From: Vreelandella zhanjiangensis DSM 21076 | Lineage (GTDB): Bacteria > Pseudomonadota > Gammaproteobacteria > Pseudomonadales > Halomonadaceae | Length of the DNA stretch: 64,000 nucleotides | Reading direction: 5' to 3' | NCBI RefSeq assembly: GCF_000377665.1 | Contig: NZ_KB898647.1 | Location: forward strand, 189,559 to 253,558 | Shown: one piece after another, positions 1-64,000 of the stretch | Numbering within the stretch: position 1 is the stretch's first letter | Layout of the letters: every line of letters begins with the position of its first letter | Program-made: the position numbers and the translations under genes | Notes under the pieces: generated by a model | What the model was told of the DNA's origin: nothing | The model's database searches: none | What the model saw: only the letters and a program-made list of their open reading frames with translations

Positions 1-2
1 TG

Positions 3-872
3 CTGTTGGAAGGCATTTTTAGTGCTGATGAGCTGCCGCTGGTAGACCGCTATGGGTTGTGGACGGCCGTGCATAGCGCGTGGCAAGTTGAAGCGCTGAT
101 GGCATTTTCGCCTAGCCAGCCGATTCCCGTTTGGTTGAAGGTTGATTCGGGCATGCATCGACTGGGGTTTGATGTAGATAAAGCTCAGGCTGTCTGGCAG
201 CGTTTGGTCAATGCGCCTCAAGTGACTGCGCTGCACTTGATGAGCCATTTTGCGACGGCGGATGCGAGCGACGGGCGCTATTTCAACCAGCAGATGCAGC
301 ACGTGCAGACGCTGGCAAAAGCGCTTGATGCGCCCTTATGCCTGGCTAATTCACCTGCCACACTTGCCTGGCCTGCCGCGCATGGCGACTGGAATCGCCC
401 TGGAATTATGCTGTACGGCAGCGACCCGCTGGAAGCTGCCAACGACATCACCCGGCAGTTGCGCCCAGTGATGAGCTTGCGCTCGGAAATTATTGCCCTA
501 CGTGAGCTGGATGAAGGCGAGCAGGTAGGTTATGCGGGACGCTGGCGCGCCAAGCGTCGTTCGCGTATTGCCGTGGTCGCTGCGGGCTATGGCGACGGCT
601 ATGATCGTCACGCGGTGGATGGTACGCCGGTGCTGGTCAATGGGCAGCGCTGCGCTATCGCCGGTAAGGTGTCGATGGACATGCTGACCATCGACGTTAC
701 CGATTTGAAAGAGGCTGACATTGGCAGTGAGGTAGTGCTCTGGGGTACCGCAAGCACAGGTGAACTGCTGCCAGTCGACGAGGTGGCAGGCTACTGCGAT
801 GCGATAAGTTATACTTTGCTGGCCGGGGTGTTGCCACGCGTACCCAGACGTTATCAAGAGTCCTTAGTGTAG
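3..872 (+). CDS. alr: Alanine racemase, C-terminal part (cut by window edge)
   Basis: PLP-dependent enzyme that converts L-alanine to D-alanine for peptidoglycan. The reading frame is open from the first bases, so the start lies outside the window. About 290 residues remain of a protein that is usually near 360, so the N-terminal PLP-lysine segment is missing here. Seen: the barrel motif VDSGMHRLG, NSPATL, RPGIMLYG, and the C-terminal domain with VGYAGRW (the catalytic tyrosine region), VAAGYGDGY and GKVSMDMLTIDV. lpxL starts 9 bases after the stop, so the two genes may be co-transcribed. Confidence 0.95.
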   Translation: MLEGIFSADELPLVDRYGLWTAVHSAWQVEALMAFSPSQPIPVWLKVDSGMHRLGFDVDKAQAVWQRLVNAPQVTALHLMSHFATADASDGRYFNQQMQHVQTLAKALDAPLCLANSPATLAWPAAHGDWNRPGIMLYGSDPLEAANDITRQLRPVMSLRSEIIALRELDEGEQVGYAGRWRAKRRSRIAVVAAGYGDGYDRHAVDGTPVLVNGQRCAIAGKVSMDMLTIDVTDLKEADIGSEVVLWGTASTGELLPVDEVAGYCDAISYTLLAGVLPRVPRRYQESLV

Positions 873-881
873 GTGGTACGT

Positions 882-1796
882 ATGTCGAAAAAAGAATACC
901 CACGTTCGTTTGCCCATCCGCGCTACTGGGGCACCTGGCTTGCCATCGGCGCAATGTACGTAGCCGCCTGGTTGCCTTGGGGCGTCAAACTTTGGGTGGG
1001 AAAGATCATCGGGTTACTCGCGTGGCGCTTTGCCAAGCGTCGGCGTGATATTACTGCCACCAATCTGGCGCTGTGTTTTCCAGAAAAAAGTGCCGATGAA
1101 CAGCGCAAACTAGTGAAAGATACCTTTATTGCTAACGGTATTGGCCTGGTCGAAACGGCCACCGGCTGGTGTCGCAAAGCCGAAGGGTTTCGTCATCGCG
1201 TGGCTTATCATGGTCAGGAGCATCTGGCGCATGCCAAAGCGCAGGGAAAGGGCGTGCTGGTCGTTGGTATCCACTTCTCCACGCTAGATTTGGGCGGAGC
1301 GCTGCATTCGCTGTTTTTCCCTGCGGATGTGGTTTATCGGCCACACAATAACCCACTTTTTGAGCGCTTCATGACCCGCGCTCGGTCACGCATTTTCGGT
1401 CAGGCGATTGATCGGCACGACCTGCGAGGCGTGGTGCGGCGTATCAAGGCCGGACATATTGTCTGGTACTCACCGGATCAGGATTTCGGTCGCGATGTCA
1501 GCGTGTTTGCACCGCTGTTTGGTCAGCAGGCGGCCACCATCCGTCTGACATCAAAAATCGCCAGGATGACCGGGGCGCCGGTAGTGCCGTTGATGTTTCA
1601 CCGTAATCCCGATAACCGCACCTATACCATCGAGTGCTTGCCAGCGTTCGAGAACTTCCCAAGTAGGGATGAAGTGCTGGACGCCACTCGGGTGAATCAG
1701 TTTATCGAGCGGGCGATTCGCAAGCACCCTGAACAATACCTGTGGCTGCACCGGCGTTTCAAGACCCGTCCTGAAGGGGAAGAGGGGTTCTATTAA
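882..1796 (+). CDS. lpxL: Lipid A biosynthesis lauroyl-type acyltransferase
   Basis: Inner-membrane acyltransferase that adds a secondary acyl chain to the Kdo2-lipid A precursor. Seen: a hydrophobic N-terminal anchor (about residues 15-40), the HX4D catalytic motif in GIHFSTLDLGG, VVYRPHNNPLFE, VWYSPDQDFG and the C-terminal signature QYLWLHRRFKTRPEG. These match LpxL/HtrB better than LpxM. The 304-residue length is normal. I chose ATG 882 because AGGTGG (871-876) sits at good spacing; a GTG at 873 is in frame but has no such site. Acyl chain choice cannot be read from sequence. Confidence 0.92.
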   Translation: MSKKEYPRSFAHPRYWGTWLAIGAMYVAAWLPWGVKLWVGKIIGLLAWRFAKRRRDITATNLALCFPEKSADEQRKLVKDTFIANGIGLVETATGWCRKAEGFRHRVAYHGQEHLAHAKAQGKGVLVVGIHFSTLDLGGALHSLFFPADVVYRPHNNPLFERFMTRARSRIFGQAIDRHDLRGVVRRIKAGHIVWYSPDQDFGRDVSVFAPLFGQQAATIRLTSKIARMTGAPVVPLMFHRNPDNRTYTIECLPAFENFPSRDEVLDATRVNQFIERAIRKHPEQYLWLHRRFKTRPEGEEGFY

Positions 1797-1808
1797 CCCT
1801 TGTATGAA

Positions 1809-1829
1809 GCCTCTCACTAATCGAGAGGC
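1809..1829 (+). terminator. Short hairpin after lpxL
   Basis: A 7-bp perfect inverted repeat (GCCTCTC/GAGAGGC) lies 12 bases after the lpxL stop. No T-run follows it, so it may be a weak or Rho-assisted 3' end rather than a classical terminator. Confidence 0.35.
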
Positions 1830-2007
1830 GGTCTTGAGCAACCCTACGCGGGGGCACTGTTAATACCTCCTTGTACGCTACTTTCGCCATCTGACCGCCA
1901 TGGATGGCGGAAATGCCGGAAATGTCAGGAACTGTTTTCCGGCCTTGGCGAAAGACCCCCGCTACGGGTTACTCAAGACCACGCTACCTGTGACAGGTAC
2001 TATCAGC

Positions 2008-2035
2008 AAAAAGCCGACTCGCGTCGGCTTTTTTT
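2008..2035. terminator. Bidirectional intrinsic terminator, lpxL/speD
   Basis: An 11-bp stem (AAAAAGCCGAC with GTCGGCTTTTT, loop TCGC) has A-rich and T-rich flanks, so it can work on both strands. It lies 14 bases beyond the speD stop on the minus strand and also backs up plus-strand transcription from lpxL. The stretch 1830-2007 shows nothing else I recognise. Confidence 0.85.
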
Positions 2036-2049
2036 CGTCTACTCGGCGA

Positions 2050-2844
2050 TTAGTCGAGGTTGCGCGAGTAGAAGATTTCCAGCATCTCTTTACGCAGACG
2101 GCTCTCGATGTCGCGGGCCTCTTCAAAGGTAATATCGCGACGCGAAGTGCCGAACAGGTAATTATCGAGTTCGAAATCCTTGAGCAGCATCTTGGTATGG
2201 AACATGTTGTCTTGATACACGTTCACATCCATCATTTGATACGCTTGCTTGGTATCTTCTGCCAAGTAGTCCTGGATCGAAGCAATATTGTGATCGATAA
2301 ACAGCTTTTTGCCATCCACATCGCGTGTGAAGCCACGCACACGGTAGTCCATGGTCACGATGTCGGAATCAAAACTGTGGATCAGGTAATTAAGCGCTTT
2401 CAGCGGGCTGATATGGCCACACGTTGAAACATCGATATCCAGGCGGAACGTACTGATGCCGTTATCGGGATGCGACTCCGGATAGCTATGTACGGTGACA
2501 TGGCTTTTATCCAGGTGGGCAACCACGGTTTCAGGCAAGGGGCCCGGGCCTGGTTCCGTTTGCTCTGGATTGGCCTCATCAAGCTCATGCTCAGCGATGA
2601 GGATGGTGACGCTCGCTCCGTGAGGTTCATAATCCTGACGGGCGATGTTTAGCACATGCGCACCGATAATATTGGTGACATCTTTCAAGATCTGCGTCAG
2701 CCGTTCGGCATTGTAAAGCTCATCGATATAGTCGATATAAGCTGCACGCTGCTCTTCGGTTTTGGCATAACAGATGTCGTAAATATTAAAGCTCAACGAG
2801 CTTGTCAGGTTATTAAACCCGTGGAGTCGGAGATTATCTGTCAT
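2050..2844 (-). CDS. speD: S-adenosylmethionine decarboxylase proenzyme
   Basis: Pyruvoyl enzyme that decarboxylates SAM to supply aminopropyl groups for spermidine. Length (264 aa) equals the E. coli SpeD type. Seen: N-terminal LHGFNNLT and [12 protein letters not shown], the self-cleavage site LDKSH with Ser114 as the residue expected to become the pyruvoyl group, [27 protein letters not shown] and [18 protein letters not shown] stands about 8 bases before the ATG. No speE is adjacent, so the spermidine synthase must be elsewhere. Confidence 0.97.
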
Positions 2845-3082
2845 GTCCGAACCTCCCTATGGCAGATGAAAATACCCCGACGAGCCAGCGCCGGAACCGA
2901 AAAGTACCTATTGCTACCCTCGCAACACCGCTTATATAAACGCGTAGGCAAGACAGTAGGGGGTAATACAAGCCGGCGTATTATGCCCGGCCCTGACGCG
3001 CTATGCATCCGACCGATGCATTTTTTTAACTTATCAGGCGTGACGGGCCGTAAGGGCAGGCGCTGGGCGCTACTCGCGTGGC

Positions 3083-3502
3083 TCAAGCTTCTTTGATCTC
3101 AAACGAGTGGGTAATCTCAACACCGCCTTTAACCAGCATGATGGAAGCGCTGCAGTATTTTTCTGCGGAAAGCTCTACCGCGCGTGCAACCTGCTTCTCT
3201 TTTAGCGCCCGGCCAGTGACCACGAAATGCACATGAATCTTGGTAAATACCGCAGGCACTTCGTCAGCGCGCTCAGCGTCGAGTTCGGCAACGCAGTCGG
3301 TGACATCCGCGCGCGCTTTATCCAGAATATTCAGGATATCAAACGCGGTGCAGCTACCCATGCCCATCAGCAGCATTTCCATAGGGCGCGGGCCCGTATT
3401 GCGGCCGCCGTGGTCGGGTGGGCCGTCAATGATAACGCTATGCCCGCTACCTGACTCCGCGACAAACTGACGACCATCTGTCCATTTTACCTTTGCTTTC
3501 AC
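3083..3502 (-). CDS. OsmC family protein, YhfA type
   Basis: Small OsmC-fold protein. The family reduces organic hydroperoxides through two cysteines, but the YhfA branch has no firmly assigned substrate. Seen: PRPMEMLLMGMGSC with Cys51 and SAEKYCSASIML with Cys117, the expected redox pair, in a 139-residue protein of normal length. It starts with GTG at 3502 preceded by GAGGAG. The 238 bases between it and speD contain no gene. Confidence 0.9.
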   Translation of the reverse strand: MKAKVKWTDGRQFVAESGSGHSVIIDGPPDHGGRNTGPRPMEMLLMGMGSCTAFDILNILDKARADVTDCVAELDAERADEVPAVFTKIHVHFVVTGRALKEKQVARAVELSAEKYCSASIMLVKGGVEITHSFEIKEA

Positions 3503-3557
3503 GTAGCTCTCCTCATCTAGGCAACGACAGGTAAGTCGCGCAGCATAACATTTCTAT

Positions 3558-3590
3558 GCCGGGGCGCACTGCTTGAATCCTCGCCCCGGC
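3558..3590 (-). terminator. Inverted repeat downstream of murU
   Basis: A GC-rich 9-bp stem (GCCGGGGCG/CGCCCCGGC, 15-base loop) lies just past the murU stop on the minus strand. It lacks a T-run on that side, so it is only a likely 3' end or processing structure. Confidence 0.45.
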
Positions 3591-3609
3591 GTTCTTTGAT
3601 AGGTGATGG

Positions 3610-5276
<1,667 letters not shown>

Positions 5277-5311
5277 GCAAGCTCCTTGCTGGTCGGGCAT
5301 CATGCGGGCTG

Positions 5312-5317
5312 TATAAT
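5312..5317 (+). promoter_or_regulatory. Probable -10 element of the lptD promoter
   Basis: A perfect TATAAT lies 29 bases before the lptD ATG in the 70-bp amgK/lptD divergent region. No clear -35 is visible (TTGCTG at 5286 would give a long 20-bp spacer), so only the -10 is claimed. Confidence 0.6.
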
Positions 5318-5346
5318 ACCTATTCTGGATGCCAAGGATAACGAAC

Positions 5347-7794
5347 ATGGGCAAGCGATTTTCGCGCACTTTACCGGTTGCGCATACGCTGATGGGCAGT
5401 TTGCTCGCGGGCGCCTCGTTTTCGGCGGTGGCGCAGGATCAAACGCTGCCCGCCGAAGCACTCGACTGGCAGGCCTGGGAGCAGGGGGAAGCGTCACAAC
5501 AATTATGCCGTGGGCGCTATGTGATGCCCGGCTACCGGTTGCCCGCTGAGCAAGACCCGGAGACGCTGTCGGTTGAAACGCAAGAAGCGGATTATGCCTC
5601 CGACGGTGAAGCACTGCTACGCGGTGATGTGGTATTAAGGCGCGCCAACACCGAGCTTGAAGCCGACCGCATTTTTCTACCTGCCAACCGCGAGCAGGTA
5701 GATGCCGAGGGAAACCTTGCGCTGCGCGATGGTCAGGCCCTGCTGCGTGGCGATAGTGCGACCCTGATGCTCAACGAGGACCGGGGCACTATAAACAATA
5801 GCCACTATGTGCTGTATGAAGCGCATATGCGTGGTCAGGCAAACCAGCTTGAGCAGACGGGCGAATCCCAGTATCGCCTGCATGATGCGTCCTTCACGGC
5901 GTGTGATCCCGGTGCTAATACCTGGCAATTGGTGAGTAGCGATATCCGGCTGGATCAGGCCAAAGGCTTCGGCACCGCACGACATGCACGCCTGGAAGTA
6001 AAAGACGTGCCTATCTTTTACTGGCCGTGGCTGCGCTTTCCAATTGATGATAATCGCCATACGGGCTTGCTGGCACCAGCGATCGGTTTCTCCTCGGATG
6101 GCTTTGATTACGCCCAGCCGTTTTACTGGAATATTGCCCCTAACCACGATGCCACCATTACGCCGCGCTGGATGACCGATCGTGGTTTGCTGCTTAACGG
6201 TGAATACCGCTACCTGTTTTCCGAGAGTGCCGGCACCGTCGAGGGCGGTTACTTAAGTAGTGATGATGGCGGTACCAGCGGCGATAACCGCTTTGCCGGT
6301 CAGGATCGCTGGTATATCGATGCGCAGCATGCCGGACGTATCAATAACCGCAGTAATTACCGTTTGCGCTATGGTGCAGCCAGTGACGGCCGCTATTTTG
6401 ATGATTTCGGCGGCCAGTTCGGAGATAGTGACCGGGTCAGTATGGAAAGGCTTGCCCAGGTAGACTATCAAGGCGAGCGCTGGCAGCTGGACGCCCGTGC
6501 ACAGGGCTTCCAGCGCCTTGAAGACCCGCTCAATGATACCGACAAGCCGTTTTATCGCCTGCCCAGTTTGACCGCCAATTCCAACTGGCAGCTGGGTAGC
6601 GGAATCTATAGCGAATGGCGCTCCAATGTTACTTACTTCTGGCGGGATGTGGATGAGCGCCGCGTACCCGAACAAGAAGCCGCGACCGGTAGCCGTTTGC
6701 ACTTGACGCCCGCGGTCGGCTGGCGTGCCGAGAACAGTTGGGGGTATGTAGAGCCGCGTACCGAGCTTTGGCATACGACGTATGATCTGGATTATGGCGA
6801 GCGGGAAACCGATCGGGGTACGACCCCCAGCCGCAGCATAGCGGTTACCTCGGTGGATAGTGGCCTGGTATTTGAGCGCGAACTGGAGCTGGGAAGCCGT
6901 GATTATCGGCAAACTCTGGAACCGCGCCTCAACTACGCCTATGTGCCGCGTACCAACCAGACCCAGCTACCCGATTTCGATAGTCGTGAGCGTGCGTTCT
7001 CCTGGGATCAGCTGTGGTCACCTCACCGATTTTCCGGAGCCGACCGGGTCGGTGACCTGAATCGCGTATCGTTGGGCGTGCAGTCGCGCTTGATTGAAGA
7101 CAGCAGCGGTCGGGACCGTTTGACGTTCGGGGTTGGGCAAAGCGTCTATTTTGCCGAGCGCCGCATCGATAGTGAAGGGGACCCGGACACACTGCCTGCG
7201 CGTCCCGAAGAAGACCCTAACGTCAATCCGCAGCGCTACTATCAGGCCACGCGTGATCGCTCGCCGCTGGTCACCCGGCTGGACTGGCAGATCAATGACC
7301 GCTGGAGTACGGGCTACGAGTGGCTTTACGATGACCATCGCGAACAGACCGAGCGCTCAAGCGTTGACGTCAATTATCGCCATCCGGCAGGCCATGTAGT
7401 GAACCTTGGGTACCGTTGGGAGATCGAAGGGTTTGATCCAGATTCGGTACCTGGCGATGACGGCTTTCGCAATTACAACCGCGAAGAGTGGGATCTGTCG
7501 TTCGCCTGGAAAGCCAATACCAGGATTGATTTGATTGGCCGCTACCTTCACGATCAAACCAACGACCGTGCGCTTGAACAAATGGCCGGCGTACAGTGGA
7601 ACGACTGCTGCTATGGTGTGCAGCTTGTCTGGCGTGAGTGGGTAGATGATAACGATACGGCACGCATTGAAGATGACTTTAACGATCGCGGGCTATTTTT
7701 ACGCTTTGTATTCCGTGGCTTAGGTGGCGTTGGCCAGCAGGCCGATAGCTATTTTGAACGGACCATTCCGGGTTACCGTCCTACGCCTTTGTAA
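5347..7794 (+). CDS. lptD: LPS-assembly protein LptD
   Basis: Outer-membrane beta-barrel that, with lipoprotein LptE, inserts lipopolysaccharide into the outer leaflet. Seen: signal peptide ending near residue 30 (SFSAVAQ), an OstA-type jellyroll of repeated strands (about 75-230: LLRGDVVLRRANTELEADRI), the conserved DVPIFYWPWLRFPID and TGLLAPAIG, then a long barrel. Cysteines fall in the N-terminal part and in the C-terminal DCCYG, where the disulfides of this family form. About 815 residues, normal. ATG 5347 has AAGGAT upstream. It leads the surA-pdxA-rsmA-apaG gene order typical of gammaproteobacteria. Confidence 0.95.
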   Translation: MGKRFSRTLPVAHTLMGSLLAGASFSAVAQDQTLPAEALDWQAWEQGEASQQLCRGRYVMPGYRLPAEQDPETLSVETQEADYASDGEALLRGDVVLRRANTELEADRIFLPANREQVDAEGNLALRDGQALLRGDSATLMLNEDRGTINNSHYVLYEAHMRGQANQLEQTGESQYRLHDASFTACDPGANTWQLVSSDIRLDQAKGFGTARHARLEVKDVPIFYWPWLRFPIDDNRHTGLLAPAIGFSSDGFDYAQPFYWNIAPNHDATITPRWMTDRGLLLNGEYRYLFSESAGTVEGGYLSSDDGGTSGDNRFAGQDRWYIDAQHAGRINNRSNYRLRYGAASDGRYFDDFGGQFGDSDRVSMERLAQVDYQGERWQLDARAQGFQRLEDPLNDTDKPFYRLPSLTANSNWQLGSGIYSEWRSNVTYFWRDVDERRVPEQEAATGSRLHLTPAVGWRAENSWGYVEPRTELWHTTYDLDYGERETDRGTTPSRSIAVTSVDSGLVFERELELGSRDYRQTLEPRLNYAYVPRTNQTQLPDFDSRERAFSWDQLWSPHRFSGADRVGDLNRVSLGVQSRLIEDSSGRDRLTFGVGQSVYFAERRIDSEGDPDTLPARPEEDPNVNPQRYYQATRDRSPLVTRLDWQINDRWSTGYEWLYDDHREQTERSSVDVNYRHPAGHVVNLGYRWEIEGFDPDSVPGDDGFRNYNREEWDLSFAWKANTRIDLIGRYLHDQTNDRALEQMAGVQWNDCCYGVQLVWREWVDDNDTARIEDDFNDRGLFLRFVFRGLGGVGQQADSYFERTIPGYRPTPL

Positions 7795-7829
7795 TGACGT
7801 TCTTGAATGGCGACTGAAAGAGACCTTTT

Positions 7830-8855
7830 ATGAAGACCAGAAATACGCTGCTAGCCCATGCAAAAATCGTATCGGCCACGGGTGTCATGGCCCTTTGCAT
7901 TGGTGCCGGTGCGCTCGTTACGCCGCTTGTATCGCAGGCGCAAGATTTTGCGTCTACCCAGCGCCAGCCGATCGATAGCGTCGTCGCCGTGGTAAACGAG
8001 GGCGTTATCATGCGTAGCGAGCTTGATGGCCGGGTTGCCCAAATACAGCAGCAGGCCCAGGCGCAGGGCGGCTCGCTTCCGGCGCGCTCAGCGCTTGAAG
8101 CCCAAGTGCTTGAGCGGATGATCATGGATGAAATCCAGATGCAGCTAGCCCGCCGCAGCAACTTGAGCGTTGATGATACTGAGCTTAACCGTCAGCTACG
8201 CACGATTGCTGAATCCAACGATATGACCTTGGAGCAGTTTGCTGACGAGGTGGAATCTGAAGGCATGACGCTTGCCGACGTACGTGAAGATATCCGCCGT
8301 GAAATGCTGATGCGCCAAGTGCAGCAACGTCAGGTAGGTCAGCGCGTATCGGTAAGCGACCGCGATGTGCAGCGTGTGCTGGAACAGCAGGGCAGCCAGG
8401 CGAGCGATCAGGCATTTGTCGAAGAAATCCGTGCGCGCCACATTCTGATAGAGCTGACGCCGACGCGCAGCGAAGATCAGGCCCGCGCGCGTGCCCAAGA
8501 AGCTCGCCAGCGTCTACAGCAAGGCGCTGATTTTGCGTCAGTGGCGCGTGAGTTTAGCGATGATCGCGGCAGCGCCCTCAACGGCGGCGAACTTGGCTGG
8601 GTACGGCCTGGTCAAACCGTTCCAGCGTTTGAGCAGGCGATGCAGTCACTGAACGTTAACCAGATTTCTGAGCCCGTGCGTTCTCAGTTTGGTTATCACG
8701 TTATCGAAGTAGAAGAGCGTCGTCGTCAGAATGTCACCGAAGAGAGTCGTCGCGAGCAGATTCGCCAGGCGATTTTCCAGCGCCGTGCCAACGAAGAACT
8801 GCAAACCTGGCAGCAGGAAATTCGCTCGGAAGCCTTTGTGGATATTCGTCTCTAA
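7830..8855 (+). CDS. surA: Periplasmic chaperone SurA, single-parvulin form
   Basis: Periplasmic chaperone/peptidyl-prolyl isomerase for outer-membrane proteins such as LptD. Seen: a signal peptide ending near VSQAQ, the SurA N-terminal domain (about 45-180, starting IDSVVAVVNEGVIMRSEL), one parvulin domain (about 200-300: IRARHILIEL, GELGWVRPGQTVPAFE, SQFGYHVIEV) and a C-terminal helix. At 341 residues it is near 90 shorter than E. coli SurA, because only one parvulin module is present; it resembles the second, catalytically active one. The stop overlaps the pdxA start by one base (TAATG). Confidence 0.92.
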   Translation: MKTRNTLLAHAKIVSATGVMALCIGAGALVTPLVSQAQDFASTQRQPIDSVVAVVNEGVIMRSELDGRVAQIQQQAQAQGGSLPARSALEAQVLERMIMDEIQMQLARRSNLSVDDTELNRQLRTIAESNDMTLEQFADEVESEGMTLADVREDIRREMLMRQVQQRQVGQRVSVSDRDVQRVLEQQGSQASDQAFVEEIRARHILIELTPTRSEDQARARAQEARQRLQQGADFASVAREFSDDRGSALNGGELGWVRPGQTVPAFEQAMQSLNVNQISEPVRSQFGYHVIEVEERRRQNVTEESRREQIRQAIFQRRANEELQTWQQEIRSEAFVDIRL

Positions 8856-9907
8856 TGACTCAAAACGCTGGCCTGCCGCTGCTGATCACTACCGGCGAAC
8901 CCGCGGGCGTTGGGCCTGAACTGGTGCTGATGTTAGCGTCGCAGGGCAACCTGCCTGAACAGACCGTGGCGATCGGCGATGTAGATATGCTGCGCCAGCG
9001 TGCGGCTGAGCTTGCGCTTGATGTAACGCTGGTGGAAGCCCGTCCCGGTGAGCCGGTCAAGGCATCGGCTGGCAAGCTTCCGGTATGGCCGGTCGCACTC
9101 AAGGAGCCTGCGATGCCGGGAGTACTTAATCCGGCTAACGCAGGGTACGTGCTGGCAACGCTCGAACTGGCTGTTAACGCATGTATGGCCGTTCAGGCGG
9201 CGGCTATCGTTACGGCGCCGCTGCATAAGGGCGTAATTATCGAAGGCGGCTATCCAGACTTTACCGGGCATACGGAGTGGCTGCGCGATGCCTGTGGCGT
9301 CGATGAGGTGGTCATGATGTTGGCAACCGATGCGGCACTTCATGCACAGGCACCTGATTGGCAGGGCAGCGGTGATTTGCGCGTTGCCTTAGTGACTACG
9401 CACCTGCCGCTGCGCCACGTCGCCGATGCGATTACCTTTGATCGGGTGACGCGTATTAGCCGTCTGCTGGCGGCCGACCTGAAACGCCAGTTTGGTATCG
9501 CATCGCCACGTATTGCAGTGTGCGGTTTAAACCCCCATGCGGGCGAGGACGGTCATCTTGGTCGTGAAGAGCTGGACACTATTATTCCAGCGCTTGAAGC
9601 CCTGCGTGCGGATGGACTTAAGATCGAAGGGCCACTGCCCGCTGATACCCTGTTTACCCCACGCCATTTGGCGGGTGTGGACGCCGTGCTTGCGATGTAT
9701 CATGACCAGGGCTTGGCAGTACTTAAATACGCTGGTTTTGGCCAGGCGGCCAATATTACCCTGGGCTTGCCGTTAGTGCGCACTTCGGTAGATCATGGCA
9801 CGGCGCTTGATCTGGCCGGTAAAGGTGTGGCCGACCCCGGTAGTCTGCGTATCGCGCTTTCGCTTGCACGACGCCTTGCCACTCAGCGGGCCAATGCTGC
9901 CTGCTAG
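8855..9907 (+). CDS. pdxA: 4-hydroxythreonine-4-phosphate dehydrogenase
   Basis: NAD-dependent enzyme of the DXP-dependent vitamin B6 pathway; its product is joined to DXP by PdxJ. Seen: the N-terminal TTGEPAGVGPEL, TAPLHKGVI, YPDFTGHTEWL with a metal-binding histidine, VALVTTHLPLRHV, GLNPHAGEDGHLG and MYHDQGLAVLKY with another metal histidine. 350 residues, slightly longer than the usual ~330. The start is coupled to surA through TAATG. Confidence 0.95.
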   Translation: MTQNAGLPLLITTGEPAGVGPELVLMLASQGNLPEQTVAIGDVDMLRQRAAELALDVTLVEARPGEPVKASAGKLPVWPVALKEPAMPGVLNPANAGYVLATLELAVNACMAVQAAAIVTAPLHKGVIIEGGYPDFTGHTEWLRDACGVDEVVMMLATDAALHAQAPDWQGSGDLRVALVTTHLPLRHVADAITFDRVTRISRLLAADLKRQFGIASPRIAVCGLNPHAGEDGHLGREELDTIIPALEALRADGLKIEGPLPADTLFTPRHLAGVDAVLAMYHDQGLAVLKYAGFGQAANITLGLPLVRTSVDHGTALDLAGKGVADPGSLRIALSLARRLATQRANAAC

Positions 9908-9950
9908 TCTTATGCTTCACGTTTGAAAAACCTCCAAGGAACTCTGTTAG

Positions 9951-10781
9951 ATGTCTCAAGTGCCCCAGCAGCACCGTGCTCGCAAACGCTTCGGTCAAAA
10001 CTTTCTACGTGACCTGGGTATCATCTCGCGTATTGTGCGCTCTATTGGGCCGCGGGAAGGCGACCGGCTGGTTGAAATTGGGCCAGGGCAGGGCGCGTTA
10101 ACCGCCCCTTTGCTTGAGGCCGCAGGGGGGCTTGAGGTGATTGAGCTGGACCGTGATTTGATTCCCGGTCTGCGGGTGCAGTTTTTCAACTATCCCGACT
10201 TTATTATTCATGAAGGCGACGCGCTGAAATTTGATTTTGCCGCGCTTAAAGGCGATGGCCCGGCCCTGCGCGTGGTCGGCAACCTGCCCTATAACATTTC
10301 AACGCCGTTGATTGTGCATTTGCTAACTGCCGGTAATGCCATCGCCGATATGCACTTCATGCTGCAAAAAGAAGTTGTCGAACGGCTCGCCGCTGAACCG
10401 GGCGGTACCGATTGGGGGCGGCTTTCGGTGATGGCGCAGTACTACTGCCAGGTGGATCAGCTGTTTATCGTCCCGCCCGAGGCCTTTGTTCCGCGTCCGA
10501 AAGTCGACTCAGCCATTGTGCGCCTCACGCCCCACGCTGCCTTACCGCATGTTGCCGATGACCCGGCGCTACTTTTTGAGCTGGTAAAGCTTGCATTTGG
10601 TCAACGGCGCAAGACCCTGCGCAATAATTTCAAAGGCCGCGTTAGCCCGGAAACCCTGGAAGAACTAGGGATTGATCCGGTGCGTCGTCCGCAAACGCTA
10701 ACCGTGGCCGAATATGTGGCCATTGCCAACCGCGTCGCGGCGGATGACGCGCTAAACGCTGGCGGGAGTGATATCGGGTGA
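9951..10781 (+). CDS. rsmA: 16S rRNA dimethyladenosine transferase
   Basis: SAM-dependent enzyme that dimethylates the two adjacent adenosines in the 3'-terminal helix of 16S rRNA (formerly KsgA). Seen: KRFGQNFLRD, the SAM-binding EIGPGQGALT, ELDRD, the catalytic NLPYNIS and the FVPRPKVDSAIVRL region. 276 residues, normal. It follows pdxA after 43 bases and its stop overlaps the apaG start by four bases. Confidence 0.96.
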   Translation: MSQVPQQHRARKRFGQNFLRDLGIISRIVRSIGPREGDRLVEIGPGQGALTAPLLEAAGGLEVIELDRDLIPGLRVQFFNYPDFIIHEGDALKFDFAALKGDGPALRVVGNLPYNISTPLIVHLLTAGNAIADMHFMLQKEVVERLAAEPGGTDWGRLSVMAQYYCQVDQLFIVPPEAFVPRPKVDSAIVRLTPHAALPHVADDPALLFELVKLAFGQRRKTLRNNFKGRVSPETLEELGIDPVRRPQTLTVAEYVAIANRVAADDALNAGGSDIG

Positions 10782-11155
10782 GTGGTTTAGCCATTGAAGT
10801 CAGCGTGACGCCGGAATACTGTGCGGCGGAGTCTAGCGATGTTGAGACGCGCTACGTCTTCAGCTACACCGTTACCGTACATAATCAAAGCCCACACAGC
10901 GTACAGCTGATGGCCCGCTACTGGAAAATCACCCAAGGCGGTGGCGATAGCCAGGAAGTGCGCGGCAAAGGCGTGGTAGGGCAGCAGCCGCTTATCGGGC
11001 CCGGTCAGCGCTTTCGCTATACCAGCCGCGCCATTCTACAAACGCCGGTTGGGGTGATGGAAGGCGCCTACACGCTGCTCAATACCTATAGCCAGCGTGC
11101 GTTTGAAGTGTCGATCGCTCCCTTTCGTCTGGCCGTGCCGCGCCAGCTGCACTGA
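10778..11155 (+). CDS. apaG: ApaG family protein
   Basis: Small beta-sandwich protein (fibronectin-III-like fold) found next to rsmA and apaH in many gammaproteobacteria; the molecular role is not settled. Seen: FSYTVTVHNQS, ARYWKITQG, VRGKGVVGQQPLIGPG (the conserved GxGxxG-like loop) and MEGAYTLLN. 125 residues, same as E. coli. Starts with GTG inside GTGA shared with the rsmA stop. apaH is 2 kb away, separated by an inserted oxidoreductase pair on the other strand. Confidence 0.93.
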   Translation: MSGLAIEVSVTPEYCAAESSDVETRYVFSYTVTVHNQSPHSVQLMARYWKITQGGGDSQEVRGKGVVGQQPLIGPGQRFRYTSRAILQTPVGVMEGAYTLLNTYSQRAFEVSIAPFRLAVPRQLH

Positions 11156-11176
11156 ACGCGGCTATGACGCTTAGTC

Positions 11177-12622
11177 CTACGCCTGAGTTAAACGCTGGTT
11201 CAAGTGATCGCATAAGCGAAGGGCAAGCTGAACCAGCGTCAGAGTCGGATTGGCGTGCCCGGCGCTGGCAAACACGCTGGAACCTGCCACGTACATATTA
11301 TCCTGGGCAAACAGTCGGCAATCGGCGTTGACGATGCCTTGCTCAGGGTGATGGCTCATGCGCGTACCGCCCATATGATGGCGACCCGCGAGCTCGCCGT
11401 CGGTGGGCAGCGTGACAGGAAGTTCAGCAAGCCAGTCCGCCAGCTGTACCCGGCCAATATCCGTGTCCACTAGGTACTCGCCCAGCAACAGCAAGCTTTC
11501 GCGAATAGTGTGCCGGTCAAGCGCGGACTGTTGCCATACCAGTCGGCTACGCGGAATACCCAGTGCATCAAGCTCATCGGAAAGCTCGATGTGGTTTTCA
11601 AAGCGCGGCTCCTGCTCCCAGGCGGCTCTTAACATCGCACCATGCAGCACACGGCCTTGGGCTTGCCACTCGACAATACGCTCCCCCAGTGAAGGCGCCT
11701 GCAGGCTAAGCTCATCGATTAGCGCCTGGGACGCCTCAGGATTCATGCGGTGTAAACGCAGGCCGCAGTTGAGTATCTCCCGGTTTGCGAGTGCCTGCTC
11801 ATTGGGGGATAGGAAAACGTTGTAGGTCTCATCCAGCCCTAACGCCTCCGGCTCAAAGATAAGCGCCTGGCCGACCGTTGCGTGAGGATGCTCCATCCAG
11901 TAGCGCCCCAACGTCTGGGCCTGAGGAATCAACTGGCCGCCCGCCTGTTGATTGCACCAGAGCAGTAAGCGGGCATTATCAATGCCTCCACAGGCCAGAA
12001 TGAAGTAGCGGGCGCGAACCTGGTGCTGCTCGCCCTGGTAGTTAGCAAACGTCGCGCTGGCAACTCGGCCGTCGGTCGTTTCCAGTGCGACGAGATTGGC
12101 GTTTAAGCAGCACAGCAGATTGTCTGACTCACTCAGCGTATCGGCGTACTTCAGCTGTACGCGAGTGGGGCCTCCCAGCGAGAAGTAGATACGGCTAAGC
12201 GCGGACGACTCAATGGGCTCATCCGCTGGGATAGGGTCTAAATCAAGCAGATCAGCCGCGGCGCTAAAGTAGGGCGTAAGCTCCGTATGGCTAATCGGCC
12301 AGGCGGTCTCGGGAGCGGCGGTTTTGGCGGTGAAATCATACGGATCAAGCGGGCGACACACACCACCCCAATGGTTCGTCGAGCCACCCAGCTGACGCAG
12401 TCGGCTGGCTTCAAGAGGAAGATACGCATCACCGACGACCTCGCCACGGTAGCTATCCTGGGAGCGTTCGCTAAATACTTCATCGCCCCCTTCGCACATC
12501 AGAATGCGGTGCCCCTGGCGGGCAAGCGTTACACCAATCGATACGCCTGCGGCCCCGCTGCCAATAATGCACACATCCACTGTACCGCCCAGCTCAGCGA
12601 GCTTATCGAAAGGCAGGTACAT
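11177..12622 (-). CDS. GMC family oxidoreductase
   Basis: FAD-dependent alcohol/sugar-type dehydrogenase of the glucose-methanol-choline family. Seen: the dinucleotide-binding motif CIIGSGAAGVSIGVTLARQG (about 18-37), LGGSTNHWGGVCRPL (flavin site), and the C-terminal HHMGGTRMSHHPEQGIVN and GSSVFASAGHANPTLT, which carries the His/Asn catalytic pair. 481 residues. The branch (no choline-oxidase motifs, no signal peptide) resembles large subunits that are exported with a Tat-signal partner. The gene directly upstream, joined by TAATG, encodes just such a small Tat protein. Substrate cannot be read from sequence. Confidence 0.88.
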   Translation of the reverse strand: MYLPFDKLAELGGTVDVCIIGSGAAGVSIGVTLARQGHRILMCEGGDEVFSERSQDSYRGEVVGDAYLPLEASRLRQLGGSTNHWGGVCRPLDPYDFTAKTAAPETAWPISHTELTPYFSAAADLLDLDPIPADEPIESSALSRIYFSLGGPTRVQLKYADTLSESDNLLCCLNANLVALETTDGRVASATFANYQGEQHQVRARYFILACGGIDNARLLLWCNQQAGGQLIPQAQTLGRYWMEHPHATVGQALIFEPEALGLDETYNVFLSPNEQALANREILNCGLRLHRMNPEASQALIDELSLQAPSLGERIVEWQAQGRVLHGAMLRAAWEQEPRFENHIELSDELDALGIPRSRLVWQQSALDRHTIRESLLLLGEYLVDTDIGRVQLADWLAELPVTLPTDGELAGRHHMGGTRMSHHPEQGIVNADCRLFAQDNMYVAGSSVFASAGHANPTLTLVQLALRLCDHLNQRLTQA

Positions 12623-12813
12623 TAGCGGTCACTCGCGCGTAGCAGCCAGCCGTTAACCATAATGCTGTCTGGGGTATGGCGTGAGGGTGACGCGGGCGGT
12701 TGGCTCTGTGCGCTGGCAGCCGGGAGCAGAGCGCTAACCGGTACGAGCACTACACCCATGCCGGCAAGCGTTGCAGCTTTTAATAGCCGACGCCGTGTAT
12801 AAGTAGGCAGCAT
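12622..12813 (-). CDS. 63-residue Tat-signal protein, putative small partner of the GMC enzyme
   Basis: Short protein with a twin-arginine signal (TRRRLLKAA followed by a hydrophobic stretch ending near SAQ) and then only about 30 residues. Its stop overlaps the oxidoreductase start (TAATG), so the two are translated together. In periplasmic GMC dehydrogenases a Tat-carrying small subunit exports the large one; known small subunits are much longer (well over 100 residues), so this could be a minimal or truncated version. ATG 12813 is chosen because the longer reading upstream has no signal-like N-terminus. The function is inferred from context. Confidence 0.6.
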   Translation of the reverse strand: MLPTYTRRRLLKAATLAGMGVVLVPVSALLPAASAQSQPPASPSRHTPDSIMVNGWLLRASDR

Positions 12814-12932
12814 AATCGTTATATTGTCCCTGGCCTTGGATGGTTTACTTTGCAAGGTGTTATAAGCGTTATGAAAAGCAGCATTCTGAAAAGTAACCGC
12901 GCCTACATTACCGACGCTTAATTTATATTGAT

Positions 12933-12965
12933 GCAAATTTGCCCATCCCACCAGAGCAAATTTGC
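12933..12965. promoter_or_regulatory. Two identical palindromes in the 308-bp intergenic region before apaH
   Basis: The perfect palindrome GCAAATTTGC occurs twice, at 12933-12942 and 12956-12965, with centres 23 bases apart (about two helix turns). The surrounding region 12814-13121 is AT-rich, has no credible gene and separates the divergent Tat/GMC unit from apaH. Paired palindromes at helical spacing are typical of dimeric repressors; the regulator is unknown. Confidence 0.45.
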
Positions 12966-13121
12966 GAATACTGCTAACGTACAATAAGTAGTAGGTTTTG
13001 ATGAGTAGCACGTTTGGGTTAGTGCGATATGGGGTATTTTTCATGCTGGTTATTTTTCAACACTCTTTATTTTCAATAGTGTTTTGCAGCACTCTTTTTT
13101 ATTCAACATAAGGCCCCGCGC

Positions 13122-13940
13122 ATGAGTACCTACGCGATTGGCGATCTGCATGGCTGCTACGCCGAGTTTGTGGCGTTGCTTGAGAAGCTCAATTTTAATC
13201 CCACCCAAGATACCCTGTGGCTGGTGGGGGATGTGATTAACCGTGGCCCCGGCTCGCTTGAGTGCTTGCGTGAAGCACAGGCGCTAGGCGGCGCAGTACG
13301 CTGCGTGCTGGGTAACCACGATTTTCACCTGTTAGTGGTGGCGCGTGGCGGTGGCAAGCAGAAAAGACACGATACGCTCAGCGAGATTTTAGCCGCGCCC
13401 GACCGCGAACCAATGCTTGACTGGCTGCAAGGCCAGCCACTCGCCGTATATCAGGGCAATACCTTGATGACCCACGCCGGATTATTGCCCCAGTGGAGTG
13501 TCGAACAGGCGGTGACCTATAGCCGTGAAGTCGAGCAGGCCCTGGCCGGCGAGCAGTCGGGGCGTTTTCTAACCGAGCTGTTTGGTAATCAGCCTGATCG
13601 TTGGCGGGAAGACCTTGAAGGAATGGATCGGCTGCGCTTTATCGTTAATGCCATGGCACGCATGCGTTTCATCAACGCTCAGGGGCAGCTGGATTTTGCA
13701 GCGAAAGAAGGGCTTGAAAGTGCCCCGGCAGGTTTTGCACCGTGGTTTCAGTACCCGCGTGACGATGACCCGCATCTACTGTTCGGCCATTGGGCGGCTC
13801 TGGAAGGCAAAACGCCTGACGCCAAGGTGCGTGTCGAAGCACTGGATACCGGCTGCGTATGGGGAGGGGCGTTAACCGCGCTTGATCTGGACACCGGTGA
13901 GCGGGTCAGCGTACCCAGCCAGCAGCAAGGAGCGCGCTAG
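13122..13940 (+). CDS. apaH: Bis(5'-nucleosyl)-tetraphosphatase, symmetrical
   Basis: Metallophosphatase that hydrolyses Ap4A to two ADP and can remove Np4 caps from RNA. Seen: the metal motifs GDLHGCYAEF, GDVINRGPGS and GNHDFHLL, then MTHAGLLPQW and the C-terminal FGHWAALEGK. 272 residues, normal. The stop overlaps the cca start by one base. Confidence 0.95.
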   Translation: MSTYAIGDLHGCYAEFVALLEKLNFNPTQDTLWLVGDVINRGPGSLECLREAQALGGAVRCVLGNHDFHLLVVARGGGKQKRHDTLSEILAAPDREPMLDWLQGQPLAVYQGNTLMTHAGLLPQWSVEQAVTYSREVEQALAGEQSGRFLTELFGNQPDRWREDLEGMDRLRFIVNAMARMRFINAQGQLDFAAKEGLESAPAGFAPWFQYPRDDDPHLLFGHWAALEGKTPDAKVRVEALDTGCVWGGALTALDLDTGERVSVPSQQQGAR

Positions 13941-15064
13941 TGGCGGCGAGTCCCAACGATCCGTGTATTGCCGGGCTGGACGTTTACCGCGTAGGTGGTG
14001 CCGTGCGTGACGCGCTTTTAGGTTGGCCTGTTTTTGATAACGACTGGGTCGTGGTCGGCGCGACGCCAGATGCCATGCGCCAGCGGGGCTTCAAGCCAGT
14101 GGGGAGAGATTTTCCGGTATTTTTACATCCTGAAACCGCCGAGGAGTACGCCTTGGCGCGTACCGAGCGCAAGTCCGGCTACGGCTATTCAGGCTTTGAG
14201 GTGCACGCAAGCCCCGATGTCACCCTGGAAGAGGACTTGCTGCGTCGCGATCTTACCGTTAATGCGATTGCTCAGCGGGTAGATGGGCCGCTCATTGATC
14301 CCTTTAACGGTCAGCGCGATATCGAAAAGCGCGTGCTGCGGCATGTTTCCCCGGCATTTAGCGAGGACCCGCTGCGTGTACTGCGCACGGCGCGCTTTTT
14401 AGCCCGCTATAAGCCGCTGGGGTTTTGTATCGCCGATGAAACGCTGGCGCTGATGACGCAGGTGAGCCGTAGCGGTGAACTTGAACATCTGGCGGCTGAG
14501 CGAGTGTGGGTGGAAACCGAGAAGGCGCTTGGCGAGCCGGACCCGCAGGCCTACTTTACGACGCTAATGCAGTGCGAAGCGCTGTCGGTATGGTGGTCGG
14601 CATTAGCGGATGGCAGGCTTGAGCAGGGGCTCGCAGCAATGCACAGCGCCCCAGGCGATAGCCAGACGCCGCAAGCCCACTGGCGCTACGCATTGCTCGT
14701 CAGCGTGCTTGAGGATGCTGAGCGTGAGACGCTGGCTAAGCGACTACGACTGCCCAACGCTGTGGCTCAGCTGGCACGCTATGTAGCCTTGACCCTGCAT
14801 CTGCTAAAAGCGCCATTGGAACCAGCCGCCGTACTTCACTGGCTGGAGCGCCTGGACGGTTGGCGCAAGCCTGAGCAGGTCGAAACCCAGCTTCAGCTAG
14901 TGGGGGGCGTTGCCAAGGCAAGCGTGGCGCCATTAAGCGCTGCCTGGGAAGCTGCGCGTAACGTAAGCCCGCAGGCATTGATAGCTCAGGGTTTCAAAGG
15001 AGCGGCGTTAGGCGAGGCGTTGCGTGAACAGCGCCAGCAGGCGGTGATGAATGCACTGGGATAG
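13940..15064 (+). CDS. cca: CCA-adding tRNA nucleotidyltransferase without HD motif
   Basis: Adds CCA to tRNA 3' ends. Seen: VGGAVRDALLG, the catalytic DND (Asp33/Asp35) before WVVVG, GRDFPVFLHP, ARTERKSG, RRDLTVNAIA, DPFNGQRDIE and DPLRVLRTARF. The head and neck match the gammaproteobacterial class II enzyme closely. At 374 residues it is shorter than E. coli Cca (about 412): the segment that carries HDLGKG is absent, while the tail (LDGWRKPEQVE, AQGFKGAALGEALR) is kept. Phosphohydrolase activity is therefore not expected. GTG start at 13940 is coupled to apaH. Confidence 0.92.
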   Translation: MAASPNDPCIAGLDVYRVGGAVRDALLGWPVFDNDWVVVGATPDAMRQRGFKPVGRDFPVFLHPETAEEYALARTERKSGYGYSGFEVHASPDVTLEEDLLRRDLTVNAIAQRVDGPLIDPFNGQRDIEKRVLRHVSPAFSEDPLRVLRTARFLARYKPLGFCIADETLALMTQVSRSGELEHLAAERVWVETEKALGEPDPQAYFTTLMQCEALSVWWSALADGRLEQGLAAMHSAPGDSQTPQAHWRYALLVSVLEDAERETLAKRLRLPNAVAQLARYVALTLHLLKAPLEPAAVLHWLERLDGWRKPEQVETQLQLVGGVAKASVAPLSAAWEAARNVSPQALIAQGFKGAALGEALREQRQQAVMNALG

Positions 15065-15082
15065 GCTGTCAATTGGTCTGGC

Positions 15083-15628
15083 TTATCTTCCCAACGCCTT
15101 TTGCGGCATGGTGTCTGCATGGGATATCCAGGCACCGCCCCAAGTGAAGTCAATTGGCCAAAGGCGTTGGCTGCCCAGCGTGAAGTTATGCCAAAGCGCC
15201 GCGTAAGGCGTATCGCAAGCGGGGTGTCGTTCATCGGGGAGTAGCTCAGCCAGGGGCTGTAGCACAAAGGCGTTATAGGTGATTTCGTCGCGGGGCAGGG
15301 AAATGCCATTCACAACGCCACACAGGCTGCCGACGGTTAACAGGTCGATATCCAGCACCTTGGCGCTATATTTGGTCATGCCGGGCTTGCGGCCGTGAAG
15401 GATCTCGACGCTTTTAGCCCACGCCTGTAGCTGGCGCGGTGACCAGTCGCTTTCAAACGCAACGACCAGGTTATAAAAGTTGTGTTTATCGCTAAACCCC
15501 ACGGGCTCACTTTCAAACACGCGCGAGACCTGTAAAGGTCCAAAAGTGTCAAACAGGGCGTCAAGGCACGAGCGTATATGGCGCACGGGGTTAACATTAC
15601 TGCCTAAACTAACGGTAACCAGGCTCAT
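15083..15628 (-). CDS. folK: HPPK, folate pyrophosphokinase
   Basis: 6-hydroxymethyl-7,8-dihydropterin pyrophosphokinase, which transfers pyrophosphate from ATP in folate synthesis. Seen: VSLGSNVNPVRH, FYNLVVAFES and the metal site in KVLDIDLLTVG, followed by PRDEITYNAFVLQPLAE. 181 residues, slightly longer than the usual ~160. It overlaps folB by four bases. Confidence 0.92.
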   Translation of the reverse strand: MSLVTVSLGSNVNPVRHIRSCLDALFDTFGPLQVSRVFESEPVGFSDKHNFYNLVVAFESDWSPRQLQAWAKSVEILHGRKPGMTKYSAKVLDIDLLTVGSLCGVVNGISLPRDEITYNAFVLQPLAELLPDERHPACDTPYAALWHNFTLGSQRLWPIDFTWGGAWISHADTMPQKALGR

Positions 15629-16005
15629 AGGGTAACGTCCTTGGTGGCCTCCGGTAGCTCACCGCGGGTAATCTCAAGGCCTACGCTGGTGGCCTGAGGG
15701 ACTGCGCCGGGTTTGCGCACTCTTAAGCGTAACCATGAAATTGAAAACTCGCTGCGCAAACATTCCGCCAGACGCTCTGCAAAGGTTTCGACCAAGGCAA
15801 ACTGGTGGGCGTCGGCAAAGCGCTGGATCCGCTGGCAAATGGCGGCATAATCCAACGTCAGGCTTAGATCATCGGTGGCAGCAGCCGGGCGAATGTCAGT
15901 CGCCAGCGTTAAATCCAGGCTAAGCGACTGTTGAATGGTGCGCTCCCAATCGTACACACCGATAACGGTGTCTACTTTTAACGCTTCGATCAAAATGCGA
16001 TCCAC
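15625..16005 (-). CDS. folB: Dihydroneopterin aldolase
   Basis: Cleaves dihydroneopterin to the pterin used by FolK. Seen: GVYDWERTIQQSLSLDL at the N-terminus, LDYAAICQRI, FALVETFAERLAE with the catalytic-region glutamate, and RVRKPGAV with the conserved lysine. 126 residues, normal. First gene of a folB-folK operon, divergent from plsY across 78 bp; this mirrors the common tsaD-plsY-folB neighbourhood. Confidence 0.94.
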   Translation of the reverse strand: MDRILIEALKVDTVIGVYDWERTIQQSLSLDLTLATDIRPAAATDDLSLTLDYAAICQRIQRFADAHQFALVETFAERLAECLRSEFSISWLRLRVRKPGAVPQATSVGLEITRGELPEATKDVTL

Positions 16006-16083
16006 GAGCTTTTCCTCAGCGGCAACAAGCCGGCGATTGTACGTTAGGATGAGATGAAACGACAGTAAGACGGGAACAGCGCC

Positions 16084-16656
16084 ATGACATGGGTAGTAAT
16101 CGGCTATTTAAGCGGTAGCTGGCTGGCAGCGATCAGCGTTTGCCGGATGGCTGGCGTGCGTGACCCGCGTCGCTGTGGTTCCGGTAATCCTGGGTTTTCC
16201 AACGTGCTGCGCCTTTACGGGCCGCGTCTGGCCGGCGCTACGCTGTTTCTTGATGCGCTTAAAGGCATGCCCGTGGTGCTGGCAAGTAAAATGCTGGCAT
16301 TGCCGGTTAGTTGGCAGGGGCTTATCGGGTTGGCCGTGCTCGTCGGGCATAGCTATCCCGTGTGGTACGGCTTTCGAGGCGGTAAGGCCGTGGCCTGTGC
16401 GCTGGGTGTACTGCTGGTGCTAGTGCCCGGAGTGGCCTTGTTGAGTGCCGTGACGTGGGCGCTGCTGGCATGGCGGTTAAAAACCGCCGCGATAGCCTCA
16501 TTGGCCAGTGCTTTGGTAGCACCCCTTGCGTGTATCTGGCTGGCGCCTGCCTATATAGGCGTGGTGGGTGGCTTGAGTCTGTTAGTGGTTTTACGACACG
16601 GGCTTAATATTCGCAGGCTAAGACGCGGCGAGGAGCCGCGCCTGCGAAAGCCTTAA
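16084..16656 (+). CDS. plsY: Glycerol-3-phosphate acyltransferase PlsY
   Basis: Polytopic inner-membrane enzyme that acylates glycerol-3-phosphate from acyl-phosphate, the first step to phospholipids. Seen: about five hydrophobic segments, [15 protein letters not shown] (a variant of GSGNPGATN), and [21 protein letters not shown], where Ala replaces the usual Gly of GGKGVA. 190 residues. The gene runs into tsaD tail to tail, with the two stops overlapping by three bases on opposite strands. Confidence 0.93.
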
Positions 16657-17711
16657 TCGTTAAGAGGTGCCTTGGGTGGCGCTAGGCGATCCAGCGGCCA
16701 GCGCGGTGTGGCCTGCATGATGCCATCGCTATCCTGCTCGCCGGCGGCCAGCCGTTGTGCGCCGACATAGGCAATCATGGCGCCATTGTCCGTACAGAAA
16801 CGGCCACGCGGATAATAGGCTTTTGCCTGACGTTTTTGGCATTCAAGTGCCAGACGTTCGCGCAGCCGGTGATTGGCGCTAACACCACCCGCTACCACTA
16901 GGCGCTTGAGCCCAGTTTGATCCAGCGCCCGGCGGCATTTAATGACCAGCGTATCGACCACGGCTTCTTCAAAAGCGCGGGCTACGTCAGCACGCGCCTG
17001 TTCGTCAAGCTCACCGGCGTTTTCCAGCTGGCGGATCGCGGTTAACGTATGCGTCTTTAAACCTGAAAAGCTGAAGTCCAACCCAGGGCGGTCGGTCATT
17101 GGGCGGGGGAAACGAAACCGTTTGGGGTCACCCTGCTCGGCAAGCTTGGCCACCAGGGGGCCGCCTGGGTAAGCCAGCCCCAGCATTTTAGCGGCTTTAT
17201 CAAAGGCTTCACCCGCAGCGTCGTCCACGGATTCGCCCAAGAGTTCATAGCGACCCAGCCCCTGAACTTCCACCAGCTGGGTATGGCCGCCGGATACCAG
17301 TAGCGCCACAAAGGGGAACTCCGGTGCATCATCTTCAAGCATCGGCGCGAGCAGGTGGCCTTCCATATGATGGACGCCCAGCACGGGGATCTCTAACGCC
17401 CGCGCCATGCCGTGAGCTGTGCTTGCGCCCACCATCAGGGCGCCCACCAAGCCAGGGCCTGCGGTATAGGTGATGCCATCCAGATCGTGCCGGGTCAGGT
17501 TGGCATCTTTTAATACCTGCTCAATGAGCGGTAGCAGCTTTCGCGTATGGTCTCTCGACGCCAGTTCAGGTACTACGCCGCCGTACTCAGCATGCATGGC
17601 AATTTGGCTATACAGCGCGTCGGCCAGCAGGCCGTCGCCGCCTGAACGGGAAGTGTCATACACAGCGACGCCGGTCTCATCGCAAGACGTTTCAATGCCC
17701 AATACGCGCAT
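16653..17711 (-). CDS. tsaD: tRNA threonylcarbamoyladenosine transferase TsaD
   Basis: Transfers the threonylcarbamoyl group to A37 of ANN-decoding tRNAs with TsaB and TsaE. Seen: [19 protein letters not shown] at the N-terminus, [14 protein letters not shown] with the metal histidines, [14 protein letters not shown] and [13 protein letters not shown]. 352 residues with ATG 17711; an in-frame extension upstream has no family match. It is divergent from rpsU, as in many relatives. Confidence 0.96.
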
Positions 17712-17916
17712 AACGGGAAAACTCTTTGGAAAAAATGGTAGAGCGCTCAAGTCTAACACTGTCCCTCTTGGAGGGCGTAAGCATTTGCAAAGATGGTTAT
17801 TCACGACTAAACTATCGTGCGCTGTAAAACTGGGTCGTACACTGTAGCCGCAATAATGCGCTAGAAGCTGTACGTACTATCCGAACTCAAGACTCCTTAA
17901 GGTAGGTGAGTGCTTA

Positions 17917-18132
17917 ATGCCTTCTGTAAAAGTACGTGATAACGAGCCGTTTGACGTCGCCCTGCGTCGCTTCAAGCGTTCTTGCGAAAAAGCCGGTGTT
18001 CTTTCTGAAGTACGCCGCCGCGAGCACTATGAGAAGCCGACTGCTGAGCGTAAACGCAAAGCGGCAGCTGCCGTAAAACGTCACGCTAAGAAAGTTCAGC
18101 GTGAGCAAAAGCGTTTCGAACGGCTCTATTGA
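17917..18132 (+). CDS. rpsU: 30S ribosomal protein S21
   Basis: Small basic ribosomal protein (71 aa) needed for mRNA engagement by the 30S subunit. Seen: [20 protein letters not shown] and the lysine/arginine-rich tail [17 protein letters not shown]. Leads the rpsU-dnaG-rpoD macromolecular synthesis block. The 205 bases before it (17712-17916) hold the divergent tsaD/rpsU promoters; I could not place the boxes with confidence. Confidence 0.98.
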
Positions 18133-18185
18133 TCCGTACCTGGGGAGAGCCAGAGTAGTTAGCTGGTTGTCTCAAGAGGGATGCC

Positions 18186-18217
18186 AAACGGCCGCCACTA
18201 GGTGGCCGTTTGTTTTT
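18186..18217 (+). terminator. Intrinsic terminator between rpsU and dnaG
   Basis: An 11-bp stem with one G-U pair (AAACGGCCGCC/GGTGGCCGTTT, loop ACTA) is followed by TGTTTTT. Its position matches the internal terminator known between rpsU and dnaG in E. coli, which keeps primase levels low relative to S21. Confidence 0.85.
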
Positions 18218-18307
18218 CAGGTTTTTGCGCTGTTCAAGGCCATTGGGAAAATTGCCTAATGACGTTAAACAGCCGCCCAGCGCACTGCGCGAGGATGCTC
18301 GTCGTTC

Positions 18308-20146
18308 ATGGCAGGCCAGATTCCACAGCGTTTTATTGACGACCTTCTCAGCCGCGTTGACGTGGTGGAAGTGGTTGGTGAGCGCGTGCAGCTTAAAAAA
18401 GCTGGCCGGAATTACTCAGGTCTTTGCCCTTTCCATCAGGAAAAAACACCGTCTTTCACCGTGAGCGCTGACAAGCAGTTTTATCACTGCTTTGGCTGTG
18501 GAGTACACGGGAATGCGCTACGCTTTCTGATGGAGTACGACAAGCTGCCGTTTCCTGAGGCAGTCGAGCAGCTGGCGGGGCGTTTAGGGCTTGATGTACC
18601 GCGTGAAGGCGCCGATGACCCGCGTGCCCAGCAGCGAGAAAAAAAGCGCAAAGAGGGCGTTAACCTGCTCGAACTTGCCGCTAGTTTTTATCGCGAGCGG
18701 CTAAAGATGCGCGAGGGGCAGAGCGCTCAGCGCTATCTGGAAAATCGCGGGCTGTCTGCTGAAGTGATTCAGACCTACGGCATAGGCTATGCGCCGGGAG
18801 GTTGGGAGGCGCTTAAGCAGCACCTGAGCGAGCGTGAAATTTCAGAGCCTGTTCAGGTTGAGTATGGCCTGCTGATCCATCGCGAAGATACCGGGCGTAC
18901 CTACGACCGTTTTCGTGATCGAGTAATGTTCCCGATCCGTGACTTGCGTGGGCGGACTATCGCGTTTGGCGGTCGAGTGATGGGCGACGAGCAGCCTAAA
19001 TACCTCAACTCGCCGGAAACGCCGGTGTTCCATAAAGGGCGTGAGCTTTATGGCCTTTATGAAGCGCGCCAAGCGTCAAGCAAGCTTGAACAGCTGGTCA
19101 TGGTTGAAGGCTATATGGATGTCGTTGCGCTGGCGCAGTATGGCATCCATAACGCTGTCGCTACCCTGGGTACTGCGACGACCGAAGATCATCTGAGCCG
19201 CTTGTTTCGCCTGGTTAGCCGGGTGGTATTCTGTTTCGACGGCGACCGGGCTGGCCGCCAGGCCGCGAGCCGGGCGCTTGAAACCGCGCTGCCGTTGATG
19301 ATTGATGGCCGCGAGGCGCGTTTTCTGTTTCTGCCGGAAGGCGATGACCCCGATACGCTGGTACGCCGTGAGGGAAGCGAGGCTTTTAAAGACCGCGTAA
19401 CCTGTGCGATGCCGCTTTCGGAGTTTTTGTTTGAGCAGGCCGCGCAAGGGCGTGACCTGAATACGGTGGAAGGGCGCGAACGTTTTGCAAGCCAGGTGCT
19501 CGAAGCATTGAACAAAGTGCCTGACGGGATGCTCAAATCATTGCTGCTTGAAGCCTTGGCTAAGCGCAGTGGTTTGGCGCAACAACAGCTTCAAGTGTTG
19601 TTGGAAAAGCGCGCAGCGTCACCCAAAGAGCAGGCGTATTGGGAACCCGTCGCGGAACCTATGGTTGAAGAGGATATAGGTCAGGCAACTCCTCAGCCGC
19701 CCAAGCCGCGGACGCGTAGCCAAGTGCTTACTCCGGTGGGGCGCATTGTACAGCTGCTGCTTCACGAACCGAGCGTTGTGTCAGCCGTACCCGAGAGCCT
19801 GGATTGGTTGCCGGAAGATGATGATACGCCGCTATGTCGCGATTTGATCGCGCTTTTGCAGGCCGGGCGTTATCGCAGTCCGCAGGTAGTATTGGCGCAT
19901 TTTCAGGGCAGTCCGCAAGGTCAGGTCCTGGCAGTGTTCGCCAAGCGGGAGCTGCTGATTCCCAAGGCCGCACGAGAAGCAGAGTTAACGGGGTTGATTG
20001 AGCATTTACAGCAAAAGCAGCGTAAACGTTCGCCCCAGGAAGAGTACGAGGCGTTGTTGGCTCAGGAACGTGCCGGGCAGAAGCTCGATAAGCAGCAGCG
20101 TCAGCGCTTGGCCAGTTTGGTAGTCGAATTGGCTCAGCGGTTTTAA
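18308..20146 (+). CDS. dnaG: DNA primase
   Basis: Synthesises RNA primers at the replication fork. Seen: CHC2 zinc finger (Cys40, His43, Cys61, Cys64 in CPFHQEKTPSF and CFGCGVHGN), RNA polymerase core (RDRVMFPIRDLRG, KYLNSPETPVFHKG), Toprim with VEGYMDVVAL and CFDGDRAGRQAA, and a C-terminal helicase-binding domain. 612 residues, normal. ATG 18308 begins directly with the conserved GQIPQRFIDDLL. Confidence 0.97.
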   Translation: MAGQIPQRFIDDLLSRVDVVEVVGERVQLKKAGRNYSGLCPFHQEKTPSFTVSADKQFYHCFGCGVHGNALRFLMEYDKLPFPEAVEQLAGRLGLDVPREGADDPRAQQREKKRKEGVNLLELAASFYRERLKMREGQSAQRYLENRGLSAEVIQTYGIGYAPGGWEALKQHLSEREISEPVQVEYGLLIHREDTGRTYDRFRDRVMFPIRDLRGRTIAFGGRVMGDEQPKYLNSPETPVFHKGRELYGLYEARQASSKLEQLVMVEGYMDVVALAQYGIHNAVATLGTATTEDHLSRLFRLVSRVVFCFDGDRAGRQAASRALETALPLMIDGREARFLFLPEGDDPDTLVRREGSEAFKDRVTCAMPLSEFLFEQAAQGRDLNTVEGRERFASQVLEALNKVPDGMLKSLLLEALAKRSGLAQQQLQVLLEKRAASPKEQAYWEPVAEPMVEEDIGQATPQPPKPRTRSQVLTPVGRIVQLLLHEPSVVSAVPESLDWLPEDDDTPLCRDLIALLQAGRYRSPQVVLAHFQGSPQGQVLAVFAKRELLIPKAAREAELTGLIEHLQQKQRKRSPQEEYEALLAQERAGQKLDKQQRQRLASLVVELAQRF

Positions 20147-20292
20147 GCGGTGTTGAAAGCGGGGGGTTGAATTTTGCCCTTGCCAACACCAGATATAGGG
20201 TCAGTCACCAAGTGCTGGCCTAACCGAACAACCTAACACACCTGAATGACCGCGCAAATACGTTTCGCTGGAAAAAATACAGCAATTTACGC

Positions 20293-20298
20293 TATACT
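20293..20298 (+). promoter_or_regulatory. Candidate -10 element ahead of rpoD
   Basis: TATACT lies 71 bases before the rpoD ATG in the 223-bp dnaG/rpoD gap. No good -35 is visible at 17 bp. An rpoD-proximal promoter inside the dnaG-rpoD gap would match the organisation known elsewhere. Confidence 0.4.
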
Positions 20299-20369
20299 GT
20301 TCGGCTTGTTGAGTTTAATCGATTCAGCGCTCCAGGTGTTTCATTCTTCTTCGTCGAGATAGGGTTTCT

Positions 20370-22226
<1,857 letters not shown>

Positions 22227-22277
22227 GTAGTTGCTGAGTAAGTAACGTGTAGTCAGCAGGCGTTAGTTGCCTAGCGT

Positions 22278-22312
22278 AAAAAAGCCCGCCGTTTAAAAAC
22301 GGCGGGCTTTTT
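22278..22312 (+). terminator. Intrinsic terminator after rpoD
   Basis: A long GC-rich stem (AAAGCCCGCCGTTT/AAACGGCGGGCTTT) with a short A-rich loop is followed by T residues, 50 bases after the rpoD stop. It can also end the convergent carrier gene on the other strand because the left flank is A-rich. Confidence 0.92.
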
Positions 22313-22368
22313 GCTGTCTGAACTATACGGATCTTAACCGTTGGGTCTGTGCCACAGTGTGTAGTGCG

Positions 22369-23940
22369 TCACAGAGTATAGTACGTGGCGGAACCTGGGC
22401 CGACGGGCAGGCCAAATACGAATACCCAGATAAAGAACAGCAAGGTCCAGCCGATCAGCATAAACAGTGTATAGGGCAGCATTAAGGCAACCAGCGTGCC
22501 GATGCCCATGTCTTTGCGGTAGCGAGTGGCGACGGCCAAAATCAAGCCGAAGTAGCTCATCATCGGAGTGATCAGATTGGTGACTGAGTCACCGATACGG
22601 TAGGCGGCCTGGATAACCTCTGGGGCGTAACCCATGAGCATCAACATGGGAACGAAGATGGGCGCCGTCACTGCCCACTGAGCCGATGCGCTTCCGAGCG
22701 AAAGGTTAACGAAGGCGCACATAAGAATGAACAGAGCAAACAGGCCAGGCCCACGTAAGCCAAGAGAATCAAGCAAGTCAGCGCCTGCAACAGCGGTGAC
22801 GGTACCAAAGTTGCTCCAGTTGAACAGCGCTACAAACTGGGCGGCAAAGAAAACCAGTACGATATAAAGCCCAAGGCTGCTCATACTTTTGGCCATGGCG
22901 TTTACTACGTCACGGTCGTTATGCATCGTGCCTGCCAAGCGTCCGTATATGAAGCCCAGCAACGTGAAAGCAACCGCTACGATAACCACAATGCCGCGCA
23001 AAAACGGCGATCCACTGACTAAACCGGTTTCTGGATTACGCAGAATACCGCCTTCGGGCACCACCATGACGGCGATCACAGCCGCCAGAGCAAGGGCCGC
23101 TAAACCAGTGCCTTTTAATGCACGCTTTTCGCTGTCTGAAAGTCCTTCCATGCGCTGCTGGTCAATACTGCTATCAGCATAAGAGGCGTCAAACTTACCT
23201 AACTTTGGTTCCACAACACGCTCGGTGACCAAGCCGCCAATTAATGTCACCAGGAATGTGCTGGCAAACATGAAGAACCAGTTCGCCTCGGCACCTACTA
23301 TGTAGGCTGGGTCCAGTAGCCGGGCAGCTTCTTGCGTAATACCTGAAAGCAGAGGATCGACGGTACCAATCAAAAGGTTAGCGCTATAGCCGCCGGATAC
23401 CCCACAAAAAGCAGCCGCAAGGCCCGCCAAGGGATGGCGGCCCAGTGAATGAAAGATCATCGCCGCGAGAGGAATGAGCACCACGTAGCCAAGCTCGGCC
23501 GCCATATTGGACATGATGCCCGCAAATACGACGGCGTAGGTAACGATGCGCGGCGAGCGATTAAGCACTAGAGCGCGCATGCTTGCAGACAGTAGCCCTG
23601 AGTGTTCAGCCACCCCAACGCCCAGCATGGCTACCAAAACGGTACCTAGCGGCGCAAAGCCTGTGAAGTTCGTCACCATCTCGGTCACTAAGCGACGTAA
23701 GCCTTCCGCGTTAAGCAGCGAATTAACCGCAATCAGTTCGCCCTCATTGGCGGGTCGCGGATCAGCCACCGATACGCCTAAAGCCCCGGCGATACCGCTG
23801 GCAACCACCACCAGCACGCATAGAATGGCAAACAGGGTAACCGGATGCGGAAGTAGGTTGCCTAGCCACTCCACGCTATCAAGAAAGCGAGTAAAGGCAC
23901 CACGCTTCAGGTGTTCTTCGCGATTTTTGGAATTTGTCAT
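22369..23940 (-). CDS. AbgT family transporter
   Basis: Inner-membrane carrier of the AbgT family, whose members import p-aminobenzoyl-glutamate or export sulfonamides (MtrF/YdaH type). Seen: a polytopic protein of about 523 residues with FTGFAPLGTVLVAMLGVGVA, AGIMSNMAAELGYVVLIPL, FCGVSGGYSANLLIGTVDPL and GDSVTNLITPMMSYFG, all family signatures. ATG 23940 is used because the in-frame extension upstream is not membrane-protein-like and overlaps the terminator side. Substrate direction cannot be told from sequence. Confidence 0.9.
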   Translation of the reverse strand: MTNSKNREEHLKRGAFTRFLDSVEWLGNLLPHPVTLFAILCVLVVVASGIAGALGVSVADPRPANEGELIAVNSLLNAEGLRRLVTEMVTNFTGFAPLGTVLVAMLGVGVAEHSGLLSASMRALVLNRSPRIVTYAVVFAGIMSNMAAELGYVVLIPLAAMIFHSLGRHPLAGLAAAFCGVSGGYSANLLIGTVDPLLSGITQEAARLLDPAYIVGAEANWFFMFASTFLVTLIGGLVTERVVEPKLGKFDASYADSSIDQQRMEGLSDSEKRALKGTGLAALALAAVIAVMVVPEGGILRNPETGLVSGSPFLRGIVVIVAVAFTLLGFIYGRLAGTMHNDRDVVNAMAKSMSSLGLYIVLVFFAAQFVALFNWSNFGTVTAVAGADLLDSLGLRGPGLFALFILMCAFVNLSLGSASAQWAVTAPIFVPMLMLMGYAPEVIQAAYRIGDSVTNLITPMMSYFGLILAVATRYRKDMGIGTLVALMLPYTLFMLIGWTLLFFIWVFVFGLPVGPGSATYYTL

Positions 23941-24054
23941 ATGTTTTATATCGTCAGTAGGTGGTTTTTTAGTAAAAAACGCCCAGGGGGCCTGATGGGC
24001 GACACTACGTTGAAGCGTCAAGCGGCGCAAACGGCTTTGCGTATAGCGGGATTT

Positions 24055-24095
24055 AAAAAATGAAACGCCGCCTGAATAGGCTTCAGGCGGCGTTT
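24055..24095 (-). terminator. Strong terminator of the membrane-protein gene
   Basis: A perfect 14-bp stem (AAACGCCGCCTGAA/TTCAGGCGGCGTTT, 5-base loop) is followed on the minus strand by six T residues. It lies 29 bases after the stop of the 24124-24768 gene and separates it from the AbgT carrier. Confidence 0.92.
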
Positions 24096-24123
24096 ATCCA
24101 CATGCGGGAATTAGCAGGTGTTG

Positions 24124-24768
24124 CTAGACGCTAGACGCTTTGCGAATGCGTAGGGCGAGAAGTAGAAGCTCAATAACGGCAAACAGAATCAGGCTATAGC
24201 CTAAAAGCTCGATCACCTCTTCAGCGACATCTTTAAAAATGCGTACGTAGTTATCTTCAAGCACGGCACGCCAAAAAATCTGGCGTCCATAGAGACGCGA
24301 GAAGATGTAGGTAGTCAGCACGCCGCCCGCAAACAGGCCAAATGAAAAGGTGTTGCTGTAGTGGGCAAACTCAGCGATAAAGCGTCGACGTTGATATACC
24401 ACCCAGCCAATAGAGGGCAGGATGATTAATGCAACAAGGACCTTCCAGCTATTATCGGCCACAAACTCATCGAAAAAATAATCCTGCTCGCGGATTAGCG
24501 AGGCTGCAACAAAGGCCAGCATAAGCAGAGTGACATTGGGCCATACCTTGAGCACCTGACGAATATAGATCAACAGCCCGCAGCAGCTGGCAAGCGTGAG
24601 CGTTTGGGAAAATTCAGTAAAACCCAGCTCGGTAAAGCGTACCGAAGGTAAATACACAGCTTCCAAATAAGCGCCTTGAGCTATGCCGCCAATAAACAGC
24701 ACATAAAGAGTGGCCCGCAGTAACGTAGTGCGAAAATCGATAGGCCAGTTAGGTGGGGGAAGTTGCAT
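24124..24768 (-). CDS. Unrecognised integral membrane protein
   Basis: I do not recognise a family. The 214 residues show about six hydrophobic segments (near 15-35, 52-70, 78-92, 107-124, 140-160 and 187-205) joined by short loops, with a cytoplasmic-looking basic patch YQRRRFIAEF and a basic C-terminus RIRKASSV. No enzymatic motif is visible. It is a single-gene unit with its own terminator; a perfect inverted repeat lies 43 bases upstream of the start. Base composition is like its neighbours, so there is no sign of recent transfer. Confidence 0.7.
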   Translation of the reverse strand: MQLPPPNWPIDFRTTLLRATLYVLFIGGIAQGAYLEAVYLPSVRFTELGFTEFSQTLTLASCCGLLIYIRQVLKVWPNVTLLMLAFVAASLIREQDYFFDEFVADNSWKVLVALIILPSIGWVVYQRRRFIAEFAHYSNTFSFGLFAGGVLTTYIFSRLYGRQIFWRAVLEDNYVRIFKDVAEEVIELLGYSLILFAVIELLLLALRIRKASSV

Positions 24769-24810
24769 GCCTTATCCTTCAGGGTCGTGGGTCACGGTTT
24801 TACTGACAGA

Positions 24811-24830
24811 AACATTCAATTCTGAATGTT
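24811..24830. promoter_or_regulatory. Perfect 8-4-8 inverted repeat, candidate operator
   Basis: AACATTCA and TGAATGTT flank a 4-base spacer in the promoter region of the unrecognised membrane-protein gene. The size and symmetry fit a dimeric repressor site (TetR- or GntR-like); no T-run follows, so a terminator is unlikely. Confidence 0.45.
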
Positions 24831-24942
24831 CATTATATCGTCACCTTTGTGTGCTCGCCCACTACCCTTGTTAATAATCTTTCGACGAATGGACTATAGC
24901 GCTGTGCCATGAGTGCTGAATGAGCAGTCAGCGCTAAAATCG

Positions 24943-25839
24943 TTAATGCGGTTGAGTGTTTGGCAACACCTGGGCGATATTGGCCACCAGGTAATCGACC
25001 AGCTGGCGAATCTTGGGAGAAAGATGGCGATGGCGGGGGTAAACTGCCCAAACCGCCGTATCATAATGTTGAAAAGGCTCCAGCACTGCCACAAGCTCGC
25101 CGCTTGCCAGGTGGGGCGCTACGTAATAATCGGGCAGCTGGGCCAAGCCTAATCCTTTAAGCGCTGCATCCAGCAGGGCAGGGCCGGAGTTACCGGTCCA
25201 GCAACCTTCCACTCGTACTTCACGGTGCTGGCCGTTTACATCAAACAGCCAGCTTGGCCGTGAGCCCACCAGACAGCGGTGTTGGCTAAGTTCGGCCAGC
25301 GTATGCGGGGGCGGTGTCTGGCGAAAGTAGGCCTGCGAACCCACAACATATTCGCGCCGCTCGCACAGACGCCGGGCAATCAAGCTTGAGTCCTTTAAAA
25401 CTCCCATACGAATGGCGATATCAAAGCCTTCCTCAATCAGCTCGACGGGCCGATTGGTAAAATGCATATGCACTTCAAGCTCCGGGTGCAGGCATTGAAA
25501 GTTATTAACCAGTGGCGCTATATAACGTTCGCCAAACGTCGTTGCAGAGGTAAGCCTGAGCATGCCACGTGGCTTGGCCTGTAGCTCACTGATGGCTTGC
25601 TCGGCATCTTTCAAGCCATCAAACAGGTGCTGACAGTGCTCAATATACAAGGCACCCGCATCGGTTAAGCGGATCTGGCGCGTGGTACGGTATAAAAGTT
25701 GAATGCCCAACTGGTTCTCGAGCTGGCTTACCAGGCGACTAATATGCGAAGTGGAAACTTTAAGATGACTGGCCGCGGCTGAAAATGTGCCTAGGCGAAC
25801 CACTTCAATAAAGGCTTCGACGCGATCCCAACGCTGCAT
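24943..25839 (-). CDS. LysR family transcriptional regulator
   Basis: 298-residue LTTR. Seen: N-terminal winged helix-turn-helix (FIEVVRLGTFSAAASHLKVS, then LVSQLENQLGIQLLYRTTR), followed by the periplasmic-binding-like effector domain. Closest in feel to the CrgA/AaeR-type group. It is divergent from frmA across 159 bp, which suggests control of the formaldehyde genes or of itself; an AT-rich palindrome ATAATATTAT at 25876-25885 sits in that gap. The effector is unknown. Confidence 0.88.
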   Translation of the reverse strand: MQRWDRVEAFIEVVRLGTFSAAASHLKVSTSHISRLVSQLENQLGIQLLYRTTRQIRLTDAGALYIEHCQHLFDGLKDAEQAISELQAKPRGMLRLTSATTFGERYIAPLVNNFQCLHPELEVHMHFTNRPVELIEEGFDIAIRMGVLKDSSLIARRLCERREYVVGSQAYFRQTPPPHTLAELSQHRCLVGSRPSWLFDVNGQHREVRVEGCWTGNSGPALLDAALKGLGLAQLPDYYVAPHLASGELVAVLEPFQHYDTAVWAVYPRHRHLSPKIRQLVDYLVANIAQVLPNTQPH

Positions 25840-25887
25840 GGCTATCCTATAGTCGGTGATTGTTGCTCAGCGGCAATAATATTATGA

Positions 25888-27105
<1,218 letters not shown>

Positions 27106-27108
<3 letters not shown>

Positions 27109-27203
27109 GTACTATCTTTTGAGTGCTATCTTTTGAGTACTATCTTTTATAGATCAGCGTTTATAGATTTGCGTTTATAAATTAGCACTTACAGATCAGC
27201 GCT
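27106..27203 (+). repeat. Seven-unit 14-bp tandem repeat after frmA
   Basis: Seven consecutive 14-bp units start at the frmA stop codon itself. Units 1-3 are TGAGTACTATCTTT with one change in the second. Units 4-7 are variants of TATAGATCAGCGTT (TATAGATTTGCGTT, TATAAATTAGCACT, TACAGATCAGCGCT). The two groups keep the same 14-bp register. The block is AT-rich and contains no gene. Confidence 0.85.
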
Positions 27204-27243
27204 GATTGACCATCGCGAATAGTATGTTGTTAATCGTATGTTA

Positions 27244-27277
27244 AAGCGCGGCAGGCAGCTCTGCCGCGCTTCTCTTT
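27244..27277 (+). terminator. Hairpin between frmA and fghA
   Basis: An 11-bp stem (AAGCGCGGCAG/CTGCCGCGCTT, 6-base loop) is followed by CTCTTTT. It can end frmA transcripts; fghA begins 19 bases later, so it may instead attenuate read-through into fghA. Confidence 0.75.
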
Positions 27278-27295
27278 TCGCAAGGAGCCTGCCCC

Positions 27296-28150
27296 ATGAG
27301 CATGAGTGAAACCTTAGAACTGGTGTCTGCTAACCGTAGTTTTGGTGGCTGGCACAAGCGCTACCGCCACTACTCCCGGGCGCTGGATTGCGATATGGAG
27401 TTTGCGGTTTATCTGCCGCCTCAAGCTGAAAGCGAACGAGTACCGCTTTTATGGTGGCTGTCCGGGCTTACCTGTAACGACGAAAACTTTATGCAGAAAG
27501 CGGGCGCGCAGCGGATAGCCGCTGAGCTGGGTATTGCCATCGTTTGCCCTGATACCAGCCCGCGTGGCACGGACTTACCGGGCGAGCACGAAAGCTACGA
27601 CCTGGGGTCGGGGGCAGGGTTTTACGTCAATGCTACCCAGGCTCCGTGGAAGTCGAACTACCGTATGTACGATTATATTATCGAAGAGCTGCCGTCGGTG
27701 GTGCGCCAGCATTTTCCGGTTAACGGCCGCGAGTCGATTAGCGGTCATTCGATGGGTGGCCACGGCGCATTGATTCTTGCCTTGCGCCATCCCGGGCGTT
27801 TTAGCTCGGTCTCGGCTTTTTCACCGATCGTGAATCCGATGAACTGCCCCTGGGGGCAGAAAGCATTTACCAGCTACCTTGGGGATGACCCGTCCAGCTG
27901 GCGCCAGTATGACGCCTGCGAACTGGTTGCCAATGGCGCGTCGCGTCAGCGGCTATTTATCGATCAGGGGGAAGCGGATCAATTTTTGGAAGAGCAGCTC
28001 AAACCCGAGCGCTTAGAGGCTGTATGTGAAGAGCATGATCATCCGCTAACGCTACGTCGTCAGCCGGGTTACGACCATAGTTACTTCTTTATTGCCTCGT
28101 TCATTGAGGACCATCTGCGTTATCATGCGGAACATCTCATGAAGCGTTAA
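27296..28150 (+). CDS. fghA: S-formylglutathione hydrolase
   Basis: Serine hydrolase that releases formate and glutathione from S-formylglutathione, finishing formaldehyde detoxification. Seen: LLWWLSGLTCNDENFMQKAG, PDTSPRG, the nucleophile Ser152 in ISGHSMGGHGAL, then DQGEADQFL and GYDHSYFFIASF, which carry the Asp and His of the triad. 284 residues, normal. ATG 27296 has AGGAG at 8 bases; the second ATG at 27302 is less well placed. Confidence 0.96.
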   Translation: MSMSETLELVSANRSFGGWHKRYRHYSRALDCDMEFAVYLPPQAESERVPLLWWLSGLTCNDENFMQKAGAQRIAAELGIAIVCPDTSPRGTDLPGEHESYDLGSGAGFYVNATQAPWKSNYRMYDYIIEELPSVVRQHFPVNGRESISGHSMGGHGALILALRHPGRFSSVSAFSPIVNPMNCPWGQKAFTSYLGDDPSSWRQYDACELVANGASRQRLFIDQGEADQFLEEQLKPERLEAVCEEHDHPLTLRRQPGYDHSYFFIASFIEDHLRYHAEHLMKR

Positions 28151-28160
28151 GGATACCGAA

Positions 28161-28877
28161 ATGCTCAATCGCGCGCTGCGCCGCTTTCTTCGTCAGCTAT
28201 GGCGTCTTGTGTGGCGCGGCGCGCTGTTGTTTGCGCTTCTTTCTGTGGCGCTGGTGCTGCTATTTCGTTTCGTTCCACCGCCTGGGTCAATGGTAATGGT
28301 GGAGCGCAAGATACAGAGTTGGATCAATAGCGAACCGATTACGATACAGCGCCAATGGCGTAGCTGGGACAACCTTTCCAGCAGCGCCAAACTTGCCGTT
28401 ATTGCTGCCGAAGACCAGCGTTTTCCAGTACACCGTGGCTTTGATCTCGTCGAACTGCGTCGTGCCTGGCAGGCAAGCCAAGACGGTAGCCGCCTACGTG
28501 GGGCGAGTACGCTGAGTCAGCAAACCGCCAAAAACGTTTTCCTGTGGAGCGGGCGCAGCTGGGCCCGAAAAGGCCTGGAAGCCTGGTTTACCCTGCTGGT
28601 GGAAACGTTCTGGAGCAAGCAGCGCATTCTTGAAGTGTATCTTAACGTGGCGGAGTGGGACCGCGGCGTGTTTGGCTTGGAAGCTGCGTCCCAACACTAT
28701 TTTGGGGTATCGGCAAGTGCGCTTTCTGAGCGTCAGGCAAGCCTTTTGGCCGCTATTTTGCCCAGCCCACGAACCCGCAGTGCCTCGCGGCCGGATGCCC
28801 AGGTCGAGAGACGCAGTCAGTGGATTCTTCAGCAAATGCGCAACTTGGGCGGTGTCGGCTATATAGAGCGGCTTTAG
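28161..28877 (+). CDS. mtgA: Monofunctional peptidoglycan transglycosylase
   Basis: Membrane-anchored GT51 glycosyltransferase that polymerises lipid II. Seen: one N-terminal transmembrane segment (about 18-38), the catalytic AAEDQRFPVHRGFD, RGASTLSQQTAKNVFLW, KQRILEVYLNVAEWDRGVFG and QASLLAAILPSP. 238 residues, normal, with no transpeptidase domain. It follows fghA by 10 bases and ends one base before the convergent EamA gene. Confidence 0.95.
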   Translation: MLNRALRRFLRQLWRLVWRGALLFALLSVALVLLFRFVPPPGSMVMVERKIQSWINSEPITIQRQWRSWDNLSSSAKLAVIAAEDQRFPVHRGFDLVELRRAWQASQDGSRLRGASTLSQQTAKNVFLWSGRSWARKGLEAWFTLLVETFWSKQRILEVYLNVAEWDRGVFGLEAASQHYFGVSASALSERQASLLAAILPSPRTRSASRPDAQVERRSQWILQQMRNLGGVGYIERL

Positions 28878-28878
28878 G

Positions 28879-29787
28879 CTAGTCAGCCGGGGCCGCTTTT
28901 TTGGCACTGCGAACCACCATCAGCACGCCCGCCAGCGCAATCACCATGCCCGCTATCCCCAGCAGGGGAAGTCGCTCATCGAACAACCACCAGGCTTGAA
29001 GAGCGGTAACCGGAGGCACCAGGTAGAAAAGGCTGGCGACGCGCGATGCCTCGCCTTTTTTGATTAACGCCATGAGCAGCAAAATGGCCGCAATCGATAA
29101 TACCAGCACCAGCCAGCCCAGGGTCATAATAAACGTGCTGCTCCACTCGATCTGGCGCGTTTCAAACAGCATCGCCCCGCCACCCAGCAGCACGCTTGCC
29201 CCCAGATATTGAATAATCGTCCCTGACAGTAACGGCATGTGTGTGCAGTAACGCTTTTGATAAAGCGTTCCCAGCGAGATGCCCAATAGAGCCGCGAATA
29301 CGCACAAAAGCGCCTCACCGCCAAACCCTGCAAACAGGGCGTCACCTAGTTCAAGCTTGCTGCCCAGCACCAGGCAGATACCGATCAAGCCCAGCGCCAA
29401 ACCCAGCCATTGGCGTTTGGATAAGCGCTCGCCCAATAAGGGGCCCGCACAGGCCGCCGTTAATAGCGGTTGCAGGCCAACAAGCAAAGCGGCGAGCCCT
29501 GCGGGCATGCCCAAGTAAATACCGTAGAACACGCCGCCTAAATAGATGCCATGTACCAATATGCCTGACAGCGCGATATGGCCCCATAACGTAAGCGGCG
29601 ATGGCCATGGGATTCGCATGACGAGCACCAAAGGCACCAATAGCAGCAGGGTGAGCGCAAAACGGATGGATAAAAAGCTGAACGGTTCGGCGTAAGGAAG
29701 ACCAAATTTTGCGCCGATAAACCCAGTGCTCCATAAAAGTACAAAAATTCCTGGCATTGCTGCTCGGCTAAGCGAAGATCCGCTCAT
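28879..29787 (-). CDS. EamA/DMT family transporter
   Basis: Ten-helix drug/metabolite transporter of the RhaT/YdcZ superfamily, usually an exporter of amino acids or metabolites. Seen: two repeated EamA halves, WSTGFIGAKFGLPYAEP near the N-terminus, LVGLQPLLTAACAGPLLGER ending the first half and LVPPVTALQAWWLFDERLPL ending the second. 302 residues, normal. The start is preceded by AGGAGA. Substrate unknown. Confidence 0.88.
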   Translation of the reverse strand: MSGSSLSRAAMPGIFVLLWSTGFIGAKFGLPYAEPFSFLSIRFALTLLLLVPLVLVMRIPWPSPLTLWGHIALSGILVHGIYLGGVFYGIYLGMPAGLAALLVGLQPLLTAACAGPLLGERLSKRQWLGLALGLIGICLVLGSKLELGDALFAGFGGEALLCVFAALLGISLGTLYQKRYCTHMPLLSGTIIQYLGASVLLGGGAMLFETRQIEWSSTFIMTLGWLVLVLSIAAILLLMALIKKGEASRVASLFYLVPPVTALQAWWLFDERLPLLGIAGMVIALAGVLMVVRSAKKAAPAD

Positions 29788-29960
29788 TTTTTCATCTCCT
29801 TGAAAATTTTGAATAATTGTAGATTTTAGACAGCTGGCGTAAGCCGGAAAAATTAACGTTATCGAATTTTTTACATTCTTTTACTTAAAAAATTTGAACC
29901 TGTGCTGAATCATCGCGTCACACTTCACACATTCACAACGCGTCAATGAGGTTTCTTTCT

Positions 29961-30353
29961 ATGCAACGTTTAACTGCTTTGTTCTCAGCTGCCCTACTCG
30001 CTACTGGTTTAATGGCAACTACGGCCAACGCCCAGCAAGCACAGGATCCGGCTCAAGATCCAATGGCCACCCAGCAAGCCGCACCGGCCCAGGATTTTTC
30101 TGATGAGCAGCTACAGCAGTTCGCCGATGCTTCCCAAGAAATCGCCGTGATCTCGCAAGAGTTCACACAGCGTCTGCAGGAAGCAGAAGACGAAGCTGCA
30201 CAACAGGAAGTTCGTGAAGAGGCTAATGACCGCATGATTCAGGTTGTTGAAGACAGCGGCCTTGATGTCGATACCTTCAATGCTATCGGTCAGTCCATTC
30301 AGCAAGATCCGGAAATGATGCAACGTGTTCAGGAGATGGCAAGCGAGTCTTAA
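29961..30353 (+). CDS. Secreted DUF4168 protein
   Basis: Small exported protein of a family with no assigned function. Seen: a signal peptide ending near TTANAQQ, a Gln/Ala-rich linker, then a helical acidic domain (about 40-130) with FADASQEIAVISQEF and TFNAIGQSIQQDPEMMQRV. ATG 29961 is chosen because GAGG lies 9 bases upstream; the ATG at 29946 would put that site inside the gene. It has its own terminator. Confidence 0.82.
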   Translation: MQRLTALFSAALLATGLMATTANAQQAQDPAQDPMATQQAAPAQDFSDEQLQQFADASQEIAVISQEFTQRLQEAEDEAAQQEVREEANDRMIQVVEDSGLDVDTFNAIGQSIQQDPEMMQRVQEMASES

Positions 30354-30483
30354 GTTATTAGGCGCTACGTTATCAAATCCTACGTCATTAACAGGATTGC
30401 TAAACCCGCCTAACGGTACTATCAGTTATCTTAGCTCTGCTTAATAGCTGAAAGATATCCCACCGGCGGGGGATAACCACTCG

Positions 30484-30514
30484 AAGCCCGGCACATCATG
30501 TGCCGGGCTTTTTA
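30484..30514 (+). terminator. Intrinsic terminator after the DUF4168 gene
   Basis: A perfect 12-bp stem (AAGCCCGGCACA/TGTGCCGGGCTT) with a 3-base loop is followed by TTTATT. Confidence 0.92.
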
Positions 30515-30593
30515 TTGCCTGCAGGGTTTACGGTGGAGGTGAACCCATCCAAACTCTACGGACTTGCTTACCGAGTTCATCTTAGGAGATCGC

Positions 30594-32504
30594 ATGGACG
30601 TTGAGCTACTCGAAATACGCCAGTTTATGGGCCAGTTTCCTCCCTTTGATGGGCTCTCTGACGAGCTGCTCGATGCGATTGCTGAACGGGTAGAGGTCAG
30701 CTACTTCAAAACCGGGAGCGACATCCTGGTGGTAAATGACACCATTAATGAACTGTGCTTTATAAGAAGCGGCGCCGTTGAAGTTTATCGCCGCAAGGGC
30801 GAGCTTTATAACCGGCTGGGGGAGGGCGATATTTTTGGCCACTTCAGCTTGCTGCGTAATCATAAAGTGCGCTTCCCCGCGCAGGCGATTGAAGACACGC
30901 TCATCTACTTTATCCCCAAGGATGTGTTTCAACGTCTGTGCGAAGAGGACGATGACTTCGCTGACTTTGTCGAGCTTGAACGCCCCCGGCTTGAGACGGC
31001 TGCCGAGCAGCAAAAAAAATCCAACGACATGATCGTCACGCGAATCCGCAAGCTGGTGACCCGCTATCCGGTCATGGTCGAAGCGACTACCAGCCTGCAG
31101 CAGGCGGCTCAGCAGGTCAGCGATGCCCAGGCGTCCGCCGCGATTGTGATCAAGCAGTATGCAGGCAATCCGCGCTATAGCTTTCAGGATAGCGAAGGCA
31201 AGACATGGCATATGGTGGGGATTTTTACCGATAGCGATTTTCGCACGCGCGTCGTGGCAGAAGGACTGTCTTCTCAAACGCCGATTGGCGATGTGGCGTC
31301 GCCACACCTGATTACCGTCCAGTCGGATGCCTCGGTATACGAGGCGATGCTCACCATGCTGCGTAATAATGTCCACCACTTGCCGGTGCTTTACCGCCAG
31401 CGCCCTGTTGGGGTTGTGCATCTTTCCGATATTATTCGCTATGAAACGCATAGCGGACTTTATCTGGTCAGCAATATTTTTAATCAGTCCAGTGTCCAGG
31501 GGCTTGCTCGCCTGGCGCCGGATGTCCGCGCATCGTTTGTCAGGATGGTGCAGGAAGACGCTAACTCACAAATGGTGGGCAGTGCGCTTTCAACGATAGG
31601 GCGAAGCTTTACCCGGCGCCTGCTGGAACTTGCCGAGGCGGAGCTTGGCCCGCCTCCCGTGCCTTACTGCTTTATGGTCAATGGCTCAATGGCGCGCAAT
31701 GAGCAAAGCATTGTGACCGACCAGGATAACGCGCTGATTCTGTCGGATGACTTTGTACCCGAAGAGCATGATGCTTACTTCTATGCGCTCGCCAAGTTTG
31801 TCAGCGATGGGCTAGATGCCTGTGGCTATACCTATTGCAAAGGCGACATCATGGCCACCAATACGCAGTGGCGTCAGCCACTGAGTGTCTGGAAAAGCTA
31901 TTTTGAAGACTGGATTTCAAATCCTACGCCTAAAAAGTTGCTGCAAAGCTCGATCTTTTTTGATTTAGACAGCATCTATGGCGAGGATCATTTTGTCGAA
32001 ACCCTGCAGGATTTAATTGCCAGTCGCGCGGCGGAATCCCCGCTATTTTTGGCGGCGATGGCGCGTAATGCGCTGGGCCGTACCCCGCCACTTGGATTTT
32101 TCCGCACCTTTGTGATGGAAAAGGATGGCAAGCATAATAACTCGATTAACTTAAAGCGGCGGGGTACTGCGCCGATGGTAGATCTGGTTCGCATTCATGC
32201 GCTGGCCTGCGGTTCCAAAGCTCAAAATACGTTTCAGCGCTTAAATGACATCAACCATACACAGCTGCTGGCGACCGGGGTCAGCGACAAGCTGAGCTAT
32301 GCGTTTGAGTTTTTATGCATGTCACGGTTACGTCATCAAATGATTGATATTCAGGAAGATCGGGCACCCGATAATAATATCGAGCCTGAGAACGTGGAAG
32401 ACAGCGAACGGCATACGCTAAAAGATGCCTTTCAGGTGTTGAGCAACGCCCAGAAGTTTTTGAAGTTCCGTTATCCTATGCCCGCCCAGCGGCAGAGGAC
32501 GTAA
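30594..32504 (+). CDS. cNMP-binding/CBS/DUF294 nucleotidyltransferase-like signalling protein
   Basis: Multidomain cytoplasmic protein. Seen in order: a cyclic-nucleotide-binding-like domain (about 10-130, with FIRSGAVEVYRRKG and LGEGDIFGHFSLL), two CBS motifs (about 155-285, with NNVHHLPVLYRQRPVGVVHL), the DUF294 nucleotidyltransferase-like domain (NGSMARNEQSIVTDQDNALI) and its C-terminal partner domain. GSxARxE...DxD resembles GlnD-type uridylyl transferases, but the substrate is unknown. ATG 30594 has AGGAGA upstream. It is followed at once by a DEDDh exonuclease; this pairing recurs near acetate permease loci in other gammaproteobacteria, though no permease is adjacent here. Confidence 0.88.
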   Translation: MDVELLEIRQFMGQFPPFDGLSDELLDAIAERVEVSYFKTGSDILVVNDTINELCFIRSGAVEVYRRKGELYNRLGEGDIFGHFSLLRNHKVRFPAQAIEDTLIYFIPKDVFQRLCEEDDDFADFVELERPRLETAAEQQKKSNDMIVTRIRKLVTRYPVMVEATTSLQQAAQQVSDAQASAAIVIKQYAGNPRYSFQDSEGKTWHMVGIFTDSDFRTRVVAEGLSSQTPIGDVASPHLITVQSDASVYEAMLTMLRNNVHHLPVLYRQRPVGVVHLSDIIRYETHSGLYLVSNIFNQSSVQGLARLAPDVRASFVRMVQEDANSQMVGSALSTIGRSFTRRLLELAEAELGPPPVPYCFMVNGSMARNEQSIVTDQDNALILSDDFVPEEHDAYFYALAKFVSDGLDACGYTYCKGDIMATNTQWRQPLSVWKSYFEDWISNPTPKKLLQSSIFFDLDSIYGEDHFVETLQDLIASRAAESPLFLAAMARNALGRTPPLGFFRTFVMEKDGKHNNSINLKRRGTAPMVDLVRIHALACGSKAQNTFQRLNDINHTQLLATGVSDKLSYAFEFLCMSRLRHQMIDIQEDRAPDNNIEPENVEDSERHTLKDAFQVLSNAQKFLKFRYPMPAQRQRT

Positions 32505-32505
32505 T

Positions 32506-33231
32506 ATGCGAGGTATTCGTCCACGTCAAAAAGTGACCCAGGCCGATTGGGCCGGTTATATGGCGCAACGCGCGGGCAGTGCAAAAGACCCTGATATCAA
32601 GCGATTTTTCTCTGCGCCTTTGCCCGCACCCGATACGCCGATTGCCGATGTGCCTATGGTGGCGCTGGATGTAGAAACCACCGGTTTGGATGAGCGACGC
32701 CATGCGATTGTGAGTATCGGCGTGGTGCCGTTTACACTTAATCGTATAAAGCTTGCAAAACGTCGTTACTGGGTTGTTAATCCCTCACGCCCGCTGGCAG
32801 AGACCTCCATTGCTTTTCATCATATTACCCACTCCGAAGTCGCTGAAGCGCCCGACCTGGACGTTGTTCTCAATGAGTTGCTGGAAATGCTGGCAGGCCA
32901 CTTGGTGGTCGTTCACTTTCGCAATATCGAACGCCCGTTTCTAGACGCCGCTATACAGGATCGGCGTGGGGAAGGGGTAATGTTTCCGATGATCGATACG
33001 ATGTCGCTTGAAGCAAGAATGCATCGTCAAACGCTATGGGCGCGGTTTCGACGCTGGCTGGGACGGCCGCCTGTTTCAATACGCTTGAATGCGAGCCGCG
33101 AGCGCTATGGGTTACCCAGCTATCAAGGTCATCATGCCTTGACTGACGCACTAGCGACGGCAGAGCTACTGCAGGCGCAGATTGCGACCCATTACCGGCC
33201 AGATACGCCCCTGAAGGATATATGGTGTTAG
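32506..33231 (+). CDS. DEDDh 3'-5' exonuclease family protein
   Basis: DnaQ-like exonuclease. Seen: ExoI motif VALDVETTGLD (Asp55, Glu57), the middle block around VVVHFRNIERPFLD, and the ExoIII motif HHALTDALATAEL with the His/Asp pair. 241 residues; an N-terminal extension of about 50 residues precedes the nuclease core. Starts one base after the upstream stop, so it is co-translated with the DUF294 protein and probably works with it. Whether it acts on DNA or RNA is unknown. Confidence 0.88.
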   Translation: MRGIRPRQKVTQADWAGYMAQRAGSAKDPDIKRFFSAPLPAPDTPIADVPMVALDVETTGLDERRHAIVSIGVVPFTLNRIKLAKRRYWVVNPSRPLAETSIAFHHITHSEVAEAPDLDVVLNELLEMLAGHLVVVHFRNIERPFLDAAIQDRRGEGVMFPMIDTMSLEARMHRQTLWARFRRWLGRPPVSIRLNASRERYGLPSYQGHHALTDALATAELLQAQIATHYRPDTPLKDIWC

Positions 33232-33249
33232 TGCCTCGCTAAACAACGC

Positions 33250-33278
33250 AAAACGGGCAGCCTAAGGCTGCCCGTTTT
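33250..33278. terminator. Bidirectional terminator, exonuclease/BCCT
   Basis: A perfect 13-bp stem (AAAACGGGCAGCC/GGCTGCCCGTTTT, loop TAA) stands between two convergent genes and has A and T tracts on either side. Confidence 0.9.
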
Positions 33279-33297
33279 AGTCGTACGCGTAGATTTA

Positions 33298-34938
33298 TTA
33301 CACCGCTTTGGGTTCGCTCATCAACCCTTTGATGATCGCGTAGCACGCCACCAGCAAGATTATGGTGAACGGGAACCCGGTGGAAACCGCCATGGTTTGC
33401 AGTGCCGTCAACCCGCCACCCAGCAGCAGGGCAATGGCAATGGCGCCTTCAATAATCGCCCAGAACACGCGTTGTGGCGTTGGAGCATCCACTTTGCCGC
33501 CCGCCGTAATCGAGTCAATGACGAGAGAGCCTGAGTCGGATGAGGTCACAAAGAACACAATTACCAACAGGATTGCGATGAAGGACGTGATTTGTGACAG
33601 CGGTAGCTGCTCCAGCATGATGAACAGCTGCAGGTCGACGCCCGCATCACGCACGGCGTTAATACCCTGGCTCACATATTGATCGATCGCCGTGCCGCCA
33701 AACGTGGTCATCCACAGAACTGATACCATTGACGGTATAATAAGTACGGAAATCAAGAACTCACGAACCGTGCGGCCACGTGATACGCGGGCGATAAACA
33801 TGCCGACGTACGGTGACCAGGAGATCCACCAGGCCCAGTAGAAGGCTGTCCAGCCTTGGCTGAAGTTAGCATCTTCGCGACCAAACGGATTTGAAAGCGC
33901 GGTGAAATTAGCCGCATAGCTCCATAGGTTTTCAAAGAAGCCCGTCGCAATGAACAAGGTCGGGCCAACAGCAATCACAAAGAACAACAGCAGCGCCGCC
34001 ATGGCGATGTTGATCTTGGAGAGCAACTGCACGCCCTTATCGACACCGGCAACGATGGAGGCGATAGCCACCAACGTAATACCGACAATCAACAGGATCA
34101 TCGTGATGTCGCCTTCCGGCGCGCCAAACAGATAAGTTAGGCCCGCAGCCGCCTGGCTAGCGCCCAGCCCCAATGACGTGGCCAAACCAAATAGCGAAGC
34201 GAATACCGCCAGAATATCAATTACGTGGCCAGGCCACCCCCAAACGCGCTCGCCCAGGATAGGGTAGAACACCGAGCGCATGGAAAGCGGTAAACCCTTG
34301 TTGAACGAGAACAGGGCTAGCGAAAGTGCCACGATTGCGTAAATCGCCCAAGGGTGAAGGCCCCAGTGGTAAATAGTCGCTGCCATGGCAAGTGATGTGG
34401 CTGCTGCCGCATCGCCTTCAGCACCCCCCAGTGGTGCCCAGGCACCGCCTTCAAGCGAGGTTCCAAAGTGAGTGAGCGGCTCGTTCACGCCAAAGAACAT
34501 TAAGCCAATGCCCATGCCCGCGGCAAACAGCATCGAGAACCAACCCATATAGGTATAGTCGGGTTTGGCGTCGGCGCCCCCAAGACGTATTTTACCCAGC
34601 GGGGAGAAAATCAGACCAATACATAAAATAACGAATATGTTGGCAGCTGCGATAAAGAACCAGGATAGATTACCGGTCAAAAAGCTAAAGATGGCGTCAT
34701 ATATGGGCGCGATAGTGTCTTGCAGCGCCAGCGTTAACACTACAAATATCAGTACAACAACCGCAGAAATGCTGAATACCTTGCCATGCAAATCAAGGTC
34801 AAAGCCCATTTTATTGGTCGTAATATTATCCTGACCGATCACATAATCGGTATCGATCAGATTTGCTGCCCCCTCAGGAGCAGGAATGCCCTCTGAGCCC
34901 GGTTCATCCGGGGAGTGATTAGGTTCTTGCTTATCCAC
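33298..34938 (-). CDS. BCCT family osmoprotectant transporter
   Basis: Twelve-helix sodium-coupled carrier for betaine, choline, carnitine or related quaternary amines. Seen: an acidic cytoplasmic N-terminus of about 45 residues, FFGVNEPLTHF, the family signature region WTAFYWAWWISWSPYVGMFI then ARVSRGRTVREF, and VTSSDSGSLVIDS. GTG 34938 is chosen because GGAGAGG is well placed before it; a GTG at 34968 would add ten residues without a site. About 546 residues. The adjacent betaine-type ABC importer supports an osmoprotectant role. Confidence 0.92.
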   Translation of the reverse strand: MDKQEPNHSPDEPGSEGIPAPEGAANLIDTDYVIGQDNITTNKMGFDLDLHGKVFSISAVVVLIFVVLTLALQDTIAPIYDAIFSFLTGNLSWFFIAAANIFVILCIGLIFSPLGKIRLGGADAKPDYTYMGWFSMLFAAGMGIGLMFFGVNEPLTHFGTSLEGGAWAPLGGAEGDAAAATSLAMAATIYHWGLHPWAIYAIVALSLALFSFNKGLPLSMRSVFYPILGERVWGWPGHVIDILAVFASLFGLATSLGLGASQAAAGLTYLFGAPEGDITMILLIVGITLVAIASIVAGVDKGVQLLSKINIAMAALLLFFVIAVGPTLFIATGFFENLWSYAANFTALSNPFGREDANFSQGWTAFYWAWWISWSPYVGMFIARVSRGRTVREFLISVLIIPSMVSVLWMTTFGGTAIDQYVSQGINAVRDAGVDLQLFIMLEQLPLSQITSFIAILLVIVFFVTSSDSGSLVIDSITAGGKVDAPTPQRVFWAIIEGAIAIALLLGGGLTALQTMAVSTGFPFTIILLVACYAIIKGLMSEPKAV

Positions 34939-35060
34939 GAGTGCCTCTCCGTTTTGATTAGAAAACACGCGCGTATGCGTCGTGTAGCTTTTGATTAACT
35001 ATATATTAACAAACGTTGTATTGCCGTTATCTTGAGATTGTTTTTTGTAGAACTTTCTTA

Positions 35061-35100
35061 AAACAAACGTGCCGGCCACAGCGTTTACTGGGGCCGGCAC
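35061..35100 (-). terminator. Terminator of the betaine ABC operon
   Basis: A 9-bp stem (GTGCCGGCC/GGCCGGCAC) is followed on the minus strand by GTTTGTTTT, just past the binding-protein stop. Confidence 0.8.
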
Positions 35101-35115
35101 ACGATAGACAAGCGC

Positions 35116-35988
35116 TTAGCTATTTAGCCACTGCTCTACAACATCCTGATTATCTTCTACCCATTGCTTGGCATTTTCATACGGTTCGCTGCCATCTTCC
35201 TGATTCATAAGCATAATTTCGCCCATTTGTTCCGGGGTCCATTCAAAGGCCTCAAGAATTGCATAAGCTTCCGGCATATCGTCTTCTAGGCCATTGCGCA
35301 CAACGGTGTGGATCTGCTCTGCACCGCCAAATACGTTTTCGGGGTCTTCGAGGTACTTAAGATCCCAGCGTGCAAACATCCAGTGCGGCGTCCAGCTGGT
35401 GATCACGATATCTTCTTCGTTATTAATGGCATTGCTAAGAGCAGCTACCATGGTGGCGTCACTGCCGCTACGTAAACGAAGATCAAGATCATAGGTATCC
35501 ACGACTTCTTCGGTCAGTCCCATCAGACCTGCACCGGGGTCGATACCGATAATCTCGCTATTGAATATATCTGCATTGTCATTCAGCTCAGCGATCGAAT
35601 CGACCTCTGTATAGGAAGGAACGACAAGGCCAAGCTTTGTACCGTCAAGATTAGCGCCTAAATCCTCGACCGTATCGCCAATGCGTTCCATGTATTCAGC
35701 ATGAGTCGTGGGTAGCCAAGCTGCCACAATGGCATCGGCATCGCCGGTGGAAAGCGCCTGGAACATGGCCGCCGCGGAAAGTGAGGTCATTTCTACGTTA
35801 TAACCTGCCTGTTCAAGCACGGCGGCTATCACATTAGTAGAGGCTACCTCTGACGACCACTCGACATAGGCGAGGTTAATCGTTTCCTGATCTTGCGCCT
35901 GGGCTGCGCCACCAATTGCCAAACCAGTGCCGGCAATCAGCATTGCCGAGGCTAGGCGAATACGACGATTCAACGTTTGGGTTTTCAT
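35116..35988 (-). CDS. proX: Glycine betaine-type ABC substrate-binding protein
   Basis: Periplasmic binding protein (OpuAC/ProX-like). Seen: a signal peptide ending near GGAAQAQD, AYVEWSSEVASTNV at the first strand, SLSAAAMFQALSTGDADAIV, AAWLPTTHAEYM and ITSWTPHWMFARWDL, which supply the tryptophans that cage quaternary amines in this family. 290 residues and strongly acidic. It is the last gene of proV-proW-proX, 134 bases after the permease. Ligand could be glycine betaine, proline betaine or choline. Confidence 0.9.
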   Translation of the reverse strand: MKTQTLNRRIRLASAMLIAGTGLAIGGAAQAQDQETINLAYVEWSSEVASTNVIAAVLEQAGYNVEMTSLSAAAMFQALSTGDADAIVAAWLPTTHAEYMERIGDTVEDLGANLDGTKLGLVVPSYTEVDSIAELNDNADIFNSEIIGIDPGAGLMGLTEEVVDTYDLDLRLRSGSDATMVAALSNAINNEEDIVITSWTPHWMFARWDLKYLEDPENVFGGAEQIHTVVRNGLEDDMPEAYAILEAFEWTPEQMGEIMLMNQEDGSEPYENAKQWVEDNQDVVEQWLNS

Positions 35989-36069
35989 TCACTTGCTCCC
36001 TTTTATAGTAAGTGCCTTTGCAAAAGGCGGTTTCAGCATGGTCGTGAAAATCTAGCTAATCAAGTTATC

Positions 36070-36081
36070 TGCGTTAACGCA
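36070..36081. promoter_or_regulatory. 12-bp perfect palindrome between permease and binding-protein genes
   Basis: TGCGTTAACGCA lies 82 bases before the binding-protein start, inside the betaine operon. It could be a regulator site for an internal promoter or simply part of an RNA structure that adjusts relative expression. Confidence 0.3.
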
Positions 36082-36122
36082 CCCTTCAACCAATCTTAAT
36101 TGCGTATTATGGGCTGCCTAGG

Positions 36123-36953
36123 TTACTTAGAAGATCTGCGCAGTGACTGAGTTAAGCGATCCAGCAGCATGGCCAGAATAACAACGGCAATACCTGCTTC
36201 AAAACCATCGCCTGGGCGCAGTCGCTGAATGGCGCGCCACACTTCGCTACCCAAGCCATCAGCCCCAATCATCGCCGCAATAACCACCATGGAAAGTGCC
36301 AGCATAATCGTCTGGTTGATGCCCGCCATCACGGTGGGTAGTGAAAGCGGCAGCTGTACCTTGAACAACTTTTGGCTGCGGGTAGCGCCATACGCATCGG
36401 CGGCTTCAATAAGCTCGACGGGTACCTGGCGAATCCCCAGCGTTGTAAAACGGATTGCCGGCGGCATGGAAAATATGACGGTGGCAAAAATCGCCGAGAC
36501 AGAACCGATTCCGAAAAAGGGAATCGCCGGTATCAGGTAAACAAACGCAGGCATCGTCTGCATAAAATCAAGTAGCGGCATGATTACCCGATAAAGCCGC
36601 TCTGAAAGCGCCGCCGCAATACCCACCGGCAGCGCAATGATGACGGCCACGAGCGTTGCAATTACCACTAGCGTCAGGGTTTCGATCATCGGGTTCCAGA
36701 GACCCAGGTTCCAGATTAGCGCAAGGCCAGCAGCGCCGCCTATGGCTAAACGAGGGCCCGCGAGCTTCCAGCAAATCAGAGCAATAATCGCCAGTAGCGC
36801 CCACTCGGGCAGCCACATCAACCCGTCGTTAAGAGTATTGATACCAGTTTGTGTAAAGCGCGAAATACCGCGGGTAACCACGGAGTATTCGCTTGTCAGC
36901 CAAGTCAGGCCGCCTTCAATCCAACTGCCCAGCGGGATACGAGGAATGTCCAT
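36123..36953 (-). CDS. proW: Betaine-type ABC transporter permease
   Basis: Inner-membrane permease of the ProW/OpuAB family. Seen: about six to seven hydrophobic segments and the EAA loop ELIEAADAYGATRSQKLFKV followed by QLPLSLPTVMAGINQTIML. Conserved DFMQTMPAFVYLIPAIPFFG is also present. 276 residues. Start overlaps the ATPase stop (TAATG). Confidence 0.93.
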   Translation of the reverse strand: MDIPRIPLGSWIEGGLTWLTSEYSVVTRGISRFTQTGINTLNDGLMWLPEWALLAIIALICWKLAGPRLAIGGAAGLALIWNLGLWNPMIETLTLVVIATLVAVIIALPVGIAAALSERLYRVIMPLLDFMQTMPAFVYLIPAIPFFGIGSVSAIFATVIFSMPPAIRFTTLGIRQVPVELIEAADAYGATRSQKLFKVQLPLSLPTVMAGINQTIMLALSMVVIAAMIGADGLGSEVWRAIQRLRPGDGFEAGIAVVILAMLLDRLTQSLRRSSK

Positions 36954-38155
36954 TACTGCTCTCCTGCTCGTGCCAATTCATCCAATACCGCACCTTTCAC
37001 CACAACGCCCAGTAAGCGTTGTTCTTCATCTACCACGGCGATCGGGAAGCTTTTTTCACTAAACATGGCAAACAGGTTCTGCAGCGGCTCCTGAGGGGAG
37101 ACTTTGCGAAAGTCCTGCGTCAGGTGGCCGGTGATTTTCTCAGTCCCAGCCTGGATAGCGGCATTGGCGGCGTCGGCTTCAAGTAAACCAAGCAGACGAC
37201 GGTCTCGATCAGTGACATAGATAGAGTCGATGGCGTGTTCGCGCATGCGGTGTAGCGCTGTGCGCGGACCGTCGCTCTCGCGTGCGGTGGTGCGCAGTGG
37301 GCGCATGGCGCTTGCCGCGGTTAATATCCGGGCCCGGTCGACCCCTTCGATAAAGCGGCGCACATAGTCATTGGCAGGCTGGGTGAGGATTTCTTCAGGG
37401 GTTCCGATCTGAACCACTTCGCCATCTTTAAGCAGTACGATCCGATCGCCAATATTGAGCGCTTCATCCAGGTCATGGGTGATAAACACCGTCGTTTTTT
37501 GCATCTTGGTCTGAAGCTGCAAAAGCTCTTGCTGCATATCCTTGCGGATCAATGGATCAAGAGCTGAAAATGCCTCATCCATCAACAGTACGCTGGAGTC
37601 GTTGGCAAGCGCGCGCGCCAAGCCGACGCGCTGCTGCATACCACCCGATAACTGGTTGGGGTAGGCGTCTTCCCAGCCCTCCAGGCCCACTTGCTTGAGC
37701 GCGGTATGGGCGATCTTCTGACGTTCAGTCTTATCGATACCGCGGATTTCCAGTCCAAACTCTGCATTCTGCTGAACGGTTCGGTGAGGGAAAAGCGCGA
37801 AATTCTGAAAGACCATGGAGAAATGACGGCGGCGGCACTCCAGTAAAGCCTTTTCTCCCAGGGTGGGAATATTCTCGCCATCAATGATTATCTCACCTTC
37901 TGTTGTATCAATCAGGCGGTTAAGGCAGCGAATAAGGGTCGACTTTCCAGAGCCCGAAAGGCCCATGATGACGAGTAGCTCACCTTCATAAACATCGAAA
38001 GATATATTGGAGAGGCCTAATGTCTGGCCTGTTTTTTCTAGAATGTCAGGACGTTTAAGACCTTGATCGCGTAGCTCCAAGGCTCTTTTAGGTTGTTTAC
38101 CAAATACCTTGCTTAAGCCGCGTACTTTAATTTTGACAGGACGTTGCTCATCCAT
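36953..38155 (-). CDS. proV: Betaine-type ABC transporter ATP-binding protein
   Basis: ATPase of the betaine importer. Seen: Walker A GLSGSGKST (about 65-73), signature LSGGMQQRVGLARAL, Walker B VLLMDEAFSALDPL, H-loop FITHDLDEAL, and a C-terminal pair of CBS-like repeats (about 280-395) that sense ionic strength in OpuA-type systems. 400 residues, same as E. coli ProV. First gene of the operon; the 378 bases upstream (38156-38533) are AT-rich and hold its promoter. Confidence 0.95.
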   Translation of the reverse strand: MDEQRPVKIKVRGLSKVFGKQPKRALELRDQGLKRPDILEKTGQTLGLSNISFDVYEGELLVIMGLSGSGKSTLIRCLNRLIDTTEGEIIIDGENIPTLGEKALLECRRRHFSMVFQNFALFPHRTVQQNAEFGLEIRGIDKTERQKIAHTALKQVGLEGWEDAYPNQLSGGMQQRVGLARALANDSSVLLMDEAFSALDPLIRKDMQQELLQLQTKMQKTTVFITHDLDEALNIGDRIVLLKDGEVVQIGTPEEILTQPANDYVRRFIEGVDRARILTAASAMRPLRTTARESDGPRTALHRMREHAIDSIYVTDRDRRLLGLLEADAANAAIQAGTEKITGHLTQDFRKVSPQEPLQNLFAMFSEKSFPIAVVDEEQRLLGVVVKGAVLDELARAGEQ

Positions 38156-38533
38156 CGTGATCCCTTTTATTTGTATGAGGTGCTTTGTCTCAATGCTCTC
38201 TTTTTATTGCCGATCTTTCCTCATCTAAAGCAGTCCCACAAAGCAGTTATAAGAAAAAAAGAGAATATGTTTAGTTATTTATTAAAAATTATTATACATA
38301 AATGGGGTGATTGTGTCACAACGCCCCTTTCAACGCGGCCATAAACTGCCACATGTGCCATTTTGCACCCAGCTAGTCTTTCGCTTAAGGTGGTTTTTGT
38401 TTTCTATAAGCTATTGATATATAGGTTTTTTTATTTTTAATTGCGCGATTGGCCTGCTAGATGCAAGGTTTAGGTAGAAGCGAAGTTAGGCAAAATGAAA
38501 TGTTTTGCACAAGTATTAATGGAGGTGGATTTT
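38156..38533. other. AT-rich divergent intergenic region
   Basis: No credible gene. The stretch is markedly AT-rich compared with the flanks, with A/T tracts around 38260-38310 and 38400-38450. It must carry the promoters of proV (minus) and of the first small lipoprotein gene (plus). I could not assign -35/-10 boxes reliably. Confidence 0.6.
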
Positions 38534-38932
38534 ATGGATAGCCAAGTTAGTGTGAAAATGAAACGTCCGCGCATTATGACATTGTGCATGGCAGCCACGG
38601 CGGCGAGTGTCTTACTCCTGGCTGGTTGTGGTGATAACGAAGATGATATGCCCCCGGCACAACAGCCTGAGTCTATGGAACAAGGCACTATTGCTCCTGA
38701 GCAGGATGCAGCCGTTACTCAAGAGCCTACTGAGTCTTCTCCTATTGAACAGTCATCAGATGAGGCTGGTTCGGCGATGGATGAAGAACCAGTTGTGCCT
38801 CAGGAATCCATGCAACCAGAAGATGAAGCGCGTACTCAAGACGTGCAAGAGGATCCTGGTTTTGGTGAAGGTACCGACCCCATGCCCGGTGCTAATGAAG
38901 AAAATGACGATGAGTTAACCAATAGTCAGTAA
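38534..38932 (+). CDS. Small acidic lipoprotein A
   Basis: Unrecognised lipoprotein of 132 residues. Seen: a basic N-terminus, a hydrophobic stretch and the lipobox LLLAGC, then a low-complexity Glu/Asp/Pro/Gln/Ser domain (EEPVVPQESMQPEDEA and the like) with no predicted fold. Asp after the +2 Gly (CGDN) gives no clear inner-membrane retention rule. ATG 38534 is chosen because GGAGG lies 8 bases upstream. A second, shorter lipoprotein of the same style follows 267 bases later. Confidence 0.75.
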   Translation: MDSQVSVKMKRPRIMTLCMAATAASVLLLAGCGDNEDDMPPAQQPESMEQGTIAPEQDAAVTQEPTESSPIEQSSDEAGSAMDEEPVVPQESMQPEDEARTQDVQEDPGFGEGTDPMPGANEENDDELTNSQ

Positions 38933-38974
38933 GCAGTAAGTGTAATGAGTAAGTAAGTAGTTACCGCTCCCTAC

Positions 38975-39060
38975 GATGATAAGCCGCTTCAGCTGTTCGT
39001 TCCCTGCGGCTGCTCCATACGGTTTATCATCCTTCCCCCCGCGCCCGCGGGGGTTTTTTT
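38975..39060 (+). terminator. Structured 3' region and intrinsic terminator
   Basis: A 12-bp stem with one G-U (GATGATAAGCCG at 38975-38986 with CGGTTTATCATC at 39020-39031) encloses a 33-base loop, part of which can form an alternative helix AGCCGC/GCGGCT. It is followed directly by a second GC-rich hairpin (39036-39053) and seven T residues. The second hairpin is a clear terminator for lipoprotein A; the first may be just a 3' UTR fold or part of a small RNA. Confidence 0.7.
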
Positions 39061-39199
39061 ATCTTTAATTTAATGCTCGTTTAATATCGGCTAGCGGCTT
39101 GCATCGTCGATAGGCTTGGCTATGTTGATAGGGCGAGGATACGTTTTTGATTGGTAACATCAGGACTTATATCCACTGTGATATGCAAAGGAGAGCAAC

Positions 39200-39415
39200 A
39201 TGGTGACAATGAATAAACTGAGTATGGATAAGCACCGCATAAAAGCGCTGCTATTAGCAGCTATTTTTGCGTTAAGCACGCTGGGATTGGCTGGCTGTGG
39301 CGAGGATAATCCTCCTAATGAGAATGCTCAGCCCGAGCCTGAAGAGCCTCTAAACCAAGGGCCAATGGCCAATGATGATGCCAACGGCGTTCCCCCTACA
39401 GAAGATGGCACCTGA
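39200..39415 (+). CDS. Small acidic lipoprotein B
   Basis: 71-residue lipoprotein with signal and lipobox LGLAGC, then only about 40 residues rich in Glu, Asn and Pro (CGEDNPPNENAQPEPEEP). AAAGGAGA precedes ATG 39200. The same design as lipoprotein A (CGDN/CGED after the lipobox) suggests a common origin or role; neither has a family I recognise. Confidence 0.72.
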   Translation: MVTMNKLSMDKHRIKALLLAAIFALSTLGLAGCGEDNPPNENAQPEPEEPLNQGPMANDDANGVPPTEDGT

Positions 39416-39435
39416 TCCATTAGCCAGATCCATTA

Positions 39436-39474
39436 AGAAAAATGGCCAAATTAGCGATGGTTAATTTGGCCTTT
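39436..39474. terminator. Bidirectional terminator, lipoprotein B/response regulator
   Basis: A 10-bp stem (GGCCAAATTA/TAATTTGGCC, 8-base loop) with A residues on the left and TTT on the right stands between convergent genes. Confidence 0.75.
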
Positions 39475-39489
39475 GAGGTAGGAGGAGTA

Positions 39490-40905
39490 TTACTCCTCGG
39501 TATCTTCAAGACGCCGATACAGTGTGCGTCGGGCAATCCCCAAAAGCTCTGCTGTACGGCGTTTATTTCCGCCCGTTGCTTCAAGCACTTTACGTATATA
39601 GCGCTTTTCTACTTCCTCAAGGCTTGGCCAGCGGGTAGGTGAGGGGGCCGGAAGCTGTGTGCCAGGAAGTATCTCACCGCTTAATGTAGGCGTGATTTCC
39701 ACACTGGTTTCTTGGGAAGCGTGTTCACGCAGTCGCTCAGGCAGGTCTTGGTGCTGCAGAATGCCGTCTTCGCTAAGTGTGACGGCGCGCATCACCGCGT
39801 TTTCCAGCTCGCGCACGTTACCGGGATAGGTGTAGTTCAGAAGGCTATTTAAAGCATCGGGCTCAATTTGTTCAATCTGCTTGTTCTGCGCTTCTGAGTG
39901 CTTATCAATAAGCGCAAAAATCAGATGTTCAATATCGGTGCCCCGTTCACGCAGGGGCGGAATCCGCAAAGAAAAGGTTTCCAGCCGGTAAAAAAGGTCG
40001 CTACGAAAGCTTTCCTGCTCGATTTCTTTATCCAGATTACGGTGCGTGGCGGCAATAATGCGCACATCCACCGGCTCTTCGCGCTCGCCGCCTACCGGGC
40101 GTACGGTTTTTTCCTGAAGCGCACGGAGCAGCTTTGCCTGCAGATTAATCGGCATTTCTCCGATCTCATCTAGAAACAGGCTCCCCCCCTGGGCGGTATG
40201 AAACAGTCCTTTACGCGCTTCGTTAGCACCTGTGAAGGCGCCTTTTACATGACCAAAAAACTCGCTTTCCATTAGATCAGCAGGAATGCTGGCGCAGTTG
40301 ACCGCTATAAAGGGAGCGTCATGGCGAGGGCTTTCCTGATGGATAGCACGCGCCAGTAGCTCCTTGCCGGTACCGCTTTCGCCGAGAATCAAAATGGGGG
40401 CATTGCTTTTAGCCAAGCGTGAGGCGTCATGAAACAGCGACTGCATGACATTACTTTTGCCCACAATGCCATGAAAGTGGCTGAGCTCCGTATCATGAGA
40501 GAGCGACAGGCGCTGGCGCTCCAGCACCCGAAAGACGGCTTCACGAATAGCGTCAAGATCAAGCGGCTTGGTCAAAAAATCATCCGCGCCCAGCTTGAGT
40601 GCTTCTACCGCCTGGTCAATCGTGCCAAAGGCCGTAATCACGATAATGCCCAGCTCGCTGCCACTTTGGCGGAGCTGTTGAAGCAGCTGAATGCCGGTCA
40701 TTCCGGGCAGGCGCACATCGGTAATCATCATGGCCACTGGCGTATGGCTTAATAGTGCAATTGCCTCTTCAGCGCTAGGTACGCCAAGCGTTTGATAACC
40801 CGCATCGTTCAACTCTTCTTCTAATAACTCTCGTATCGCGGGGTCATCTTCCACTACCAACAACGGTAAAGGGTGTTCCTGATGGGTCACAAATGTTGTC
40901 CTCAA
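39490..40905 (-). CDS. Sigma-54-dependent response regulator (NtrC family)
   Basis: Receiver-AAA+-HTH activator. Seen: receiver with Asp63 in ITDVRLPGM and Lys113 in TKPLD, Walker A GESGTGKE (about 175-182), the sigma-54 contact loop GAFTGA (222-227), Walker B LFLDEIGEMP, and a Fis-type HTH at the C-terminus (KRRTAELLGIARRTLYRRL). 471 residues. It starts four bases inside the kinase gene. Targets would have -24/-12 promoters; I saw no convincing one in the neighbourhood. Confidence 0.93.
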   Translation of the reverse strand: MRTTFVTHQEHPLPLLVVEDDPAIRELLEEELNDAGYQTLGVPSAEEAIALLSHTPVAMMITDVRLPGMTGIQLLQQLRQSGSELGIIVITAFGTIDQAVEALKLGADDFLTKPLDLDAIREAVFRVLERQRLSLSHDTELSHFHGIVGKSNVMQSLFHDASRLAKSNAPILILGESGTGKELLARAIHQESPRHDAPFIAVNCASIPADLMESEFFGHVKGAFTGANEARKGLFHTAQGGSLFLDEIGEMPINLQAKLLRALQEKTVRPVGGEREEPVDVRIIAATHRNLDKEIEQESFRSDLFYRLETFSLRIPPLRERGTDIEHLIFALIDKHSEAQNKQIEQIEPDALNSLLNYTYPGNVRELENAVMRAVTLSEDGILQHQDLPERLREHASQETSVEITPTLSGEILPGTQLPAPSPTRWPSLEEVEKRYIRKVLEATGGNKRRTAELLGIARRTLYRRLEDTEE

Positions 40906-42347
40906 GCGGATGCGGTTTCACTAAGGGGTAGCGTGATTTCAAACCCAGCACCGCCAAGAGTACTGTCAAATACGCCAATCGTACCGCCGTGATCATTGAT
41001 AATACGGTGCACCATAGAAAGTCCTAAGCCGCTGCCTTGGCCCACCGGCTTGGTGGTAAAAAAGGGATCAAAAACATGCTGATGATTTGCGACGGGAATC
41101 CCGGGCCCGTTGTCTTCCACCCAGAGCGTTAGTTCATGCTCATTCTTGCGCGCTCGAACGCGAACGTGGGAAACCTCAGGCGCCTGCGCGGCATTGCGCA
41201 ATAAATTGGTAAGCACCTGAACGATTTGCTGACCATTCGCTAATAAATGGGGGGTGGGAACGGGGAGATCAACATCCAGTCGAATATTTCTTGGCTCCAG
41301 CTCCTCTTCCACTAACTCGCTGGCGTTTTGAATAAGTTGATCTAATGCCAGTTCGCCTTTTTCGACATTGTGCTGGCGCCCTAATTCCATCAATTGGCGC
41401 ACGATTTCAACAATGCGCTCAACTTCATTGCGAATACGCCCCAGTTTTGCTCGCTCATCGTCGCCAATCACATCACGGCGCGCTAAGCGCTGGGCCTGTC
41501 CGTTGATCACCGTCAGCGGCGCCCCGATTTCGTGGGCAACCCCCGCGGCCAAAACGCCTAGCTCAGCTAGTTTCTTGGATTTGCGCAGGCGTTTTTCAAG
41601 CTCGATCTCTCGGTGTTGCCTAACTTCGATATCGCGATCTTTTTCTGCCATGGCGTCCAGCATGCCGTTTAAGCCTGAGGCCAGCCGACGATACTCCGCA
41701 GGTCCGTCTATGGTAGCACGCTGGCTCCGATCACCGTCTTCCACCAAAAGCATAACGTGCAATAGACGGTTAAGCGGACGCTCTATATAGCGCCTGAACC
41801 CCCACCAGATGCTGAACACGATACCGGCCGCACCAATCACAAACACAAGAACCGCCACAATACTGATGAACCCAGTGTAGTTCTCGATACCGGTATTCAA
41901 ACGGTTTACCTGGAGTACGCCGTGTACCGTGCCGTCTTGGGTGCGCAGCGGCGTGATGGCTGAGTAATAAGTCCAGCCCTCTTGCTGTCGGTAATTGCTG
42001 TAAAGGTCGTCACGTTCGATAACCTGACGAATCTCCTCGGGTGTGAAGAGATCCTTGCCTAACCCCAGCCCGTAAACTTCACGCCCCTGCAGATCAAAAA
42101 CATAGGCGCCATAGATACGGTGAAAAGAGAACGCTGACTGTAGCGCCTCTTCCAAAGGGGTCGGGCTTTCCCGCGTGACGGCATAGCTTAAAGAGGTACT
42201 CAGCGCCCGAGTAATAATTTCAACTTCGGTTTGCAGTTTGGAACGAACATTGTCTTCCAACGATTTGATGGCGACGATGCTGAATACCACCAATACAACA
42301 AACAGCGGTACGATAACGGTTAATATAATTAAATTACGAAGTCGCAT
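40902..42347 (-). CDS. Membrane sensor histidine kinase
   Basis: Partner of the sigma-54 regulator. Seen: TM1 (about 6-28), a periplasmic sensor domain of about 130 residues, TM2 (about 160-183), HAMP, then the phosphoacceptor His272 in GVAHEIGAPL, N-box NLLRNAAQ, G1 DNGPGI and G2 GSGLGLS. 481 residues. The periplasmic domain (FHRIYGAYVFDLQGREVYGL) looks like a single-PAS/dCache-like fold. The ligand is unknown. Confidence 0.93.
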   Translation of the reverse strand: MRLRNLIILTVIVPLFVVLVVFSIVAIKSLEDNVRSKLQTEVEIITRALSTSLSYAVTRESPTPLEEALQSAFSFHRIYGAYVFDLQGREVYGLGLGKDLFTPEEIRQVIERDDLYSNYRQQEGWTYYSAITPLRTQDGTVHGVLQVNRLNTGIENYTGFISIVAVLVFVIGAAGIVFSIWWGFRRYIERPLNRLLHVMLLVEDGDRSQRATIDGPAEYRRLASGLNGMLDAMAEKDRDIEVRQHREIELEKRLRKSKKLAELGVLAAGVAHEIGAPLTVINGQAQRLARRDVIGDDERAKLGRIRNEVERIVEIVRQLMELGRQHNVEKGELALDQLIQNASELVEEELEPRNIRLDVDLPVPTPHLLANGQQIVQVLTNLLRNAAQAPEVSHVRVRARKNEHELTLWVEDNGPGIPVANHQHVFDPFFTTKPVGQGSGLGLSMVHRIINDHGGTIGVFDSTLGGAGFEITLPLSETASA

Positions 42348-42397
42348 GCTGCTTCCGTATGGGTATCAAGCCTTTCATCAATGAAAAGCACAGTGTT

Positions 42398-43573
42398 TTA
42401 AGGTTGCTCTGTGGGCAGAAGACGGTAAAGGCTGCCTTGGCTCTCGTCAGTTAGCAAGTAAATTGCACCATCGGGGCCTTGGCGAACATCGCGAATACGG
42501 CCGATCTGACCATCCAGGAGGCGCTCGTTTTCCGTCACTTCCTCGCCGTCAAGACGCAGGCGCAGCAGTTGCTCACTACTTAAGCCACCGGCGAGTAAAT
42601 CACCTTCCCAGTCGCTAAAGCGCTCGCCACTGACTTCCGCCAAACCTGAGGGCGCAAAGCGGCCTTCAAAAGGGTAGTGCGGATCGATCATGTCGGGGTG
42701 CGAATCTACCCCTAGCGGCTCATTGGTAGCGTAATCGTTGCCCAGCGTGACTTCCGGCCAGCCATAGTTAAGGCCTGCCTGAATATGATTCAGCTCATCG
42801 CCGGTAAGCGGGCCATGTTCTGTTACCCATGCCTCGCCGTTGCTGCGTACGATCATGCCTTGAATATTACGATTCCCTATGGAGTAAATCTCATCCAGGG
42901 TATCGGCATCGCCGACAAACGGGTTATCTTCTGGCACACCGCCGGTTTCCGTCAGACGCAGCGTAGAGCCCGCATGATCGTCGCGTGCCTGAGCTCTTGA
43001 CGGGTCGGAGCCGCGATCGCCAATGCTCATCAACAGCGTGCCATCGGTTAACCAGGCAATACGTGAACCGTAATGGCGGCCGGGGCCGGATGCGCGGTCC
43101 TGTTCAAACAGGTGTTCCACATCGCCCAGCGCATCACCCTGCCATTTTACCCGGGAGAGCGCGCTGCGGCTGCCATTGTCGTCTGGCTTGCTCCAAGTGA
43201 AGTAAATCCAGTCGTGCTCGCCGCTGGCGTCACCAAACCCAGGGTGCAGCACAACATCCAGCAGCCCGCCCTGACCGTGATGGTTGACGCGGGGCATACC
43301 CTCAAGCGTCCGTGATTGGCCATCTTCATCAACCAGATTCAACTGGCCGTTACGCTCGCTGACCAGAAAACGGCCATCCGGTAAAAACGCCACCGCCCAG
43401 GGGTGTTCAAAATCTCCGGCTACCCGCTCAATCGTAAAATCAAGATACTCGCTCTGGACCACCTCACCCACGGTTTCTGCGTGGGCGCTATTTATGCTTG
43501 CAGCTAGGCAGAGTGTGGTAAATCCAGGCGCTAGCCAGCGGGGTAGCGCATAAGCCTTGTTTGCATCTTGCAT
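42398..43573 (-). CDS. PQQ-dependent soluble sugar dehydrogenase (YliI type)
   Basis: Periplasmic six-bladed propeller of the soluble aldose sugar dehydrogenase/GdhB family. Seen: signal peptide ending near NSAHAE, HPWAVAFLPDGRFLVSERNG, HGQGGLLDVVLHPGF, HYGSRIAWLTDGTLLMSIGD, YSIGNRNIQGM and EHGPLTGDELN, which match the PQQ and calcium sites of the family. 391 residues. No PQQ synthesis genes are in the window, so cofactor supply is unknown. Confidence 0.88.
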   Translation of the reverse strand: MQDANKAYALPRWLAPGFTTLCLAASINSAHAETVGEVVQSEYLDFTIERVAGDFEHPWAVAFLPDGRFLVSERNGQLNLVDEDGQSRTLEGMPRVNHHGQGGLLDVVLHPGFGDASGEHDWIYFTWSKPDDNGSRSALSRVKWQGDALGDVEHLFEQDRASGPGRHYGSRIAWLTDGTLLMSIGDRGSDPSRAQARDDHAGSTLRLTETGGVPEDNPFVGDADTLDEIYSIGNRNIQGMIVRSNGEAWVTEHGPLTGDELNHIQAGLNYGWPEVTLGNDYATNEPLGVDSHPDMIDPHYPFEGRFAPSGLAEVSGERFSDWEGDLLAGGLSSEQLLRLRLDGEEVTENERLLDGQIGRIRDVRQGPDGAIYLLTDESQGSLYRLLPTEQP

Positions 43574-43720
43574 AAAAGAGCTCTCCGGTAATGAAGTGAC
43601 CGCACTGAAACCGTCGTTGAAACCTTTATTAAAACCGTTTTCGTAACGGTCAGTGTAGCGATAGTTGCCAGACTTTTAGTTTAGCAGTGACGCATTGCCT
43701 TTCGGGAAGGCTCTTCCAGA

Positions 43721-44596
43721 CTACATCAATAGAGCCAATAGAACAGGAAGATAAAACAGTGCTAATAGGGTAGAGCAAAATACCAGACTCGCTACATAGG
43801 CAGGCTCACGCTGGGCGCGCTGGGCAAACAAATAGTTGAACACGGCCACTGGCATGCACATCTGCACGACCAAAATACTCTGCGCGAGCGGCGGAAGTCC
43901 CAGCCAACCGGCAATTAGCCAAGCGGCACCAGCCGCCAGGGGAATACGCACCAGGCTAAAGCCAAGCCCTGAGCGTAGGTTTTTGACCTGAATACTTGCT
44001 AGAGAAACGCCTAGGGTAATCAGCATCAACGGTACGGTAAAACCGGACATGAGGCCCACGGTGTTGGCGAGCCAGGGCGGCAACGAGGTATTGGTCAGCA
44101 GCAGCACCATAGACATTAATATGGCGTACACCGTGGGCGTCTTGACCAGGGTTTTAAGCGGATTGCCCCGGCTTTGGAGGGCGGCGCCCAGAGTGAACTG
44201 AAACAGCGATACGGTAATCATCGCCGTGATGCCATATGCAAAGCCAGCGCTACCAAACGCATAAAGCACCACGGGAAGGCCCATGTTGCCGGTATTGGGG
44301 TACATCATGGGCGCCAATAGAACTCGCCAATCACGGCGCAGCAGCTTGGCAACACCGAACGTTGCTATCCCCATCGTGATGATCACCAGCGCGGTGGCAA
44401 GCATGGTGCGACCAAAGGTACTGGCATCGATGTCGGCACCCGCTAATGAAGCGAGTACAAGCGAAGGGGTTCCGATGTTGAAAACCAGGCGGGTCACGAA
44501 ATCGACGGGGTATGGATGCCCTAGGCGAATCCATAAAAATCCCAGCCCCGCGCCAGCAAGTACGGGGGCCATGACGGCAAAAAGTTCGGCAAGCAT
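43721..44596 (-). CDS. AEC family carrier
   Basis: Auxin efflux carrier-type protein with about ten hydrophobic segments in 291 residues. Seen: GAGLGFLWIRLG near the N-terminus, FNIGTPSLVLASL (first broken helix), PNTGNMGLPVVLYAFG and MPVAVFNYLFAQRA, which mark the two crossing helices of the fold. Bacterial members move malate, malonate or amino acids; substrate here unknown. A LysR gene lies 77 bases upstream in the same direction. Confidence 0.85.
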   Translation of the reverse strand: MLAELFAVMAPVLAGAGLGFLWIRLGHPYPVDFVTRLVFNIGTPSLVLASLAGADIDASTFGRTMLATALVIITMGIATFGVAKLLRRDWRVLLAPMMYPNTGNMGLPVVLYAFGSAGFAYGITAMITVSLFQFTLGAALQSRGNPLKTLVKTPTVYAILMSMVLLLTNTSLPPWLANTVGLMSGFTVPLMLITLGVSLASIQVKNLRSGLGFSLVRIPLAAGAAWLIAGWLGLPPLAQSILVVQMCMPVAVFNYLFAQRAQREPAYVASLVFCSTLLALFYLPVLLALLM

Positions 44597-44673
44597 TGAT
44601 GATCCCTGGCAATCGTTCGTTGCCCATTGTCGTTAATGAGCAGACTAACTGGCAAGGTAAATAGATAAATTGA

Positions 44674-45588
44674 TTAAGTAGCGCTTACCGGTATACGCCA
44701 CTGCTTTGGTGCGTGCTCGCGCAGAAAATCAAGCAGTGCGTTGGTGCGCCGAGACTGATAGCCATAGGCATAAAGTAGCGTGATAGGCAGTGGCGCTGGC
44801 TCCCAACCCGGCAGGCAGTTGATTAAATCGCCGGGATGATGTTGCTCCCGCCTTTCTACCAGCCAATGGGGCAGCAGCCCTATGCCCTGGCCACTGGCAA
44901 TCGCATCAATATGCAGTGCGGTTAAATCTACCCGCAGGCGCGAACGGGGCGGAGTGAACAGGTACTCGCCATGTTCTGAATGGCTTAATAACAGCCCATT
45001 GGGTGCGCTATCTAGTAAATCAACCCATGCATGGTGTTCAAGCTCATCTGGGTGGGTTAGCGCGCAGGCCCCGGCTAAATAGCGCGGGCTGGCATATAGG
45101 CCGCGGGTTAAATGGCCGAGCCGTTCCTGATTAAGGCCGCATTCGTGCGTATGGCCAAGCCACACGTGCACGCTATTGCTGTGCATCTTGGAGGGCGGGG
45201 TTTCGCGTGTATGAAGGGCCAGCTCTACCTTTGGGTAACGATTTAAAAACGCGTTGACGGTTTCTGACATCCAGCTGCGTGCCAATGCGCCATGCGCCTC
45301 AAGCGTAACGAGACCGCTGATCTCTTCGCGCAGCTCCGCCAGGGCTTCTTGGCTGTGATTTGCCATTGCCAGCAGTTCAGTACAGTACGTATGAAACAGT
45401 AGGCCAGCTTCAGTAGGAATCAGCCGGTTAGCCTGGCGCCTTAATAGCGGTTGATTGAGCCGCGCTTCCAATTGGCTGATGCGGCGGCTCAGGGTCGATT
45501 TGGCTAACCCCAGCTTTTGGGCACTGCGTGTCAAGCTACCGGTTGCCATTACGTCAGCGAAAGCAGCGAGTTCGTCAAAGTCGTACAT
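44674..45588 (-). CDS. LysR family transcriptional regulator
   Basis: LTTR of about 304 residues. Seen: helix-turn-helix (FADVMATGSLTRSAQKLGLA then STLSRRISQLEARLNQPLL) and the effector-binding domain. ATG 45588 opens directly on the conserved YDFDELAAFADV; a TTG six codons earlier has no ribosome site either. It may control the AEC carrier downstream, which is transcribed in the same direction. Confidence 0.85.
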   Translation of the reverse strand: MYDFDELAAFADVMATGSLTRSAQKLGLAKSTLSRRISQLEARLNQPLLRRQANRLIPTEAGLLFHTYCTELLAMANHSQEALAELREEISGLVTLEAHGALARSWMSETVNAFLNRYPKVELALHTRETPPSKMHSNSVHVWLGHTHECGLNQERLGHLTRGLYASPRYLAGACALTHPDELEHHAWVDLLDSAPNGLLLSHSEHGEYLFTPPRSRLRVDLTALHIDAIASGQGIGLLPHWLVERREQHHPGDLINCLPGWEPAPLPITLLYAYGYQSRRTNALLDFLREHAPKQWRIPVSAT

Positions 45589-45701
45589 CGTCAGATCACA
45601 CAGCAATTAAGGATGGTCTATTGTGCCACTTAACATCGGGGATGCAAATAATATGCATTTCAGGCTTGGCGGTTAGCTATATTTTATAATTAAAGTTGGA
45701 T

Positions 45702-45732
45702 AAAAATGAAAAGGCCCCGTGTTGAGCGGGGC
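45702..45732 (-). terminator. Terminator of the first TonB-dependent receptor gene
   Basis: A GCCCCG/CGGGGC stem is followed on the minus strand by CTTTTCATTTTTA, 37 bases after the receptor stop. Confidence 0.8.
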
Positions 45733-45768
45733 AAAAGAACCGAGAATGTCCTGCCAGTTAAGCAGCCC

Positions 45769-47826
45769 TTAGAAGTCAAACGTAAGGCCCAGGTTGTACT
45801 GACGGCCATCCAGTACAACGCCATACTCATCGTTGGTTACTTCTTTGTTGGCAATGTTATAGATGCCGGCTTTAACCTGCGCGCGGTCAGTCAGGCTATA
45901 AACCAGGCCAGCATCGACAAAACCATACCCTGGCGTGCCGTCGTCCATGCTGGTGCGTGACAGGTAATCGCTCGTGGAACCGCGATAATTACCTTGGGTC
46001 CACAGATTCAACTCAGGGGTTGCCTGCCAATTCACCGCGAGATTGAACATATGCTCGGGGATCTTGTTCAAAGGCTCGCCAGCAAACTCACCTGATTTCT
46101 GTTCTGAGTCGGTATAGGTATAGCTGGAGCTCAGGCGTACATCCTGGGTAACGTCGTAATCGAATGTGAACTCTACGCCCTGCATTTGCGCTTCGTCGAT
46201 ATTGCGGTAGGTGCTGATGAACACATACTCGTTACCGGCGTAGGGGCACTCCCAGGTGGATGGGTCGCTGCGATCGGCATTCGCCGTGTTGCAGTAACGG
46301 TCTTCCGCGATCTTGTCCTCAAACTGGGTATGGAACAGCATCATGCTTGAAGTAAGGCGACGATCATCGCTGGTAAAGACAAACCCGGCTTCATAGTTGG
46401 TGCTGGTTTCAGGATCGAGATTTTCATTACCGATAATCAGCGCGCGTGCATGGGGGGCCGGAGAACCACCACCACCGGTGCCTCGACCAAAGCCCTCAGT
46501 GGCCGCGGCAAGGCCAGGCTGGGAGTAGCCGGTAGATACACCGCCCTTGAACGTCCACTCGGGCGTCAGGTGATAGTTGGCATAGATACGTGGAGAAAGA
46601 TGGCCGCCGAAGAGCTCGTCGTCGTCGTAACGCATACCGGTTGTGACACTGAAGGCATCCGTAAGACTCCACTCCATCTCGACGAACAGCGCGGCAATCC
46701 AACGGTCAACGCTGCGCATGGCGTTAGGACTATTACCGAGGAGCCCGTTGGTGTCGTCGACCAGATCTTCTACCCGGTACTGACCGCCAAAGGTCAGCAT
46801 ATGGTCGCCCCAGAAGTAGGTCGACTGGTTATTGAATGTGGTGACTTGTTCGCGCTTCTCATCGGGAGTGGTGTTTACCCGCTCTGAAATATCATGCTGC
46901 AGGTAGGTGTCTGACATAAAGGCGCCATACGTGCCTTTATGGCCTAACGTAAATACATCCTTGTCATAGCGATAGGTGCTAGCGCTGGCAGGATTGCCTC
47001 GGCTGTCAATTTCCGGAACGCTTCGCCCAGGCGTGTGGGTGAATTCTTTGGTGGAAGCGGTATAGCCGAAGCTGTATTCGTTCAGCTCATCTGGGGTCAA
47101 AACGAGTTCGGCGCCGATCTGGCGCGTATCGCTGTCCGGCGTGCTTTCAGCGTTGTCACCTCCGCCCTCGTAATCACTCTCTTCCGTGCCGCGCCAGCTA
47201 CCATGCACGCGTAAGCCGAGCAGTCCTTCGATCAGAGCACCCCCAGTATAGAAGCTGATCTGTTGCGAGTCGTTGTTGATATCGTTGAGCGAGTGGGTAT
47301 ATTCAGTCGTCACCTGGCCCGACCATTCATCCGGCACGCGTTTGGTGATGATGTTGATCACACCGCCCATTGCCTGCGAGCCATAGAGCGAGGACATGGG
47401 GCCACGGATGACTTCAACACGTTCAATCATTGAGATGGGCGGAAGACCGATCTGTTTGCCTCCGTCCTGCCCATTGGTATTGACGGCTCGTCCGGCCGAA
47501 ATGGGGCGTCCATCGATCAGGTACAGCGTGTAGCTATTGTCCATTCCGCGAATGCTGATGTCCTGCGCTTCACCCCCACCGGTCACATAGACGCCCGGAA
47601 TATTTTTAACCGCATCGGTAATATCGCTATAGGACTGACGGTTCAGTTCTTCAACGCTGATCACCGAAATACTCGCAGGCGCATCCGCAATGGACTGCTC
47701 AAAGCCCGAGGCAGTGACCACAACCGGATCGAGCGAAGTGTTTTCCTGAGCGATAGCAGCGGCAGTGATGGCCATCGAAGACAGGCTGACAGCCTTAGCC
47801 AAAGCGCGACGTGAAAAATAAGCCAT
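45769..47826 (-). CDS. TonB-dependent siderophore receptor 1 (FepA/CirA-like)
   Basis: Outer-membrane gated channel. Seen: signal peptide ending near AIAQE, TonB box DPVVVTA, plug domain (about 40-160: GVYVTGGGEAQDISIRGMDN, ERVEVIRGPMSSLYGSQAMG, GVINIITKR) and a 22-strand-type barrel ending in terminal Phe (LGLTFDF). 685 residues. AAGGG precedes the ATG, and a Fur-box-like site lies about 55 bases upstream. Paralogous to receptor 2. The plug resembles catecholate-type receptors; the ligand is not readable. Confidence 0.92.
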   Translation of the reverse strand: MAYFSRRALAKAVSLSSMAITAAAIAQENTSLDPVVVTASGFEQSIADAPASISVISVEELNRQSYSDITDAVKNIPGVYVTGGGEAQDISIRGMDNSYTLYLIDGRPISAGRAVNTNGQDGGKQIGLPPISMIERVEVIRGPMSSLYGSQAMGGVINIITKRVPDEWSGQVTTEYTHSLNDINNDSQQISFYTGGALIEGLLGLRVHGSWRGTEESDYEGGGDNAESTPDSDTRQIGAELVLTPDELNEYSFGYTASTKEFTHTPGRSVPEIDSRGNPASASTYRYDKDVFTLGHKGTYGAFMSDTYLQHDISERVNTTPDEKREQVTTFNNQSTYFWGDHMLTFGGQYRVEDLVDDTNGLLGNSPNAMRSVDRWIAALFVEMEWSLTDAFSVTTGMRYDDDELFGGHLSPRIYANYHLTPEWTFKGGVSTGYSQPGLAAATEGFGRGTGGGGSPAPHARALIIGNENLDPETSTNYEAGFVFTSDDRRLTSSMMLFHTQFEDKIAEDRYCNTANADRSDPSTWECPYAGNEYVFISTYRNIDEAQMQGVEFTFDYDVTQDVRLSSSYTYTDSEQKSGEFAGEPLNKIPEHMFNLAVNWQATPELNLWTQGNYRGSTSDYLSRTSMDDGTPGYGFVDAGLVYSLTDRAQVKAGIYNIANKEVTNDEYGVVLDGRQYNLGLTFDF

Positions 47827-47878
47827 GTTTTTCCCTTGAGATGATATTGCTTTGTGCTTTTATGAATAGCGTTAACAT

Positions 47879-47894
47879 ATGGTATTTATTCTCA
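47879..47894 (-). promoter_or_regulatory. Possible Fur box of receptor 1
   Basis: Read on the minus strand, TGAGAATAAATACCAT matches a common Fur-box form (TGAGAATCATTATCAT) at 13 of 16 positions. It is 53 bases upstream of the receptor 1 start and adjoins the palindrome TCTCATATGAGA. The whole gap 47827-48170 otherwise contains only the receptor 2 terminator. Confidence 0.5.
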
Positions 47895-48064
47895 TATGAG
47901 ATTTGTATTCTATTGTTAAGAATTCCATAAATCGAGGGGGAAACCATGAACATGGCGTTGTTATGTACGCAACTGTAATAAATTCGTAAATTTTTAGTGA
48001 CGGTTATGTAATGGTGCGTCGCGGTCTGTGGAGATGACGGTTGGGTCGTCTAATTAAACAGCCC

Positions 48065-48093
48065 ATAAAAAAGCCCCGGTACTAGGCCGGGGC
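48065..48093 (-). terminator. Terminator of the second receptor gene
   Basis: A 7-bp GC stem (GCCCCGG/CCGGGGC, 7-base loop) is followed on the minus strand by TTTTTT, 78 bases after the receptor 2 stop. Confidence 0.88.
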
Positions 48094-48170
48094 ATCCAAT
48101 CAGCATTGAAACAATAAGTGGAACGTTGCGAGCGATTTTCGAAGAGCGATTTCTAGTGAACTATCGACGG

Positions 48171-50381
48171 TTAGAAGTCATAGGTTGCCGAAACCCACAG
48201 GCTGCGGCCATCAAGTGCCACGCCGTCAGTGGCACGGCCTGTCTGGGTATATTCATAAGCAATGTAAGTATCACCGTCGTATTGATAAGTGTCGTACGCG
48301 GAGAAATCCTTATCAAAGAGATTATAAATGGTGCCGGCCAAACGAACGTTGTCAGAAACCTGGTAGGAGCTGCGCAGATTAAACAGTGTGTAGCCATCCA
48401 GGTTATTGCCCAGTTGATCGACCAGGGCAGCCGATGAGCCAGATACACCACTGCTAAAGCGTTCGCGTGAAGAGTAGTACTCTCCTTCCAGAGCAGTGCT
48501 CCAACGATCGTTGATTGCCCAGTTAAGATCGGCCGTCAGCTTGTGCTTGGGCGCATTGGTGAGCGCCTGGCCTTCATTCTCACCAGATGTGATTTCGGTA
48601 TCGGTGTAAGTATAGCCACCGCTGATGCTCCAGGCAGGTGCAAACTGGTAGCTACTGGTCAGTTCGATGCCGCGGGTTTCCGCCCGATCAACGTTGATAG
48701 ACTGACCGAAGCTGTCCTGCTGGGTAAAATTACCCACGCTCAGACAGTTAGCGACATTGGCAAACGGCTGATTACCATTGGAATCGATGAATTGGCAGTT
48801 AGGCAGTTCGTCACCGTCGGCGATGCGATCACGGAACTGAGTGAAGAAGGCCGTGGCACCTACAGAAAAGCCATCGAGGTTGTCGTAAATGGCGCCCAGC
48901 TCATAGTTGGTGCTTTTTTCAGGCTTGAGGTCGGGAGAGCCGAGGCTGATCGACTGACCCTGATTAGTGAAGCCATTAATGCCATTGTGAAGCTGGTTGA
49001 GCGTAGGCGTTTTGTAACCTTGGCTAACGCCGCTTTTCAGTGTCCAGTTATCCGTGGTTTCCCAGACCAGATAGCTACGTGGGCTAAAGTGACCCCCAAA
49101 AGCATCATGGTGCTCGTAACGCCCACCCAGCGTTAGTGCCAGGTCGTTACGCAGAAACCACTCATCTTCAAGGAACATTGCCCAACTTGACTGGGAAAAT
49201 GTTTCGTTACCTGCCGTGCCATCCTTGAGTTCGGCATCAATGTACTGGCCGCCGATGGTGACCATATGGTCATTCAGCGGCGCAACAAATTTGCTGTCGA
49301 CCACGATATCGCGATTTTCCAGAAGGCGTGATTCGCCTCCTTGGGCGACATAACCGTAGTCGGGAGCGTCACCCGCAGGCAGAGTGCGCCCAAGCGATTC
49401 GGTAAAGTTGTGAGTAACGCTACTCTCCAAGGTGCCTGCGGCGTATCGGCCGGTGTGGCCTACGGCAATCTGGTCGCGGTTAAAGCGCAGTTCATCTTCA
49501 TAGCCGAAAACCTCGCTTGGTTGAGGAGTTGAGCAGTCATTACGTCTCAAACCGTCCAGGCTGCCCAGACGGCAATCTGAATTGTCGTAAACCTGGCGGG
49601 AGCGTTCGGCATCCAGCCACAACTCATTGGTATCATCCGGCGTGATGTTCAAGCGCCCGCCAATCGAGTAGATGCGTGCTTCAGAAGGACGCGGGTCGCG
49701 CCCTACACTGTTTTCCACCATGCGCTCAGAGCTGTCGCGATCATATACGCGGCCACGGAGCTGTAGGCCCACAGTGTCTTCGACTAGCGGACCTGAGGCA
49801 TAGAGATTGATCGCTGAGTCGTTGCCCGCATCGCGATCCTGTTGAAAGGTGTTCTCTACCGTGACGGAGCCTGCCCAGTCGGTACCCACGCGGCGGGTGA
49901 TGATGTTGATAACACCGCCCATGGCATCCGAACCGTACAAGGTCGACATTGGGCCGCGAATCACTTCGATACGCTCAATTGCTGAAAGCGGCGGCATAAA
50001 GCTTGTTGAGGTTTCACCAAAACCGTTGGGCGTAACATCGCCGGAGGTATTTTGGCGACGGCCATCAATCAGAATCAGCGTATAAGCACTTGGCATGCCG
50101 CGGATGGAGATGTTGTACCCGCCGGTTTTACCCGTGCCGGAACGCACATCGACACCTGGTACATCGGCAATCGCCTCAGCGATATTGGAGAACTGCTTTT
50201 GCTCTAATTCTTCTCGCGTTACCACAGAGATACTCGCAGGGGCGCTATTCAGCGACTGCTCATACCCAGCAGCGGTAACCACCATATTATTAAGCTGAGT
50301 ATTTTCCTGGGCATTGGCCGCTCCGGCAGCAAACCCAAGAGCAACAGCGCTGGCTAAAGCATTACGAGTAAAGCGTGGCAT
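48171..50381 (-). CDS. TonB-dependent siderophore receptor 2
   Basis: 736-residue outer-membrane receptor. Seen: signal peptide ending near GAANAQE, TonB box MVVTA, plug (GVDVRSGTGKTGGYNISIRG, ERIEVIRGPMSTLYGSDAMG, GVINIITRR) and a barrel ending YDF. Closely related in plan to receptor 1 (both have a YEQS/FEQS and APASISV after the TonB box), so the pair likely arose by duplication. A strong Fur box sits 29 bases before the ATG, and the siderophore ABC genes are divergent on the other side. Confidence 0.92.
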   Translation of the reverse strand: MPRFTRNALASAVALGFAAGAANAQENTQLNNMVVTAAGYEQSLNSAPASISVVTREELEQKQFSNIAEAIADVPGVDVRSGTGKTGGYNISIRGMPSAYTLILIDGRRQNTSGDVTPNGFGETSTSFMPPLSAIERIEVIRGPMSTLYGSDAMGGVINIITRRVGTDWAGSVTVENTFQQDRDAGNDSAINLYASGPLVEDTVGLQLRGRVYDRDSSERMVENSVGRDPRPSEARIYSIGGRLNITPDDTNELWLDAERSRQVYDNSDCRLGSLDGLRRNDCSTPQPSEVFGYEDELRFNRDQIAVGHTGRYAAGTLESSVTHNFTESLGRTLPAGDAPDYGYVAQGGESRLLENRDIVVDSKFVAPLNDHMVTIGGQYIDAELKDGTAGNETFSQSSWAMFLEDEWFLRNDLALTLGGRYEHHDAFGGHFSPRSYLVWETTDNWTLKSGVSQGYKTPTLNQLHNGINGFTNQGQSISLGSPDLKPEKSTNYELGAIYDNLDGFSVGATAFFTQFRDRIADGDELPNCQFIDSNGNQPFANVANCLSVGNFTQQDSFGQSINVDRAETRGIELTSSYQFAPAWSISGGYTYTDTEITSGENEGQALTNAPKHKLTADLNWAINDRWSTALEGEYYSSRERFSSGVSGSSAALVDQLGNNLDGYTLFNLRSSYQVSDNVRLAGTIYNLFDKDFSAYDTYQYDGDTYIAYEYTQTGRATDGVALDGRSLWVSATYDF

Positions 50382-50409
50382 AGCGATCCCCCATGTTTAT
50401 AATTTACTT

Positions 50410-50428
50410 GCTAATGATATTTATTATC
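50410..50428 (-). promoter_or_regulatory. Fur box before receptor 2
   Basis: GCTAATGATATTTATTATC matches the 19-bp consensus GATAATGATAATCATTATC at 16 positions. It lies just upstream of the receptor 2 start, where Fur would block transcription when iron is plentiful. Confidence 0.78.
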
Positions 50429-50578
50429 AAATAAGGCGGGGATTCTAAGAAGAAAAGTTCCCATACGCGAGTCAATACCAAGGAACAATTTGTTGCAATA
50501 ATAGCAACGCTTTCAGTAATGTTTGGTGTTGCTATAAATGGAACAAACTATTCTATGAAATAGTACTGCATTTGCTTT

Positions 50579-50595
50579 TGAGAATCGTTACTATT
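50579..50595 (+). promoter_or_regulatory. Fur-box-like site before the siderophore ABC operon
   Basis: TGAGAATCGTTACTATT matches the common Fur site TGAGAATCATTATCATT at 14 of 17 positions and lies 31 bases before the binding-protein start. Together with the site at 50410 it covers both sides of the divergent promoter region. Confidence 0.65.
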
Positions 50596-50625
50596 AAAGA
50601 AATAAATTAACAGTAAGGGTACACA

Positions 50626-51549
50626 ATGCTGCGTACAGTACTGCGCCTTAGCCTGACCGGTGTGTTATTAAGTAGTTTGGCTGCCAATGCGCAAGCGCGG
50701 GAACTTGATACCGCGTTCGGCGAAGTGGCAGTGCCCGACACGCCAGAGCGTATCGTGACGCTCTACGAAGGCGCACTGGATGCATCAGTCGCGGCGGGTG
50801 TCACGCCGATTGGCGCAATTGCGACGCGTGGCGGCAACGAAGTGGCGACTTACATGGGTGAGCACATCGATACCAGCCAGTTGGAAATGGTAGGCGTTGC
50901 CCGTGAAGCCAACATTGAAGCTATCCTCCGCCTGCAGCCGGACCTGATTCTTGCCGCTCCCCAGCTTCCTGAAGAGCAGTACCGTCTACTTTCCCGCATT
51001 GCTCCTACTGTTGTGCCCAACAGCACAGGTCTTTCCAAGGAGGGCTGGAAAGATGAATCACGCATTTTCGGCCAGGCTCTGGGTAAGGACGCTGAGATTA
51101 ATGAGGCGCTTGAAGCCGTTGAGCAGCGCGCCGCTGAACTTAATCAGCGCCTTAGTGAAGCCAAGGTTGGCGGCACCGCTTACATCGTACGCTGGATGCC
51201 GGCAGGCCCGATGGTCATGTCGTCAGAACTGTTCTCGACCGGTGTTCTTGCCTCTGCCGGATTAACGGTTGATGACCAGGGTCTGGTTAAAGAGGACAGT
51301 GCACACAGCGATATTTTGAGCCTTGAAAACCTTTCGCTAATTGATGGTGACTGGCTGTTCCTTGCCACGCTCAACGAAGAAGGGCAGCAGGCTTTAGACG
51401 CCGCCAAGCAAAGCAGCGCCTTTACTCGCCTGAACGTGGTGGAGCAGGACCACGTGGTGCCCGTCAATGGTCAGGTCTGGAGCAGCGCATCGGGCCCCTT
51501 GGCCGCGCAGGCACTTCTTGACGATATCGAAGAAGCCTTATTGCCGTGA
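50626..51549 (+). CDS. Siderophore ABC transporter substrate-binding protein
   Basis: Periplasmic Fe(III)-siderophore-binding protein of the FecB/FhuD class. Seen: signal peptide ending near NAQARE, VPDTPERIVTLYEGALDASV, the inter-lobe segment EAILRLQPDLILAAPQL, and a helical backbone typical of cluster A-II. 307 residues. First gene of a four-gene operon; its TGA overlaps the GTG of the next gene. Confidence 0.9.
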   Translation: MLRTVLRLSLTGVLLSSLAANAQARELDTAFGEVAVPDTPERIVTLYEGALDASVAAGVTPIGAIATRGGNEVATYMGEHIDTSQLEMVGVAREANIEAILRLQPDLILAAPQLPEEQYRLLSRIAPTVVPNSTGLSKEGWKDESRIFGQALGKDAEINEALEAVEQRAAELNQRLSEAKVGGTAYIVRWMPAGPMVMSSELFSTGVLASAGLTVDDQGLVKEDSAHSDILSLENLSLIDGDWLFLATLNEEGQQALDAAKQSSAFTRLNVVEQDHVVPVNGQVWSSASGPLAAQALLDDIEEALLP

Positions 51550-52559
51550 AGGTTGCGCTGATAACGCGGCGTCTTGAACAACGAACGCTGCTCGCATTAC
51601 TACTCACCGCCCTTGTGGCGGTGAGTGTCGTTAGTCTACTCGTTGGCGCCGGCACCGTTTCGCCTTCTCAGGCGCTTTCGATGCTGCTGGGCAGTGATGA
51701 CAGTGAGGCGTATTTCGTGGTCTGGGAGCTGCGTGCGCCGCGTACTCTGATTGGCATTGCTGTGGGTATGGCACTGGGTGTATCCGGAGCACTGCTTCAG
51801 GCGGTGGCGCGCAACCCGCTTGCCGAACCTGGCCTATTGGGAGTAAGCGCAGGCGCCGCTTTTGCCGTGGCGCTGGCGTTGGTGCTGGGTGCCAGTGCTG
51901 CTACGCTGCGAATTTCCGTCGCGCAGTTAGGCGCGCTTGTGGGATGCCTGTGCGTATTGGGCGTCGCCCGCTGGCGCGGGGTCGGTAATGATCCCATACG
52001 CCTTGTACTGGCCGGGGCTGCCTTTTCTGCACTCCTGGGTGCAATGACATCCATGATACTGCTGTTCGATCAGCGCTCGGCCGATGAAGTGCGCTTCTGG
52101 GTCATTGGAAGCCTGGCCGGGCGTCGCCTGGAAGACCTGTGGGCCGTTTTACCTTCCATGGCGTTTTGTACCGTGCTTATCGCCCTGATTGCCCGGCCTC
52201 TTTCGGCGCTGGCGCTGGGTGAGCGCATGGCTTCAGGGCTTGGCCATCATCCCCAGCTTATCCGTGCAATGGTGGTTCTTTGTGTTGCCCTGCTGGTGGG
52301 CGCGGCAACGGCGATTGCCGGGCCAATCATTTTTGTGGGCCTGGTCGTGCCGTTTATCGCCCGCGCCTTTGCCGGACCGGATATCCGGCGTACCCTATGG
52401 TTCTGCCTGCCGATTGGTCCCTTGATTATTTTGGCGGCTGACATCATTTCGCGTGTAGTAGTGTCGCCTTCTGAGCTGCCGCTCGGCGTGCTGACCGCCT
52501 TGTGTGGAGCGCCTGTGCTGATCGCCGCCGTACGTGCCCGCCGGTTACCCATGTTATGA
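51546..52559 (+). CDS. Siderophore ABC permease, FecCD family (first)
   Basis: Inner-membrane permease with about nine hydrophobic segments. Seen: LRAPRTLIGIAVGMALGVSG, LLQAVARNPLAEPGLLGVSA and the C-terminal GPIIFVGLVVPFIAR, all FecCD signatures. 337 residues. Starts with GTG inside GTGA. Confidence 0.92.
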   Translation: MKVALITRRLEQRTLLALLLTALVAVSVVSLLVGAGTVSPSQALSMLLGSDDSEAYFVVWELRAPRTLIGIAVGMALGVSGALLQAVARNPLAEPGLLGVSAGAAFAVALALVLGASAATLRISVAQLGALVGCLCVLGVARWRGVGNDPIRLVLAGAAFSALLGAMTSMILLFDQRSADEVRFWVIGSLAGRRLEDLWAVLPSMAFCTVLIALIARPLSALALGERMASGLGHHPQLIRAMVVLCVALLVGAATAIAGPIIFVGLVVPFIARAFAGPDIRRTLWFCLPIGPLIILAADIISRVVVSPSELPLGVLTALCGAPVLIAAVRARRLPML

Positions 52560-53716
52560 GCTTGCCTATGACGCTGCGCTGGTTAAAACCTGCCTTCCGA
52601 AAACAGGGCGCTGCCGCGCTGGTATCTAAACACTCTTCCATAGGAATAGCAGCGCATGATGACGTGCCGGTAAAACCACCCAGCGGTTACTGGCGGTTGG
52701 GGGAGCGTAGTGGCAGTGGTGTCAGTATCCTGATTGAGCGGCGCGCGGTTTGGGTCAACAGTGTACTAATACTGGCGCTGGTTTTGGCCGGTATTACCTA
52801 TCTCTGCCTTGGCAGCCTGACCCTCGGTCCGCGTGAGGTGATCAGCGCATTGGCTGGGCAGGGCGATATGATGACCGGGTTCATGGTGCAGGAGCTGCGC
52901 CTGCCGCGGCTTATAGCGGCGTGTCTCACCGGCGGAGCATTCGCGCTGGCGGGTATCCTTATGCAGACCCTGGCCCGCAACCGGCTGGCGACACCGGGCA
53001 TTATTGGAATCGATAACGGCGCCACTGCGTTTGCGGTGGCCTCTGTGGTGGGGATGAGTGTTTCATTGGCGCCCTCTGCCATGGCCTTGACCGGCGCGGT
53101 TACCGCCGCCGTACTGACCTTTGGGTTGGCGGCAGGCAGTGGCACCCAGGGCTACCGTTTTATTGTCGCGGGTATCGGCGTGGGGGCCGTTTTTGGCGCG
53201 ATCACTCAGCTGCTGCTGGCGCGGGTAGCGATTGATACCGCCAACGCCGCTTATCCCTGGACGGTCGGTTCACTGAATGCCCGTTCCGGTGGCTCGGTTC
53301 AACTGCTGGGTATTGGCTTGGCGCTGGGTTTTGTGGCGGCATTGGCGCTGGCCCGCTCGCTGACGGTTTTACGCTTTTCAGAAGCCACGGCCAGCGGGTT
53401 AGGCATCAATACCGGCGCACGACGTATTCAAATATTGCTGCTCTCGGTGGTTCTCACGGCACTGGCTGTAGCCGTGGCCGGGCCTGTGGGCATGGTGGGG
53501 CTAATCGGCCCTGAAATTGCCCGGGCGCTGTCTACTCCGCGCCATGTGCCGGTGGTCGCTGCTACGCTTGCCGGCGCGTTAGTGATGGTACTGGCAGATC
53601 TGGCCGGGCGCACGCTATTGGCGCCCATTGAGCTTCCGGTAGGGATTGTCACCGCAATTATTGGTGGCCCCTGGCTTTTATGGATTTTGATGCGCCCGCA
53701 ACGGAGTCACGCATGA
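52556..53716 (+). CDS. Siderophore ABC permease, FecCD family (second)
   Basis: Second permease half, 386 residues. Seen: LRLPRLIAACLTGGAFALAG, LMQTLARNRLATPGIIGI and GPVGMVGLIGPEIARAL. It carries an unusually long N-terminus: about 70 polar residues (KPPSGYWRLGERSGSG) precede the first transmembrane helix, compared with a few in most relatives. ATG 52556 overlaps the upstream stop, which favours this long form, but the extra part has no motif I know. Confidence 0.9.
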   Translation: MSLPMTLRWLKPAFRKQGAAALVSKHSSIGIAAHDDVPVKPPSGYWRLGERSGSGVSILIERRAVWVNSVLILALVLAGITYLCLGSLTLGPREVISALAGQGDMMTGFMVQELRLPRLIAACLTGGAFALAGILMQTLARNRLATPGIIGIDNGATAFAVASVVGMSVSLAPSAMALTGAVTAAVLTFGLAAGSGTQGYRFIVAGIGVGAVFGAITQLLLARVAIDTANAAYPWTVGSLNARSGGSVQLLGIGLALGFVAALALARSLTVLRFSEATASGLGINTGARRIQILLLSVVLTALAVAVAGPVGMVGLIGPEIARALSTPRHVPVVAATLAGALVMVLADLAGRTLLAPIELPVGIVTAIIGGPWLLWILMRPQRSHA

Positions 53717-54522
53717 ACAATTTTCGAACCCCGCCGACCCTTGCCACCGAGGCGCTGGATATGGGCTATGGCACGCGGCGGGTTATCGACGGCCTAGACG
53801 TGATGCTGCCCAGCGCTAAAGTGACGGCGATTGTCGGGCCTAACGGATGTGGAAAATCGACCCTGCTGGCAGGGCTCGCGCGCCTACATAAACCCGATGG
53901 CGGAAACGTATTGCTTAACGGTGAGGATATTCAGCGCCTGCCGTCGCGCCAGCTTGCCACGCAACTGGCGTTACTGCCCCAGGAAGCCGTTGCTCCCGAA
54001 GGGCTGACGGTCACCGAACTAATTCGTTTTGGACGCCAGCCGCACCAGGGCTGGCTACGCCAATGGTCGGCGGAAGACCAGCGCGTTGTACAGCATGCGC
54101 TGACCGCGGCGGGGCTTGAAAATTTGGCTGATCGGCCCATCGATGCGCTTTCTGGCGGCCAGCGTCAGCGCGCCTGGATCGCCATGACCATCGCCCAGCA
54201 AACCCCGCTTTTGCTGCTGGATGAACCTACCTCGGCGCTGGACCTGGGCCATCAGATTGAAGTGTTCGAGCTGGTGCGCCACCTGGCAGGGCACGGGCGC
54301 ACCGTAGTGATGGTACTACACGATTTAGCCAGCGCCTGTCGTTACGCCGATCATTTAATCGCCATGTGCGATGGCAAGATTATCGACCAGGGCGCACCCG
54401 CCACAGTGGTTACCCCTCAGCTGGTACGCAAGCTATATCAGGTGGATTGCACGCTGCTGTCTGACCCTGATACCGGTAGCCCGTTACTCGCAAACGTGCG
54501 CCGGGCTACCGAACCTGCTTGA
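53713..54522 (+). CDS. Siderophore ABC transporter ATP-binding protein
   Basis: FecE/FhuC-type ATPase. Seen: Walker A GPNGCGKST (42-50), signature ALSGGQRQRAW (145-155), Walker B LLLLDEPTSALDLGHQ (Asp170, Glu171) and H-loop MVLHDLASACRYADH. 269 residues. ATGA overlap with the second permease. Last gene of the operon. Confidence 0.95.
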   Translation: MNNFRTPPTLATEALDMGYGTRRVIDGLDVMLPSAKVTAIVGPNGCGKSTLLAGLARLHKPDGGNVLLNGEDIQRLPSRQLATQLALLPQEAVAPEGLTVTELIRFGRQPHQGWLRQWSAEDQRVVQHALTAAGLENLADRPIDALSGGQRQRAWIAMTIAQQTPLLLLDEPTSALDLGHQIEVFELVRHLAGHGRTVVMVLHDLASACRYADHLIAMCDGKIIDQGAPATVVTPQLVRKLYQVDCTLLSDPDTGSPLLANVRRATEPA

Positions 54523-54541
54523 AGGAGTGGCGCGCAGAAAA

Positions 54542-55132
54542 CTAGCGGTTGATCAGCAGGGCGTCCAGCGTAATGGGAACGTGGTCATCAATTTGCTGAT
54601 AACCCAGCATGGTAAGAAGTGTGCGAACCGTACTGTTAGCCATTAACGCCTTGCCATCCAGCGCCATCGGTTCTGCGTGAGTCACCCGCACCTGATTCAA
54701 ACCTTCACGAGTAAAGCGTAAGGGCACCGACTCCTCCTGATTCACCATATCGCTCTGTACGCGAAAGTTAATGGTCTCGACCAGCGACTCATTAATATCC
54801 AGCGCATCTAGCCGCTCCGGTGACATCTGTCCAACCAGAGTGACCAGGGTAGTATTGGAAAGCAAAGCGACCCACGGCGGCAGGTCACTAAAACGCGAAA
54901 GCAGGTCGGTCTGGCTGAGTTTCAGCGGCAAGCGCAGTGTGCCATCCGGCGAAATATCCCCCTGTAGATCGCGCACCTGATGATGATGCGTTTGGGGCGT
55001 CGCCCCGTTTAACTGGGTAATTGCCGCCTCAACGCGCGACTGACCAGGATCGAGCTGCCAATCTGCCTGAACAGGCACCGTTAGCAGCAGCGGGAAAAGA
55101 GCAATCAAAGCTTTCAAGGCGCGTCTCCGCAT
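54542..55132 (-). CDS. Periplasmic YceI-like protein
   Basis: Exported protein with a YceI-type lipocalin-like fold that may bind polyisoprenoid or other lipids. Seen: a signal peptide cut near VQADW, LDPGQSRVEAAI at the first strand, and repeated beta-strand pattern DISPDGTLRLPLKLSQTDLL. 196 residues, normal. It converges on the siderophore operon with a 19-base gap. A link to iron uptake is possible but not shown. Confidence 0.78.
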   Translation of the reverse strand: MRRRALKALIALFPLLLTVPVQADWQLDPGQSRVEAAITQLNGATPQTHHHQVRDLQGDISPDGTLRLPLKLSQTDLLSRFSDLPPWVALLSNTTLVTLVGQMSPERLDALDINESLVETINFRVQSDMVNQEESVPLRFTREGLNQVRVTHAEPMALDGKALMANSTVRTLLTMLGYQQIDDHVPITLDALLINR

Positions 55133-55244
55133 AAAGGACTTCCTTCAAGACCCACAATACTGCAAAAAGTGCCATTAGTGCGCCAAGATACGCGCGTAGG
55201 GGTAGCCTCGCCCCGCCACATTCGCTATTATATGCACGCTTTTC

Positions 55245-55321
<77 letters not shown>

Positions 55322-55346
55322 TTTCTATGTTATCTGCTTCTTCAAA

Positions 55347-55371
55347 GCAGGGGATTATGAGTCCCTTGGTC
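55347..55371. repeat. Copy of the tRNA anticodon arm with inverted loop
   Basis: Starting 26 bases after the tRNA, a 25-base segment repeats tRNA positions 55269-55293 except that the central anticodon loop (ACTCATAATC) appears as its reverse complement (GATTATGAGT). The flanks GCAGGGG and CCCTTGGTC are in direct orientation. The rest of 55322-55493 shows nothing I recognise. Confidence 0.75.
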
Positions 55372-55493
55372 CTTGGCTCCCCGCCGCTTGTTTTATCTAT
55401 TTATTGTTTGCATCTCTTTTGCGCATGGCTGACGCTGAAGCAGCGCCTCCGGATATGTATGATATCTACCACTTATTAGATTTTTTTAATATG

Positions 55494-55778
55494 CTAATGC
55501 GAAGCCTGTTCATTGAAAAAAGCGGGGCTGCCCTGAATCGTCGCTAGTACCTTCGCTGCCAACCCAGTAGGGTTACGGCGCTTGGTTGCCCAGCTTTTAA
55601 TGGTGTCCACACTGGTCCCAATAGTCTCTGCAAACTATGCTTGAGAGACGTGCAGCTCGGCTCGAATGGCTCTAATATCGGCTACTTCATGGCGTGTGAT
55701 GCGGCTCGCTTGCGCTTTGCCTTGTTTAATTTCAATGGCTTCCTGCAGCGATGTTTGGAGTTCGTCAAAAATGCTCAT
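55494..55778 (-). pseudogene. HigA-like antitoxin with in-frame amber stop
   Basis: XRE-type helix-turn-helix antitoxin of the HigA2/NadS style, translated from ATG 55778 that overlaps the toxin stop (ATGA). The frame is open for 94 codons except for one TAG at 55635-55637 (codon 48). It falls exactly in the HTH: the text before is LHVSQA and after is FAETIGTSVDTIKSWATK. Relatives have LSQALFAE or SQAEFAE there, so a single-base change from TTG or GAG would explain it. Downstream codons still read as a good HTH, so the lesion is recent, or the stop is read through. Confidence 0.8.
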
Positions 55779-56104
55779 TTGGAAACCTCCTCTTTTAATT
55801 GGTGGGTCAGTGTTTTCAGTGCGGCCTTTTCAGCGAGCGTTAAGCTGTCCTTCACGCTCTTGGGGTGGGCCTGTATCAAGTAGACTCTTTCTACCGTTGC
55901 TAAGAAGTAAATAACTTTAGCTCCACCGCCTTTTCCTTGGTTGCCCAACGCTATACGGATCTTTCGCAGCCCGCCAGTGCTCTGAATAAGGTCACCTTTA
56001 TCGGGTTGAGCAATAAGGATACGTTGCAGTTCCTTCAATTCATCGTCAGTGGCAATGGTCTGAATCTGGCGCGTGAGCATTGGGGGCACGGTCAGCTTTG
56101 TCAT
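55775..56104 (-). CDS. HigB2/RelE-like toxin
   Basis: 109-residue RelE-superfamily mRNA interferase candidate. Seen: GDLIQSTGGLRKIRIALG followed by GKGGGAKVIYFL, the core of the HigB2 group. Gene order toxin-then-antitoxin and the four-base overlap are typical of higBA. The toxin looks intact although its antitoxin has a stop codon, which makes the state of the pair odd. The ribosome site is weak (GGGG close to the ATG). Confidence 0.82.
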   Translation of the reverse strand: MTKLTVPPMLTRQIQTIATDDELKELQRILIAQPDKGDLIQSTGGLRKIRIALGNQGKGGGAKVIYFLATVERVYLIQAHPKSVKDSLTLAEKAALKTLTHQLKEEVSK

Positions 56105-56210
56105 ACCCCATCTTCTAAGTATTTTAGCGAAGCTACAGCGTTATGCGACTGGCTGCTACGCCTTCCAAATTAGTTAGCTGCCAACGGCGGCTAACTCTCG
56201 CGCCAGGCCC

Positions 56211-58241
56211 TTACAGATCTTTGATGATGCGCAGCGCATCATAAATTGCGGCGTGGGTATTGCGGTGCGAAATGGCATCCCCAATTCTGAACAGCTGGAA
56301 CTTGCCTTCGGTAGCGATAGGCTGTGGCGTGCCCACAATGAGGTTGTCATAGTTGACGGCCCCTTGGTTGCTCGACAGCGGCTTCAGCTCTTCATATAGA
56401 TCGGCCATGGGCAAGGTGCCGAAATTGACGACGACTTGGTCTACGCGCCGCTCTTTAGCAACGTTTGTGTAATCGCTGCTGACCGAGGCAACTAGCTCAC
56501 TGCCGTCACGTTTGATGCCAGTTAGACGGAAGGTGGGGGTGAACGTGGTATCCAGCATTTGTAGCGTACGCATGTAAGGCACCAGGTTCATGGCCATGAC
56601 TTCCGGCGCCAAGGCGCGGTCGGCTGTCATGTATTCGACCTTGCCGCCTGCTTTGGCAATAATCTCAGCCGCTTGCAGAGCGGTATGGTCGCCTGCATCG
56701 TCATACACCAGCACGTTGTTGCCTGGCGTCACATGACCTGAGAGCAGATCCCAGCCTGTGACGGCCAGCTCGTTGCCCTCTTGAAGTGCCTCTTCATTAG
56801 GCTGCCCGCCCGTTGCCACAATGACCACGTCCGGTGATTCGGCGAGCACTTCATCCTGTTCGGCAAAGACATTGAAGTGAAACGTGACACCCATGGTCTG
56901 ACAGCGCTCAAAGCGCCAATCGATGATGCCCATCATTTCTCGACGGCGCTCGCTCTGTGCCGTTAAACGAATTTGCCCTCCGGGGGCATCTGCCGCTTCG
57001 AATACGACGACTTCATGACCGCGTTCGGCAGCCACGCGGGCGGCTTCTAGTCCGCCGGGGCCTGTGCCAACGATCACCACCTTACGTTTGGTATTGGCAG
57101 GGGAGATGGTGTGGGGCATGGTGGTTTCGCGCCCAGTTGCGGCGTTGTGAATACAGTATGCAGCGCCGCCCTGATAAATGCGGTCCAGGCAATAGTTGGC
57201 GCCCACGCAGGGGCGGATCTCTTCTTCCCGGCCTTCGATGACTTTCTTCATCAGGTGCGGGTCGGCCATATGGGCACGGGTCATGCCGATCATATCGACC
57301 TTACCGGATGCAATCGCATGGCGAGCCGTCGCAACATCCTGAACTTTGGCCCCATGGAAAGTGGGGAAGTCGACTTCGCGCTTAATATCACCTGCAAAAT
57401 CCAGATGTGGCGCGCTGGGCATGCCTTGGATAGGAATTACGTCCGTTAGACCTGGGTCGGTATCGATATGCCCTTTAACGATATTAAGGAAGTCCACCAA
57501 GCCGCTGTCTTTCAATCGGTGCGAAATGACCATGCCATCCCGGGCATCGAAGCCGCCGGGTAAGCACTCGTCACCGGTATAGCGCACGCCAAGTAAGAAC
57601 TTCTCACCGACACGCTCACGGATGCTTTGGAGCACTGCAAAGGTGAACCGTAGTCGGTTATCCAGGCTGCCGCCATACGGCGCATCAAGCTCGTTGGTCA
57701 ACGGCGACCAGAACTGATCCATTAAGTGGCCGTACGCCTGAATCTCCATGCCGTCCAAGCCTGCTGCGTACATACGCTCGGCGGCGTCGGTGTAATCCTT
57801 GATTAATCGCTCAATATCCCAAAGCTCGGCTTTTTTCGGATAGGCACGGTGAGACGCTTCCCTATGATTGGAGGCTGATACCGCAGGCAGCCAATCGCCT
57901 TTGTCCCACCGGGTGCGGCGGCCCAAGTGTGTTAGCTGAATCATTACCGCCGTACCGTGTTCGTGGCACGCCTCGGTGAGGTCGCGCATCCACGGCACCA
58001 CTTCATCTTTATAAGCCAGAATGTTGTTAAACACCGGCGGGCTGTCTCGGGAAACCGCTGCCGATCCGGCAGTCATGGTCAGGGCAATACCTGCCTTGGC
58101 ACGTTCAACATGATAAGCCCGGTATAGCTCTTTAGGCATGCCATCTTCGGGGTAAGCCGGTTCGTGAGAGGTCAGCATTACCCGGTTTTTCAGAGTTAAA
58201 TGTTTGAGTTGTAACGGCTGGAGCAAAGGGTCGTTTTTCAC
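56211..58241 (-). CDS. DgcA/StcD-like flavin N-demethylase
   Basis: Two-domain oxidoreductase of the trimethylamine dehydrogenase/2,4-dienoyl-CoA reductase group. Seen: an OYE-type FMN barrel (about 1-340; MIQLTHLGRRTRWD, DQFWSPLTNELDAPYGGSLD, DMIGMTRAHMADPHL), a cysteine block CVGANYC...AAYC (Cys345, 351, 363; the second ligand position is Ala348), and an FAD/NAD domain from about 387 (VVIVGTGPGGLEAARVAAER). Closest by recall to dimethylglycine demethylase DgcA and N-methylproline demethylase StcD. GTG 58241 is used because AAGGGAAG precedes it. Neighbouring proC and putP remnants favour N-methylproline. Confidence 0.85.
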   Translation of the reverse strand: MKNDPLLQPLQLKHLTLKNRVMLTSHEPAYPEDGMPKELYRAYHVERAKAGIALTMTAGSAAVSRDSPPVFNNILAYKDEVVPWMRDLTEACHEHGTAVMIQLTHLGRRTRWDKGDWLPAVSASNHREASHRAYPKKAELWDIERLIKDYTDAAERMYAAGLDGMEIQAYGHLMDQFWSPLTNELDAPYGGSLDNRLRFTFAVLQSIRERVGEKFLLGVRYTGDECLPGGFDARDGMVISHRLKDSGLVDFLNIVKGHIDTDPGLTDVIPIQGMPSAPHLDFAGDIKREVDFPTFHGAKVQDVATARHAIASGKVDMIGMTRAHMADPHLMKKVIEGREEEIRPCVGANYCLDRIYQGGAAYCIHNAATGRETTMPHTISPANTKRKVVIVGTGPGGLEAARVAAERGHEVVVFEAADAPGGQIRLTAQSERRREMMGIIDWRFERCQTMGVTFHFNVFAEQDEVLAESPDVVIVATGGQPNEEALQEGNELAVTGWDLLSGHVTPGNNVLVYDDAGDHTALQAAEIIAKAGGKVEYMTADRALAPEVMAMNLVPYMRTLQMLDTTFTPTFRLTGIKRDGSELVASVSSDYTNVAKERRVDQVVVNFGTLPMADLYEELKPLSSNQGAVNYDNLIVGTPQPIATEGKFQLFRIGDAISHRNTHAAIYDALRIIKDL

Positions 58242-58289
58242 GGTCGTCTTCCCTTGTTGTTTTGATGGTTGACACAAGCTAGCCTTCAC

Positions 58290-58326
58290 TGTACATATTT
58301 GTCAACCTAGTTGACAGTGTTGTACA
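58290..58326. promoter_or_regulatory. Palindromic operator between demethylase and TetR gene
   Basis: Two 17-base arms meet around a CTA centre: left arm TGTACATATTTGTCAAC, right arm GTTGACAGTGTTGTACA. Thirteen of 17 positions are symmetric, with perfect outer TGTACA and inner GTCAAC blocks. It lies between two divergent genes, one of them the TetR regulator, and is its likely binding site. Confidence 0.75.
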
Positions 58327-58384
58327 TAAATATGACAAGCTTGCTGTATGATCGATTGCATCGCCATGGCAAAGAGAGAAATAC

Positions 58385-59071
58385 GTGAAAAACGGACACG
58401 CCTCGATTAACCAAACTGCTTGGATTGATGCTGCTTACGAGCTGCTGATTACCTCGGGAGTCAGTGCAGTCAAGATCGTACCGTTAGCTAAGAAATTAAA
58501 AACATCGCGCACCAGTTTTTACTGGCTATTTAAAGATCGTGAAGAGGTGCTTGCTGCCTTGCTGGAGCGGTGGGAGCGACAAAATACTCAGGCCCTAATT
58601 AAGCAATCAGAAAAATATGCATCTTCCATCGTGGAAGCCACGCTCAATATCTTTGATTGTTGGTTTGACCCGGCGGTATTTGATTCTGAGTTCGAGTACG
58701 CCATTAGAAGTTGGAGCCTGCAGGATCAAGCGGTTGCTACGCGTGTCAGCCAAGCCGATAGCCTGCGGCTACAAGCGCTCCAAGATATGTTTATTCGCTA
58801 TGGCTACGACACACTGGAAGCCGATACCCGTGGGCGTACGGTGTATTTGATTCAGATCGGCTACATCTCGATGCATACCCAGGAGACGCAGGATACGCGG
58901 ATCGCTCGAGTAGCTCAGTACATCAATATTTTTACTGGGCAGATGTGCACCCATGCCGATCTTGAGCGGTTTGCTGCGCGGCATAGAGCGCGGTTTACGC
59001 CCGAAGAGATGGCGGCTCAACAGGAGATGACAGATGAAACCGACATTAACGCTCGGCATTATCGGGGGTAA
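58385..59071 (+). CDS. TetR/AcrR family regulator
   Basis: 228-residue regulator. Seen: N-terminal helix-turn-helix (AAYELLITSGVSAVKIVPLA, KKLKTSRTSFYWLFKDREEV) and a helical ligand domain. GTG start with AGAGAG upstream. It is divergent from the demethylase and overlaps proC by 38 bases, so it probably represses both directions through the palindrome at 58290. Confidence 0.88.
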   Translation: MKNGHASINQTAWIDAAYELLITSGVSAVKIVPLAKKLKTSRTSFYWLFKDREEVLAALLERWERQNTQALIKQSEKYASSIVEATLNIFDCWFDPAVFDSEFEYAIRSWSLQDQAVATRVSQADSLRLQALQDMFIRYGYDTLEADTRGRTVYLIQIGYISMHTQETQDTRIARVAQYINIFTGQMCTHADLERFAARHRARFTPEEMAAQQEMTDETDINARHYRG

Positions 59072-59819
59072 TGGCTGGCTGGGGAGTGCGCTGGGTCGTT
59101 GCGTATTGGCTAGTGGGCTTATCGCGCCAAGCCAGCTGGTGGTAACGGCCAGTCGGCAGCATAACCGCTATCAGGATTGGCCAGGCGTAACCTGTGTTGA
59201 GAGCGCTGATGCACTGACTGAAATTGCTGAGATCATTGTGGTGTCTGTTCGGCCTGAGCAGTTTTCCCAGCTTACGCTTTCGCTTGAAAACCAGCTGGTG
59301 ATTTCGCTAATGGCCAAAGTGCCAATGGTAGCGCTTGCTTCAATAACAGGCAGTGATCGAATCGTGCGTGCCATGCCCAACGCAGCAGCAGCGGTAGGGC
59401 GCTCCTATACCCCGTGGTGCGCAACGCCAAGCTTGAGTGCGGCTGATCGAGACTTCGTTCAGCGTCTGTTTTCTGCCTGTGGCGTAAGCGATGAAGTAGA
59501 AAACGAATCGCAAATCGATTATCTGACTGCGCTAACGGGCAGTGGCCCTGCGTTTCCTGCGCTGTTAGCTGATGCGCTCATCCATCATGCCATCAAGCAA
59601 GGAATTTCTCCGGAGGTAGCCCAGCGCGGCGTACTGCACACGTTGTCAGGCGCTAGCCAACTGATGTTGGAAGAAAACGCGTCGCCCACGGAGATGGTTG
59701 CCCGCTTTCTGGATTACAACGGAACTACCACCAAAGGCTTGAATGCCATGCTGCAGCATGGTTTTCGGGAGGCGGTACAGCAGGGGATTGAGGCCGCCTA
59801 CGGTGCCGCCAAGTCCTGA
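59034..59819 (+). CDS. Pyrroline-5-carboxylate reductase-like protein
   Basis: ProC family NAD(P)H-dependent reductase. Seen: N-terminal Rossmann motif LGIIGGNGWLGSALGRCV, VRPEQFSQL, IVRAMPNAAAAVGRSYTPWC and the C-terminal ALTGSGPAFPALLADALIHH. 261 residues. Its AGGAG and ATG lie inside the 3' end of the tetR gene. As a second, cluster-linked ProC it may serve a catabolic role rather than basic proline synthesis; whether another proC exists is outside the window. Confidence 0.88.
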   Translation: MKPTLTLGIIGGNGWLGSALGRCVLASGLIAPSQLVVTASRQHNRYQDWPGVTCVESADALTEIAEIIVVSVRPEQFSQLTLSLENQLVISLMAKVPMVALASITGSDRIVRAMPNAAAAVGRSYTPWCATPSLSAADRDFVQRLFSACGVSDEVENESQIDYLTALTGSGPAFPALLADALIHHAIKQGISPEVAQRGVLHTLSGASQLMLEENASPTEMVARFLDYNGTTTKGLNAMLQHGFREAVQQGIEAAYGAAKS

Positions 59820-60071
59820 CCGAATGACGCGTAACAATAAATGCTTTAGCAAACGCCCAGCCATGTAACGCATTCAACACATTATAAAAAAGGAGAGGGT
59901 ATGAATCTTCAAAAATAAACGCCAAGCAGTGTGGGGTCCTTCAGATAAGCCGACTAAACGACGATGGGGTTAATAAAGCCCCTGATTGAATAAACGGCCC
60001 CTTATTAATAATAAACCGTAGCGCTATCGCGTGCTGTCAGACCTGCTTGGTGTTTAAAAGGAGACAGTTCC
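59820..60071 (+). other. Intergenic stretch with a 5-codon ORF behind a strong ribosome site
   Basis: AAAAAGGAGAGGGT is followed by ATG 59901, but only five codons (MNLQK) come before TAA. This may be the relic of another gene start or a leader peptide. A small GGGG/CCCC hairpin lies at 59966-59982. No other gene is visible. Confidence 0.4.
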
Positions 60072-60242
60072 ATGCTGGATAACAATAACGCAGTCGTGAT
60101 TACCACATTTGCTCTTTATTTTGTCTTGATGCTTGTCATTGGTGCCCGTAACGTTGTCCCCCTTAGTGCCAAGGCAATTTCGGTACATTGCCGATCTTCC
60201 AAATTTTTCGTTAGTTTCCTCAATGTCTCTTCTGAAAGCTGA
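60072..60242 (+). pseudogene. Truncated sodium:solute symporter (PutP-like N-terminus)
   Basis: A good ribosome site (AAAGGAGAC) leads to ATG 60072 and MLDNNNAVVITTFALYFVLM followed by LVIG, the first transmembrane helix of a PutP-type proline symporter. Homology stops near codon 25 (about 60146); the next codons are unrelated and end at TGA. Position after proC fits a proline carrier. The rest of the gene (normally about 490 residues) is missing, so this is the scar of an insertion or deletion. Confidence 0.65.
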
Positions 60243-60361
60243 TAGACCGTTATTCTAAGATCGGCAGTTTCACTACTGCTAAAACCTTTTGTACCAAACG
60301 TGATGCCTAATACTGAATACGCCGCACTGAAGATGAAAGGGTAGGCGGTTTTATATTCAGC
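60150..60361 (-). pseudogene. Antisense coding remnant next to the putP scar
   Basis: Read on the minus strand, about 70 codons without stop look coding-like (AYPFIFSAAYSVLGITFGTK, VYQLSEETLRKLTKNLEDRQ). There is no start codon at the right end, and the left end runs straight into the symporter remnant. It is therefore probably a gene fragment brought in with the island. I do not recognise the family. Confidence 0.35.
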
Positions 60362-60377
60362 TTAGTGCTCCAAACGA

Positions 60378-60665
60378 ATGACGCTTGAAGCAGCGCTAAA
60401 GCGCTACTTGGCCGATATAATCCCTACCAAGAAGCCCTGCAGCCAGAAAAGCGAACGCCATGCGGCGAATACGCTTATAAAACATTTGGGAAAATATTCT
60501 TTAGCAGTCCTCACGCCAGAGCGTATCGCTATCTACCGCGACAAGCGTTTAAACAGTTTGGGACGCCGAGGGGAGCTAATCAGCCCCAATACCGTGCGCC
60601 CACTCGACTGCTGCAACTTGGTGTTTTTCGGTGAGCCTGGCAAAGAAGGCAAACAGAGTCCTTAG
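60378..60665 (+). pseudogene. Truncated tyrosine integrase (N-terminal core-binding part)
   Basis: About 73 residues match the N-terminal SAM-like domain of phage/island integrases (TLEAALKRYLADIIPTKKPC, LAVLTPERIAIYRDKRL, then ISPNTVR). The match ends there; the following codons read as random sequence to a TAG/TAA, and the catalytic domain with its Arg and Tyr is absent. A dead integrase beside a split host gene marks this as a mobile-element boundary. Confidence 0.7.
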
Positions 60666-60822
60666 GTTTATACGAAGGTTTGGAATCAGGCCAAGAGAAT
60701 GGTTTGATGTCGAGCTTGATACCATACGGCAAGTGGTTACCAGAATTGTCGATGGCAGCATTACTAAGCATCGGATGGATAAAACCATTGGACGATTGGT
60801 TTTGAAGAAAGGTGGGGAGTGA
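60631..60822 (+). CDS. Unrecognised small ORF
   Basis: 63 codons from GTG 60631, basic, with RRFGIRPREWFDVELDTIRQ. No family is recognised and there is no clear ribosome site. Its stop overlaps the GTG of the next small ORF. It may be real or a remnant of a larger gene. Confidence 0.3.
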   Translation: MSLAKKANRVLRFIRRFGIRPREWFDVELDTIRQVVTRIVDGSITKHRMDKTIGRLVLKKGGE

Positions 60823-60977
60823 CTGCATATCTTGCCAGTGTGCTTATGAAAAACGGAATTGATGTACGCAGCGGCTTAGTACGCACGAAAGTATGCGCGG
60901 AATTAAGGATTATGGTAGGGAGCCAGCGCCGAAGTTACCAAGGTGGTTACCACATAAACTTGGGTTTGAACGCGTAG
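60819..60977 (+). CDS. Unrecognised small ORF overlapping the previous one
   Basis: 52 codons from GTG 60819 (GTGA overlap). It contains YLASVLMKNGIDVRSGL and ends GGYHINLGLNA. The YHINLG ending resembles the edge of several small phage or defence-island proteins but is too short to assign. The stretch 60978-61113 before the McrB gene holds no further clear gene. Confidence 0.28.
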   Translation: MTAYLASVLMKNGIDVRSGLVRTKVCAELRIMVGSQRRSYQGGYHINLGLNA

Positions 60978-61113
60978 GTGCCGGCAAAGAAATATGGCGT
61001 CATTCAAGCGTGGTATCCACGGAAATCAAGGTAAAACATGAGACGCTCTGCACGAGTCCTGAATCTGCTAGCTCTAGTAATTTACTACTTTAAAGAACAA
61101 ACGAGACAATGAT

Positions 61114-64000
61114 ATGAGTCGAATCACCCCAGCCGAAGCTTATCAAATATGGGATCGTTTCCTGGAGCAGTGGCCATTAGAGCACCTCGATAAAATGAGC
61201 CTTGAGGAGTACACCTTCGCAGGCGATACCAGTACCTTCACTTATTGGATAGAGAGTGAAACTGAAGCATTGGGCTCAATTTGGGGAGGCTCTGCTTTTA
61301 AGTTTGGAATTTATTCACGACGAAACAAGTCTCCGCGCACAAACAACGCTCGTGCAACTTATAACGATATTTACGGCTGGGGAACGAAGTACGGTGCAAC
61401 CCCGGATGTAGCGTTTGAAGCGGTACGCACAACTGTCGCTGAAATAGCTAGAGCGGCTCGTTCCGGTGATTTAAACGCAATCGACCAAGCTAATCTTGGT
61501 GTAGCTACAAAATGGAAAATCGCATTTCTCTATCAAGATCGTAACAACCCCTGCGTTTTGCCTTTGTATCGAGAAGAGTCATTGCGCATTGTCAGCGGGG
61601 CCGTGAAAACAGCCTCTCCTGCGAGCATGCATAAAAGCTTGCTAGCCGATCGGAATGATAGTGACATTTTTGAATACGGTCGGCAGGTTTGGGAGAAGGC
61701 CTCGAAGCTCCTTGCAGAGCAGTGGTCAGGGCAAAGAGCGCTACAAATCCTGCAGGAGCATGAGGACCTGGTTCCCTATAAAGAATCGACGGACAAAATT
61801 GCTGGTTTTAAGCTGGACGATGACCGTCAACTGGCTTTGGACCTTTCGGCAAAAACACCTGCGCTTTATCTTCAGCCAGGTAACTGGTTAGAAATTGCTA
61901 ATCACTTTCAATCCAAAGCAAAGGAATATGCTCCGGAAGATAGCCGCAACAGCAACCTACAAGCTAATGCTCCACAATTAGCGCAGGGAAATGCTGCAAT
62001 AAAAATATCAGTATCTGATGAAGAAGCTCTTTACGACTTGCTTGCTGCTTACCTCGAGCTATCAAGCAAGCATTCGTCTTCTAGCTCATCTGGTAGTGGC
62101 TCTTTAGTTTTGTCCAAACAACCTCTTAACCAGATCCTTTTCGGTCCTCCCGGAACAGGTAAAACGTACAACACTGTTAATAAATCATTAGCCATTCTCG
62201 CGCCTGAGTATTTGGCCCAACATAACGATGACAGAGCAGCCTTAAAGGAGCGTTTTGATCAGTTACTTCAACAGGATCGCATTAGATTCATAACTTTCCA
62301 TCAAAGCTTCAGCTATGAAGATTTTGTGGAAGGTTTAAGTGCAAGTGTCGATAAAGATAGTAAACAGCTTAACTATGAAGTCGTAGATGGTGTTTTCAAA
62401 TCGTTCTGTATCGCTGCGGCTGCAAAAGTAACGCAGCGCGCGGAGGCGCCCACGGATTTAGGTAAGCGCAGGGTATGGAAGATGTCTCTTGGCAACACTT
62501 TGGGAGAAGATGCTTCAATTTATGATGAGTGTATTGCAGGCGATTATGTGCTACTGGGGTATGGCGACGGTATTGACTTTACAGGCTGCAAAAGCCGACA
62601 AGATGTTCAGGAGCGCTTTGCTGCCGCTGGTGTCATGCCCGAAAACCCCAGCGTTGATTACGGTATTACGAGTGTTACGACCTTTTCAACCCGAGTGGCG
62701 AAAGGGGATCTAGTAGTTGTAACAGATGGGAATTTTAAATTCCGAGCCGTGGGTGAGATAACCGGCGACTATGAGTTTAAGGCCCATGCAGATTATGAGG
62801 ATGGCTACTCACAGCTGCGTTCAGTCCGCTGGCTACGCCAATATCAGCCGTCTCTGCCTCATACGGAGTTGATGAATAGTCAATTTAGCCAGATGACACT
62901 TTATGAGCTTCGTAGCCCTGCTTTAGACAGGGAAAAGTTGCATAGACTTCTGAGTGAAGAAGAACATCTGGCCACTGAGGATCCAAGCTCGGCAACATCG
63001 TTTCAAATAGGCCAGGTTTTCGGCAAAGATTATTCGGTGCTCAGTGTAAGTAGCGATATTCTGGAGCTAAAGAAGCCAAACGGGAAGCAGATTGGGCTGG
63101 CCATGAATATGCTGCGCACACTGGCAGCGTACGTCCGAGAAGGCAGAATCGATATCGAAGATATTCGGGCGAAGAAAGTCTTCGAAAAGGTTCCTGAATC
63201 ATTATTAGAACCTTACCTTGTTCATGGATATAACAATGTTTTACCACAACTTGTGGAGCACCTGCTCCAGCCGTCCAAGATATTAACTCCATCAACAGTA
63301 TCAGAAGATATTTCTCACCCTGTTGATGCCCGTGTGGTAATCATCGACGAGATCAATCGTGGCAATATTTCGCGAATCTTTGGTGAGCTGATCACGCTAA
63401 TCGAGCCCTCAAAACGGGCTGGTGGGGAAGAGGCTCTTTCGGTCACGTTGCCCTACTCCAAGAAGGCCTTCACCGTTCCCTCAAACGTTTACATTATAGG
63501 CACCATGAACACGGCTGATCGCTCTCTGGCAGGTATGGATATAGCTCTCAGACGCCGATTCATGTTCAAAGAAATGCCGCCTAGGCCCGATCTCCTGGTC
63601 GATATACATATAGAGGGCGTGAGCATTCACAAGCTGCTTCAAGTAATGAACCAACGCATTGAGGTTTTGCTAGACCGAGACCATTGCTTAGGGCACTCAT
63701 ACTTTCTGTCACTCCACGAAGATAGAAGCCTGACACGCTTAGCAGGTATTTTTCGAAATCAAATTTTACCTCTGCTACAGGAGTATTTTTTCGAGGATTG
63801 GCAGCGCATCAGCTGGGTTCTGAACGACCAAGCGGCTATTGCTAAAGGAAGTCACCCTTTCATTCAACGCCCACCGAGCGAACAAAGTCTGCATAAGCTT
63901 TTTGGTAACGAAGTTGCTAGCCAGCTAAACGACCAGCGGTGGCAATTAAATGAAGTGGCATTCACCAGTATTGAGAGCTATAGGAATATTCTGGATGAGA
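61114..64000 (+). CDS. McrB-family AAA+ GTPase with PUA/EVE-like insertion (cut by window edge)
   Basis: One frame stays open from ATG 61114 to the window end, over 962 codons. Seen: N-terminal domain (about 1-330) with WGTKYGATPDVAFEAVR and NLGVATKWKIAFLYQ, typical of McrB-like proteins; Walker A GPPGTGKT at 344-351; RFITFHQSFSYEDFVEGL; Walker B VVIIDEINRGN at 741-751; NTADRS at 799-804 and ALRRRF. Between Walker A and B lie about 390 residues, against about 75 in E. coli McrB. The insert holds a PUA/EVE-like domain (about 450-575; IAGDYVLLGYGDGIDF). Such domains bind modified bases. A McrC nuclease is expected downstream, outside the window. Confidence 0.88.
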   Translation, partial: MSRITPAEAYQIWDRFLEQWPLEHLDKMSLEEYTFAGDTSTFTYWIESETEALGSIWGGSAFKFGIYSRRNKSPRTNNARATYNDIYGWGTKYGATPDVAFEAVRTTVAEIARAARSGDLNAIDQANLGVATKWKIAFLYQDRNNPCVLPLYREESLRIVSGAVKTASPASMHKSLLADRNDSDIFEYGRQVWEKASKLLAEQWSGQRALQILQEHEDLVPYKESTDKIAGFKLDDDRQLALDLSAKTPALYLQPGNWLEIANHFQSKAKEYAPEDSRNSNLQANAPQLAQGNAAIKISVSDEEALYDLLAAYLELSSKHSSSSSSGSGSLVLSKQPLNQILFGPPGTGKTYNTVNKSLAILAPEYLAQHNDDRAALKERFDQLLQQDRIRFITFHQSFSYEDFVEGLSASVDKDSKQLNYEVVDGVFKSFCIAAAAKVTQRAEAPTDLGKRRVWKMSLGNTLGEDASIYDECIAGDYVLLGYGDGIDFTGCKSRQDVQERFAAAGVMPENPSVDYGITSVTTFSTRVAKGDLVVVTDGNFKFRAVGEITGDYEFKAHADYEDGYSQLRSVRWLRQYQPSLPHTELMNSQFSQMTLYELRSPALDREKLHRLLSEEEHLATEDPSSATSFQIGQVFGKDYSVLSVSSDILELKKPNGKQIGLAMNMLRTLAAYVREGRIDIEDIRAKKVFEKVPESLLEPYLVHGYNNVLPQLVEHLLQPSKILTPSTVSEDISHPVDARVVIIDEINRGNISRIFGELITLIEPSKRAGGEEALSVTLPYSKKAFTVPSNVYIIGTMNTADRSLAGMDIALRRRFMFKEMPPRPDLLVDIHIEGVSIHKLLQVMNQRIEVLLDRDHCLGHSYFLSLHEDRSLTRLAGIFRNQILPLLQEYFFEDWQRISWVLNDQAAIAKGSHPFIQRPPSEQSLHKLFGNEVASQLNDQRWQLNEVAFTSIESYRNILDE

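Follow-up and report, generated by a model that had tools for sequence, protein, structure and literature searches.

The window analysed here, a stretch of 64,000 nucleotides, ends within an open reading frame that begins at position 61114 on the forward strand and is still open at the last base, position 64000. Completed on the host contig (G000:C2, stretch L009, positions 2173-5067), this frame encodes a protein of 964 residues, its stop codon ending 8 bases past the window. The protein had been taken for an McrB-type GTPase in an earlier sequence-only reading, and this identification holds: it matches NCBIfam PRK11331 (E 9.6e-35) and, among solved structures compared by sequence, the McrB proteins of Thermococcus gammatolerans (TgMcrB, 6ut3; E 8.1e-60) and E. 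coli (E 1.7e-32), with its motor motifs intact. The mcrC partner that was to be sought by extending the contig adjoins it, at L009:5064-6335 outside the window, overlapping the end of mcrB by 4 bases. Its product matches PF10117 (E 1.6e-106) and PRK09736 (E 2.3e-27), and it shows a D...DAK motif, which we take to be that of a PD-(D/E)xK nuclease. By these family matches the two genes are an McrBC restriction pair, combining the McrB motor and McrC nuclease families. Relatives were drawn from the best 80 of 192 loci, 77 of which have both halves of the motor core in one frame; three that are split or cut (L060, L061 and L067) were dropped. From the same best 80, mcrC lies directly downstream in all 77 loci with room for it.

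The pair lies in DNA of lower GC, as had been noted from the letters, with values of 0.43–0.49 in 500-base steps against mostly 0.52–0.62 alongside. Upstream, at 60378..60665 on the forward strand, is a 95-residue frame previously described as a dead integrase. The frame is present, but its only Pfam match, to an integrase SAM-like family (PF14659, E 0.0019), scores 18.8 bits, under the cut-off of 22.6, and we describe it as an integrase-like N-terminal remnant. Among 37 genomes of the same genus searched, only the one that holds the window gives a full-length match to the McrB; G002 and G035 give weaker matches, confined to the motor core. In a comparison with a further genome, G012, matching DNA (83% identity) extends only up to window position 59975, the right flank lies ∼850 kb off, and no clean empty site was found. 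The low GC and the integrase-like remnant fit acquisition by transfer. Other genes in the vicinity are a RelE-type toxin gene of 109 residues on the reverse strand (window 55775-56104; PF06296, E 2e-6) and, beyond the window and just past mcrC, a gene for a glycosyl hydrolase of family 10, also on the reverse strand (L009:6620-8323; PF00331, E 3.1e-76), whose DNA shares 88% identity with part of genome G030, from the same genus.

The AAA+ GTPase core of the McrB protein is in two halves, both on the forward strand. The first, residues 333–434 (62110..62415), carries the Walker A motif GPPGTGKT at residues 344–351 (62143-62166) together with helix 2 and a hairpin; the second, residues 738–961 (63325..63996), carries the Walker B core IIDEIN at residues 743–748 (63340-63357), the NxxD motif NTAD at residues 799–802 (63508-63519) and the arginine run LRRRF (63547-63561). 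All of these motifs are intact, and both Walker motifs fall where they had been placed from sequence. Since NTAD is an NxxD motif, the NxD signature by which the available text of PMC11090510 defines the CoCoNuT branch is absent, and the protein differs from that branch. The two halves are separated, between motor helix 2 and Walker B, by ∼300 residues in the query, whereas in the two relatives lacking an insert the corresponding stretch is 24 and 27 residues long, ∼15 of them flanking core; the earlier estimate of about 300 extra residues before Walker B therefore stands. The insert had been viewed as a single module. Its location was correct, but it comprises two modules, A and B.

Module A, residues 441–616 (62434..62961, forward strand), is a likely base reader with a predicted EVE/YTH fold. 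The AlphaFold2 prediction of the insert has a mean pLDDT of 89.1, and fold searches with this model return YTH and EVE domains over residues 441–616, the two tying in Z. Among these matches are modified-base readers and an endonuclease dependent on 5mC/5hmC. The guess that residues 450–575 form a PUA/EVE-like domain is thus borne out by the model, and we regard the EVE/YTH fold, of the PUA superfamily, as a high-confidence prediction. The superfamily assignment rests on the predicted fold because sequence-profile searches gave no match for the query. A Pfam scan of the query returned no EVE, YTH or PUA match (Pfam EVE is matched by seven of 50 relatives, best E 7e-4), hhalign of module A against five standalone EVE proteins gave none, and a module A profile, in which most rows include flanks and many include module B, found only chance matches among PDB sequences (best E 0.12).

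Two tyrosines of module A, Tyr483 and Tyr553, are putative pocket residues, assigned from strand order and motif, not superposition, against Trp26 and Tyr82 of a Pseudomonas EVE protein. Those are the residues stressed for that protein in the available text of PMC7897488, where the flipped base of VcaM4I is described as held mainly by Pro24, Trp82 and Tyr130. Among 157 module A sequences, one of which is the database copy of the query, position 483 is aromatic in 156 and position 553 is Tyr in all 157; the diverged module A subfamily gives 17 and 18 of 18 for these positions, and the Mrr family 9 and 9 of 10. Conservation does not by itself single out a pocket, because several other positions are equally conserved; by strand order and motif, the two aromatics likely form a base pocket.

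Module B, residues 622–718 (62977..63267, forward strand), is made up of strands and helices in the model. It matches no family (best Pfam E 0.2), and no small standalone homologue was found; the fold searches with the insert were filled by module A matches, so that the fold of module B was barely probed. A third type of insert, ∼115 residues long, is found at the same site in six relatives (L053, L056, L058, L082, L086 and L090), with no Pfam match in any of the six and no profile link to module B. Comparison by hhalign of module B, this unrelated insert and the region of residues 200–330 likewise gave no link.

An additional N-terminal domain had also been proposed, with the suggestion that the protein may recognise two features of modified DNA, and a region of residues 1–330 is indeed present ahead of the motor, seen both in a PADLOC match and in the structure model. 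Residues 1–200 (61114..61713, forward strand) are helical in the model, and residues 8–141 match PADLOC PD-T4-1 (E 3.4e-21), a description of which was not found in the available text of PMC9519451. No PDB fold match at E<=0.001 was obtained for residues 1–200 from the N-terminal model, the rows of a second look covering residues 202–326 instead. The latter (61717..62091, forward strand) form a predicted domain that resembles YgaC and, weakly, the DNA-binding domain of T4 MotA. In the relatives, N-terminal pieces were scored in three states only (PD-T4-1-like, none and other) because single-linkage clustering lumped unlike sequences, 29 of them in one cluster. By a first-ATG rule, 21 of the 77 relatives (from the best 80 of 192) have no N-terminal domain, the protein starting at the motor; L075, counted among them, has no ATG before the motor and its start codon may differ, and some of the pieces scored as other, such as that of L013, may be over-extended open frames. 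Module A was not matched in any of 39 N-terminal pieces of relatives, where it might have served as the N-terminal domain of other McrBs. A likely role for both the N-terminal region and module B is to provide additional contacts with DNA.

Distinct differences are seen in what the relatives carry at the insertion site. In the 77 loci, from the best 80 of 192, modules A and B occur together in 20, module A without B in 34 (17 close and 17 diverged) and module B without A in 15, while six carry the unrelated ∼115-residue piece and two carry nothing. Among the 21 loci whose protein lacks an N-terminal domain, 13 hold module B and nothing else at the site, and hence module A is not required for McrBC systems of this kind. 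Thirteen Pseudomonas McrB proteins (L031, L037, L040, L041, L043, L045, L046, L047, L049, L051, L052, L054 and L063) are minimal, with the motor and module B but neither module A nor an N-terminal domain, and 11 of them have an extra C-terminal tail of 79–84 residues.

On a tree of the motor core (78 rows) the state of the insert changes at least 17 times, the presence of A nine times and the presence of B seven times; 26 of the 74 inner branches have support below 80, and we give weight only to switches within starred clades, such as those at L018 (A+B), L066 (diverged A) and L081 (none). An eight-protein Pseudomonas clade with support of 100/100 has A+B in two members and B in six, and alignment of L017 with L031 shows module A cleanly absent from one of them. 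Mean motor identity in this clade is 85–88% in same-state and different-state pairs alike. For module B, by comparison, identity is 80% across the 16 same-state pairs and falls to 65% across the 12 different-state pairs, which are non-independent, being drawn from two sequences against six. The simplest reading of these alignments would be exchange of the insert as a whole, a cassette-like behaviour missed in the earlier reading, and the insert is likely to be a phage DNA sensor that can be swapped.

Module A is also found outside McrB. The PADLOC candidate family PDC-S02 gives a match to module A in each of 36 sequences, and has a match in 46 of 194 genomes of the order. Eleven full-length PDC-S02 loci were fetched (L142-L152), and the module A profile matches ten of them at E 4.7e-7 to 5.5e-14 in a small search set, L152 giving no match; in each of the ten, a Pfam scan places an Mrr_cat nuclease domain behind module A. 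Module A therefore appears as the recognition-side half of another restriction-type enzyme. A newer Pfam accession, PF28530, is attached to 16 of 19 module A matches in the homologue database, the Pfam version scanned here being one without it, and two module A-matching proteins of 208 residues (P0135 and P0139, the latter named Mrr-cat at source) matched no Pfam family. PDC-S02 shares with the McrB studied here the same recognition-type module, but is a single protein with no GTPase, and it resembles the EVE-PD(D/E)XK class of section 9 in the available text of PMC7641849. The same text gives EVE-McrB as the commonest EVE architecture in defence systems.

The available texts of PMC7680126 and PMC11090510 describe McrB as a GTPase hexamer, into the pore of which McrC inserts, stimulating hydrolysis and cutting. 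On this pattern the working order would be assembly of six McrB subunits into a GTPase ring, recognition of a modified base by the module A of each subunit, docking of McrC into the ring with stimulation of GTP turnover, and cleavage of the DNA by the PD-(D/E)xK nuclease of McrC. We think it probable, with some confidence, that the McrB motor carries in module A, predicted to be EVE/YTH-like, a domain that takes up a modified base from incoming DNA by flipping it into a pocket of aromatic residues. Given the exchange of the insert and the many relatives that lack an N-terminal domain, it is probably the insert, and not the N-terminal region, that is the recognition cassette common to the family. 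A more far-reaching proposal, which we put forward tentatively, is that the helix 2–Walker B loop acts as a cassette port, into which entire recognition cassettes would recombine much like the target-recognition domains of type I systems, the ring itself would be the reader, the N-terminal domain would be optional and base recognition would gate GTP turnover directly.

The N-terminal region (residues 1–330) could instead be the specificity module, as in the McrB proteins of E. coli and T. gammatolerans, leaving the insert to aid assembly, McrC docking or general DNA binding. Of the top 120 database entries listed, counting that of the query, 114 bear the N-terminal module together with both insert modules, and this N-terminal module could be the main reader. 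We nevertheless consider this unlikely: the 21 of 77 relatives (from the best 80 of 192) that have no N-terminal domain keep an insert, with mcrC adjoining where there is room for it, and module A, with its two pocket-like aromatics kept, is the recognition-side half in Mrr-type enzymes.

More doubtful still is recognition of DNA or RNA by module A through sequence or structure, which would make this a site-specific rather than a modification-dependent system. PUA-superfamily domains do also bind RNA (available text of PMC7897488), and the related LlaJI, through an N-terminal B3 domain, binds DNA site-specifically (available text of PMC7680126). The two pocket-like aromatics are, however, near invariant, and modified-base readers and a 5mC/5hmC-dependent endonuclease, as described in the available text of PMC7897488, are among the fold matches. 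A site-specific system would moreover need a protecting methyltransferase, yet a search of the host for PF00145, PF02086, PF01555 and PF02384 gave only two matches, both to PF02384 and both distant, one on another contig and one ∼270 kb away. With these as the host's methyltransferase matches, the reading of a cytosine mark would be harmless to self, and that of 6mA less clearly so; the lack of a PF00145, PF02086 or PF01555 match in the host mildly favours cytosine modification as the safer target of module A. That this McrB has left restriction for another role has a precedent in the staphylococcal cell-division protein PcdA, but is highly improbable, since in PcdA the motor motifs are degraded and the McrC partner is missing (available text of PMC10602043), whereas here the motifs are intact and mcrC adjoins in 77 of the 77 loci with room for it (from the best 80 of 192).

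Comparison with known systems supports a variant on an established theme. E. coli K-12 McrBC, with its DUF3578/ADAM reader, shares the motor family, NxxD motif, gene order and McrC partner, but its McrB has a short link between helix 2 and Walker B and an N-terminal reader, in contrast to the ∼300 residues with an EVE/YTH-like module found here. The McrB of T. gammatolerans, the closest solved motor by sequence, has a reader of the same fold superfamily (YTH, recognising 6mA; available text of PMC7680126), but this YTH domain is at the N-terminus rather than inside the motor, and ∼45–60 poorly aligned or unaligned residues occupy the insertion site. The earlier interpretation, in which a reader inside the motor departs from the usual N-terminal position, holds in large part, but inserts in these GTPases have already been reported. 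One sentence of Bell et al. (2024, eLife; available text of PMC11090510) states that McrB GTPase domains frequently hold insertions likely to encode specificity domains, so that placing a reader within the GTPase is not without precedent. The general phenomenon is shared, but that available text names neither the helix 2–Walker B site nor an EVE/YTH insert there, module exchange or a sole-reader case; the one helical GTPase insert that it places is found in Type I-A CoCoNuTs, in the interval from Walker B to NxD, and it announces a further publication on McrBC branches. A literature search covering mostly open-access journals, by listings with the opening lines of abstracts, found no report of a reader at the helix 2–Walker B site or of insert exchange. 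The system is therefore a variant of McrBC, and it is for the exchange pattern of its inserts that no earlier account was found.

The question of how DNA travels with respect to the McrB ring is open; the available text of PMC7680126 argues against passage through the pore, partly from the positions of the N-terminal domains. Natural McrB proteins that carry their sole candidate reader on the motor would tie the recognised base to a fixed place on the ring, and would make the question of DNA movement testable. The differing inserts on a near-constant motor would likewise provide on/off pairs, made by nature, with which to find out what is read by each module.
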